Assembly (NCBI GenBank): GCA_946407195.1
Contig: CAMJNC010000005.1
Coordinates: 1-41,458, forward strand
Direction of reading: 5' to 3'
DNA: 41,458 bases
From: an uncultured Treponema sp.
GTDB taxonomy: Bacteria; Spirochaetota; Spirochaetia; Treponematales; Treponemataceae
The position numbers and the translations under genes are program-made. This document shows positions 1-41,458 of this stretch, piece after piece (positions within the stretch are counted from its first letter, which is position 1; the number at the start of each line of letters is the position of its first letter). The notes beneath the pieces were generated by a model. It was given only the letters and a program-made list of their open reading frames with translations. It was not told where the DNA came from and made no database searches.

Positions 1-877
1 GATCCATCATTCTGTGAGCGAAGTAAAGGATTGCTCCACCCGGTGTTTCGTAAACACCACGGCTCTTCATACCAACAAAGCGGTTTTCGCAGATATCAAC
101 AAGACCAACACCGTTGCGTCCACCGATTACGTTGAGCTCGTTCAAGAGGTCGAGGGCGTTCATCTTTTTACCGTTGAGTCCAACAGGAATACCCTTTTCA
201 AAGTCGATTGTTACATATTCACCATCGTTTGGAGCTTCCTCTGGAACAGTTGTATTTTTAAGCATGTGCTTGTAGTTAGGTTCATTTTCTGTCTTCTCGA
301 GTTCGAGCCCTTCGTGGCTGAGATGCCAGATGTTCTCGTCGCGTGAGTAAGACTGATCTTTTTTCATTGGAACTTCGAGACCGCGGTCTTCGAGATATTT
401 GATTTCAGCTTCGCGGCTGTCCATATTCCATTTGTCATCGCGCCATGCAGCGATTACCTTGATATCTGGAGCAAAAGCTTTAATAGCAAACTCAAAGCGA
501 ACCTGGTCGTTTCCCTTACCTGTTGCACCGTGACAAATTGCAACTGCTTTTTCCTGACGTGCATATTCTACAAGGATTTTTCCGATAAGAGGACGTGCAG
601 TTGAAGTACCAAGAAGATATTCATCTTCATAAACTGCATTTGCCTTGAGTGCAGGCCAGATGTATTCTTCGATATATTCCTGACGTGCGTCTACAACATA
701 ACATGCACTTGCACCTGTTTTGAGTGCGCGAGATTTGATTGCTTCCCAATCGTCTCCCTGTCCTACATCGATACAAACTGCAATTACATCGTAATCATAG
801 TTTTCCTTAAGCCATGGAATGATTACAGTAGTATCAAGTCCACCTGAATAAGCAAGAACAACCTTATCTTTTGCCAT
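1..877 (-). CDS. argG: Argininosuccinate synthase, C-terminus truncated by the window edge
   Basis: Reverse strand translates from ATG at 877 as [56 protein letters not shown]..., with the PP-loop SGGLDT motif; SD AGGAG upstream. Missing from the ORF track because it is open at the edge. Confidence 0.97.
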
Positions 878-913
878 AAATATCTCCTGTGCCACATTTT
901 TTGTGGCTATTTT

Positions 914-958
914 TGCATAAATATACAGAAAATATACAAGTTTATGCAAAAATATGCA
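914..958. promoter_or_regulatory. Two ARG-box-like operators overlapping the likely argG promoter
   Basis: TGCATAAATATACA (914-927) and TGCAAAAATATGCA (945-958) match the ARG-box core TGAATWWWWATTCA at 12/14 and 11/14 positions by eye; they overlap a TTGCAT-N18-TATATT promoter-like sequence read toward argG. Confidence 0.45.
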
Positions 959-964
959 AGAGAT

Positions 965-1567
965 TTATGAAATTGAGCTGATTTTTTGTATAAAATCTGA
1001 ATCTGTGAGGGTAAGTTTTGTATTATTTACAGAAAATTCAAGTGTAAAAGTGCCGTCGCCGTCTGCAGATGGCTCCAGCTTCCAGCTCTTATTTTGTGGA
1101 ATATGAGCTGTTGCATATGCTTTTATAAATTCAAAGGCAAGCTTCTGGCGGCGTTCTGAACGCGATTTGTTTTCAAGAGACTGCTCAAGCTCCTTAAGAT
1201 AGTCCGGGAGCTTTTGCAAGAACTCGTCTATTTCCGGTAACGGATTATAAGGAAACTTTGCATCGCAGATTTTAATGAATTCTGGTCCGCACTTTTGCAT
1301 CATGCTTGCCTTTATGGAATTCTGAATAAAAAGCCTGAGTTTAATTGTAGCTGTAAGACTAACTTCAAAGGTACAGTAGGATGGAAAGTATTCTGTAGAA
1401 ATTTTAGCGTCTGGATGTGAAGCTGTAAAAGCTTCGAACTGTTCGCGGCACTCTGCCATACGTAGTGGAGATGCATTTGTACGAACCATATTTTTATGCT
1501 GAAGGTGTACAAAAAGCTCTTTCCAGAAATCAGCTTCATTGTCTACGTATTTTTGTGCCGCCATCAC
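965..1567 (-). CDS. Hypothetical protein, 200 aa, last gene of the LytTR-containing operon
   Basis: Complete ORF abutting the upstream gene (1567/1568). No family recognised. Confidence 0.75.
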   Translation of the reverse strand: MMAAQKYVDNEADFWKELFVHLQHKNMVRTNASPLRMAECREQFEAFTASHPDAKISTEYFPSYCTFEVSLTATIKLRLFIQNSIKASMMQKCGPEFIKICDAKFPYNPLPEIDEFLQKLPDYLKELEQSLENKSRSERRQKLAFEFIKAYATAHIPQNKSWKLEPSADGDGTFTLEFSVNNTKLTLTDSDFIQKISSIS

Positions 1568-2023
1568 CTACTCCTCAGCCTTATGATTTTTTCGGTCCTG
1601 TAATTTCTGATTAATCTTTTTTGCCTGATTAAAATCAAACATATAAACAAGAATATAAACAGCAAAGAAAACCAGGAGGAACATGCCCTCCATTATAAGA
1701 ACAGATTTAAGGTTTGTTGAAAACCAGTAAAGCTTTAAACCTATTCCAAGCACAAGGGCATTAATCAAAAGAAAATATAAAATCCAGAAAATATTGAGCT
1801 GGAGTCTTGAAGATTTTTCCAGAGTATAAAAAAAGCCGAACAATAAGCCGGAAATAACACCTATAGCCAGTACACCCCAGATGTCGGAAATAGACCAGTG
1901 CTGAGCTTTGTTACCAGCAAGCAGTGGAATAATTGTTGCAAATATAAAAATAATTGTTACAACACGTGTACATATATTTATCATTACAGAAAACATATTG
2001 TCCTTTTCTTCGTAGTTTTTCAT
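1568..2023 (-). CDS. DUF3021-like four-helix membrane protein
   Basis: About four hydrophobic helices; 4-nt overlap with the LytTR gene, the usual context for DUF3021 proteins. Confidence 0.6.
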   Translation of the reverse strand: MKNYEEKDNMFSVMINICTRVVTIIFIFATIIPLLAGNKAQHWSISDIWGVLAIGVISGLLFGFFYTLEKSSRLQLNIFWILYFLLINALVLGIGLKLYWFSTNLKSVLIMEGMFLLVFFAVYILVYMFDFNQAKKINQKLQDRKNHKAEE

Positions 2024-2457
2024 AAGCCAAGTAACTCCTTTAAGGTATTAAGATAATTTCTTGAAATTACAACCTTGTATCCGTTCTGTAAAACAGCTTC
2101 AAAACGGCCTCCGAAAACTGGCAGCAGACTGTCAATTTTATCTACATTTACAATAACAGCCTTGCTTGCACGGAAAAAAGTATCAGATGGAAGTTCATTT
2201 TCGAGCTGATATAAGCGTGATTTAGTTTCATAAACCTCGTTCTTAGTGTAGGCAAAAACATTATCATCAACAGATTCAAAATAAAGAATATCGCGGGGGT
2301 CTACAAAAACAATTTTAGAATCCTTGTAAAAGTTCATTTTGCCTTTACCGGTCTTAAACTGATTTATAAGCTTTGTAAGACTTTCATCCAGATAATCGCA
2401 TTTTACGATTATCTCATCTTCCTCTCCTGCCTGTTTTTCAAGTATAGTAATTTTCAT
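2020..2457 (-). CDS. LytTR-family DNA-binding transcriptional regulator
   Basis: C-terminal half (VFVDPRDILYFESVDDNVFAYTKNEVYETKSRLYQLENELPSDTFFRASKAVIVNVDKIDSLLP...VVISRNYLNTLKELLGL) has typical LytTR features; no receiver domain. Confidence 0.88.
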   Translation of the reverse strand: MKITILEKQAGEEDEIIVKCDYLDESLTKLINQFKTGKGKMNFYKDSKIVFVDPRDILYFESVDDNVFAYTKNEVYETKSRLYQLENELPSDTFFRASKAVIVNVDKIDSLLPVFGGRFEAVLQNGYKVVISRNYLNTLKELLGL

Positions 2458-2471
2458 TAAGTCCTCTTAAT

Positions 2472-3572
2472 TTATTTTACCATTTTTTTTGCTTCTTGTA
2501 AGGCTAAAAATGCCTGAGATTCTTTTCCGCAATTGTTATAGCATTCATAAGCCATGACATAGCAATAGGCTTTCAAGGTTGGATCATCAGTAAGAGAAAC
2601 AATTTTCATAAAGTCCTCTGCTCCACTTTCTGCCTTACCGAAAACCTGATCTGGTACAGAGGCACTTACTGCGGCACGATTCATCAGTACATCAATTTCT
2701 CCGTCTTTTCCATTTGCAAGCTGTACGGCTTTATCAAGATAAGTATAAGCCTCGTTTACCAGAGCAAGAGCCTTCATAACACCTGCCTGTCCACCTTTAG
2801 CTGCAATGCAGGAACCATAATAGGCAAGGCTGATATAATCGTCCGGATTTTCCTGAATCTTTGACTTGTATAATGCAAGATTTGTTTCCAGATCTCCAGA
2901 CACATTGGAAATCATCCCCTTTTTATAATAAAGCTCCTTTATCTTTTGAACGTAGGCTTCAGTTTCTTTTTTGTTATCTTTATTTTTTAATTCAACTTTC
3001 ATGTCAACTTCACGCGGTGCGATTTTTGATAATTCATCAGAGAAAGCACCAGATACAACATAATGATATGATTTTGAAGCTCCAAGTATCTTTAAAAGCT
3101 CTTTATTTTTTAATGGAATGCGCAGCTTTAAGAGCTTTCCATCATTCAAAAAGCAGTTTTCTGTTTCACATAAAAGTTCATCTTTACTGTTATAAACAGC
3201 TCCCTTTTCTCCATTAATCAAGAGCTTATAATTCCATGATTTTTTTTCTGTATTATCAAGTGCAATAAAAATCATGATTTTTCTTTCTATAAGCGGATTG
3301 TTTTTGAATTCAAAATCCACCTGCCAGTAATCAGCATTTGCCTGCCATCTTGCATTTGTAACAGGCTGATGAATTGTATAACGAACAATTCCCTCCCCAT
3401 CATCTCCATTAAAATCAACAAAGTCTCCTGCCACAATTCCTCCTGTATACGAATAGTCTACATGAAGAAAAGAGCCTAAAAAGTTTTCCATAGTTGAAGA
3501 GTTTATAAAAAACAAAGTGATTCCAAAAAAACAGCCAATAGCAATAATTAAAGTTCTAATTTTATAAATCAT
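2472..3572 (-). CDS. Membrane-anchored extracytoplasmic protein with helical, TPR-like C-terminus
   Basis: N-terminal TM segment; C-terminal repeat-like helices (NPDDYISLAYYGSCIAAKGG...LNEAYTYLDKAVQLANG); 4-nt overlap with the upstream polyferredoxin gene. Confidence 0.65.
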   Translation of the reverse strand: MIYKIRTLIIAIGCFFGITLFFINSSTMENFLGSFLHVDYSYTGGIVAGDFVDFNGDDGEGIVRYTIHQPVTNARWQANADYWQVDFEFKNNPLIERKIMIFIALDNTEKKSWNYKLLINGEKGAVYNSKDELLCETENCFLNDGKLLKLRIPLKNKELLKILGASKSYHYVVSGAFSDELSKIAPREVDMKVELKNKDNKKETEAYVQKIKELYYKKGMISNVSGDLETNLALYKSKIQENPDDYISLAYYGSCIAAKGGQAGVMKALALVNEAYTYLDKAVQLANGKDGEIDVLMNRAAVSASVPDQVFGKAESGAEDFMKIVSLTDDPTLKAYCYVMAYECYNNCGKESQAFLALQEAKKMVK

Positions 3573-4738
3573 TTTACAAACACTCCTATAATCATATTGA
3601 TTGTCTTAATCATAAAGCCCGAAGACATAATTACAGCAAAGCTGAAGGCTGCAAAACGGAACAAAGTACCCGGTGAAAAAAGGTCCTTAAAAACAGGATT
3701 ACTGAAGGATTTTTTACCACAGCCGCAGCCACTCTTTTTCTGTGTAAAGCGGAACTCATAAGAAATTGCTTTCTGTGGACAAGCCTTAATACATTCACCG
3801 CATTTTGCACAGGTAATTTCCGGACGACCTTTCTTTTCCTGAATCGTTTTGATATCAATTGCATTGAAAGGACATGCTGAAGCACACTTCATACAGCCGA
3901 CACATTTTTCAGAATCAATTTTCATCTGGAAAATACTAAAGCGGTCTGTAAGTGAAGCAAAGGCACCAAATGGACAAAGTGTACTACACTGCATTCTTTT
4001 TTTAGTAAGGATTGGAAGAAGAACAACAAGTCCAAGGAATAATCCTACAAAAAGGATTGTCGCTATAAGGCTTGGAATTGAATTTACAGGACTATATTCA
4101 GTTACAAGCTTAAACGGACAGAACCATTCACAGTAAATACAGGCAAGCTCACAAAGGGATGCAAGAATAATAAAGAAGAAGAATCCAAACTGGAACTCAC
4201 GAATTTCTTTATTTTTTGCAAGAACCTTAATCCGAGGCTTTTTAGAAACATGACGGAAGCCTTCTTCCCAACCCCCATAAAAACAAATCCAGCTGCACCA
4301 GCCGCGGCCGACAGTAAGCGTACAGATAAGCCAGATTAAAAGCATACTTGCTACAGCAGCATAATGTCCCGAGATTCTTGCAGGGAAAATAATTGACTTT
4401 GTAATTAAAAGCGGAGTCAAAACCTGAGGAATAGCAATGTGACAGAATGGCAGTTCTGCATTACTCATAGCACTGCTTGTAATTGCCATGCTTCCACGTT
4501 CTGCAATTAAATCTGCAATGAATGCAGCACAAAAGCCGACAGCAAAAACACTCTGAAATATTCTGCGGTAAATTACACCGTTTCCATCTGATTTTTTTTC
4601 TGCAAAGGTCATTCGTACAAAAATAAAAATCAGAAAGGCTGCATAAATCAGACTTGCAATGGAAAAATTATTCATAAGTACAACAAAGAACAAAATTAAA
4701 AAGCTCATTAAAAAACTAAGTATCAAACTTGAAATCAT
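3569..4738 (-). CDS. NapH/CcoG-like membrane polyferredoxin (two 4Fe-4S motifs)
   Basis: CVGCMKCASACPFNAIDI and CAKCGECIKACPQKAISYEF are tandem CxxCxxCxxxCP motifs; GRGWCSWICFYGGWEE and several TM helices; extra GCGCGKK near the C-terminus. Confidence 0.88.
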   Translation of the reverse strand: MISSLILSFLMSFLILFFVVLMNNFSIASLIYAAFLIFIFVRMTFAEKKSDGNGVIYRRIFQSVFAVGFCAAFIADLIAERGSMAITSSAMSNAELPFCHIAIPQVLTPLLITKSIIFPARISGHYAAVASMLLIWLICTLTVGRGWCSWICFYGGWEEGFRHVSKKPRIKVLAKNKEIREFQFGFFFFIILASLCELACIYCEWFCPFKLVTEYSPVNSIPSLIATILFVGLFLGLVVLLPILTKKRMQCSTLCPFGAFASLTDRFSIFQMKIDSEKCVGCMKCASACPFNAIDIKTIQEKKGRPEITCAKCGECIKACPQKAISYEFRFTQKKSGCGCGKKSFSNPVFKDLFSPGTLFRFAAFSFAVIMSSGFMIKTINMIIGVFVK

Positions 4739-4757
4739 AATTACCTCACTATCAGAC

Positions 4758-5399
4758 CTAGCCGAAAATCAGCGGAATAAGACCTGTAAAAAACAGAAAA
4801 TAAATACCAATACAAAACTGTGTAATTCTGGAAACAGTACGCAATGCACTTATTCTCTTTGTCAAAAAAGGAATTCCCAGAAGCGGAATAAAGAAAGGTA
4901 AGGTACCGATATAGAAAAATACAAAATAGAAAAGTCCCGGGATTCCATTACCGCCGAAAATTGAACGGAGCATTGCGGTCCAAAGCGGCGGACAAATATG
5001 AAGTCCTACAGCAAGCCCCGATACAACAGCAGTTACCCAGTCGTTTCCAAGCTTACGGAGCTTTGGACATTTACAGCCGTTACTGCAGCCCCATGGAAAA
5101 CGAAGACCAAAGGAATTAATCAGCAGGATAAGGCCGGAAAAAATATATGCGAATACCGAAAGCTTTCTGGCAAAGGCCGGATCCATATATTCGTTTACAA
5201 GAAATCCCAAAGCAGCAAAAACTGCTCCAAGAATAAAATAAGTTACAAGACGGCCGGCAAGAAAAGCACCTATAAGTCCTGCATTTCTTTTATATCCCGG
5301 CTTATCTGAACCGCACAGAAACGGAATAAGAACCGGTCCGCAGTACATTGAACAGTAAGTCCCAGTAGACATTCCAAGTGAAATTGCTTCCAACAACAT
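4758..5399 (-). CDS. TauE/SafE / UreH-like membrane protein with conserved-looking cysteines
   Basis: Multiple TM helices; N-terminal GMSTGTYCSMYCGPVLIPFLCG resembles the Cys-Gly-Pro region of UreH/DsbD-like membrane domains; further cysteines in GCSNGCKCPKL. Confidence 0.7.
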   Translation of the reverse strand: MLLEAISLGMSTGTYCSMYCGPVLIPFLCGSDKPGYKRNAGLIGAFLAGRLVTYFILGAVFAALGFLVNEYMDPAFARKLSVFAYIFSGLILLINSFGLRFPWGCSNGCKCPKLRKLGNDWVTAVVSGLAVGLHICPPLWTAMLRSIFGGNGIPGLFYFVFFYIGTLPFFIPLLGIPFLTKRISALRTVSRITQFCIGIYFLFFTGLIPLIFG

Positions 5400-5404
5400 A
5401 ATTT

Positions 5405-5455
5405 CTCCTTACATTTCATGGTATGCATTGATAATAAAATGGAATGTATAAGGAG
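5405..5455 (-). promoter_or_regulatory. Inverted repeat that could sequester the SD of gene 4758-5399
   Basis: Minus-strand RNA: CUCCUUAUACAUUCCAU - 19 nt - AUGAAAUGUAAGGAG-AAAUU-AUG. The 3' arm contains the AAGGAG SD and pairs with CUCCUUA in the 5' arm. Confidence 0.5.
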
Positions 5456-5507
5456 TAAATCGGGTTTTGGGTAAGTTACTTTTTTGAGGTGGTAAGATGA
5501 TGTTTTT

Positions 5508-6800
5508 TTAAGGTAAAAATGTTGCCCAGTTGCCGGGTAAACCCTGAATCCACCAGCGAGATTTCTCATATGTAAGGCGGGAGTCTAAAATCCAGAGAAT
5601 CGAAGCCGGACCACTATTATTTCCGTTTAATTTTGGAACCTCGCCTTCACCGTCGGTAAATATTATCATTCCTGAATATTTATTTTTATTTTCAAGAAAG
5701 AAATCTATAGGCGGCTGAAAGCTTGTTCCACCGCGGCCGGTTATTTCACTCAGTTTCAAATTTTTTGTAAATTTAACCGGCTTTGTATTTTTAAGATTTA
5801 CATCAAAAAAGATTAAATCAATATTTTCAATTATGCGTAAAAAGAAAAAGTTTTTTATTGCATGATAAAAACGTGCAAAGCTTTCGTCAGTTATTGAGCC
5901 GCTTACGTCCACGGCAATTAAAATGTCGGCCTTTCTTTCGTAGCGGCTCCCCATTGCAGAAAAACCGTAACGGCGGCTGGGTTTCATTCGTGTGAGACGG
6001 CGGTTTACACTTACAATATTTGCACGGAATCTTGTAAGTGCACGACGGTAATCAAATGAAAAATCAACATCGCCCTCAAGTGTCCGCTGCAGATTTCCCC
6101 CAGTTTCTCCCCAGCCTTCTTCTATTTCTGCTTTTTTGATTTTATCATTAATCTGATTCTGAGCGTTTTCATCTTCCTGCCAGAGTTCGGAACTTTCGGT
6201 AATTGCCGCCAGGTCATAATCAGAAAGAGCCCCTGCTCCGCTCGCTTCTCCGCCGCCCGCAGAGGTTTCCCGAATCAAAAATAAAAGTTTTTTATACCAC
6301 TGTTCAAAGGTCAGGTCATCTACAGTTTTAAGAAGCCCTGTATTACGGTCTACCTGTAGATTCCTCTGAAAAAAACGAAGCTCTTCTGTATCTGCCCAGC
6401 GTTTACCAAGCGGGAAATCCAGTGTAGAAAAACGCCATGCCTGACTTTTAAGGTACACTACTCCCGCAGTTTCAATTCCGCTTGGTGGAGTAAAATATTT
6501 TGAAAGAATTACATCGCTGGCAAGCTGAAGTGCCGTTGGATTTGCCTTATACGGCTGACGGGCATACGGATGCTTCAAAAGAATTCTGTAGGTTTCTATT
6601 TTCAAATAGTCTGTAAGCTCTGTTTCAGAAAGCTCATTTGTAAGCAGTTCAGAGAACTCAATGCAGTGCCGTCCGGTCCGCATAGGAACAGTAAGAGAAT
6701 CATTTAAAACCAGATTATGAGTAGTAATGACAGAGAATAATAGAGGCTCGGTTATAAACCAGTTTTTAATGACAGCCTTAAGCCTGTTTTCGGAAGTCAT
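5508..6800 (-). CDS. VWA-domain protein of the DUF2201-like type, partner of a MoxR ATPase
   Basis: MIDAS DVSGSITDESFARFYHAI and IIFTDGEGEVP; located 6 nt after the MoxR gene. Confidence 0.85.
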   Translation of the reverse strand: MTSENRLKAVIKNWFITEPLLFSVITTHNLVLNDSLTVPMRTGRHCIEFSELLTNELSETELTDYLKIETYRILLKHPYARQPYKANPTALQLASDVILSKYFTPPSGIETAGVVYLKSQAWRFSTLDFPLGKRWADTEELRFFQRNLQVDRNTGLLKTVDDLTFEQWYKKLLFLIRETSAGGGEASGAGALSDYDLAAITESSELWQEDENAQNQINDKIKKAEIEEGWGETGGNLQRTLEGDVDFSFDYRRALTRFRANIVSVNRRLTRMKPSRRYGFSAMGSRYERKADILIAVDVSGSITDESFARFYHAIKNFFFLRIIENIDLIFFDVNLKNTKPVKFTKNLKLSEITGRGGTSFQPPIDFFLENKNKYSGMIIFTDGEGEVPKLNGNNSGPASILWILDSRLTYEKSRWWIQGLPGNWATFLP

Positions 6801-6806
6801 ATGAAC

Positions 6807-7865
6807 CTACAGACTGTCACTTAAGTCCAGAAGCTTTTTATAAAGCTCAGGTGCCTTTTCAACAATATAGTTTAAGGCAGCCGGATATCTTTCTGCAGAA
6901 ACAAGGCTTGCAAAATGAGCCTGGAGTTCTTTTTTGTTGTTGTCAGTAAACCATTCAAAATAAGAAACAAGATTTTTTGCAACTTCAGCTCCGGCTGTAG
7001 AACTGTTTTTTTCAAGCCATCTGTAAACTGCTTCATTCAACTGTGTAAAATCTGTAAAGCCCAGGTCAGAAAGCAGCTCCTGATTTTTAGAAAAATCACC
7101 CTCAAGAATTTTTGCAACGGTTGGTACCCTGTTAGAATTTACAAACTCAAAAAAAATAGCAGCAGCTTTGTCGCCGATTATTCCAGAAACCATAGGCTGA
7201 TGCAATTCTCCAAGTTCTGTAAAGCTTTCTATAATTTTTGAAAGGCGCTCCCAGCTTCGACGGTCTGGAGAACGTTCAAGATTTTCCTGAGAATAGTTTT
7301 CATCTCCATCCAAAAGCTCCGGATTTTCCTCAATAAATGAAATGATTCTTGAATCTATTCTGGTAGCTCTTGCCCAGTTTATCCAGTCTTCTACACTTGG
7401 AGCAAATTCGTAAATATTAAAACGGCTTACGAGTGCCGGGTCCAGATCTGTAAGCTGATATTCACTTCCGCCGTTTACGGCACTTATAATCCTGCTGCCT
7501 TCCGGAAGGCTTTTTCCTGCAAGCTTACGGTTTAAGGTTAAATCCATAACCGTCTGCAAAACCTCAGGGCGTGCTCTGTTTAATTCATCCAGAAAAAGAA
7601 CTACAGGTTTTCCATCTGTAGGAAACCAGTATGGAAGCATAAACTCTGTACGACCGGTTGCTTCGTCTAAATGCGGAAGACCAATCAAATCTCCAGGGTC
7701 ACTCATCTGACCAAGAAAAAGAGTTACAACTTTTTCGCCTCTCTCTTCAAAGAAGGCTTCGAGAATACGAGATTTACCAATTCCATGTCGGCCCACAAGC
7801 ATAATATTTTGTGAAGCCGGCGTATTTTCCAGAATAAACTTAAGTTGAGCAGAATCAATTTTCAT
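6807..7865 (-). CDS. MoxR-family AAA+ ATPase
   Basis: Walker A GRHGIGKSR, Walker B PVVLFLDELNRARPEVLQTVMDLTLNRKLAG, sensor region AVNGGSEYQLTDLDPALVSRF. Confidence 0.92.
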   Translation of the reverse strand: MKIDSAQLKFILENTPASQNIMLVGRHGIGKSRILEAFFEERGEKVVTLFLGQMSDPGDLIGLPHLDEATGRTEFMLPYWFPTDGKPVVLFLDELNRARPEVLQTVMDLTLNRKLAGKSLPEGSRIISAVNGGSEYQLTDLDPALVSRFNIYEFAPSVEDWINWARATRIDSRIISFIEENPELLDGDENYSQENLERSPDRRSWERLSKIIESFTELGELHQPMVSGIIGDKAAAIFFEFVNSNRVPTVAKILEGDFSKNQELLSDLGFTDFTQLNEAVYRWLEKNSSTAGAEVAKNLVSYFEWFTDNNKKELQAHFASLVSAERYPAALNYIVEKAPELYKKLLDLSDSL

Positions 7866-7877
7866 AATGAAAAAAGT

Positions 7878-8447
7878 CTACTTTATTAAGCGGATATTAT
7901 CAACATAAATATGCGATTCCTTCATGAGGATTGCACTACTATTATTATAAATTGAAATTCTTCTTACATCACTTAGTCTTTCAGGATATTTTGATAAATC
8001 AAATACAAATGTATGAACGCCTTTTGGAAGATCATACTTTTCGAGACTCCACCAGTTCCAGGAATCTGTTGCCTGAATTACAACGTTAATGTTGTAAACA
8101 TAATTTTCCGGATTATAAAAATCCATTACAATATATTTGGCACCCGATAAATCATTTGTTCCATCATAAAACCAGATTCCAGATTTCGTAGACTTTGCAT
8201 CCATCACATCCATTGTCATTTCAAGGGAGTGAGAACCTTCCGAAGCCCAGTCTTTAGAAATATTTGCACCTGTTGAGTTTTTTACAGACCCATACTGATC
8301 CCAATCAAAACCAGCCCAAATCCAGTAGTTTCCTTTTTCAAAACCATCGAAAAGGAAAGAAGCACCTTCGTTTATTCTTGGATCAGTCTGTGCAAAAGCC
8401 GCTGCAGAAATCAATAATATAGCAATTCCAGTAAATATCTTTTTCAT
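7878..8447 (-). CDS. Secreted beta-rich protein, possibly carbohydrate-binding-like
   Basis: Signal peptide MKKIFTGIAILLISAAAFAQ; aromatic-rich body (FDGFEKGNYWIWAGFDWDQYGS, ATDSWNWWSLEKYDLP) ending in IYVDNIRLIK, like galactose-binding-fold modules; SD GGAGGTGA. Confidence 0.65.
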   Translation of the reverse strand: MKKIFTGIAILLISAAAFAQTDPRINEGASFLFDGFEKGNYWIWAGFDWDQYGSVKNSTGANISKDWASEGSHSLEMTMDVMDAKSTKSGIWFYDGTNDLSGAKYIVMDFYNPENYVYNINVVIQATDSWNWWSLEKYDLPKGVHTFVFDLSKYPERLSDVRRISIYNNSSAILMKESHIYVDNIRLIK

Positions 8448-8467
8448 TTCACATCACCTCCACTAAC

Positions 8468-10702
8468 TTATTCAACCTTGAATTTATTCATAGCATCACG
8501 AAGCTTAGCAATACTTTCAACATTTTTTTCTACACACTCATGCGCCATCTTAGAATAGTTACCGATTGAATCAGTTTTTTCAGTCATATTCTTAACATTT
8601 GTATTTACAGAAGTTGTCATACGGGCAATGCGGTCCATTTCAAAGGAAACCTGCTTACTACCCTCCATCATTTCATCAGAGTCGTTCTTAACGTTTACGG
8701 TAATTTCATTAATTGCGCGCATAAGCTCAAGAACCTGTTCTCCACCCTTATTCTGTTGACGCATTTCTTCGTCGATTATAAGTTCCTGTTCACTTACAGT
8801 TTTTGTAAGGGCAAAAATACTGTTGAACTGATTCTGTACCTGAGAGGTAGATTCCGTAACAACCTTAATAAGATCTTGAACATCCTTAAGCTCATTTTGA
8901 ATCTTAGTACCTTGAGAATTTGATTCCTCAGCAAGCTTACGGATTTCTCCGGCAACTACAGAGAAGCCCTGTCCGCTATCTCCGGCATGAGCCGCCTCAA
9001 TTGCCGCATTCATAGCAAGAAGGTTTGTCTGGCTCGCAATATTTCGGATTACAGAAGAGGCTTCCTGAAGATTCTTAGAACGATCCTGAATCTTAGAAGA
9101 AAGCTCTGCCATGTTATTAATAAGCGACTGACCAAGCTCAGATGCCTGTGTAAGCATATTCATTGAAGAACGGTTATTTTCCAGAATGCTTGAAACATGA
9201 CGAATATTTTCTGTCATCTGCTCAACAGAGGTTGAAGACTCAGTTACAGAAGAAGCCTGAGCATCAATATTTTCATTAAGCTTTTTAATGTTCTTTACAA
9301 TCTGTTCTACAACAGAGAGTGCTTCTTCAACACCTGCAGCATGGTCTTGCATCTGTTCCTGAATAGCCTGAATACTTGTTGTTATATCATCTACTGCTAT
9401 AGAGGTTTGCTTCATCGAATCATTCAGTTCAGCACCAATTTCATCCATTTCCTCACTGGAAGCCTTTACATCTTTAATAGAAACAGAAAGCTTATCCATT
9501 GTTTTATTAAAGCTTTCACACATAGCACCAATTTCGTTATTCTGTTTTGCATGAAGACGTACTGTCATATCACCATCACCTTCACTGATGTTATGCAGGG
9601 CTTCAACCGTATTCTTCAGAGGCTTTGTAATACCAGTTACAACGGCGAATACAATGAGAATTACAATAATAATCTGAAGTATAAAAGCAACGATGATAAT
9701 CCAGATAGTTTTCCAGGCACTCTGGTTAATATTACTTTCCGGAGTCATTGAAACCACAAACCATGCATTTCCTGTTCTGTCTACAGTCGGCTTTACAATA
9801 GTAACAAACATTTTTTCGTTATTAATTATTTCAGAAAAGGTAACCGGAGAATAATCTATATAAGAACCAATTTCATTTCCATCGCTATCAAAAATTGGTT
9901 TATAAACAGTATCAAAATATTTTCTTACCTCCTCTTCTCTAAAGAAAACCGAAGTCTCACCAGCAGCAGAACCATCGCTTGCAGCAAGAATAGAACCAGA
10001 AGAAGTAAAGAACTGGCACTTTGTTCCCTGGAAAATAGAAGAGCCATCCATCATAGCATCAAGACCAGAAAGCACAATATCAATTCCGGCAATACCATTT
10101 TTTTGTCCAAGAGAGTTTGTAATCTGAGCAAATGCCTTTGTTGTAAGCACCTGTTCACCATCAAGAATTGTAATTGAAGGTTCACTGAGAAATGTAGAAC
10201 TAGAATTGGTGGCTTCTTCAATCTGAGTTTCCGAAAATTCTGTTACTATATCATTTTTGATTCGACCATTTTTATCGCGGATATAGTGAATCTTCATCTG
10301 ACCAAGCGGATTATCAATAGCATCAGCTCGTTTTGTATCCTTATGGTCAAACATACCCGGAAGCCAGTAAGCCCAGGCAGAATCAATGGTAGAAGATTTT
10401 ACCATTGCACGAACAGCCTGCTCTGCAGCCGATTGTCTCTGTTTTTCAGGAATAGCCCAGGTACCTCCAAGAGTTCCGGCAAGCGCTTCTGCAGAAAAAA
10501 CAATTTCTGTCATATTTGTCTGCAGGGCATCTCCCTTTGCCTGAGTCTGAGTAATAATACTCTTGGTAATCTGTTCCTTATTGCTTTTCAGAACAGTACG
10601 GCCAATAATGAAAGTCATTACAATTGAAACAAGAACCATGCCTACCCCAAGAGAAAGCACAAGACTTGTTCGAATTGATGCAAATAAAGAAATTTTCTTC
10701 AT
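8468..10702 (-). CDS. Methyl-accepting chemotaxis protein (Cache-like sensor, HAMP, signalling domain)
   Basis: HAMP segment ITKPLKNTVEALHNISEGDGDMTVRL and signalling hairpin NIASQTNLLAMNAAIEAAHAGDSGQGFSVVAGEIRKLAEESNSQGTKI. Confidence 0.95.
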   Translation of the reverse strand: MKKISLFASIRTSLVLSLGVGMVLVSIVMTFIIGRTVLKSNKEQITKSIITQTQAKGDALQTNMTEIVFSAEALAGTLGGTWAIPEKQRQSAAEQAVRAMVKSSTIDSAWAYWLPGMFDHKDTKRADAIDNPLGQMKIHYIRDKNGRIKNDIVTEFSETQIEEATNSSSTFLSEPSITILDGEQVLTTKAFAQITNSLGQKNGIAGIDIVLSGLDAMMDGSSIFQGTKCQFFTSSGSILAASDGSAAGETSVFFREEEVRKYFDTVYKPIFDSDGNEIGSYIDYSPVTFSEIINNEKMFVTIVKPTVDRTGNAWFVVSMTPESNINQSAWKTIWIIIVAFILQIIIVILIVFAVVTGITKPLKNTVEALHNISEGDGDMTVRLHAKQNNEIGAMCESFNKTMDKLSVSIKDVKASSEEMDEIGAELNDSMKQTSIAVDDITTSIQAIQEQMQDHAAGVEEALSVVEQIVKNIKKLNENIDAQASSVTESSTSVEQMTENIRHVSSILENNRSSMNMLTQASELGQSLINNMAELSSKIQDRSKNLQEASSVIRNIASQTNLLAMNAAIEAAHAGDSGQGFSVVAGEIRKLAEESNSQGTKIQNELKDVQDLIKVVTESTSQVQNQFNSIFALTKTVSEQELIIDEEMRQQNKGGEQVLELMRAINEITVNVKNDSDEMMEGSKQVSFEMDRIARMTTSVNTNVKNMTEKTDSIGNYSKMAHECVEKNVESIAKLRDAMNKFKVE

Positions 10703-10728
10703 ATTACCATCCTTCTATTAGTTTACTA

Positions 10729-12636
10729 TTAGTTTTCAGCCAACTTTTTATCATCTTCCTTGTGGAAGGCCTGCTTCTGCTCGTACATGATGTTATCTAC
10801 ATTTTCTACAGCCTGCTCAAGAGTAAGATCTGATTGAGCAGGAACAGAATAAGTTCCCACACTGGCAGAAAGGGTGTATGGGAGATGCATCACCGAGGTC
10901 TTAGAAAGCAGCCTCTCTTTTATCTGTGTACAGTAATCTTCACCGTTATAGTTTTTGCTGTTTCCTACAACAAGGAACTCGTCTCCACCATAACGTATAC
11001 AAAGCCAGTTTCTAGGCACCGTTTCGAGCACTGCAGCCGCAACAGTTTTTACGGCAAGGTCCCCATGAAGATGACCAAACTGGTCGTTTATATGCTTCAT
11101 TTTATTAATATCAACAAAGAAAAGAACTGTAGTAAGTCCGTTCTTTTTGTTTTGTGCATAGAAAGGCTTTGCAAGCTTGTCGAGTCCCTGACGGTTTAAC
11201 ATGCCGGAAAGCGCATCCTTAGTAGAAAGCTTAAGATACTGCTGACTCATCTGCTTGAACATATTTCGCTTACGGAAATGCTCAATACTTGTTCCTACAT
11301 TTCTAGTCCAGGTATAGGCATAGCGGTTTTCAAGCATAGAAAGATTATTCTTTGTAACAATATATCCGTGTACATAAGAATGATGAAATATTGGAAAGAA
11401 TAAAAAGATATTACTTCCTTCAGTCTTCATTTTTGAAGGAAGCAGGTCGCGTGTATTAATCATTTCGCGAAGATATTTTTTATCATTCATAACAGAACAG
11501 ATTGACTGAACCTGCTCCCCATAAGAAAGATTCTGAGGTAAAGTTTCTGCAGAATTAATAAGAACAGAGGTCCAGTCCGATTTCATAAAGATACTGAAAT
11601 CGCTTCCTTCAAAATCATGTTCTTTAGAAAGATAGTTTTCTATATTAGTAAGAAGTGTAAATACATCTGCAGCTTCAATAAATATTTCGTCCAAAAGCTC
11701 CATGTGTCGTTCAAAGCCTTCCTTGCGGCTTGAATCATCCAGAAGGTCAAGCGTTACAAGACTGCTGTCCAGCCCCTTACCCGTTGCACATCCGCAGGAC
11801 TGGCGGAACATTGCCGTACTGTTTACCTTTATCTGCTGAAGCTCTTTTTTACCCTCGAGAATCTTTTGTACACAGTAAGCTCCAACCTTATCTGTATTAT
11901 TAGAAACAGTAGAAATTGTAGGATTTGTACAGCGCACAAAAGGAAGATTATCATAACCGATTATTTTCATTTTTCCCGGTACAGAAATCTGATTTTCTTC
12001 ACAAACTTTAAGAATCGCCATTGCCAGCAAATCGTTGGCACAGACGATTGCTTCAGGAAGAGGCTTTCCACTCTTTACGAATTCTGAAAAGAAATGATAA
12101 GCCAGATGATAATCGCAGGTATGAATTGAAAAAACTTTATCCTGATTTACTTCAATTCCATTATCCTTAAGAGCCGTTACATAAGCCTTGTAGCGTTCAG
12201 ACATATCTACAGAGTTTTCCTGTCCGGAAAGATATGCAATATCACGAACATTATGAACCTTTATCAGATGTTCAATAAGACCATAATAGCCGGCATAATT
12301 ATCAACTCTGATGTACGAAAGACCTTCGAGTTTTTTATTTACAGAATAAGCAGGTTTACCGGCTTTTATGATTCTCTGGCGTTCTCTCTCAACAATTCGA
12401 ACATTGTTAATTAAATCTGCAAGAATAACTATACCATCAAAATCTTCATAATGAATTAAATTGAAAATAGAAAATCCATTGTTATTTGGAAAGCCGGAAT
12501 ACTCGGTATAATTGTAAGCAGCAAAAATATATATATCTACATCTTTGCCTTCTGTTTCCTTACGCATACCAGAAATGAAATCTTTTAGAAAATATGTACT
12601 CCAGCCGCAGGCTAATACTGCGATTTTCTTATTCAT
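10729..12636 (-). CDS. LacI-type substrate-binding domain fused to GGDEF diguanylate cyclase
   Basis: N-terminal Peripla_BP/LacI-like domain without HTH or signal peptide (...AIVCANDLLAMAILKVCEENQISVPGKMKIIGYDNLPF...); C-terminal IRYGGDEFLVV. Confidence 0.92.
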   Translation of the reverse strand: MNKKIAVLACGWSTYFLKDFISGMRKETEGKDVDIYIFAAYNYTEYSGFPNNNGFSIFNLIHYEDFDGIVILADLINNVRIVERERQRIIKAGKPAYSVNKKLEGLSYIRVDNYAGYYGLIEHLIKVHNVRDIAYLSGQENSVDMSERYKAYVTALKDNGIEVNQDKVFSIHTCDYHLAYHFFSEFVKSGKPLPEAIVCANDLLAMAILKVCEENQISVPGKMKIIGYDNLPFVRCTNPTISTVSNNTDKVGAYCVQKILEGKKELQQIKVNSTAMFRQSCGCATGKGLDSSLVTLDLLDDSSRKEGFERHMELLDEIFIEAADVFTLLTNIENYLSKEHDFEGSDFSIFMKSDWTSVLINSAETLPQNLSYGEQVQSICSVMNDKKYLREMINTRDLLPSKMKTEGSNIFLFFPIFHHSYVHGYIVTKNNLSMLENRYAYTWTRNVGTSIEHFRKRNMFKQMSQQYLKLSTKDALSGMLNRQGLDKLAKPFYAQNKKNGLTTVLFFVDINKMKHINDQFGHLHGDLAVKTVAAAVLETVPRNWLCIRYGGDEFLVVGNSKNYNGEDYCTQIKERLLSKTSVMHLPYTLSASVGTYSVPAQSDLTLEQAVENVDNIMYEQKQAFHKEDDKKLAEN

Positions 12637-12644
12637 AGAACTTA

Positions 12645-12673
12645 ATTATAACACGGAATTAATAGACTTGCAA
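12645..12673 (-). promoter_or_regulatory. Promoter of the LacI-GGDEF gene, near-leaderless
   Basis: Minus strand TTGCAA - 17 nt - TATAAT - 8 nt - ATG; no SD in the gap. Confidence 0.65.
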
Positions 12674-12698
12674 AAAAAAAGCCCCCTTTGGAGGGGCG
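12672..12698 (-). terminator. Rho-independent terminator-like hairpin not assigned to any gene
   Basis: Minus strand GCCCC-TCCAAAG-GGGGC followed by about nine T; the T tract runs into the -35 box of the downstream promoter. Confidence 0.6.
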
Positions 12699-12872
12699 TC
12701 AACCGTAATTTTCAAGCTAACAGCAAAACCTCTGGGCAACGAAAACGATTATTACTGTTCAGCATTGCATCGCTATGTGTTCTTTTCTTCTTTTTTTACC
12801 CAACAAAACTGCTTTTTTTTCGACTATAAATATGAAATCAAAATAAAAAAGATATAAAAAAAGGAGTTTCTT

Positions 12873-14567
12873 ATGAAAAAACTAAAACTTTTGTCGCTGG
12901 TACTGGGAATCTCAGTAATATTTTTTGCTTGTAGAAATGGTGGAGATGGAGGAGATAGTAATCCAAGATTAACTAATTTAACCATTAATGCAGATAATGT
13001 TATCGAAATAACACCAGAAAATCTTTCAATTGATGTGCCAGATATATATCAGAATAAAAAAGCATTTCTTCTTGCTATAAATAATACTGAAGAAACAATA
13101 AATGTAACTAACAGTCGATCCGTAGATTCGGTTCAGACTGGTTTAATTGATAATATTGAAACTATAAATGAGAATAATTCATTTAGTATTCCTGCAAAGC
13201 TTCCTGAACTTAATACAAAATTTACAGCAAAAATAAATAATAATCGTGCTGCAAATTCTAATACTGAAGAAACACCAGTTGTATATCAGCTTGGTGATAA
13301 AAAAGATTTTTATGGTCTTGATTCAAATAATTATTTTAAGAAATTAGCAGCTAATGCAGAATTAAAAGTAATTGGTAAGCATTGCAGAATCTGGTATAAA
13401 GAAAAAACTGAAATTAAATTACAAAATGAAGATGGAGATGACATAACAGATTCTGCTTTAAATGCTTTAGCAAATGATTTTGATTCAATTTTTGAGAAGG
13501 AAACATATATTTTCGGTTCAAACATTCCAACATTAAGATTTAATGAATTAATTGATTTTACTAATTGTGATAAAATTGATTTAATTGTATATGATTTATT
13601 TGATAACTATATTGAAGAAGCCGTAGTTAATAGTGGTATTTTCGGATATTTTACTGAAATAGATTTTTATTCGCAGAATTTTTTTGATGCTAATCCTCAA
13701 GATTATCAAGGTTATAAGTCAAATGAATGTGAAGCACTTCATATTGATAGTTATTGGTTATCTAAAAATCCTATGGAAACCATTACAACAGCTGTACATG
13801 AATTCCAGCATCTTTTACATTGTGTTAATAAAACTGTAAATTCTGGTGGAAGAAATAGAAGTGAAAGCTGGTTTAATGAAATGTTGTCTATGGTTTGTGA
13901 AGATATTATGCAAAGTCAGGTGGGTGTTTCTGATGCAGGAAGTCCAAAAAAGCGATTACCTTTGTTTAATGGTTATCATATTGAAGGATTTACAAGATGG
14001 CGTGATACAGCTAATGACGGTAAAGAAGATGTTTATCATTCATATGCAAATGCGTATGTTTTTGGAGCATATCTTTTAAGAAATTATGGAATTGATTTTA
14101 TTAAAGAACTTGCCCATAGTAATTATATTAATAAAGAGGCAATCACAAAAGCATTAATTGCTATTGGTGCAGACGAAAAATCATATAATGAAGTTTTCTC
14201 AAACTTTTATAATGTAATTCTTAATCCAACAGGTTCAAAATTTACTCTTAATAAATCAGTTTCTAAAACATATACAATTAATGATAAACAGGTATTATTC
14301 TCTTGTGATCCAATTAAATTAAATGAAGTTAAAACTATACCTTCTGACAATATAAATGAAGATTTAAGTGAATTAATATATGGCTCTAATCCAAATGAGG
14401 ATTTTTTCGGTCCTGTTTTATTAAACGGCAATTGGTTTAATGAGCTTGATCCTTCTGGAATGTTTGCTACATATCTTGGAACAGGAGAGGTTTGTTATGA
14501 TTTTTCAAAGGTAAAATTAATAGATTTTAATTCAAACATTGGTTATTACGTTGTATTTGTTGACTAG
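12873..14567 (+). CDS. Lipoprotein zinc metalloprotease, M30 (hyicolysin)-like
   Basis: Lipobox-like LGISVIFFAC; zincin motif TTAVHEFQHLLHC with downstream Glu (SWFNEMLSMVCE); SD AAGGAG. Confidence 0.8.
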   Translation: MKKLKLLSLVLGISVIFFACRNGGDGGDSNPRLTNLTINADNVIEITPENLSIDVPDIYQNKKAFLLAINNTEETINVTNSRSVDSVQTGLIDNIETINENNSFSIPAKLPELNTKFTAKINNNRAANSNTEETPVVYQLGDKKDFYGLDSNNYFKKLAANAELKVIGKHCRIWYKEKTEIKLQNEDGDDITDSALNALANDFDSIFEKETYIFGSNIPTLRFNELIDFTNCDKIDLIVYDLFDNYIEEAVVNSGIFGYFTEIDFYSQNFFDANPQDYQGYKSNECEALHIDSYWLSKNPMETITTAVHEFQHLLHCVNKTVNSGGRNRSESWFNEMLSMVCEDIMQSQVGVSDAGSPKKRLPLFNGYHIEGFTRWRDTANDGKEDVYHSYANAYVFGAYLLRNYGIDFIKELAHSNYINKEAITKALIAIGADEKSYNEVFSNFYNVILNPTGSKFTLNKSVSKTYTINDKQVLFSCDPIKLNEVKTIPSDNINEDLSELIYGSNPNEDFFGPVLLNGNWFNELDPSGMFATYLGTGEVCYDFSKVKLIDFNSNIGYYVVFVD

Positions 14568-14711
14568 GTGGTAGAAACATTAAAAGAGCTACAGAAAATA
14601 CAGGGAACTTTAATTGAAATAAAAGGGACAATAGAAACAGACGAAGAGAATACCCTAAACCGGTTAAAAGACGGATTTTTAATTGTTTCTGAATGGAAGG
14701 TTCTTAAATAA
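14568..14711 (+). other. In-frame 47-codon extension/remnant after the amber stop of the protease gene
   Basis: After TAG (14565-14567) the frame reads VVETLKELQKIQGTLIEIKGTIETDEENTLNRLKDGFLIVSEWKVLK then TAA. Confidence 0.35.
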
Positions 14712-14714
14712 ATA

Positions 14715-14795
14715 AAACCCCGGCGAATGATATTTACCCCTTTTCTGGACAAACAGATAAGGGGGTACATATCAAATTTCGTGGGCTTTTTTCTA
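14715..14795. terminator. Long imperfect hairpin between convergent genes, likely bidirectional terminator
   Basis: aaaaCCCcggCGAATGATATttaCCCCTT...AAGGGGgtacATATCAaatTTCGtGGGcttttt; A tract on the left and T tract on the right. Confidence 0.6.
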
Positions 14796-15578
14796 TTTGT
14801 TCTTATCCTGAAGGATTAGTCGTCTGAGAGCCTCTACTCCAACTGTAATTGCAAGCTCAGTGTCGTGGGCCTGTTTGTTTGGAAGGCCTTTTTTAGCACG
14901 CTCCTGATTTGCAACTACGAGGAAGCATGAACCCACGCGGACGCGGAGGAACTGGCCGGCAATAAACAAAGCAGCACTTTCCATTTCGCTTGCAAGGCAG
15001 CCCATGCGGAGCCAGGCCTGCCATTTATTTTCAAGCTCGTAGCTTACCGGCATTACCTCTGGTTCGTGCTGTCCAAAGAACGAATCCTTGCACTGAACAA
15101 CACCAGTGTGATGAGGTGCTTTGAGAGATTCGGCCGCTGCGACTAATGCATTTACACAGTCGAGGTTAGCGACTGCAGGATATTCGATAGGAGCGAACTC
15201 GCGGCTTGTACCTTCCATACGAACGGCGCCTGTAGCGATTACGATGTCGCCGCCCATTACATCTTCCTGCATACCACCGCAGGTTCCCACGCGGATAAAA
15301 GTGTGGGCACCGCATTTAGCAAGCTCGTCTATGGCAATTGCTGCAGAAGGGCCGCCGATACCAGTTGAGGTAACGCTTACAGGAACTCCTTCGAGTGTAC
15401 CTGTCCAGGTTGTGTATTCACGAACGTCTGCAACAAGCTTCGGATTATCAAAGTGTGCAGCAATTTTTTCGCAGCGTTTAGGGTCGCCGGGCATTATAAC
15501 GTACTTACCTATATCAGCTGGACCAACGCCTGTGTGATACTGTTTTCCTGAACCTTCTGTGTAATCTACCATATTCAA
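14793..15578 (-). CDS. udp: Uridine phosphorylase / nucleoside phosphorylase
   Basis: [76 protein letters not shown] is typical of the NP-I family, uridine phosphorylase branch. Confidence 0.93.
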
Positions 15579-15586
15579 TGCTCCTT

Positions 15587-17197
15587 TTAATAATAACGTG
15601 CTTCCTTAAAATATTTTATAAGCGTTTCAGCAGACGGAATGTCAATTGCTACATCAGAACCATGTACACTGATCGGCTTATAAATAGACCAGGCTTCTTT
15701 AAGAGGAATTAAAAGAGCCTCCTTACCAGCTTTTTTCCATTCACGTGCACCATAAGACCAGGCAAGACTGAAAGTATCCTGAGAAAGTGTAATTTCCAAA
15801 GGAACCCACAGTTTGTCTTCTGATTCAATGTAGTATTCCTTGCGCACAGAAGCTGCTTTTTCAACTGGTAATCCTGAATCAAAAGCCATATAGATATGAC
15901 CTGGAACTGTTATAAAGGCTGTTTCTATTCCAAGCGCTTCAAGAAGCGAACAGTTCAGAATGGTCAAGTCATCGCAGTCGCCGCCATGATACAGTAAAGT
16001 CTGATAAGGGAACTGCAAAAAATCAACAGCCGCGGTACCGGTATTATCTGTAAAGGCACTCGAAGGATCTACTACATAATTTATACCAAAGGCTTTTAAT
16101 GCACCAAAAAGGGCAGCTGCATATTGTATATTCTGCGGAATATCACTTCTCAAATTATTTTTAACCGCACCCTTTACAAGACGGGCAAAGCGCTGAACTG
16201 TAGAGTCTTTTCCTGAAACAAAAGCAGCCGCACGCCGGTCATCTTCCCAGGTCATAGAATTCCGGCTCAAAATAATTAATGGAAAATCTTTTGTTATGCT
16301 AAGTTTCTGACCAAGAGAATAGTAAGAAACTATAATTTTGATATCAGAAGATTTTGGCTGAAGAAGATCAAGTATATTATCATTGAACATTGAGCATAAA
16401 GATGCCTCAAACTCTTCTCCACGTTTAATATGAGGATTCGTATAGACAATGTAAGGTGCTGTCATATAAGAATCTACAAATACTGAAACTTCAACATTAT
16501 AAATATCATTTTCTTCGTTATTAACAAAGCTTAAAGTTCCAAAAGGATTTTCGCTGTAATGAGAATAAAAAACCGGGAAAAGTGGTTCAACTTCATTTTT
16601 TTCTATTAATATTGCGTTTGAACTTGAAAGACTACGCGAAAGATTGTATTTTATGCCGGCACCAATCTGAATATCGTTGATTAAAGGGGCCGGTTTTGAA
16701 TAAAAAGATTTAAAACCGACAAAAGCAGCTGCAGAAAAATACGGAGAAATATTGTATTCTGCGCCTGCTCTTGCTCCAAACAATAAACCACTTAAAGATG
16801 AAACATCAAAGGATTTGGATGGAGTATAAACCCAAAGACCGCCACGAAGTTCGGCAAAAGCGGAAAAGCGGTCATTGATACGGCATTTATAGCCGATTCC
16901 TAATGTTCCATCAAAAGCATTTTGAAGAGGAAAATTAGAAAGCGGGATTCCTGTATAAGTAAAATCAAGAGAAAAGAAAAGCTTATCACGTTCACGAATT
17001 GTAACGGGAGCAATATCTATACCGGCATCAATAGAAAAAGCATTTTTTTCATTAAGAAAATTTTTTATCGTTAAATCATATGCAGGATATAAATGTAATC
17101 CTAAATCTACAGAATAAAGCCCTGTACAAAGCAGAAGACCGGAAAGAAAAGCAATTAAGGATTTATTTGTCAGTATTTTTTTCAATGCAATCCCCAC
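15587..17197 (-). CDS. Exported protein with transglutaminase-like domain (intact Cys/His)
   Basis: Signal sequence, beta-barrel-like N-terminal half, then [45 protein letters not shown]...LWVPLEIT. Confidence 0.75.
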
Positions 17198-17205
17198 CTT
17201 ATTCT

Positions 17206-19068
17206 CTATTCAAGCTTTGATTTTGCATTTTCCAGCCCTTTAAGAGCAGTTTTGTTTTTAGGATCTTTTGCAAGAACGGCTCGATACTGAGCAGCCGCTG
17301 CAGAATAATTCTTTTCGATCATAAGAATATTAGCGGTATTATTCATAGCAGAAACTGTTGAAAGCTTCTGGAATTCTCTTTTTGCTTCTGAATAACGGCC
17401 GGCACGAACAAGTGCTACTCCAAGTTTATTTGTATTTCCGGCAGCACGTTCACGGGCAATTACTTTGTCAATATCAGACTCAATATAACTTTGAATTGCT
17501 GCTTTAAGATTTTTTTCAAGCTGCTCCTGCTTTGGAAGAAGAACATTAGAACTGTTACTGTAAGCTACCGGTTTATATACAGCCCAGGCATCACTTGTAT
17601 CTATAAACTCATAACAATTTTCATCTTCACCATAGCATTTAGCAAGAGCCTTTGCCCCCGCCCTGTAACTTGCCGTAAAACCTTTTTCCAGCTGAGCCAT
17701 AGAAAGCGCAATATAAACGTCATTTGCTTCTTCATCAATCAAAAGACCATTTGTTGAAGCAAAATGATTTAGTGCCTGACCGGCAGGAATATTAAGTCTT
17801 ACAAGAACAAGAAAATCATTATCAACAGGAATATAACCTGTTGGAACATTTACAGTCTGAAGACATGAGCATAAGAGAATACCAAGTTCTTCATAATCAC
17901 CTGTCAGATACTGCAAAGTTTGAAGCGGAAATTGAATTGAATCAAGATCAAGACTGTAATGATATTCCTGATATGGAGAAGAAGCATCTGTTTCATGGCT
18001 TATTCCAATAAGGCGGAGACCTTCTACCATACCAGCGGCGTACTGAATATTTGCATTCATACCGGTATAAAGATTATTTCGTGTAATACCTGCAACCTGC
18101 TTTGCAAAAGTTGCAATTTCCTGACAGTCTGGAGAAATAAAGGAAGCAAGAGCTGAATTATCTCCCCAGGTAAATGCATTGCGGTTATTAACGGAAATGA
18201 TGACGGATTCAACCGCAGTCATTTTTTTGCCAAGAAACTCGTATTCAATAACAACTTCGCCACTGATTTTTCCATCTTCAGTAAACTTTAAGATTTCATC
18301 TGAAAAATCTGCACAAAGAGGGAAAGACATTTTTGAATGCCGGTTAATTCTTGAAACAGAACCGCAAAGTTTTGCACCCGAGGTATAACGGCCCGCACGG
18401 AAGCTGATATTTACATTACGAAGCTCTGCTCCATCGTTATTTGTAATGATTATTGTACCAAAAGGTTCGTTCTGATATACAGCAGTATAAACAGGATAAA
18501 CAACATTGTCCTGGACAACACGCACATTGACTGCAGACCCCCCGGTATCATTACCTACACTACCGCTAAAACGCAACGAAGCTCCTGCAAAGGGTCCAGA
18601 CAGAAAACTTTTACTCAGGCTTGAATTATAGCTTGCATAACCACCAATTGCATTAACAGAAAAAGCAGAATTTACTCTGAAGCCAATTTCACCAAAGGCA
18701 CGGTAATAAATTGCGGAAAAATTGTCATAATTTTGAGAATTGTAACTTACAAAGCCGGCAGCTCCACCAAGTCCCAGATAAAGTCGCGAAAGTGGATAAT
18801 AGTAGACTCCAAGATTCAGGCCGCCAAACATAGAGTTGAGGGTAACGTTGTCTCCAGATGGCTTTTCATATAAATAGCCGCCTTCTGCTCCAACTGTTAC
18901 AAGATTAAATAAATCTATTCCGCCTGAAAGAGCAGCTCCCGGTGCCATCTGCATATATTCCTGTATAGGAAATACGACCATTGGTTCAAGTTTGAATACA
19001 TAATCCAGCCCAAAAACCGAATGAACACCAAGAGCTATAAAAGCGGCAAATGCTATAATTTTTTTCAT
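17206..19068 (-). CDS. Paralog of the adjacent exported protein with degenerate transglutaminase-like domain and C-terminal TPRs
   Basis: Same layout (FPLQTLQYLTGDYEELGILLCSCLQTVNVPTGYIPVDNDFLVLVRL) but Cys and His replaced; ends in TPR repeats (NTANILMIEKNYSAAAAQYRAVLAKDPKNKTALKGLENA). Confidence 0.75.
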   Translation of the reverse strand: MKKIIAFAAFIALGVHSVFGLDYVFKLEPMVVFPIQEYMQMAPGAALSGGIDLFNLVTVGAEGGYLYEKPSGDNVTLNSMFGGLNLGVYYYPLSRLYLGLGGAAGFVSYNSQNYDNFSAIYYRAFGEIGFRVNSAFSVNAIGGYASYNSSLSKSFLSGPFAGASLRFSGSVGNDTGGSAVNVRVVQDNVVYPVYTAVYQNEPFGTIIITNNDGAELRNVNISFRAGRYTSGAKLCGSVSRINRHSKMSFPLCADFSDEILKFTEDGKISGEVVIEYEFLGKKMTAVESVIISVNNRNAFTWGDNSALASFISPDCQEIATFAKQVAGITRNNLYTGMNANIQYAAGMVEGLRLIGISHETDASSPYQEYHYSLDLDSIQFPLQTLQYLTGDYEELGILLCSCLQTVNVPTGYIPVDNDFLVLVRLNIPAGQALNHFASTNGLLIDEEANDVYIALSMAQLEKGFTASYRAGAKALAKCYGEDENCYEFIDTSDAWAVYKPVAYSNSSNVLLPKQEQLEKNLKAAIQSYIESDIDKVIARERAAGNTNKLGVALVRAGRYSEAKREFQKLSTVSAMNNTANILMIEKNYSAAAAQYRAVLAKDPKNKTALKGLENAKSKLE

Positions 19069-19164
19069 TAGAACTCTTTCCCTATAACTAATAAAAAAAT
19101 TATAACACGGATATATGGATTTGTCATTAATTAGCTGATTTATACAATCAGCTGATTATAATAA

Positions 19165-21393
19165 CTATCCTCTGTAAAAATTGATAAGACATCCGGCTAA
19201 GATAATTTTTCTTTCGTCATCTGTGAGGTCACCGGTAGAAAGCTCAAACTCGTTTACTGTGCCGTCTGCCTTAACTGCATATGCTTTTACACTTGGAAGC
19301 TTTTCACTTACCATCTTCTTTACATCCGGGATAAATACATAGTCGCCGTTTGCAAATGGAAGATTCTTGTCTCCATCCTTATAGAGGAATGGGAGCATAC
19401 CCCAGTTGATGAGGTTCGAGCGGTAACGCTTTGTAGCATATTCGTTTGCAATATTTGCCCAGCCACCAAGAACCTTCTGACAGCTTGCAGCCTGTTCACG
19501 AGCCGATCCATCACCAGGCTTTACAGCGAAGATTGATGAACCAAGACCTGCTGCTTCTGCGCGAGCACCAAAGCCTGCAGAGAACTTGTCGAGTGCGGCA
19601 GCCGCAGTCTTAACTTCAGCCTTAATCTCACCTGCTCCATCACGAACTGCCTTAGCGCGGCCAACGTATGCAGGGTCGCGGCGGCTCAATGTGAACTCAG
19701 CCAATCCGAGTGGATTTGAACGGAACGATGAAGTTTCTCCAGATGGAATAAGTTCATCAGTTGTTGTTACAGGATCGTGAATCTCAGAAACAATCTTGAT
19801 GAGAAGGTCATCAGAAAGTGGCTTCATGCTTGGCCAGTCTTTAATGTTTGGACCAAACTGAATCTCAACTTCAGGATGAGCAACACCTTTAGAATCATAT
19901 ACGCGTTTTTCGTAAATTGCTTTGTCAAAGAAATATTTCTTTCCGCTGAACTCTGTGTCGAATTCTGTAGCAGCTGTAAGGAAGCCCTTGTTTGCTGCAG
20001 TAGCGGCAATAGAACGAGCATCCATAAGAGCAACAGAAGAAAGCTGACCGTTTTGAATCTTAGAACCTTCGCGGTTAGGGAAGTTACGAGTTGAATGGCG
20101 GATAGAGAATGCACCGTTAGCAGGAGTATCACCTGCACCAAAACATGGACCACAGAAGGCAGTCTTAACAACAGCACCTGCATCAATCAAAGCACCAAAG
20201 GCACCGTTCTTCATAAGCTCCATATAAACTGGCATAGAAGCTGGATATACGCTCAATACGAACTTGCCGTTTCCGCTGTCCTTACCCTTAAGAATATCAG
20301 CTGCAGCACAGATGTTTTCAAAACCACCACCAGCACAACCAGCGATGATACCCTGATCAACATAAAGCTTGCCGTCAATAATCTTGTTATGAAGATTGAA
20401 ATCAACCTTATCACCAAAGCTTACCTTTGCGCGCTTTTCTGCATCAGTCAAAACATCATCAAGATTCTTATTAACTTCTTCGATTGTATAAGCACATGAA
20501 GGGTGGAATGGCATAGCAATCATAGGGCGGATTTCGCTCAAATTAATTTCGATTGCTCCATCGTAGTAAGCACCATTCTGTGGCTTGAGCTCCTTGTAAG
20601 CTCCAACACGGCCATGGATTGCATACCACTCTTCAACCTTGCCATCAGTTTCCCAAATAGAAGAAAGACAGGTTGTTTCAGTAGTCATTACATCAACGCC
20701 GATACGGAAATCAGCAGAAAGATTTGCAACACCTGGTCCAATAAATTCCATTACCTTGTTCTTAACAAAGCCGCTTGCAAATACTTCTTTAATGATTGCA
20801 AGAGCAACGTCCTGAGGACCAACTCCAGGAACAGGAGCGCCAGTAAGGTAAATTGCAACAACGCCAGGATAGTTTACATCATAAGTTTTTCCGAGGAGCT
20901 GTTTTGCGAGCTCTCCACCACCCTCACCAATTGCCATAGTACCGAGGGCACCGTAACGTGTGTGGCTGTCTGAACCAAGAATCATTGCACCACATTCAGC
21001 AAGCATTTCGCGTGCATACTGGTGAATAACAGCCTGGTGTGGAGGAACATAAACTCCACCGTATTTCTGAGCACAGGTCAAACCGAACATGTGGTCATCG
21101 TCATTAATAGTTCCACCAACAGCACAAAGTGAGTTGTGGCAGTTTGTCAAAACATAAGGGATAGGGAACTTTTCAAGTCCAGATGCACGTGCAGTCTGAA
21201 TAATTCCAACGTAAGTAATATCGTGTGATGTGATTTTGTCAAACTTGATTTTAAGCTTGCTTTCATCGCCGCTTGTATTGTGTTTCTGTAAAATTGAATA
21301 AGCGATAGTTTTTTTTGCACCGTCGGCATTTGCAGCAGCCGCAGCGCTAATCTTTCCGTTTTCGTAAATTGCACCAGTTTGCCAGAGTTTCAT
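19165..21393 (-). CDS. Aconitase-superfamily hydratase
   Basis: [52 protein letters not shown] (two cluster Cys), [12 protein letters not shown] (third Cys), [11 protein letters not shown]. Confidence 0.88.
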
Positions 21394-21452
21394 TATGATT
21401 TCCTTGTTATTTAGAATAGAAACATAATATCATTTTTCCCGGTATCAAGCAA

Positions 21453-22256
21453 TTAGTTCATAAGTTTGCGGAGCTTTCCCGCATTCCTTGCCCCGCTCCC
21501 GTTCGGGTGATTATTAAAAAAGACAACAGGCCTTCTTCCAGTCATAACTGCACTCTTAATTACCGGAACAAATTCCGAAAGTTCGCTGTCACTGTAGTCG
21601 TAGTTATAACGTGAGCTTCCGTTTGGGGCATCAGTCTTGGCATACCATGCCTCTGCATTTCTTCCATGCAGTCGGATATAAGCAAGTGGGCCTATAAACG
21701 GAGCATTTATAGTTTTTCCATCCGGTAAGGCTTTTAATTGCGGCATATCACAAAAGCAAAGACTCGCATCCCTCTTCTGCAAGCCCTCCAGAACAGACTC
21801 TTTTATCCATTCTACATGGCGAAACTCTATTACTACAGGAAGCCCCTTAAAACAGCTGATTAATTTTGCCAGATATATTCTGTTTTCATCTGTGTAATGA
21901 AAGCTCTGCGGAAACTGAAAGAGCACGGCACAAAGACTGTCTTTTTCTGCAAGAGGTGAAACGGCATTTATAAACTCGTCTGCCGCAGATTGCCAGCTGC
22001 AGTCTATTTCGTGGGTGAGAAGCCTGTTGGCCTTTATACTGAACTGGAGCTTTCCATCGCTTCGTTCATAAAACGACATAAGACGTTCTTCCGTCGGCAT
22101 ATTGTAAAAGGTATTGTTTAATTCAAGCGCATTAAACTGATTTGCATAGTATGCGAGAAAATCCTTTCGTTTTAAATCCTCGGGGTAAAACACCCCCTTC
22201 CATTCCGGATAGTCGTAACCGCTGGTTCCAATGAGGATATCATTCGTAGTCATCAT
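21453..22256 (-). CDS. DUF72 (YecE-like) family protein
   Basis: ILIGTSGYDYPEWKGVFYPEDLKRKDFLAYYANQFNALELNNTFYNMPTEE...FSIKANRLLTH... is characteristic of DUF72. Confidence 0.92.
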   Translation of the reverse strand: MMTTNDILIGTSGYDYPEWKGVFYPEDLKRKDFLAYYANQFNALELNNTFYNMPTEERLMSFYERSDGKLQFSIKANRLLTHEIDCSWQSAADEFINAVSPLAEKDSLCAVLFQFPQSFHYTDENRIYLAKLISCFKGLPVVIEFRHVEWIKESVLEGLQKRDASLCFCDMPQLKALPDGKTINAPFIGPLAYIRLHGRNAEAWYAKTDAPNGSSRYNYDYSDSELSEFVPVIKSAVMTGRRPVVFFNNHPNGSGARNAGKLRKLMN

Positions 22257-22677
22257 AATTTTTATTGATATTCAGCTTTTTCGTATCGGTTCTTTTTGAA
22301 TGTGGTTTTGGTCCATTTTTACCGCCACCGTTTTTACCTTCCAGAGCCTTTTTTACATCACCGTTTGTAAGCACACTCATAGATTTTTCACTGGCAAGGC
22401 GTCGCTTTCTGGCATCACCTTCCAGTCCGGCAGCAGCATCAGCCTGTTTAATAAGAATATCGTTTGCAGAATTGAGATGAAGCGCAAAATGTAATCCGTT
22501 ATTTTCTTCTATATAATTTATTGCAGCTTCAATATCTGTAAATACAAGACCAGCCTTCTGCTTGCCCTGCAGTTTTATATTTTCCCTGATTTTCTTTGCG
22601 GCAACAGCCTCTGTAATCAATGACTTTTCCGAAAGCTGTACAAGCGCATTTGCAATTTCCTGTTGTATCTGATTCAT
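22240..22677 (-). CDS. Hypothetical protein, 145 aa, basic C-terminus
   Basis: Good promoter, 17-nt overlap with the downstream DUF72 gene; no family recognised. Confidence 0.7.
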   Translation of the reverse strand: MNQIQQEIANALVQLSEKSLITEAVAAKKIRENIKLQGKQKAGLVFTDIEAAINYIEENNGLHFALHLNSANDILIKQADAAAGLEGDARKRRLASEKSMSVLTNGDVKKALEGKNGGGKNGPKPHSKRTDTKKLNINKNYDDYE

Positions 22678-22684
22678 ATCTTGG

Positions 22685-22714
22685 ATTATAGCACGAAATG
22701 CATTATCATGTTAA
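22685..22714 (-). promoter_or_regulatory. Promoter of gene 22240-22677, near-leaderless
   Basis: Minus strand TTAACA - 18 nt - TATAAT - 7 nt - ATG; no clear SD. Confidence 0.6.
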
Positions 22715-22741
22715 AACAATATTTTTATACGAGCACAATTC

Positions 22742-25126
22742 ATGACATTAAAAGATTTGCAGATTGGACAATCAGGAAGTGTTTCTAAAGTTGGCGGAAA
22801 CGGAGAGCTTCGCCAGCATTTTCTTGATATGGGTATAATTCCCGGCACAGTTATTACAAAAATCAAAACAGCACCAATGGGAGATCCTGTTGAATTTGAT
22901 ATAAGCGGCTATGAGCTTACAATGCGACTGGATGATGCGGCTAAGATTGAGGTGGAGACAGAAAATACGGTGCTTGAGTGCCCGTCAGGGCATATCGAAA
23001 GCACCACGAACTCGAAAAATCTGATTTCGATACGCCGTTCCGGCTACTCAATCAGCGGTGGCAAAGCAACCGAACACCCTGGTCTTGGTGAAGGCGGTCG
23101 TTTCCACGCTAAGGACGATGGAAATCCGCTTCCGTCAGGCACTACTCTTACCTACGCACTGGTAGGAAACCAGAACTGCGGAAAGACTACCCTTTTTAAT
23201 CAGCTTACGGGTTCAAATCAGCATGTTGGAAATTTCCCAGGCGTAACTGTAGACCGCAAGGACGGAGAAATCCGCGGCCAGTCAAACACACTTGTAACTG
23301 ATTTACCGGGCATTTATTCCATGTCGCCCTACACCAGCGAAGAAATCATTTCGCGTAATTTTGTACTTAACGAAAAACCGCGCGGAATTATTAATATAGT
23401 AGATGCAACAAACATTGAGCGAAACCTTTACCTTACAATGCAGCTTCTGGAAATGGATGTCCCAATGGTTATTGCCCTGAACATGATGGATGAGGTAACA
23501 GGAAACGGAGGCTCTATTGATGTAAACAAAATGGAAGAGCTGCTTGGAGTTCCTGTTATTCCGATTTCTGCTGCAAAAAATCAGGGTGTTGATGAGCTTA
23601 TAAAGCATGCCGTTCATGTTGCACACTTTCAGGAAAAGCCGCTCCGTCAGGATTTTTGTGACGAAAATACGGGAGGCGGTGCTGTTCACCGTGCCCTTCA
23701 TGCGGTAATTCATTTGATTCAGGATCATGCAGAAAAAGCAGGCATTCCGGTTCGATTTGCCGCAAGCAAACTGCTGGAAGGCGATAAACGAATTGTACAT
23801 CAGCTTGAGCTTGATTTAAACGAAAAAGAAACGCTTGAACACATTGCACTTCAAATGGAAAACGAGCGCGGCCTTGACCGAAGCGCAGCGCTTGCAGAAA
23901 TGCGTTATGCTTATATTAGAAATGTCTGCCGCCAGACTGTACACAAACCGCACGAAAGCCGCGAGCGTGTACGTTCCCAGAAAATTGATGCACTGCTTAC
24001 CGGTAAGTACACCGCCATTCCATTTTTTATTCTGATTATGGCAGGTGTTTTCTTTTTGACCTTTAATGTAATAGGAGCCTTTTTTCAGGGACTTCTTGAA
24101 AAAGGAATTGATGCGCTTACCGCTCTTGTTGATTCAGGTCTTAGCGCAATTGGTGTAAACGAGGTTTTACACGCTCTGATTATCGATGGTATTTTTGCAG
24201 GTGTTGGCAGCGTACTTTCGTTCCTGCCGGTAATTGTTACCCTGTTTTTATTTTTGTCGCTGCTTGAAGATTCAGGCTACATTGCACGAGTTGCCTTTGT
24301 AATGGATACACTTCTCCGAAAAATCGGTTTGTCCGGCCGAAGTATTGTTCCACTTTTGATTGGTTTTGGCTGTACTGTTCCTGCAGTTATGTCTACCCGT
24401 ATTCTTCCATCTGAACGCGACCGTAAAATGACAATCCTTCTAACCCCTTTTATGAGCTGTACCGCCAAGCTCCCGATTTACGCCTTCTTTACGGCTGCGT
24501 TCTTCCCCGGCCGCGGCGGCTTTATTATGACCGGGCTTTACGTGCTTGGTATTTTAGTAGGAATTCTCGCAGCCCTGCTTTACAGAAAAACTTTGTTTAA
24601 GGGAGAGCCGGTTCCGTTTGTTATGGAGCTTCCAAATTACAGACTCCCGAGCGTAAGAAATACAGCACAGCTCCTCTGGGAAAAAGCAAAGGATTTCTTA
24701 GAGCGTGCCTTTACAGTAATTTTCATAGCAACAATTGTAATATGGTTCCTACAGAGCTTTAGTCCGCAATTACAATTTATTGAAGATTCTTCTCAAAGTA
24801 TTCTTGCAAAGCTTGCGGGCTTACTCGAGCCTCTGTTCCGCCCGCTTGGTCTTGGCGACTGGAGAATCTGTACATCACTTATTTCCGGCGTTATGGCAAA
24901 GGAAAGCGTAGTTTCAACTATGGAAATTCTTTTTGCAGGTGGAATTACAAGTGCACTTACTGCAAAATCAGCTGCAAGCCTTCTGGTTTTCAGCCTGATT
25001 TATTCCCCTTGTATTGCCGCCATCGCCTCGGTAAAAAGAGAACTCGGAACAAAATGGGCAGTTGGAATGGTAATCTGGCAGTGCGTAGTAGCATGGCTTT
25101 GTGCATTTATTGTTCACTTAATTTAA
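22742..25126 (+). CDS. feoB: FeoA-FeoB fusion, ferrous iron transporter
   Basis: N-terminal FeoA domain (LRQHFLDMGIIPGTVITKIKTAPMGDPVEFDISGYELTMRLDDA), then GTPase YALVGNQNCGKTTLFNQLTGSNQHVGNFPGVTVDRKDG...DLPGIYS and FeoB membrane domains. Confidence 0.96.
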   Translation: MTLKDLQIGQSGSVSKVGGNGELRQHFLDMGIIPGTVITKIKTAPMGDPVEFDISGYELTMRLDDAAKIEVETENTVLECPSGHIESTTNSKNLISIRRSGYSISGGKATEHPGLGEGGRFHAKDDGNPLPSGTTLTYALVGNQNCGKTTLFNQLTGSNQHVGNFPGVTVDRKDGEIRGQSNTLVTDLPGIYSMSPYTSEEIISRNFVLNEKPRGIINIVDATNIERNLYLTMQLLEMDVPMVIALNMMDEVTGNGGSIDVNKMEELLGVPVIPISAAKNQGVDELIKHAVHVAHFQEKPLRQDFCDENTGGGAVHRALHAVIHLIQDHAEKAGIPVRFAASKLLEGDKRIVHQLELDLNEKETLEHIALQMENERGLDRSAALAEMRYAYIRNVCRQTVHKPHESRERVRSQKIDALLTGKYTAIPFFILIMAGVFFLTFNVIGAFFQGLLEKGIDALTALVDSGLSAIGVNEVLHALIIDGIFAGVGSVLSFLPVIVTLFLFLSLLEDSGYIARVAFVMDTLLRKIGLSGRSIVPLLIGFGCTVPAVMSTRILPSERDRKMTILLTPFMSCTAKLPIYAFFTAAFFPGRGGFIMTGLYVLGILVGILAALLYRKTLFKGEPVPFVMELPNYRLPSVRNTAQLLWEKAKDFLERAFTVIFIATIVIWFLQSFSPQLQFIEDSSQSILAKLAGLLEPLFRPLGLGDWRICTSLISGVMAKESVVSTMEILFAGGITSALTAKSAASLLVFSLIYSPCIAAIASVKRELGTKWAVGMVIWQCVVAWLCAFIVHLI

Positions 25127-25129
25127 GGC

Positions 25130-25158
25130 TTGATTTCCCATCAGTTATGGACCATAAT
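25130..25158 (+). promoter_or_regulatory. Rubrerythrin promoter with overlapping palindrome
   Basis: TTGATT - 17 nt - CATAAT; palindrome TTATGG-A-CCATAA (25145-25157) covers the spacer/-10 junction. Confidence 0.5.
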
Positions 25159-25188
25159 GTATGAAATATATTTTTTAGGAGCACTCAA

Positions 25189-25749
25189 ATGAGCAAATAC
25201 GCAGGAACACAGACAGAAAAAAACTTGCAGGCAGCTTTTGCCGGTGAATCACAGGCAAGAAACAAATACACATATTTTTCGGCAGTAGCAGAAAAAGAAG
25301 GACTTGGCAAAATTGCTGAAATCTTCAAGAAAACCGCCAGCAACGAGGAACAGCACGCTAAAATGTGGCTCACCGAACTCGGCGGAATCAACTCTACAAA
25401 AGAAAACCTCGCAGCAGCCGCAGACGGCGAAAACTACGAGTGGACAGATATGTATGTTGGCTTTGCAAAAACTGCAGAAGAAGAAGGCTTTGCAGAGCTC
25501 GCAGCAAAATTCCGCGCAGTAGCAGCAATCGAAAAACGCCACGAAGACCGCTACCGCTCACTTTTGAAGGACGAAGATTCAAAGGCAGAGCTCAAAAAGA
25601 GCAGCGTAAAGGTTTGGGAATGCCTTAAGTGCGGACACATCGTAACAGGAGAAAAGGCACCTGAATACTGCCCTACCTGTGGTGAATACAACCAGTATTT
25701 TGAGGTTCGCGAAGACAACTACGACCTTATTTTGACATGGGGACGCTAA
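25189..25749 (+). CDS. rbr: Rubrerythrin
   Basis: EESQARNKY-type region ([20 protein letters not shown]), second ExxH ([20 protein letters not shown]), rubredoxin-like [23 protein letters not shown]. Confidence 0.96.
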
Positions 25750-25781
25750 AATTCCCGGGACAAGCCCGAGAATGACACATA

Positions 25782-25812
25782 AAGCCTGGTCACAAATGAC
25801 CGGGCTTTTTTA
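25782..25812 (+). terminator. Rho-independent terminator after rubrerythrin
   Basis: AGCCTGGTCA-CAAA-TGACCGGGCT followed by TTTTTT. Confidence 0.85.
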
Positions 25813-25827
25813 TAACCGGATTTTTAA

Positions 25828-25856
25828 TTGCAACATACAAATTATTTCTATATAAT
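25828..25856 (+). promoter_or_regulatory. Promoter of isocitrate dehydrogenase gene, near-leaderless
   Basis: TTGCAA - 17 nt - TATAAT - 9 nt (actcttatt) - ATG; no SD. Confidence 0.7.
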
Positions 25857-25865
25857 ACTCTTATT

Positions 25866-27062
25866 ATGGCAAAGATTCAGATGAAAAATGCAATCGCCGA
25901 ACTCGACGGCGATGAAATGACAAGAGTTTTGTGGAAGGTTATCAAGGACGAGCTCCTTTTGCCTTATATCGATTTAAAAACTGAGTATTTTGATTTAGGT
26001 CTTAAGAGCCGCGACGACTCAAACGACAAAATTACTTACGATGCTGCTGCGGCAATTAAACGCCTTCATGTTGGTGTTAAGTGTGCTACTATTACTTCTA
26101 ATCAGGCACGCGTAGAAGAATATCACCTTAAGCAGCTCACTCCTAGCCCTAACGGAATTATCCGTGCAGAGCTTGACGGAACAGTTTTCCGCGAGCCGAT
26201 TTTTGTAAATAATATTCACGGAACTGTAAGCTGCTGGAAAAAGCCAATCGTTCTTGGTCGTCACGCTTATGGTGATGTTTATAAAAACTGCGAAATTAAA
26301 TGTCCTACTGCCGGCCGTGCAGAGCTTGTTTTCACAGGCATTGACGGCATGGAAATCCGCAAGACAATTATGGACATGAGTGGTCCTGGAATTATTCAGG
26401 GAATTCATAACCTCGATAAATCAATCGAAAACTTTGCACGCTGCTGCTTTACTTACGCCCTCGACAGAAAGGTAAGCGTATGGTTTGGTGCTAAGGATAC
26501 AATCAGCAAGACATACGACGGAAACTTCAAGGCAATTTTCCAGCGCATTTTTGATGAAGAATTCAAGGCTAAGTTTGAAAAAGCCGGAATCGAATATTTC
26601 TATACTTTGATTGATGATGCTGTAGCTCGTGTTATGAGAAGCGAAGGCGGATTCATGTGGGCAACAAAGAACTACGACGGTGATGTTATGTCAGACATGA
26701 TTGCTTCTGCCTGCGGTTCTCTTGCCATGATGACTTCTGTTCTTGTAAGCCCGGACGGAAACTTCGAATACGAAGCAAGCCACGGAACTGTTCAGAAGCA
26801 CTACTACCGCTACCTCAAGGGTGAAAAAACTTCTACAAACCCTGTAGCAACAATCTTTGCCTGGACAGGTGCTCTTGCAAAACGCGGCGAACTGGATGGA
26901 ACTCCAGAGCTTACTGAATTTGCAAAACGCCTTGAACGCGCTACCCTTCAGACAATTGAAGAAGGTTATATGACTGGTGACATTGCAAGAATCGCAGAAC
27001 CTGCTGCAAAGGAAGTTCTTGATTCATGGCAGTTTATCAGCGCTATTAAAGAAAGACTTTAA
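25866..27062 (+). CDS. icd: NADP-dependent isocitrate dehydrogenase
   Basis: AELDGDEMTRVLWKVIKDELLLPYIDLKTEYFDLGLKSRDDSNDKIT...VKCATITSNQARVEEY...NGIIRAELDGTVFREPI...ASHGTVQKHYYRYLKGEKTSTNPVATIFAW. Confidence 0.97.
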   Translation: MAKIQMKNAIAELDGDEMTRVLWKVIKDELLLPYIDLKTEYFDLGLKSRDDSNDKITYDAAAAIKRLHVGVKCATITSNQARVEEYHLKQLTPSPNGIIRAELDGTVFREPIFVNNIHGTVSCWKKPIVLGRHAYGDVYKNCEIKCPTAGRAELVFTGIDGMEIRKTIMDMSGPGIIQGIHNLDKSIENFARCCFTYALDRKVSVWFGAKDTISKTYDGNFKAIFQRIFDEEFKAKFEKAGIEYFYTLIDDAVARVMRSEGGFMWATKNYDGDVMSDMIASACGSLAMMTSVLVSPDGNFEYEASHGTVQKHYYRYLKGEKTSTNPVATIFAWTGALAKRGELDGTPELTEFAKRLERATLQTIEEGYMTGDIARIAEPAAKEVLDSWQFISAIKERL

Positions 27063-27086
27063 TTATTCACATAAGGAGTTTTCAAA

Positions 27087-27584
27087 ATGAAAAAGACCGT
27101 TATTTTACTTTTTTCTGTTATGCTGATTTCTGCCGCTTTAATTTCCTGCGGTTCTAAACCTGCACAGACTTCAGAAAAGAAAGAGGCGCCTTCTGCTGAA
27201 ATTGTACTTAAGGATTTTTTCATTGCTGCAAATGACGCAGAATATTCTGATAAAATCGAAAAGATTACAAGCATCAAAACTGGAAGTGCAAACAAATACC
27301 GTGTCTTTTTCATTGTTGAAGATTCTAAGCTTGATGTAAAAAAGCTTTATACCTCTTTTGATAATTTTGCGGAAGCAGAAAATACAACAGAAAGAACAGT
27401 CAGCAAGCAGACAGAAGAAACTGAATGGTTCTGCTGGCAGAATGTTTACTTTGAAGGCTATGCCGGTGCTGCAACCTTCTATGCTTATGCAGAAGACGCC
27501 GAAGGCAATAAGAGTAAGGTTGTAACCTACAGCATTATTCTGGATGAAGAAAAGAGCAGTTCAAATCCATCTGAAGAAAAATAA
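27087..27584 (+). CDS. Hypothetical lipoprotein, 165 aa
   Basis: Lipobox LISAALISCGSK; 9 nt upstream of the SBP gene. Confidence 0.75.
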   Translation: MKKTVILLFSVMLISAALISCGSKPAQTSEKKEAPSAEIVLKDFFIAANDAEYSDKIEKITSIKTGSANKYRVFFIVEDSKLDVKKLYTSFDNFAEAENTTERTVSKQTEETEWFCWQNVYFEGYAGAATFYAYAEDAEGNKSKVVTYSIILDEEKSSSNPSEEK

Positions 27585-27593
27585 AAATAATTA

Positions 27594-28631
27594 ATGCAGA
27601 ACAAAATTAAAAAAATAAAAATACTTTCTGTTACAATTTTTATTGCTGCAATTCTCTTTCTTCTGCTGTTTCTATTTATAAATAGAAGTCCTTCTGGTGC
27701 TTCTAAAAAAGAAACAGCAGAACAGAACGGCAAGCTGATTCTGGGCTTTTCTCAGATTGGTTCTGAAAGTGCCTGGAGAACCCGTAACACACAGTCTATA
27801 TTTGAAGCCGCTGCCGAAAACGATATTCAGATAATTTTTGATGATGCTCAGCAGAAGCAGGAAAATCAGCTAAAGGCAATACGTTCTTTTATTGTATATC
27901 AGGTTGATGTAATTGCCTTTGTACCGATTGTAGAAGACGGCTGGGATAACGTTCTTACCGAAGCAAAGGAAGCAGGCATTCCTGTTATTCTCGTAGACCG
28001 ACAGATAAATGCCGACCCTTCACTATACGCTGGCTTTCTGGGAGAAGATGGTCTTGAAGAAGGACGCCGTGCAGCCCGCTTTCTTTTAAATAAGTGCAGA
28101 AACCGCAGCGGAACAATAAGCATTTACGAAATGTCTGGAACAGAAAACTCTTCTGTTGTGCGCGACCGTGCAAGAGGCTTCCGTGAAGTTATTTCTACAG
28201 ATCCTAAATTCCAGATTATACATTCTGAAGATGGAGACTTTCTCCGTTCCCGTGGAAAAGAAATTGCAGAAAATCTTATAACAAGCAGTCATAAAAAGAA
28301 CGGGCTTTATTTTGAAGGCCAGAAAATTGATGCAGTTTATTCGCATAACGACTCAATGACACTTGGTATGCTCGACTCAATTGAAAATTATGGAGTATAT
28401 ACAAAAGACACCATCATAATCAGTGTAGATGCCGAACAAAAATCAATTGATGCCTTAAAGGCCGGAAAGCTGAACTGCGTTGTTGAATGCAATCCAAACC
28501 TCGGGCCTATGCTCATGGAGCTTGTAAAACAGATTGCTGAAGGAAAAGCAATTCCACGCGTTACTTATAACAGCGAAACCTTCTTTACAGAAAACGATGA
28601 TTTTTCTACCTACGAGCCGCGCGGGTACTAA
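27594..28631 (+). CDS. Membrane-anchored YtfQ-like sugar-binding protein, predicted sensory co-component
   Basis: N-terminal TM anchor, then LILGFSQIGSESAWRTRN...FDDAQQKQENQLKAIRSFIVYQVDVIAFVPIVEDGWDNVLTEAKEAGIPVILVDR, closely resembling E. coli YtfQ. Confidence 0.9.
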   Translation: MQNKIKKIKILSVTIFIAAILFLLLFLFINRSPSGASKKETAEQNGKLILGFSQIGSESAWRTRNTQSIFEAAAENDIQIIFDDAQQKQENQLKAIRSFIVYQVDVIAFVPIVEDGWDNVLTEAKEAGIPVILVDRQINADPSLYAGFLGEDGLEEGRRAARFLLNKCRNRSGTISIYEMSGTENSSVVRDRARGFREVISTDPKFQIIHSEDGDFLRSRGKEIAENLITSSHKKNGLYFEGQKIDAVYSHNDSMTLGMLDSIENYGVYTKDTIIISVDAEQKSIDALKAGKLNCVVECNPNLGPMLMELVKQIAEGKAIPRVTYNSETFFTENDDFSTYEPRGY

Positions 28632-28643
28632 CGGGAGAAAAGT

Positions 28644-30110
28644 ATGAAGCAGGACCGAAGCCTCAGAAAAACTCTTCTCGTTACTTACATCTTCCTTCTT
28701 TTTATTACTCTTATCCCTTCAGTTTATTCTGTTCTGGTTTTTCAGATTCATACAGCAAGATATAATCAGATTATTTCAAACGTAAGCCGTGCAAATAAAA
28801 TCAGCTCTATTGCAAGAGATGAGATTCCAGCTGAGCTCTGGAATATTATCTGCGGTAAAAAAGAAATTGAAGACGGCGACCAGTATAAAATGAGCGATGA
28901 AATAATAACAGGTTTAACGCTCATGCTTTTAAAAACAAAAAACAACGAGAGCCGTGGAAAGCTTGAGGTTGCAACCAGAGCAAACACTACCCTGCGCCGT
29001 AATATAGACATGCTGATTATCAACATGAAAAACGGAAGCACTGTAACACAGAACGAAGCAGCCCTTGATGAAATCAGAACCATTACGGCTCTTTTTTCTG
29101 ACCTTATGCAGGAGTTCATTGTAACCGAAATTGAATCTGCAAATGAGACAAACCGCTCGCTCAAAAATACTTCTATCATTCTTACTGTAATTCAGGTTAT
29201 TATTACAGTCCTTGCTGTGTTAGCTTCAATTAACAGCTTTATTACCGTTTCCGGTGCAATTCAAAAACCAATCAGCGACATGGAAAAGCTTTCTACAAAG
29301 GTTTCTAACGGAGACCTTACTGCACGAATTGATATACCTCATGTAAACGAGCTCGATACACTTGCAAGCAACCTTAACACCATGACAGAACAGATTGATG
29401 TCCTTATCAAAAAGAATATGGAAGAGCAGAAGAATTTCCAGAAGGCCGAAATGAAGGCTCTTCAGGCACAGATTACTCCACACTTTTTGTATAACACCTT
29501 TGATACAATTGTCTGGCTTGCAGAAGAAGAGCATACCGAAGAGGTTGTAAAAATCACCAAGGCTTTTTCAGACTTCCTCCGTATCTCACTCAGCCGTGGT
29601 CATGAATGGATTACAATTGATCAGGAGCTGGACCATATCCGCAACTATCTTACCATTCAGAAAATCCGCTATGCAGATATTTTAAATTATAAAATTGATG
29701 CAGACGAATCCCTTATGAATTTTAAAATCATCAAGCTCGTGCTTCAGCCGCTTGTAGAAAACGCAATATATCACGGAATAAAAAATAAACGCGGCCGCGG
29801 CGAGCTTACTGTAAGTGTTCATTACTCAAATGAAAGTCATACTGCCATTCAGTTTTCCGTAGAAGACAATGGAGCAGGCTTTACAGAGGAACGTCTTGGA
29901 CAGGTTCGCAATGAGCTTAGAACCGGAGCCCAGGATTCCGAAAAGCTCTCTTCCGTATATGGTCTATATAATGTTAATAAAAAATTAAAGCTTTACTATG
30001 GCGAAAAGACAAATGGGCTTATAATAGAATCAGAGGCAGGAAAAGGTAGTAAAATTTCCTTTACAATTCCTGTAACCAGCGACTTTACTGAGGAGACAGA
30101 AAATGTATAG
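28644..30110 (+). CDS. Sensor histidine kinase, YesM/LytS-type
   Basis: Two TM segments around a short extracytoplasmic region, HAMP, phospho-acceptor EMKALQAQITPHFLYNTFDTIVWLAEE, ATPase NAIYHGIKNKRGRGEL...DNGAGF. Confidence 0.95.
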   Translation: MKQDRSLRKTLLVTYIFLLFITLIPSVYSVLVFQIHTARYNQIISNVSRANKISSIARDEIPAELWNIICGKKEIEDGDQYKMSDEIITGLTLMLLKTKNNESRGKLEVATRANTTLRRNIDMLIINMKNGSTVTQNEAALDEIRTITALFSDLMQEFIVTEIESANETNRSLKNTSIILTVIQVIITVLAVLASINSFITVSGAIQKPISDMEKLSTKVSNGDLTARIDIPHVNELDTLASNLNTMTEQIDVLIKKNMEEQKNFQKAEMKALQAQITPHFLYNTFDTIVWLAEEEHTEEVVKITKAFSDFLRISLSRGHEWITIDQELDHIRNYLTIQKIRYADILNYKIDADESLMNFKIIKLVLQPLVENAIYHGIKNKRGRGELTVSVHYSNESHTAIQFSVEDNGAGFTEERLGQVRNELRTGAQDSEKLSSVYGLYNVNKKLKLYYGEKTNGLIIESEAGKGSKISFTIPVTSDFTEETENV

Positions 30111-31734
30111 CGTTTTTGCTGTAGATGATGAACCAATTGTACTCGAAGGAATCCGCTCTAAAATTGACTGGGAAGGAAGCGGCTTTACCTTTGCCGGTGA
30201 AGCAACCGACGGTGAAATTGCACTCTCAATGATTCATGAAATTAAGCCTGATATTTTAATTACTGACATTAAAATGCCTTTTATGGACGGCTTACAGCTT
30301 TCTGAGGCAATTAAAAAAACTCAACCCTGGATTAAAATTATTATTCTTTCCGGTCATGACGAATTTGATTATGCTAAAAAAGCAATTTCAATTGGAATCG
30401 AAGATTATCTTTTAAAACCCTTCACTCCTGATGAACTATTAACAAGCCTTAATAAAACTGCAGCTCAGATTGATAAGGAACGCAAGCAGCTTTCCGACAT
30501 CTCTCGCCTCCGCGAAGAACTCAAAACCAGCGAAGCTCTTATTAAAAAGGAATTTCTGAACAACCTCGTCCACGGCTCTGAAGAAATGAATACCGTAATT
30601 CAAAAGAGCTCCGAACTCGGCCTTAATCTTATTTCGCGTTACTACAAGGTACTCATAAGCCGCATAGACAGCCGCACCGGCAACATTAACAATCAGCAGG
30701 AAGCCTGTTCTCTTTTGAACTCCTACTCCACTGCCATAAGCGAAGCTGTTTCGTTCTTTCACCATTCAAACCTCATGGTCTGCATATTTAAGGGAAGCAC
30801 ACAGGCCGAGCTTGATGACAACACCTTCCGTGCCGCAGAAACAATTGCTCATATTGCAACAAAAAATGAAGACTGCGTTGTCTTTACAGCCATAGGAAAA
30901 ACTGTAGAACACCTTTCTCAGCTTAAAACCTCTTACGAAGATGCAAAAAGCATTCTCGATAAAAACACTTCAAATGCCGGTAATGTAAAGGATGCAGCTT
31001 CAAACAGAATTATCAGTTCAGATGATATAAACGAAGATGAAACCACAACAGGAACTTCACAGGCAGCTTCTGAATATCTTGATATTTCAGAAAATGACCC
31101 GCTCGTAGACCGTCTCAAATACGCAGGTAAAAACGACATCTCCGCAATCATCGAAGAGTCTATGACTTTAATCCGAAACAACCCTGGACAGTTCAAGGTA
31201 TTTGCGTCTTATATTCTTGTAGATTTAATTTTCGCTGTTTCCAAGCTGATTGAAAAGCTTGGCGGTGACATGAAGCAGCTTAACCCGGAAATTTTACAGA
31301 GAAAGTTTATTGATGACGCGGTTCAGGATGAAAAGAATTTTACAAATATTCTGGAACAGGTTTTAAACTTTGCTTTGGAATACCGCGATTCAAAAATGAC
31401 CGGTAAATATGGAGATGTAATACTCAAGGCTAAAAAGTTTATCGAAGAAAACTACGCAGACCAGAACACAACCCTTACTACAGTTGCAGAAGCTGTATGC
31501 CTGAGCCCTAATCATTTTAGTGCTATTTTCTCTCAGGAATGCAAGACAACCTTTATTGAATACCTGACAAATGTTCGAATGGAAAATGCAAAACGCCTTA
31601 TGCGCGAAACTGATATGAAGGGTTATGATATTGCTTATGAATGTGGATTTTCTGATCCGCACTACTTCAGCTATATCTTCAAAAAAAATACGGGGCTTTC
31701 GCCCCGTGAATATAAGTTGAGTGTAGATAAATAA
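30103..31734 (+). CDS. Response regulator with AraC-type HTH output, YesN-type
   Basis: Receiver VFAVDDEPIVLEGI...PDILITDIKMPFMDGLQL; C-terminal AraC HTH (YIFKKNTGLSPREYK). 8-nt overlap with kinase gene. Confidence 0.95.
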   Translation: MYSVFAVDDEPIVLEGIRSKIDWEGSGFTFAGEATDGEIALSMIHEIKPDILITDIKMPFMDGLQLSEAIKKTQPWIKIIILSGHDEFDYAKKAISIGIEDYLLKPFTPDELLTSLNKTAAQIDKERKQLSDISRLREELKTSEALIKKEFLNNLVHGSEEMNTVIQKSSELGLNLISRYYKVLISRIDSRTGNINNQQEACSLLNSYSTAISEAVSFFHHSNLMVCIFKGSTQAELDDNTFRAAETIAHIATKNEDCVVFTAIGKTVEHLSQLKTSYEDAKSILDKNTSNAGNVKDAASNRIISSDDINEDETTTGTSQAASEYLDISENDPLVDRLKYAGKNDISAIIEESMTLIRNNPGQFKVFASYILVDLIFAVSKLIEKLGGDMKQLNPEILQRKFIDDAVQDEKNFTNILEQVLNFALEYRDSKMTGKYGDVILKAKKFIEENYADQNTTLTTVAEAVCLSPNHFSAIFSQECKTTFIEYLTNVRMENAKRLMRETDMKGYDIAYECGFSDPHYFSYIFKKNTGLSPREYKLSVDK

Positions 31735-31768
31735 GTCGGCAAGCACAGCTTGCCTCTGAGCCATTCTT

Positions 31769-31818
31769 TCGATGAACCTAAAACGACCCTTTCGGCTCGT
31801 TTTTTAACGGTTCTTCGA
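31769..31818. terminator. Terminator between convergent regulator and ABC permease genes
   Basis: aaAACGAccCTTTCGgcTCGTTttttt nested in CGATGAACC...GGTTCTTCG. Confidence 0.65.
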
Positions 31819-31827
31819 TTTTAGGCT

Positions 31828-32889
31828 TCAACCAGCCATATTACCCAGTTTCTTTTTTCTCTGTGAGAGAATGACACTCTGCAGGAGGATGAAGAATGCC
31901 AGCATAAGACCTGTAGTAATACTCTGCCAGTATGGCTCACGCAAACCAGAAGCAACTACGATGTTATTAATTGTCTTAAGAGACATAACACCGAACAAAG
32001 TTCCTACAACACTACCTACACCACCACTAAGCAAGGTTCCTCCAATAATCGAAGAAGCAATTGCCTGCATTTCTGCAGCAGTAGCATTAGAAGCGTTTCC
32101 GGCACCTGTATGAAGCAGATAACAGAAGCCTGCAATTCCGGCAAGAAGGCCACAAAGAATATAAGCAAGGAACTGTGTTCTTCTTACATTAATACCAAGC
32201 ATAAGCGCACTTTCGTTATTTCCACCAACTGCATACAGATTACGACCAAAGCGAGTCCATTTCAAAACAGCCCAGAGAATCAGAACAACCAGAAGTGCAA
32301 TTACAACACCAACTTCTATATAAGAAGGAATCCAGTTCCCATTTCTTGCATAATGACCAAGGAATGGAACATCAATTTCAAAATCCATTAAATCTGTAAA
32401 GAGCTCATTTGAAGCACTTCTAGGAACTTTACTTACTATAGTTGTCATACCGCGTGTAAAGAACATTCCGGCAAGAGTAACAATAAATGGCTGGATTTTC
32501 AGGTAAGAAACTAAGTAGCCCTGAATAAGACCCATAGCAAGACCAATTCCAAGAGACAGTAGAATTGAACTTAAAATTCCACCGTTATGATCTTCCATTA
32601 CAACGACACAAACCATTGTAATAAGAGAAATAGATCCACCAACCGAAATATCAATTCCACCGGTAATCATTACAATTGTAAGACCACAAGCCGCAACAAT
32701 CAGATATGCATTATTATTAAACAGATCAAGGAACTGCTGAGGATTTAAGAATCCGCCGCCCCAGATAAGCATTGCAAGCAGATACATTCCGACAAATGTA
32801 CAGATTGTAATTGTAAGAAGTAAAGCTGTGTTAGAAAGCGGCTGTCTGTTTTCTTTTTTACCAAACAGATTTGTAAAAATATTTGCCAT
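31828..32889 (-). CDS. Sugar ABC transporter permease, YjfF/RbsC-type
   Basis: AACGLTIVMITGGIDISVGGSISL, VGGNNESALMLGINVRRTQFLAYILCGLLAGIAG; multi-TM. Confidence 0.93.
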   Translation of the reverse strand: MANIFTNLFGKKENRQPLSNTALLLTITICTFVGMYLLAMLIWGGGFLNPQQFLDLFNNNAYLIVAACGLTIVMITGGIDISVGGSISLITMVCVVVMEDHNGGILSSILLSLGIGLAMGLIQGYLVSYLKIQPFIVTLAGMFFTRGMTTIVSKVPRSASNELFTDLMDFEIDVPFLGHYARNGNWIPSYIEVGVVIALLVVLILWAVLKWTRFGRNLYAVGGNNESALMLGINVRRTQFLAYILCGLLAGIAGFCYLLHTGAGNASNATAAEMQAIASSIIGGTLLSGGVGSVVGTLFGVMSLKTINNIVVASGLREPYWQSITTGLMLAFFILLQSVILSQRKKKLGNMAG

Positions 32890-32891
32890 AA

Positions 32892-33953
32892 TTATTTAGC
32901 CTCCTTCTTTGCTACAATCTTATCTTTGAGCTGACCAAGCCAGGTCTTTACAACCGGAGAACCTGCAACAACAATCAGAATAATTACAATAGCTTTATAA
33001 GCCTTTACAGCAGTAGAAGAAACCTTCATAGCATACAAAGTAATTGTAAGAGCCTGAATAATATAAGCACCAATGATAGAACCAGAAAGCTTAAACTTAC
33101 CACCACCAAGTGAGTTACCACCAATAGCAACTGCAAGAATAGCATCCATTTCTATATCAAGAAGGATTGTTTCGTGGTTGATAACTCCGATACGGCAAAC
33201 ATTCATGGCACCAGCCATTGTTACACAAATACCAAGAATTACAAAAACAACCATCTTCATCATTACAGGATTAATACCATTTAATCTTGCAGCACGCTCA
33301 TTAATACCTACAGCCTGAATATAAAGACTGAGTGTAGTCTTTTTCAGAATAAGATTAATCAGCACTATGAAAACTACAACCACAAGAATTGGAGTTGGAA
33401 TTGCAATATGCGGAATAAAGTTTCCAATATAAGTAATGATTGGAGCTTCAACGTTTGGTGTAGCACCTCCGTTAATCCAGTATGCAACAGGACGTCCTGC
33501 AGTAAACAGAATCAAAGAGGCAATCATCGGCTGAATATTGAACTTTGCAATCAGCAAACCATTAAACAGACAGAAGATTATTGCAACCATACATGCAATA
33601 ACAAGACCTGCAAATATTGTTCCACCATTTATTCCCCAAGCCTTGAGGATTTTTACAAATACAGAACCCGCAATGGCAGCAGATGCACCAATGGAAATAT
33701 CCTGTCCTTTAGCAGCTGAGGTTACAAGCGTCATTCCTATAGAAAGAATAACAAGCTCAGAAGCACCATTCAGAATACTGATTAAGTTACCCGAAAGAAC
33801 TGTATTTCCAAGATTATTCTTCATTATATCAATAGAGAAAAAGCTTGGATCCCGGATAAGATTGAATACAACCAGTACAATCAATGCAACCAGCGGAATT
33901 GCCAGCTGAGATGCAAAAAGCTTCTTTATCTGATTTAAAACTTTATTAGCCAT
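32892..33953 (-). CDS. Sugar ABC transporter permease, YtfT/RbsC-type
   Basis: LSIGMTLVTSAAKGQDISIGASAAIAG, AVGINERAARLNGINPVMMKM. ATG at 33953 (MANKV) preferred over upstream start at 33974. Confidence 0.92.
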   Translation of the reverse strand: MANKVLNQIKKLFASQLAIPLVALIVLVVFNLIRDPSFFSIDIMKNNLGNTVLSGNLISILNGASELVILSIGMTLVTSAAKGQDISIGASAAIAGSVFVKILKAWGINGGTIFAGLVIACMVAIIFCLFNGLLIAKFNIQPMIASLILFTAGRPVAYWINGGATPNVEAPIITYIGNFIPHIAIPTPILVVVVFIVLINLILKKTTLSLYIQAVGINERAARLNGINPVMMKMVVFVILGICVTMAGAMNVCRIGVINHETILLDIEMDAILAVAIGGNSLGGGKFKLSGSIIGAYIIQALTITLYAMKVSSTAVKAYKAIVIILIVVAGSPVVKTWLGQLKDKIVAKKEAK

Positions 33954-35463
33954 TTTGTGCTTTACCTCCCGCAATAGTCTGCATAATTACATCCTGACGC
34001 AAAAGATCATCCTTAAGCTCACCTACAATCTTGCGGTCACGCATAACGATAAGTCTCTGACATACAGAAAGCATCTCTTCAATCTCCGAAGAAATAAAGG
34101 TAACGCTTACACCCTCTTCTGCAAGCTTAAGAACAAGTTTCTGAATTTCAATTTTTGTACCTACGTCAATACCACGAGTAGGTTCATCAAGAATCAGATA
34201 CTGTGGATGAGTCAAAAGCCAGCGGGCAAGAATAACCTTCTGCTGATTTCCACCCGAGAGAGATTTAATAGGAGTTTCCTTAGAAGCTGTTTTGATATCC
34301 AGCATTTCAATAAACTCATCTGCAAGCTTTTCCTGGTCTGCACGAGGAATAGGCTTTGTAAATCCATCAAGCACCTGAAGGGCCAGAATAATATTTTCGC
34401 GGACAGAAAGATCCTGAATAATTCCGTCTCCCTTGCGGTCTTCCGGAAGGTAGCCTATACCAGCCTTCATAGCATCCTTTGGTCCATTTATTTTTACATC
34501 GCGGCCGTTAACCTTTACCTTACCGCCAGTTACACGGTCTGCAGCAAAGATTGCACGAACACTTTCACTACGTCCAGATCCAAGAAGTCCTGTAAAGCCG
34601 TTTACTTCACCCTTGTTAATAAGGAAGTTGAAAGGACGAACTCCTTCTGCACTTGAAAGACCTTCAGCCTCATAAACAACTTCACCCGCTCCTGAATAAG
34701 GGCGTTTCTGATTTTTGAGGTTTGTCATATCTTCCATGTCTTTACCGAGCATGGCAGAAATCAGCTTAACGCGAGGTAAATCTGCAATTGTGTATTCACC
34801 AACAAGTTCACCATTACGAAGAACTGTGATCTTATCACATACTTCATAAACCTGTTCCAGGAAGTGAGTAATAAAGATGATTCCTACCCCACGGCTCTTG
34901 AGGTCTCGCATCAGTGTAAACAAAAGTTCAACTTCGCGGTCATCAAGAGAAGAAGTTGGTTCATCAAGAATAAGAACCTTACAATCCATATCAACTGCAC
35001 GAGCAATCGCAACCATCTGCTGAATCGCAATAGAACAGGTACCAAGCTGCTGTGTAGCCTTCGCCGGAATGTTTAATTTTTCAAGAAGCTCTGTAGCCTT
35101 TTTTTCCTGAGCACGGTGATTTACAAACTTGTAGTTACCGCGTCCTATATACATATTCTCTGCCACTGTAAGATTAGGACAGAGAGTTATTTCCTGATAT
35201 ACTGTAGCAATACCCAGATTCTGAGCATCCTGAGGAGAACGAATAGAAACAGGACCTTCAATTCCTGCAATTCTGATTTCGCCGGAGTCTTTTTCGTATA
35301 CACCGGTCAGAACCTTTACCAGAGTTGATTTTCCGGCACCGTTCTCTCCCATAAGTGCGTGAATTTCGCCTTCACGCAGAGTAAAGTCAACATTTTGAAG
35401 AGCCTTTACTCCAGGGAATTCTTTATAAATTCCACGTGCACTTAAAACTATTTTTTCTTCCAT
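33946..35463 (-). CDS. Sugar ABC transporter ATPase, two nucleotide-binding domains (YtfR/RbsA-type)
   Basis: GENGAGKSTLVKVLTG, LILDEPTSSLDD, LSGGNQQKVILARWLL, LILDEPTRGIDVGTK. ATG at 35463 (MEEKIVLSARG) preferred over GTG at 35475. Confidence 0.95.
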   Translation of the reverse strand: MEEKIVLSARGIYKEFPGVKALQNVDFTLREGEIHALMGENGAGKSTLVKVLTGVYEKDSGEIRIAGIEGPVSIRSPQDAQNLGIATVYQEITLCPNLTVAENMYIGRGNYKFVNHRAQEKKATELLEKLNIPAKATQQLGTCSIAIQQMVAIARAVDMDCKVLILDEPTSSLDDREVELLFTLMRDLKSRGVGIIFITHFLEQVYEVCDKITVLRNGELVGEYTIADLPRVKLISAMLGKDMEDMTNLKNQKRPYSGAGEVVYEAEGLSSAEGVRPFNFLINKGEVNGFTGLLGSGRSESVRAIFAADRVTGGKVKVNGRDVKINGPKDAMKAGIGYLPEDRKGDGIIQDLSVRENIILALQVLDGFTKPIPRADQEKLADEFIEMLDIKTASKETPIKSLSGGNQQKVILARWLLTHPQYLILDEPTRGIDVGTKIEIQKLVLKLAEEGVSVTFISSEIEEMLSVCQRLIVMRDRKIVGELKDDLLRQDVIMQTIAGGKAQNG

Positions 35464-35478
35464 AAATAATCCCACGTA

Positions 35479-35522
35479 TTAAAAAAAACGGCGTAAAATA
35501 TGGATTACACACTTTACGCCGT
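35479..35522 (-). terminator. Intercistronic terminator/attenuator hairpin between SBP and ATPase genes
   Basis: Perfect 10-bp stem ACGGCGTAAA (35488-35497) / TTTACGCCGT (35513-35522), 15-nt loop, followed on the minus strand by eight T. Confidence 0.75.
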
Positions 35523-35550
35523 ATCAAACTATTACAAGAGTTGTTTGATA

Positions 35551-36510
35551 TTAGTCACCAAGACCGTATGTATCGATATCAGCCTGTGTGATTGTTTTAG
35601 CATCGAATCCCTTTTCTTCATTGATGATTTTCTTTGAAGGAACCTTGCCAGTCTTAATCATGTTTTCGATTACAGCAGCCTGGAATGGTGAACACTGTCC
35701 ATCGTAGTTCCAGTTTCCAGCGAGAAGTTCGCGGAGAGCCCACTTGTTACAGTCGAATCCCATTACGATAACTTTTCCCTTTACACCGTGAGTAATACCA
35801 GCTGCATCAAGAGCTGCAACAGCACCCTTAGCCATATCATCATTTTCTGCATAGATTACGTTGAAGTCTTCTTTTGAGTTGATAACAGATTCAACGATCT
35901 TCTTTGCTTCATCAGCACTCCAGTTACCTGTCTGCTGAACAACCTTCTTCATTGTTCCTGCAGCAAATTCCTTGTCCAAAGCACCTGTACGTCCGAGCTG
36001 AGCGTCAGATCCCATTACACCCTGGATATGAATTACTTTATATTCTTTAAGCTTCTGATTCTTAAGCCATGCAACAGCTGTTTCACCTTCTTTAGCCATA
36101 TCTGAAACTACAGCTGCATCATAAAGGTTTTCTTTTGCAGAAACCATGCGGTCAAACAAGAATACTTTGATTCCAGCTTTCTGTGCAGATTTGAGAGTCT
36201 TATCCCATCCGTCTGTAGCAGCAGCAGAAAGAAGAATGTAGTCTACACCGTCTGTAATGAACTGTGCAGCAGCATTCAACTGCTCTTCATTCTTTAAACT
36301 GTAGAAAGTCTTAACATCATAACCCTTAGCTGCAGTAAATACAGTTTCCATGTCCTTTACGTTAGCAGCGCGGTATCCTGATTCTGAAGGTGGGTTGTTA
36401 ATGATACCAATCTTAATCTTTCCATCACCAGCCTTTGCCTTCTTTTTTGGAGCGGCAAACAATGATGCTACACACATAAGTGCAATAGCAACAATAACGC
36501 TTTTTTTCAT
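35551..36510 (-). CDS. Periplasmic sugar-binding protein of the ABC transporter
   Basis: Signal peptide MKKSVIVAIALMCVASLFAA; IGIINNPPSESGYRAANVKDMETVF...GVDYILLSAAATDGWDKTLKSAQKAGIKVFLFDR; SD AGGAGG. Confidence 0.94.
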   Translation of the reverse strand: MKKSVIVAIALMCVASLFAAPKKKAKAGDGKIKIGIINNPPSESGYRAANVKDMETVFTAAKGYDVKTFYSLKNEEQLNAAAQFITDGVDYILLSAAATDGWDKTLKSAQKAGIKVFLFDRMVSAKENLYDAAVVSDMAKEGETAVAWLKNQKLKEYKVIHIQGVMGSDAQLGRTGALDKEFAAGTMKKVVQQTGNWSADEAKKIVESVINSKEDFNVIYAENDDMAKGAVAALDAAGITHGVKGKVIVMGFDCNKWALRELLAGNWNYDGQCSPFQAAVIENMIKTGKVPSKKIINEEKGFDAKTITQADIDTYGLGD

Positions 36511-36551
36511 CTAATTTTCCTCCTATAGATGCTTTTTTAGATTACATCGTA

Positions 36552-36616
36552 ATATTAAGCCTGCCAGGAGTATTTTTGAATGAAGATTTTTAGGAATTTA
36601 ATTTGAAATTTTTAGG
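36552..36616 (-). promoter_or_regulatory. ABC operon promoter with AraC-type direct-repeat operator candidate
   Basis: Direct repeat ATTTTTAGGA (plus-strand reading) at 36586 and 36608, 22-bp period; adjacent minus-strand promoter TTCAAA - 17 nt - TAATAT (36552-36580). Confidence 0.55.
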
Positions 36617-36652
36617 AAAAAAAAAGCAGCAGAAGGAAATTCTGCCGCTTTT
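36617..36652 (-). terminator. Rho-independent terminator after purC
   Basis: Minus strand AAAGCGGCAGAA-TTTCC-TTCTGCTGCTTTTTTTTT. Confidence 0.85.
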
Positions 36653-36690
36653 CTCGTAAAATGTTAGAATTTTTACAGTAAAAAGTTAAA

Positions 36691-37536
36691 TTACTTATGG
36701 CAAATGCGCTTTTCACACTCTTTGTAGATTGCTGCTGTCTGAGCAACAACATCAGCTGGAACTTCCTTGATTGTAGGGTCACCTGCAAGGTTGTTAGCCT
36801 TAAGCCAGTCGCGTACAAACTGCTTGTCGTAAGAAGCTGGACTTCCGCCTACTTCGTACTTAGAAGCATCCCAGAAGCGAGAGCTGTCTGGAGTAAGAAC
36901 TTCATCACCAAGAACAAGCTCACCGTTCTCATCAATACCAAACTCAAACTTAGTATCAGCAATAATAATTCCGTTTGCCTTAGCGTGCTCGTAGCACTTC
37001 TTGTAAATAGCAAGAGCAGCCTTTTCGATTTTTGTTCCAAGCTCTTCACCAAGGTCATCCTTCATGTACTGGAGAGTAACATTAATATCGTGACCTTCAG
37101 CAGCCTTTGTAGAAGGAGTTACAATAGGCTCATCAAGCTTTTCAGCCTGCTTGTATTCCTTAGTAAACTTGTGACCAAGGAATGGTTCACCCTTCTTGTA
37201 AGCCTCGTACATAGAACCAAACATATATCCGCGAACAATTACTTCGTAAGGAATCATCTTAAGCTTCTTTACAAGAATTGTACGGCCTTCAAATTCCGGC
37301 TTCTGGAACTCAGCAGGCATGTCCTTCAAATCACTTGAAATCATGTGATTCTTAACAATGTCCTTTGTGTAGTCGAACCAGAAATTAGCAAGGGCATTCA
37401 AAACCTTACCCTTGTCGGTAATCATAGTTGGCAGAATTACATCAAAAGCCGAAATTCTGTCGGTTGTAACAATTACCATGCGACCATCTTCAAGATCATA
37501 AACTTCTCTTACCTTACCGGAAATAATTTTCTTCAT
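36691..37536 (-). CDS. purC: Phosphoribosylaminoimidazole-succinocarboxamide (SAICAR) synthase
   Basis: GKVREVYDLEDGRMVIVTTDRISAFDVILPTMITDKGKVLNALANFWF...VIVRGYMFGSMYEAYKKGE...EFGIDENGELVLGDEVLTPDSSRFWDASKY. Confidence 0.96.
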   Translation of the reverse strand: MKKIISGKVREVYDLEDGRMVIVTTDRISAFDVILPTMITDKGKVLNALANFWFDYTKDIVKNHMISSDLKDMPAEFQKPEFEGRTILVKKLKMIPYEVIVRGYMFGSMYEAYKKGEPFLGHKFTKEYKQAEKLDEPIVTPSTKAAEGHDINVTLQYMKDDLGEELGTKIEKAALAIYKKCYEHAKANGIIIADTKFEFGIDENGELVLGDEVLTPDSSRFWDASKYEVGGSPASYDKQFVRDWLKANNLAGDPTIKEVPADVVAQTAAIYKECEKRICHK

Positions 37537-37554
37537 TTTTTTCCTCTTATAAAT

Positions 37555-38424
37555 CTATTTACTCAGCAAACCGCCGAATTGAATTCCAAAATGTGAACAA
37601 AGTACATTATACTGATTTTCTTCCAAAGTGTCACGGAAACCTGTTATAAAGAGATTCGCACAAGAGGGGGAAGTCTCCCCCTGCGACGTTTGCGAAGCAA
37701 ACTCGGTTACAACGCCCCCGTTGACATCTGCGGTAGTTTTGACAGGCTCAACCACCGTATTGTCACCAACTTCAATTGCATGTCTCACAACACCATCAAC
37801 CGAGTCCACAACCTTAATATCCGGCTGGCAGGCCTCTTCAAAAACCTCAGTAAAATTCAAAAAGTGAGTACAGCCAAGAATTACCGCGTCGCAGTCTTCT
37901 CTACGGAAAAAATCAACCGCAGGCTTTACAGCTTCCAGACACTCCTCGCGACTTGCAGTAAACGCATTATGCTCAATAAAAGAAATCAGCTCCGGATCCG
38001 CACGGTTTACAATCGTACAGTCAGAAGCAAACTTCTTTTTCAGTTCGATATTATACGGGTTTTCGCAGGTAGCCTTTGTTGCGAGAAGTCCAATGCGGCG
38101 TTTTTTAGAAATACTTGCGGCAAGCTTAATAGCAGGAACTGTGCCCACAAACTGAATATCAGTAAACTTTGCACGCAGTGCTTCAAGAGCATTTACACTC
38201 ATAGTGTTACAGGCAACAACAATTACCTTTGGAGAAAACTTTTGGCGGATTTTTTCAACAAGCTCAGTTACGCATTCAATAACCTGAACGTGAGTTTTTT
38301 CGCCATACGGAAAGTTAGCGGTATCAGCTACATAAACACAGGATGAATCAGGCTTTCTTTCGAGAAGCTTCATCATATAAGGAATACCACCAATTCCAGA
38401 ATCTATAAAAACAAAGTCAGTCAT
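37555..38424 (-). CDS. murI: Glutamate racemase
   Basis: MTDFVFIDSGIGGIPYMMKLLERKPDSSCVYVADTANFPYGEKT...VIVVACNTMSVNALEALR...DAVILGCTHFLNF. ATG at 38424 preferred over the ORF-track start at 38514. Confidence 0.94.
   Translation of the reverse strand: MTDFVFIDSGIGGIPYMMKLLERKPDSSCVYVADTANFPYGEKTHVQVIECVTELVEKIRQKFSPKVIVVACNTMSVNALEALRAKFTDIQFVGTVPAIKLAASISKKRRIGLLATKATCENPYNIELKKKFASDCTIVNRADPELISFIEHNAFTASREECLEAVKPAVDFFRREDCDAVILGCTHFLNFTEVFEEACQPDIKVVDSVDGVVRHAIEVGDNTVVEPVKTTADVNGGVVTEFASQTSQGETSPSCANLFITGFRDTLEENQYNVLCSHFGIQFGGLLSK
37665..37723. repeat. Three consecutive short hairpins in the 3' part of murI
   Basis: AGGGGGAagtcTCCCCCT-like (37665-37682), GTTTGC-GAA-GCAAAC (37688-37702), CAACG-CCCC-CGTTG (37710-37723). 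Confidence 0.6.
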
Positions 38425-38434
38425 TATTATCTTC

Positions 38435-38725
38435 TTAACTAAATAACGCGTTAAACGCATCTTTTGCTGCATCGGCTTTTGATTTGCCGGAAGCATTTTC
38501 GCCCCCTGCCGCAATTTTAGGGTTAGGACGGAAATAATCGCAGAAGTTGCCGCGTTCCTTGTCGCTTACAAACTCGGCAGAGGTCTCGCGGCAGTCATTA
38601 TGAGCCCCGCTTTCATAAAACTCACACGCTTTGCAAGCATGTAAATCAGCATGACACAATGGACATTCATCCCCGCGTACAGGCTTTTCAATATTAGTCT
38701 CTTTATGGCATTTCCAGCAAATCAT
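38435..38725 (-). CDS. Small Cys-rich zinc-ribbon-like protein, 96 aa
   Basis: MICWKCHKETNIEKPVRGDECPLCHADLHACKACEFYESGAHNDCRE has several CxxC pairs. Confidence 0.8.
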   Translation of the reverse strand: MICWKCHKETNIEKPVRGDECPLCHADLHACKACEFYESGAHNDCRETSAEFVSDKERGNFCDYFRPNPKIAAGGENASGKSKADAAKDAFNALFS

Positions 38726-38758
38726 AATTATATAGTATCATTTTTTAACATTTTCTAC

Positions 38759-38764
38759 TATAAT
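38759..38764 (+). promoter_or_regulatory. -10 box of the pentapeptide-repeat gene, near-leaderless
   Basis: TATAAT then 6 nt (aaaaat) then ATG at 38771; -35 weak. Confidence 0.45.
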
Positions 38765-38770
38765 AAAAAT

Positions 38771-39451
38771 ATGTTCACGCAGAATAAGTGCCTTGTACAT
38801 TACTGCCGCAATCTCGCAATTTCAACCTTCGATAAAGACGGGAACATTACAGACGACAAAAACTACTGTCTGGATCATATTCCGGATCCTGGAAAATTCA
38901 AGGCTGATATTTACAAGTACATTTCTGAACATGACAAAATTGTAGGTCTGAACGTTAGCGGACTTTTGTTTTCCGACATTGACCTTTCAAATAAAAAGTT
39001 TTTCGGCTGCACCTTCACAAACTGCACTTTTAATAACATCAGCTCAAGTAATGTTTTACTTCGCATGTGTATTTTTGATTTTGCAATTTTTAATGACTGC
39101 AGCTTTATTAAAAGTAATTCGCTGTTTACTTCGTTTTCGGGCGCAACCTTTACGCATACCCTTTTTACCTCCAGCGATATAATTCAGAGTAACTTCAACG
39201 GCATTAAAGCATATCAGTCTTCGTTTGACGATTCTGACCTATTCAGCTCGCGCTTTATTGCTTCGACTCTTACAGACACTTCGTTTAGAAACTGCAACCT
39301 TAAAAAATCATTGTTTTATGATTCAAAAAGAAGCAACGTTTCATTCAAAATGTCAAATACCCGAGAGGCACTTTTTACACCGGAAGGAAAAGCTCCGCTC
39401 GAAAGCGATTTGTCTTTTGGTAACTCAATTGTAGATGGAGACCGCTTATGA
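38771..39451 (+). CDS. Pentapeptide-repeat protein
   Basis: Repeats such as FFGCTFTNCTFNNISSSNVLLRMCIFDFAIFNDCSFIKSNS...FRNCNLKKSLFYDSKRSNVSF. ATG at 38771 (MFTQNKCLVHYCRN) preferred over 38651. Confidence 0.88.
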   Translation: MFTQNKCLVHYCRNLAISTFDKDGNITDDKNYCLDHIPDPGKFKADIYKYISEHDKIVGLNVSGLLFSDIDLSNKKFFGCTFTNCTFNNISSSNVLLRMCIFDFAIFNDCSFIKSNSLFTSFSGATFTHTLFTSSDIIQSNFNGIKAYQSSFDDSDLFSSRFIASTLTDTSFRNCNLKKSLFYDSKRSNVSFKMSNTREALFTPEGKAPLESDLSFGNSIVDGDRL

Positions 39452-40047
39452 AAGTTTACTTCCATCTGAACCTCGGCGGTTTTTCAAACTGCTACATTGT
39501 TGTAAACGAAAAAACCTCAGAAGCAATCATTATAGATCCGGGAAAAATTACAGAAGAAATTATTTCGCGTATAGAGGATAACCACTTAAAGCTTGTTGCC
39601 GTTTTGATTACACACAACCACGGCTCACATGCCGGCGGCCTTCACACGCTGCGCAAAATCTATTCACCAAAAATTTTTGCTGCAGACTGGGAAGTTGCCG
39701 GAGAAGATACAACTGTAATTTCCGGAGACGGTACAATTAAAATTGCAAAGATGATTGTAAAGTACATGTCGCTTCCGGGACACACCTCAGACTCGGTTGT
39801 TTACGAAATAGGAAACATTCTTTTTACAGGTGATATTCTTTCAGCTGGCGAAATAGGAAGCACAAACTCAAGTTATTCTGAATATATTTTGAAATCAAAT
39901 ATCGAAAAAAAGATTTTTTCTCAGCAGGATAATGTGATTTTAATGCCAGGCCACGGGCCACCGACAACCCTTGGTGCAGTAAAGGCATTTACCGCGGACT
40001 TTAAGAATATGATTCAAAGTCCGCAGAACGACCGCGTAAGAACTTAA
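39448..40047 (+). CDS. MBL-fold metallo-hydrolase, glyoxalase II-like
   Basis: NCYIVVNEKTSEAIIIDPG, VLITHNHGSHAGG (HxHxxxxH with N variant), SLPGHTSDSVVYEIGNILFTGDIL, VILMPGHGPPTTLG; 4-nt overlap with upstream gene. Confidence 0.9.
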   Translation: MKVYFHLNLGGFSNCYIVVNEKTSEAIIIDPGKITEEIISRIEDNHLKLVAVLITHNHGSHAGGLHTLRKIYSPKIFAADWEVAGEDTTVISGDGTIKIAKMIVKYMSLPGHTSDSVVYEIGNILFTGDILSAGEIGSTNSSYSEYILKSNIEKKIFSQQDNVILMPGHGPPTTLGAVKAFTADFKNMIQSPQNDRVRT

Positions 40048-41458
40048 CGGTTTACCAGTGCAATATTACCGCACACAATACCGTACTTATCGTATACAAA
40101 ATCATTGAGGGCTGTGGCTGCATCTTCAAAGCCGCGGCCTTCTGTTTTTCTGATGTAAGCGGCAAGCTGCGGAGTGTAATCAATAACTGAACCTCGGTTA
40201 GCAAGATGAACAAAATACTTTGCAACCTCAGAAAGCTTCTGCTGCATTATGTATGCCATAAACTCGTTATGCATTAAATATTCATCATTAATATCGTAAC
40301 CAAGAGATGGCTGCGACTTAAAGTAATCTATAAGGAAATCGCGTGAAGTTGGATCAAAGGTATAATAAACTGCAGAAACAAAATTGCGGAACTCTCCATC
40401 GCGGAAGAAGATTGTATGCCAGCCTTCGTGAGCTAAGAGATTTGTACGGCTCCAGAGTGGAGTTTCGCGGGAAATAGAAACAAGTCCGCCTTCGTTTGCC
40501 TTTACGTATATTCCGTCTTCCTCAAACAGCTTATTATGAATAAGGATTTTCTTAAGCAGAAGCTCTTCTTCGTTCAGCTGGAAGCCAAGGTCTGTTGCCT
40601 TGTTAAAAAAGCTTGCCATGCTTGCCGCACTATAGTCGTGTGCATTGTAGCCGTGCATGTCGCCAAGCTCTTCGTTTGTAAGGAGTCTTCCCTTGTAGCC
40701 CTGCTTTTCTACATAAAATGCAAGGCGGCGGAAAAGCTTATCCTGAACCTCGTAGTTTCTTGTATCAAAAAACAGAATCTGTGGAAAACGGTCCCATTCG
40801 TATATTTCGTAATCAAGAGTACGCCACTGTGATGTTTTATAATTTAAGATAAGGCCCGGGTCTGTACGAACTGGTTCAAGAATCTCTCCATCTTCCGAAG
40901 CAGCTCCCTTTGTTCCGCGCATTATTAGAGATTCAACACAGTTTGCATTTTCGGCAAGCTCAGTGCGCGAGAACGGAGCGTTGAGAGCAGCTGCGGGAAT
41001 TATGATTTCGCGTGCAGCACTTACATTATTTATATAGAGCTTTTCCCCACCAACATTCATCTGAACTTTTACAGAATGCTCGCGTGTAGTTTTTATATCC
41101 GGATTTTCAGAAAGTACTACCCTGTACTCAGGCATTGTCTGTTTGGCACTGCTCTGAACCGGGAATACCATTGAACTTCCCGAAAAATCAAAGCCTGTAT
41201 TTTCAAAATCAACAACCCCGCCGTTGCAGGCAAAGCCGTAAAAAGGAATCTCTTTTGTTACATCAAAGCCTATTTCTGCAGGAACAACTGCGGCCGCAAT
41301 AATTCTGCAGCGTACGGTTGAATAAATATAAAATCCTTCCGGTATATATTTTTCGATATTATCATTTTTCTGAACGGCAAAGGAAAGGTCAAAAAGCTCT
41401 GGTGCTTTTTTTTCATCTCCCTGAATCTGAATACGTCTTGTATCGGGATACTTTTTCT
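40044..41458 (-). CDS. Zincin-like metalloprotease, 5' end outside the window
   Basis: TNLLAHEGWHTIFF (HExxH) with downstream NEFMAYIMQQ; the frame stays open past the listed Met (41171) to the window edge (...EIPFYGFACNGGVVDFENTGFDFSGSSMVFPVQ). Confidence 0.75.
   Translation of the reverse strand, partial: KKYPDTRRIQIQGDEKKAPELFDLSFAVQKNDNIEKYIPEGFYIYSTVRCRIIAAAVVPAEIGFDVTKEIPFYGFACNGGVVDFENTGFDFSGSSMVFPVQSSAKQTMPEYRVVLSENPDIKTTREHSVKVQMNVGGEKLYINNVSAAREIIIPAAALNAPFSRTELAENANCVESLIMRGTKGAASEDGEILEPVRTDPGLILNYKTSQWRTLDYEIYEWDRFPQILFFDTRNYEVQDKLFRRLAFYVEKQGYKGRLLTNEELGDMHGYNAHDYSAASMASFFNKATDLGFQLNEEELLLKKILIHNKLFEEDGIYVKANEGGLVSISRETPLWSRTNLLAHEGWHTIFFRDGEFRNFVSAVYYTFDPTSRDFLIDYFKSQPSLGYDINDEYLMHNEFMAYIMQQKLSEVAKYFVHLANRGSVIDYTPQLAAYIRKTEGRGFEDAATALNDFVYDKYGIVCGNIALVNR

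Follow-up and report, generated by a model that had tools for sequence, protein, structure and literature searches.

A candidate three-component sugar sensor with a tethered binding protein and its putative operator at a separate ABC importer in rumen Treponema

Gene content of the locus and its known counterparts

The window, by which we mean the whole 41,458-nucleotide stretch of rumen Treponema DNA that was analysed, contains a three-gene operon on the forward strand (27594-31734) encoding a solute-binding protein (SBP), a kinase and a response regulator. Converging on it from the reverse strand is an ABC importer operon with an SBP of its own (31828-36510). Every feature described in an earlier sequence-only reading of this DNA was found in place.

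The first gene (27594-28631) encodes a 345-residue Peripla_BP_4 protein (Pfam PF13407, E 3e-39) of the GafA/YtfQ-like type, which we call SBP1. Its N-terminus, MQNKIKKIKILSVTIFIAAILFLLLFLFINRSPSGASKK, includes a predicted transmembrane (TM) anchor at residues 10-30 (27621-27683, forward strand), with a 20-residue run lacking charge and a Kyte-Doolittle value of 3.07 over 19 residues. In the AlphaFold2 model (pLDDT 91.7), a helix spanning residues 2-30 is followed by a disordered stretch at 32-44, where pLDDT falls below 50, and then by the binding domain. This predicted flexible linker (residues 31-46; 27684-27731, forward strand) is poorly conserved.

Twelve nucleotides downstream begins the gene for a 488-residue YesM/LytS-type sensor histidine kinase (28644-30110, forward strand) with HAMP (residues 203-251), His_kinase (PF06580) and HATPase_c (PF02518) domains and a predicted phospho-accepting histidine at position 280 in the motif PHFLYN. 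Its AlphaFold2 model (pLDDT 90) contains helices at residues 7-69, 80-97, 101-129 and 134-221. The ectodomain, approximately residues 34-173 (28743-29162, forward strand), is modelled as a four-helix bundle and is the putative docking domain for SBP1. The extracytoplasmic region had been described as short, but at about 140 residues it is not very short. The third gene, which overlaps the kinase gene by 8 nt, encodes a 543-residue YesN-type response regulator (30103-31734, forward strand) with a receiver domain (PF00072; predicted phospho-Asp 55 in DILITDIKMP), a GGDEF_2 domain (PF17853) and a C-terminal AraC helix-turn-helix (PF12833). Coordinates and Pfam domains thus agree with the earlier account of a closely spaced kinase followed by an AraC-type regulator.

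The intergenic space in which the regulator and permease genes converge holds an inverted repeat (31780-31803; 10-nt arms, 90% complementary, 4-nt loop) that could serve as a terminator. The importer, all on the reverse strand, comprises a YjfF-like permease (31828-32889; PF02653; NCBIfam YjfF 246 bits) and a YtfT-like permease (32892-33974; PF02653; NCBIfam YtfT 185 bits), both under the cut-off, a YtfR-like ATPase (33946-35475; 656 bits against a cut-off of 850) and the 319-residue transport protein SBP2 (35551-36510; PF13407, E 9e-33). As had been proposed, SBP2 has an ordinary signal peptide (ASLFAAPKK) and belongs to the convergent operon.

The sensor operon is a further member of a three-component sugar-sensing design already known from Clostridia; XylFII-LytS, AraPST (the Geobacillus arabinose arrangement) and CuaDSR are of this kind. 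The XylFII-LytS-YesN system of Clostridium beijerinckii responds to D-xylose, and its membrane-bound, XylF-related sensor is involved in inducing a separate ABC importer, which has an SBP of its own (PMC4706839); in the XylFII-LytS complex, LytS helices H3 and H4 carry XylFII (PMC9769921). As in that system, a sensor SBP, a YesM/LytS-type kinase and an AraC-type regulator share one operon, SBP1 is predicted to be held at the membrane, and the kinase ectodomain model is a four-helix bundle that can be superposed on LytS. The Foldseek match to LytSN (5xsj_L; TM 0.86 by target, rmsd 2.2 Å over 122 columns) is not specific, because four-helix bundles are common. Unlike XylFII, SBP1 belongs to the GafA/YtfQ group and matches XylFII (5xsj_X) in sequence with an E value of only 4e-5. 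Treponema also differs from Clostridium in being a diderm, and many SBP1 orthologues carry a lipid anchor.

In the Geobacillus arabinose cluster, genes for an SBP, a histidine kinase and an AraC-type regulator come first, and after them a separate SBP-ABC system with araD and ribulokinase genes (PMC4428132, Table 6). The trio and the separate SBP-ABC system are matched here, but the ABC operon is convergent and the window contains no ara genes. In Ruminiclostridium cellulolyticum, the cellobiose sensor SBP CuaD, the kinase CuaS and the regulator CuaR likewise adjoin a transporter with its own SBP, and CuaD binds CuaS (PMC10384115). Unlike SBP1 with its predicted TM anchor, CuaD is a lipoprotein with a disaccharide ligand, and the CuaS ectodomain, bounded by TM helices at 30-49 and 316-339, is larger than that of the kinase described here. 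Our literature search found no paper on such a sensor system in Treponema.

Kinase linkage, tethering and binding pocket of SBP1

A kinase gene lies directly 3' of the SBP1-type gene in 65 of 66 non-actinobacterial loci drawn from two phyla, an arrangement far from chance. The sequence-only reading would have been undermined by a lack of such pairing in relatives; instead, the two genes co-occur almost without exception. Next to the GafA transport SBPs of Micromonosporaceae, an ATPase gene occupies the kinase's place. The sensor SBPs form a single clade set apart from the transport SBPs (support 100/100). Because SBP1 is a member of a transport SBP family, it might be thought a second receptor for the ABC permeases that happens to sit beside a kinase. 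We consider this very improbable, since its gene is joined to a kinase rather than a transporter throughout those 65 loci, the sensor SBPs form their own clade, and adjoining transporters have an SBP of their own.

Among the 146 Treponema genus genomes searched, 73 carry the sensor. Its distribution follows that of an SBP2-high or GafA transporter: 67 genomes have both, 6 the sensor only, 6 the transporter only and 67 neither, counts that are uncorrected for phylogeny.

A tether, either a TM helix or a lipobox, is predicted in nearly all sensor SBPs, and a TM anchor like that of SBP1 is present in most orthologues of the T. bryantii clade. The two anchor types have exchanged about eight times, with lipobox orthologues scattered among TM-type ones on the tree, indicating that tethering itself is the conserved trait. 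The TM anchor proposed for SBP1 is retained as a prediction, while the contrast drawn with a soluble form is not: the TM helix replaces a lipoprotein anchor. It is distinctly improbable that the hydrophobic segment is instead a signal peptide cleaved after SPSGA to release a soluble protein. The sequence SGA/SK, with serine at -3 and alanine at -1, formally suits signal peptidase I. However, no cleavage site is conserved across the TM-anchored clade, at 20 residues the hydrophobic core is longer than signal peptides typically have, the residues after this core are mainly charged or polar in most TM-type orthologues, and the scatter of lipobox forms argues that the tether has been kept.

The closest folds to SBP1 by Foldseek are 6hbm and 6hbd, MSMEG_1712 with L-arabinofuranose or galactofuranose. 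MSMEG_1712, Shewanella GafA and E. coli YtfQ have the fold and the pocket residues of SBP1, and Foldseek aligns them with it at 36-44% identity. SBP1 differs from these GafA/YtfQ transport receptors in being tethered, in lying beside a kinase and in scoring under the YtfQ equivalog cut-off (NF041827; 240 bits for SBP1 and 132 bits for SBP2 against 510). The GafA pocket is defined by an aromatic (Phe/Trp) clamp and a conserved Arg-Asp pair (PMC10191376). Both are present in the sensor SBPs (F52, W61, R62, D135), and F52, W61, R62, D135, R136, R192, N252 and D279 are invariant across all 73 sensors.

In SBP2, isoleucine replaces Phe52 and tyrosine replaces Trp61 at the clamp positions, so SBP2 may bind another ligand and a ligand common to both proteins is not assured. 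About half of the SBP2-orthologous transport SBPs are themselves lipoproteins. Sensing and transport had been assigned to separate, related binding proteins; they are separate, but with 28% identity and membership of different clades they are not closely related. On the same two observations we reject a recent duplication into sensor and transporter.

A tandem repeat at the SBP2 promoter

Upstream of SBP2 lies a tandem direct repeat of two 22-bp units with a TTCCTAAAAAT core (36575-36618, reverse strand), a candidate operator for the regulator. It abuts the -35 region, its proximal end forming the -35-like element TTCAAA. A candidate -10 element, TAATAT (36552-36557, reverse strand), follows after 17 bp at a position conserved across aligned SBP2 promoters. 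Scanning the SBP2 promoter for a strict sigma-70 consensus gave no hit, as would fit a promoter that has a poor -35 and depends on an activator. Tandem arrays of about 22 bp abutting the -35 are typical of AraC-type activators.

An exact match to the repeat occurs as a single copy in the window and in the genome, with 0 expected. The repeat is present in 40/40 sensor-bearing Treponemataceae SBP2 promoters examined (the window and 39 others; uncorrected for phylogeny), and its position, about -108/-86, is conserved in sensor-bearing species. Column identity in the promoter alignment is 73-78% inside the repeat versus 34-42% in the flanks. The link between sensor and ABC operon, formerly assumed, thus gains sequence evidence in a unique and conserved candidate operator. 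Upstream of SBP1 itself, no tandem site above 12 bits was found in the window, and we set autoregulation through such a site aside.

Since regulator and repeat are connected by co-occurrence and position, the repeat could belong to another regulator while this one controls other genes. We think this improbable. Where the sensor operon is gone but SBP2 is kept, the repeat is gone too: it is missing from the SBP2 promoter of sensor-less genome G040 (locus L130), and in L135-L138 matrix scores do not exceed the null maximum. Conversely, it is present at an SBP2 operon about 34 kb away from the sensor (L129). A weaker form recurs at a second, distant ABC importer (GafA) paired with the same sensor family; among 11 Treponema-family GafA promoters scored with the SBP2-trained matrix, 6 outranked every one of the 967 null upstream regions and a further 2 came out at 0.001. 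The architecture of the array likewise argues for an AraC-type activator.

Clear matrix matches at ribulokinase-like promoters come chiefly from the closest relatives plus two others. Scores differ between 20 sensor-bearing and 20 sensor-less genomes (Mann-Whitney p 3e-4, with species not independent), and these matches are only suggestive of regulator sites. Two Lachnospiraceae SBP2 promoters (L094, L096) showed no repeat score; their regulators are 34-35% identical.

Probable ligand and model for importer control

We think the SBP1 ligand is probably L-arabinose because araA, araD and ribulokinase-like genes are linked to the sensor in relatives, lying next to it or in the same operon (L093/L128, L125-L127, L140, L141). 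Of the furanose or pentose ligands suggested earlier, the pentose L-arabinose, perhaps in its furanose form, is probably the right one, and galactofuranose is less favoured; we set it aside as first choice, the neighbour genes being arabinose genes. Another sugar read by the same system, whether D-galactofuranose, L-ribulose or some other furanose or pentose, is possible but somewhat unlikely. GafA proteins bind L-Araf and D-Galf through identical pocket residues (PMC10191376), yet relatives with the same pocket adjoin araA-araD-kinase genes, and galactose-gene linkage was neither seen here nor reported for gaf clusters (PMC10191376). L-ribulose would suit the gene content of most SBP2-bearing genomes, which encode AraD and an AraK-like kinase although no recognisable L-arabinose isomerase (araA) was found in them, nor in this genome. 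L-arabinose use is therefore not closed as a pathway, and the sugar could be L-ribulose or that of an unknown isomerase. No isomerase was seen near kinase-araD in T. bryantii-type genomes, where the neighbours are recO, recJ, peptidase, DNA ligase and similar genes.

We have good confidence that tethered SBP1, most likely sensing L-arabinose, forms with its kinase and regulator a three-component system controlling the separate ABC importer; as judged from sequence, the trio very probably switches this importer on. In our model, SBP1 would bind a periplasmic monosaccharide, most likely L-arabinose and perhaps as L-arabinofuranose, and then dock on the four-helix bundle that forms the ectodomain of the adjacent kinase in the same membrane. 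The kinase would hand phosphate to the regulator, which would bind the tandem 22-bp repeat at the -35 of the SBP2 promoter and activate, rather than repress, the ABC operon. In some species, the regulator probably also activates the operon that encodes AraD and a ribulokinase-like kinase.

A broader reading, which we offer tentatively and regard as rather doubtful, is that the sensor reads transient furanose L-arabinose freed from plant polymers. One conserved sensor-regulator-operator module would have been rewired between two non-orthologous Treponema importers, the GafA type in genomes that have L-arabinose isomerase and the SBP2 type where that enzyme is mostly missing. The SBP2 branch would then supply AraD and the L-ribulokinase-like kinase, either by way of an isomerase that has escaped recognition or by importing L-ribulose itself.

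These findings extend extracellular sugar sensing by a dedicated tethered SBP to rumen and gut Treponema. What is new is a conserved DNA site by the importer promoter that ties sensor to importer, and both the candidate operator and the ligand are open to testing. The rumen pentose pathway has a gap where these genomes lack a known L-arabinose isomerase. Repeated swaps between lipid and TM anchors are natural evidence for the importance of tethering, and the same sensor family with a related operator at two different importers points to a regulatory module that outlasts its transporter.

Genetic linkage of the sensor and the importer

The sensor operon lies on the plus strand, where the gene for the tethered sugar-binding protein SBP1 (27594-28631) stands 12 nt before a YesM/LytS-type kinase gene (28644-30110), itself overlapped by 8 nt by a YesN-type AraC regulator gene (30103-31734). 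Convergent with it are the YjfF-YtfT-YtfR-SBP2 genes (31828-36510, minus strand), which include that of the transport protein SBP2 (35551-36510). Every element described in the sequence-only reading is present. About 10 nt 5' of SBP1, a 165-aa lipoprotein-like ORF (LISCGSKP; 27087-27584, plus strand) has no Pfam match and no counterpart elsewhere among the loci scanned for synteny. The host genome (2.73 Mb, 293 contigs, 75% complete) belongs to a Treponema close to T. bryantii, and in the tree its SBP1 groups as sister to the protein from strain NK4A124.

The expected co-occurrence of SBP1 with the kinase was borne out: the kinase gene is directly 3' in 65 of 66 non-actinobacterial loci. At the 66th (L090), the sensor SBP is followed by one 920-aa ORF (L090:1689-4448) that matches the regulator and may be a kinase-regulator fusion replacing the expected separate genes. 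Micromonosporaceae loci (L097, L098, L100-L111) hold ordinary transport SBPs of the L-arabinofuranose/galactofuranose-binding GafA family, adjoining an ABC ATPase gene. Sensor SBPs form a single clade with full support, and the long branches flagged by the tree method fall outside it.

Sensor and importer are genetically linked. Across 146 genus genomes, the sensor is present in 42 of 43 with a close SBP2 and in none of the 20 whose SBP2 is distant (61-65%); 28 sensor genomes carry a GafA-type SBP. Fisher p values for sensor/transporter co-occurrence are tiny, uncorrected for phylogeny.

A candidate operator at the SBP2 promoter

Two 22-bp direct repeat units, TTCCTAAAAATTTCAAATTAAA and TTCCTAAAAATCTTCATTCAAA, lie 5' of SBP2 (36618 to 36575, minus strand). 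The spaced pattern matches once in the window, against 0 expected, and once per genome in the host (G000) and in G105, G003, G015 and G074, always at the SBP2 promoter. A whole-genome scan of sensor-less G045 found no match; sensor-less G021 gave one three-mismatch match, away from the SBP2 promoter and equal to its control count.

The scores of 39 SBP2 promoters from Treponemataceae that carry the sensor run from 27 to 65 bits (40/40 with the window), a circular result since the matrix was trained on them; other promoters lie outside the training. Their sites sit at about -108/-86, and two Lachnospiraceae SBP2 promoters gave no matrix score. Pairwise identity of the site-aligned promoters is 0.73-0.78 across the repeats and 0.67 at the -10, and falls to 0.34-0.42 in the flanking sequence; TTCAAA ends the proximal repeat, with TAATAT or similar 17 bp beyond. 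Among 967 other upstream regions the top score is 6.0. For SBP2 promoters without a sensor the values are 6.0, 0.3, -17.9, -23.6 and -28.2. Of 11 Treponema-family GafA promoters next to sensors, 6 score above the null maximum (the six include two copies of a single sequence) and another two reach 0.001 against the null. The site thus follows the presence of the sensor rather than that of the transporter.

Ribulokinase-like promoters in the host and several relatives score 10-28. The host's weaker tandem copy (27.8 bits; L161:1854-1899, contig C92) lies just 5' of a ribulokinase-like FGGY kinase gene, and several close relatives have such a copy too.

Membrane anchor and kinase ectodomain

SBP1 begins with a 20-residue uncharged hydrophobic run lacking a lipobox. 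AlphaFold2 predicts a transmembrane (TM) helix, a disordered linker and the binding domain, in agreement with the N-terminal anchor read from the sequence. Among 66 surveyed loci (window and genome contigs), 19 match the lipobox pattern, a few of them within a long TM run, and 47 do not; nearly all of the 47 have a hydrophobic run of 18-27 residues, two end in the lipobox variant AGC, and a few are truncated or masked. Hand correction of the tree set gave 27 lipid-anchored, 40 TM-type and 6 ambiguous members, for which parsimony needs eight changes and places a lipid anchor at the root. A lipobox is present in nearly every outgroup (Clostridia, other spirochaetes), L087 being TM-type. The TM anchor is therefore derived; some members have reverted to a lipid anchor, and a tether of one sort or the other is retained throughout. 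Among orthologous transport SBPs there are about 20 with a signal peptidase I site and 18 with a lipobox; SBP1 and SBP2 are therefore not set apart by solubility.

Kinase residues 1-256 are modelled by AlphaFold2 as four helices continuous with both TM segments (pLDDT 90). Of the PDB matches to this model, LytSN from the XylFII-LytSN complex aligns full length (TM 0.86 by target, rmsd 2.2 Å). Because NarQ and chemoreceptor bundles match likewise, the alignment supports docking of SBP1 on the bundle but does not prove it. The HAMP domain has been lost in subclade L064-L067 (residues 207-258 missing) and independently in the L083 kinase (199-243).

Ligand, mechanism and precedents

SBP1's nearest fold is MSMEG_1712 with alpha-L-arabinofuranose, and its pocket positions match those of GafA, where Phe and Trp clasp the ring, an Arg-Asp pair tunes size, and proteins preferring L-Araf or D-Galf have identical pocket residues (PMC10191376). 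SBP2 retains R62, D135, R136, R192, N252 and D279, with Ile and Tyr at the clamp positions. Genes neighbouring the sensor point to arabinose: araD, araA (760 bits against a cut-off of 622) and an FGGY kinase resembling ribulokinase are divergent from it in T. zioleckii (L093/L128), and the orders kinase-araA-araD-LacI-SBP1-kinase-regulator (L140/L141) and kinase-araD-SBP1 (L125-L127) also occur. In sensor-less L135 and L136, a distant SBP2-type ABC operon is divergent from kinase and araD, so this importer type is tied to L-ribulose metabolism even where no sensor is present.

The host carries the FGGY kinase on C92 (97% to its G015 counterpart) and araD split across C92/C98. Searches for araA (NF002795, PF02610) found none in the host and 11 other T. 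bryantii-clade genomes, all of which keep the AraK-like kinase and AraD. Among genus genomes, araA accompanies GafA transporters in 25 of 33 and SBP2 transporters in only 4 of 43, three of the four also GafA-bearing. Either there is an isomerase of unrecognised kind, or the substrate of SBP2 joins the pathway at L-ribulose.

By family knowledge, sugar-bound, tethered SBP1 would dock on the kinase helix bundle, a phosphoryl group would pass from kinase His280 to regulator Asp55 (both predicted from motifs), and the regulator would activate the importer from the tandem repeat beside the -35. XylFII-LytS-YesN (PMC4706839), whose XylFII-LytS pair was named beforehand as precedent, the Geobacillus arabinose cluster (PMC4428132) and CuaDSR (PMC10384115) are known systems of this kind. 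Apparently new are a GafA-type sensor in spirochaetes, the swapping of lipid and TM anchors in sensor SBPs, and a conserved candidate operator that recurs at a second importer type.
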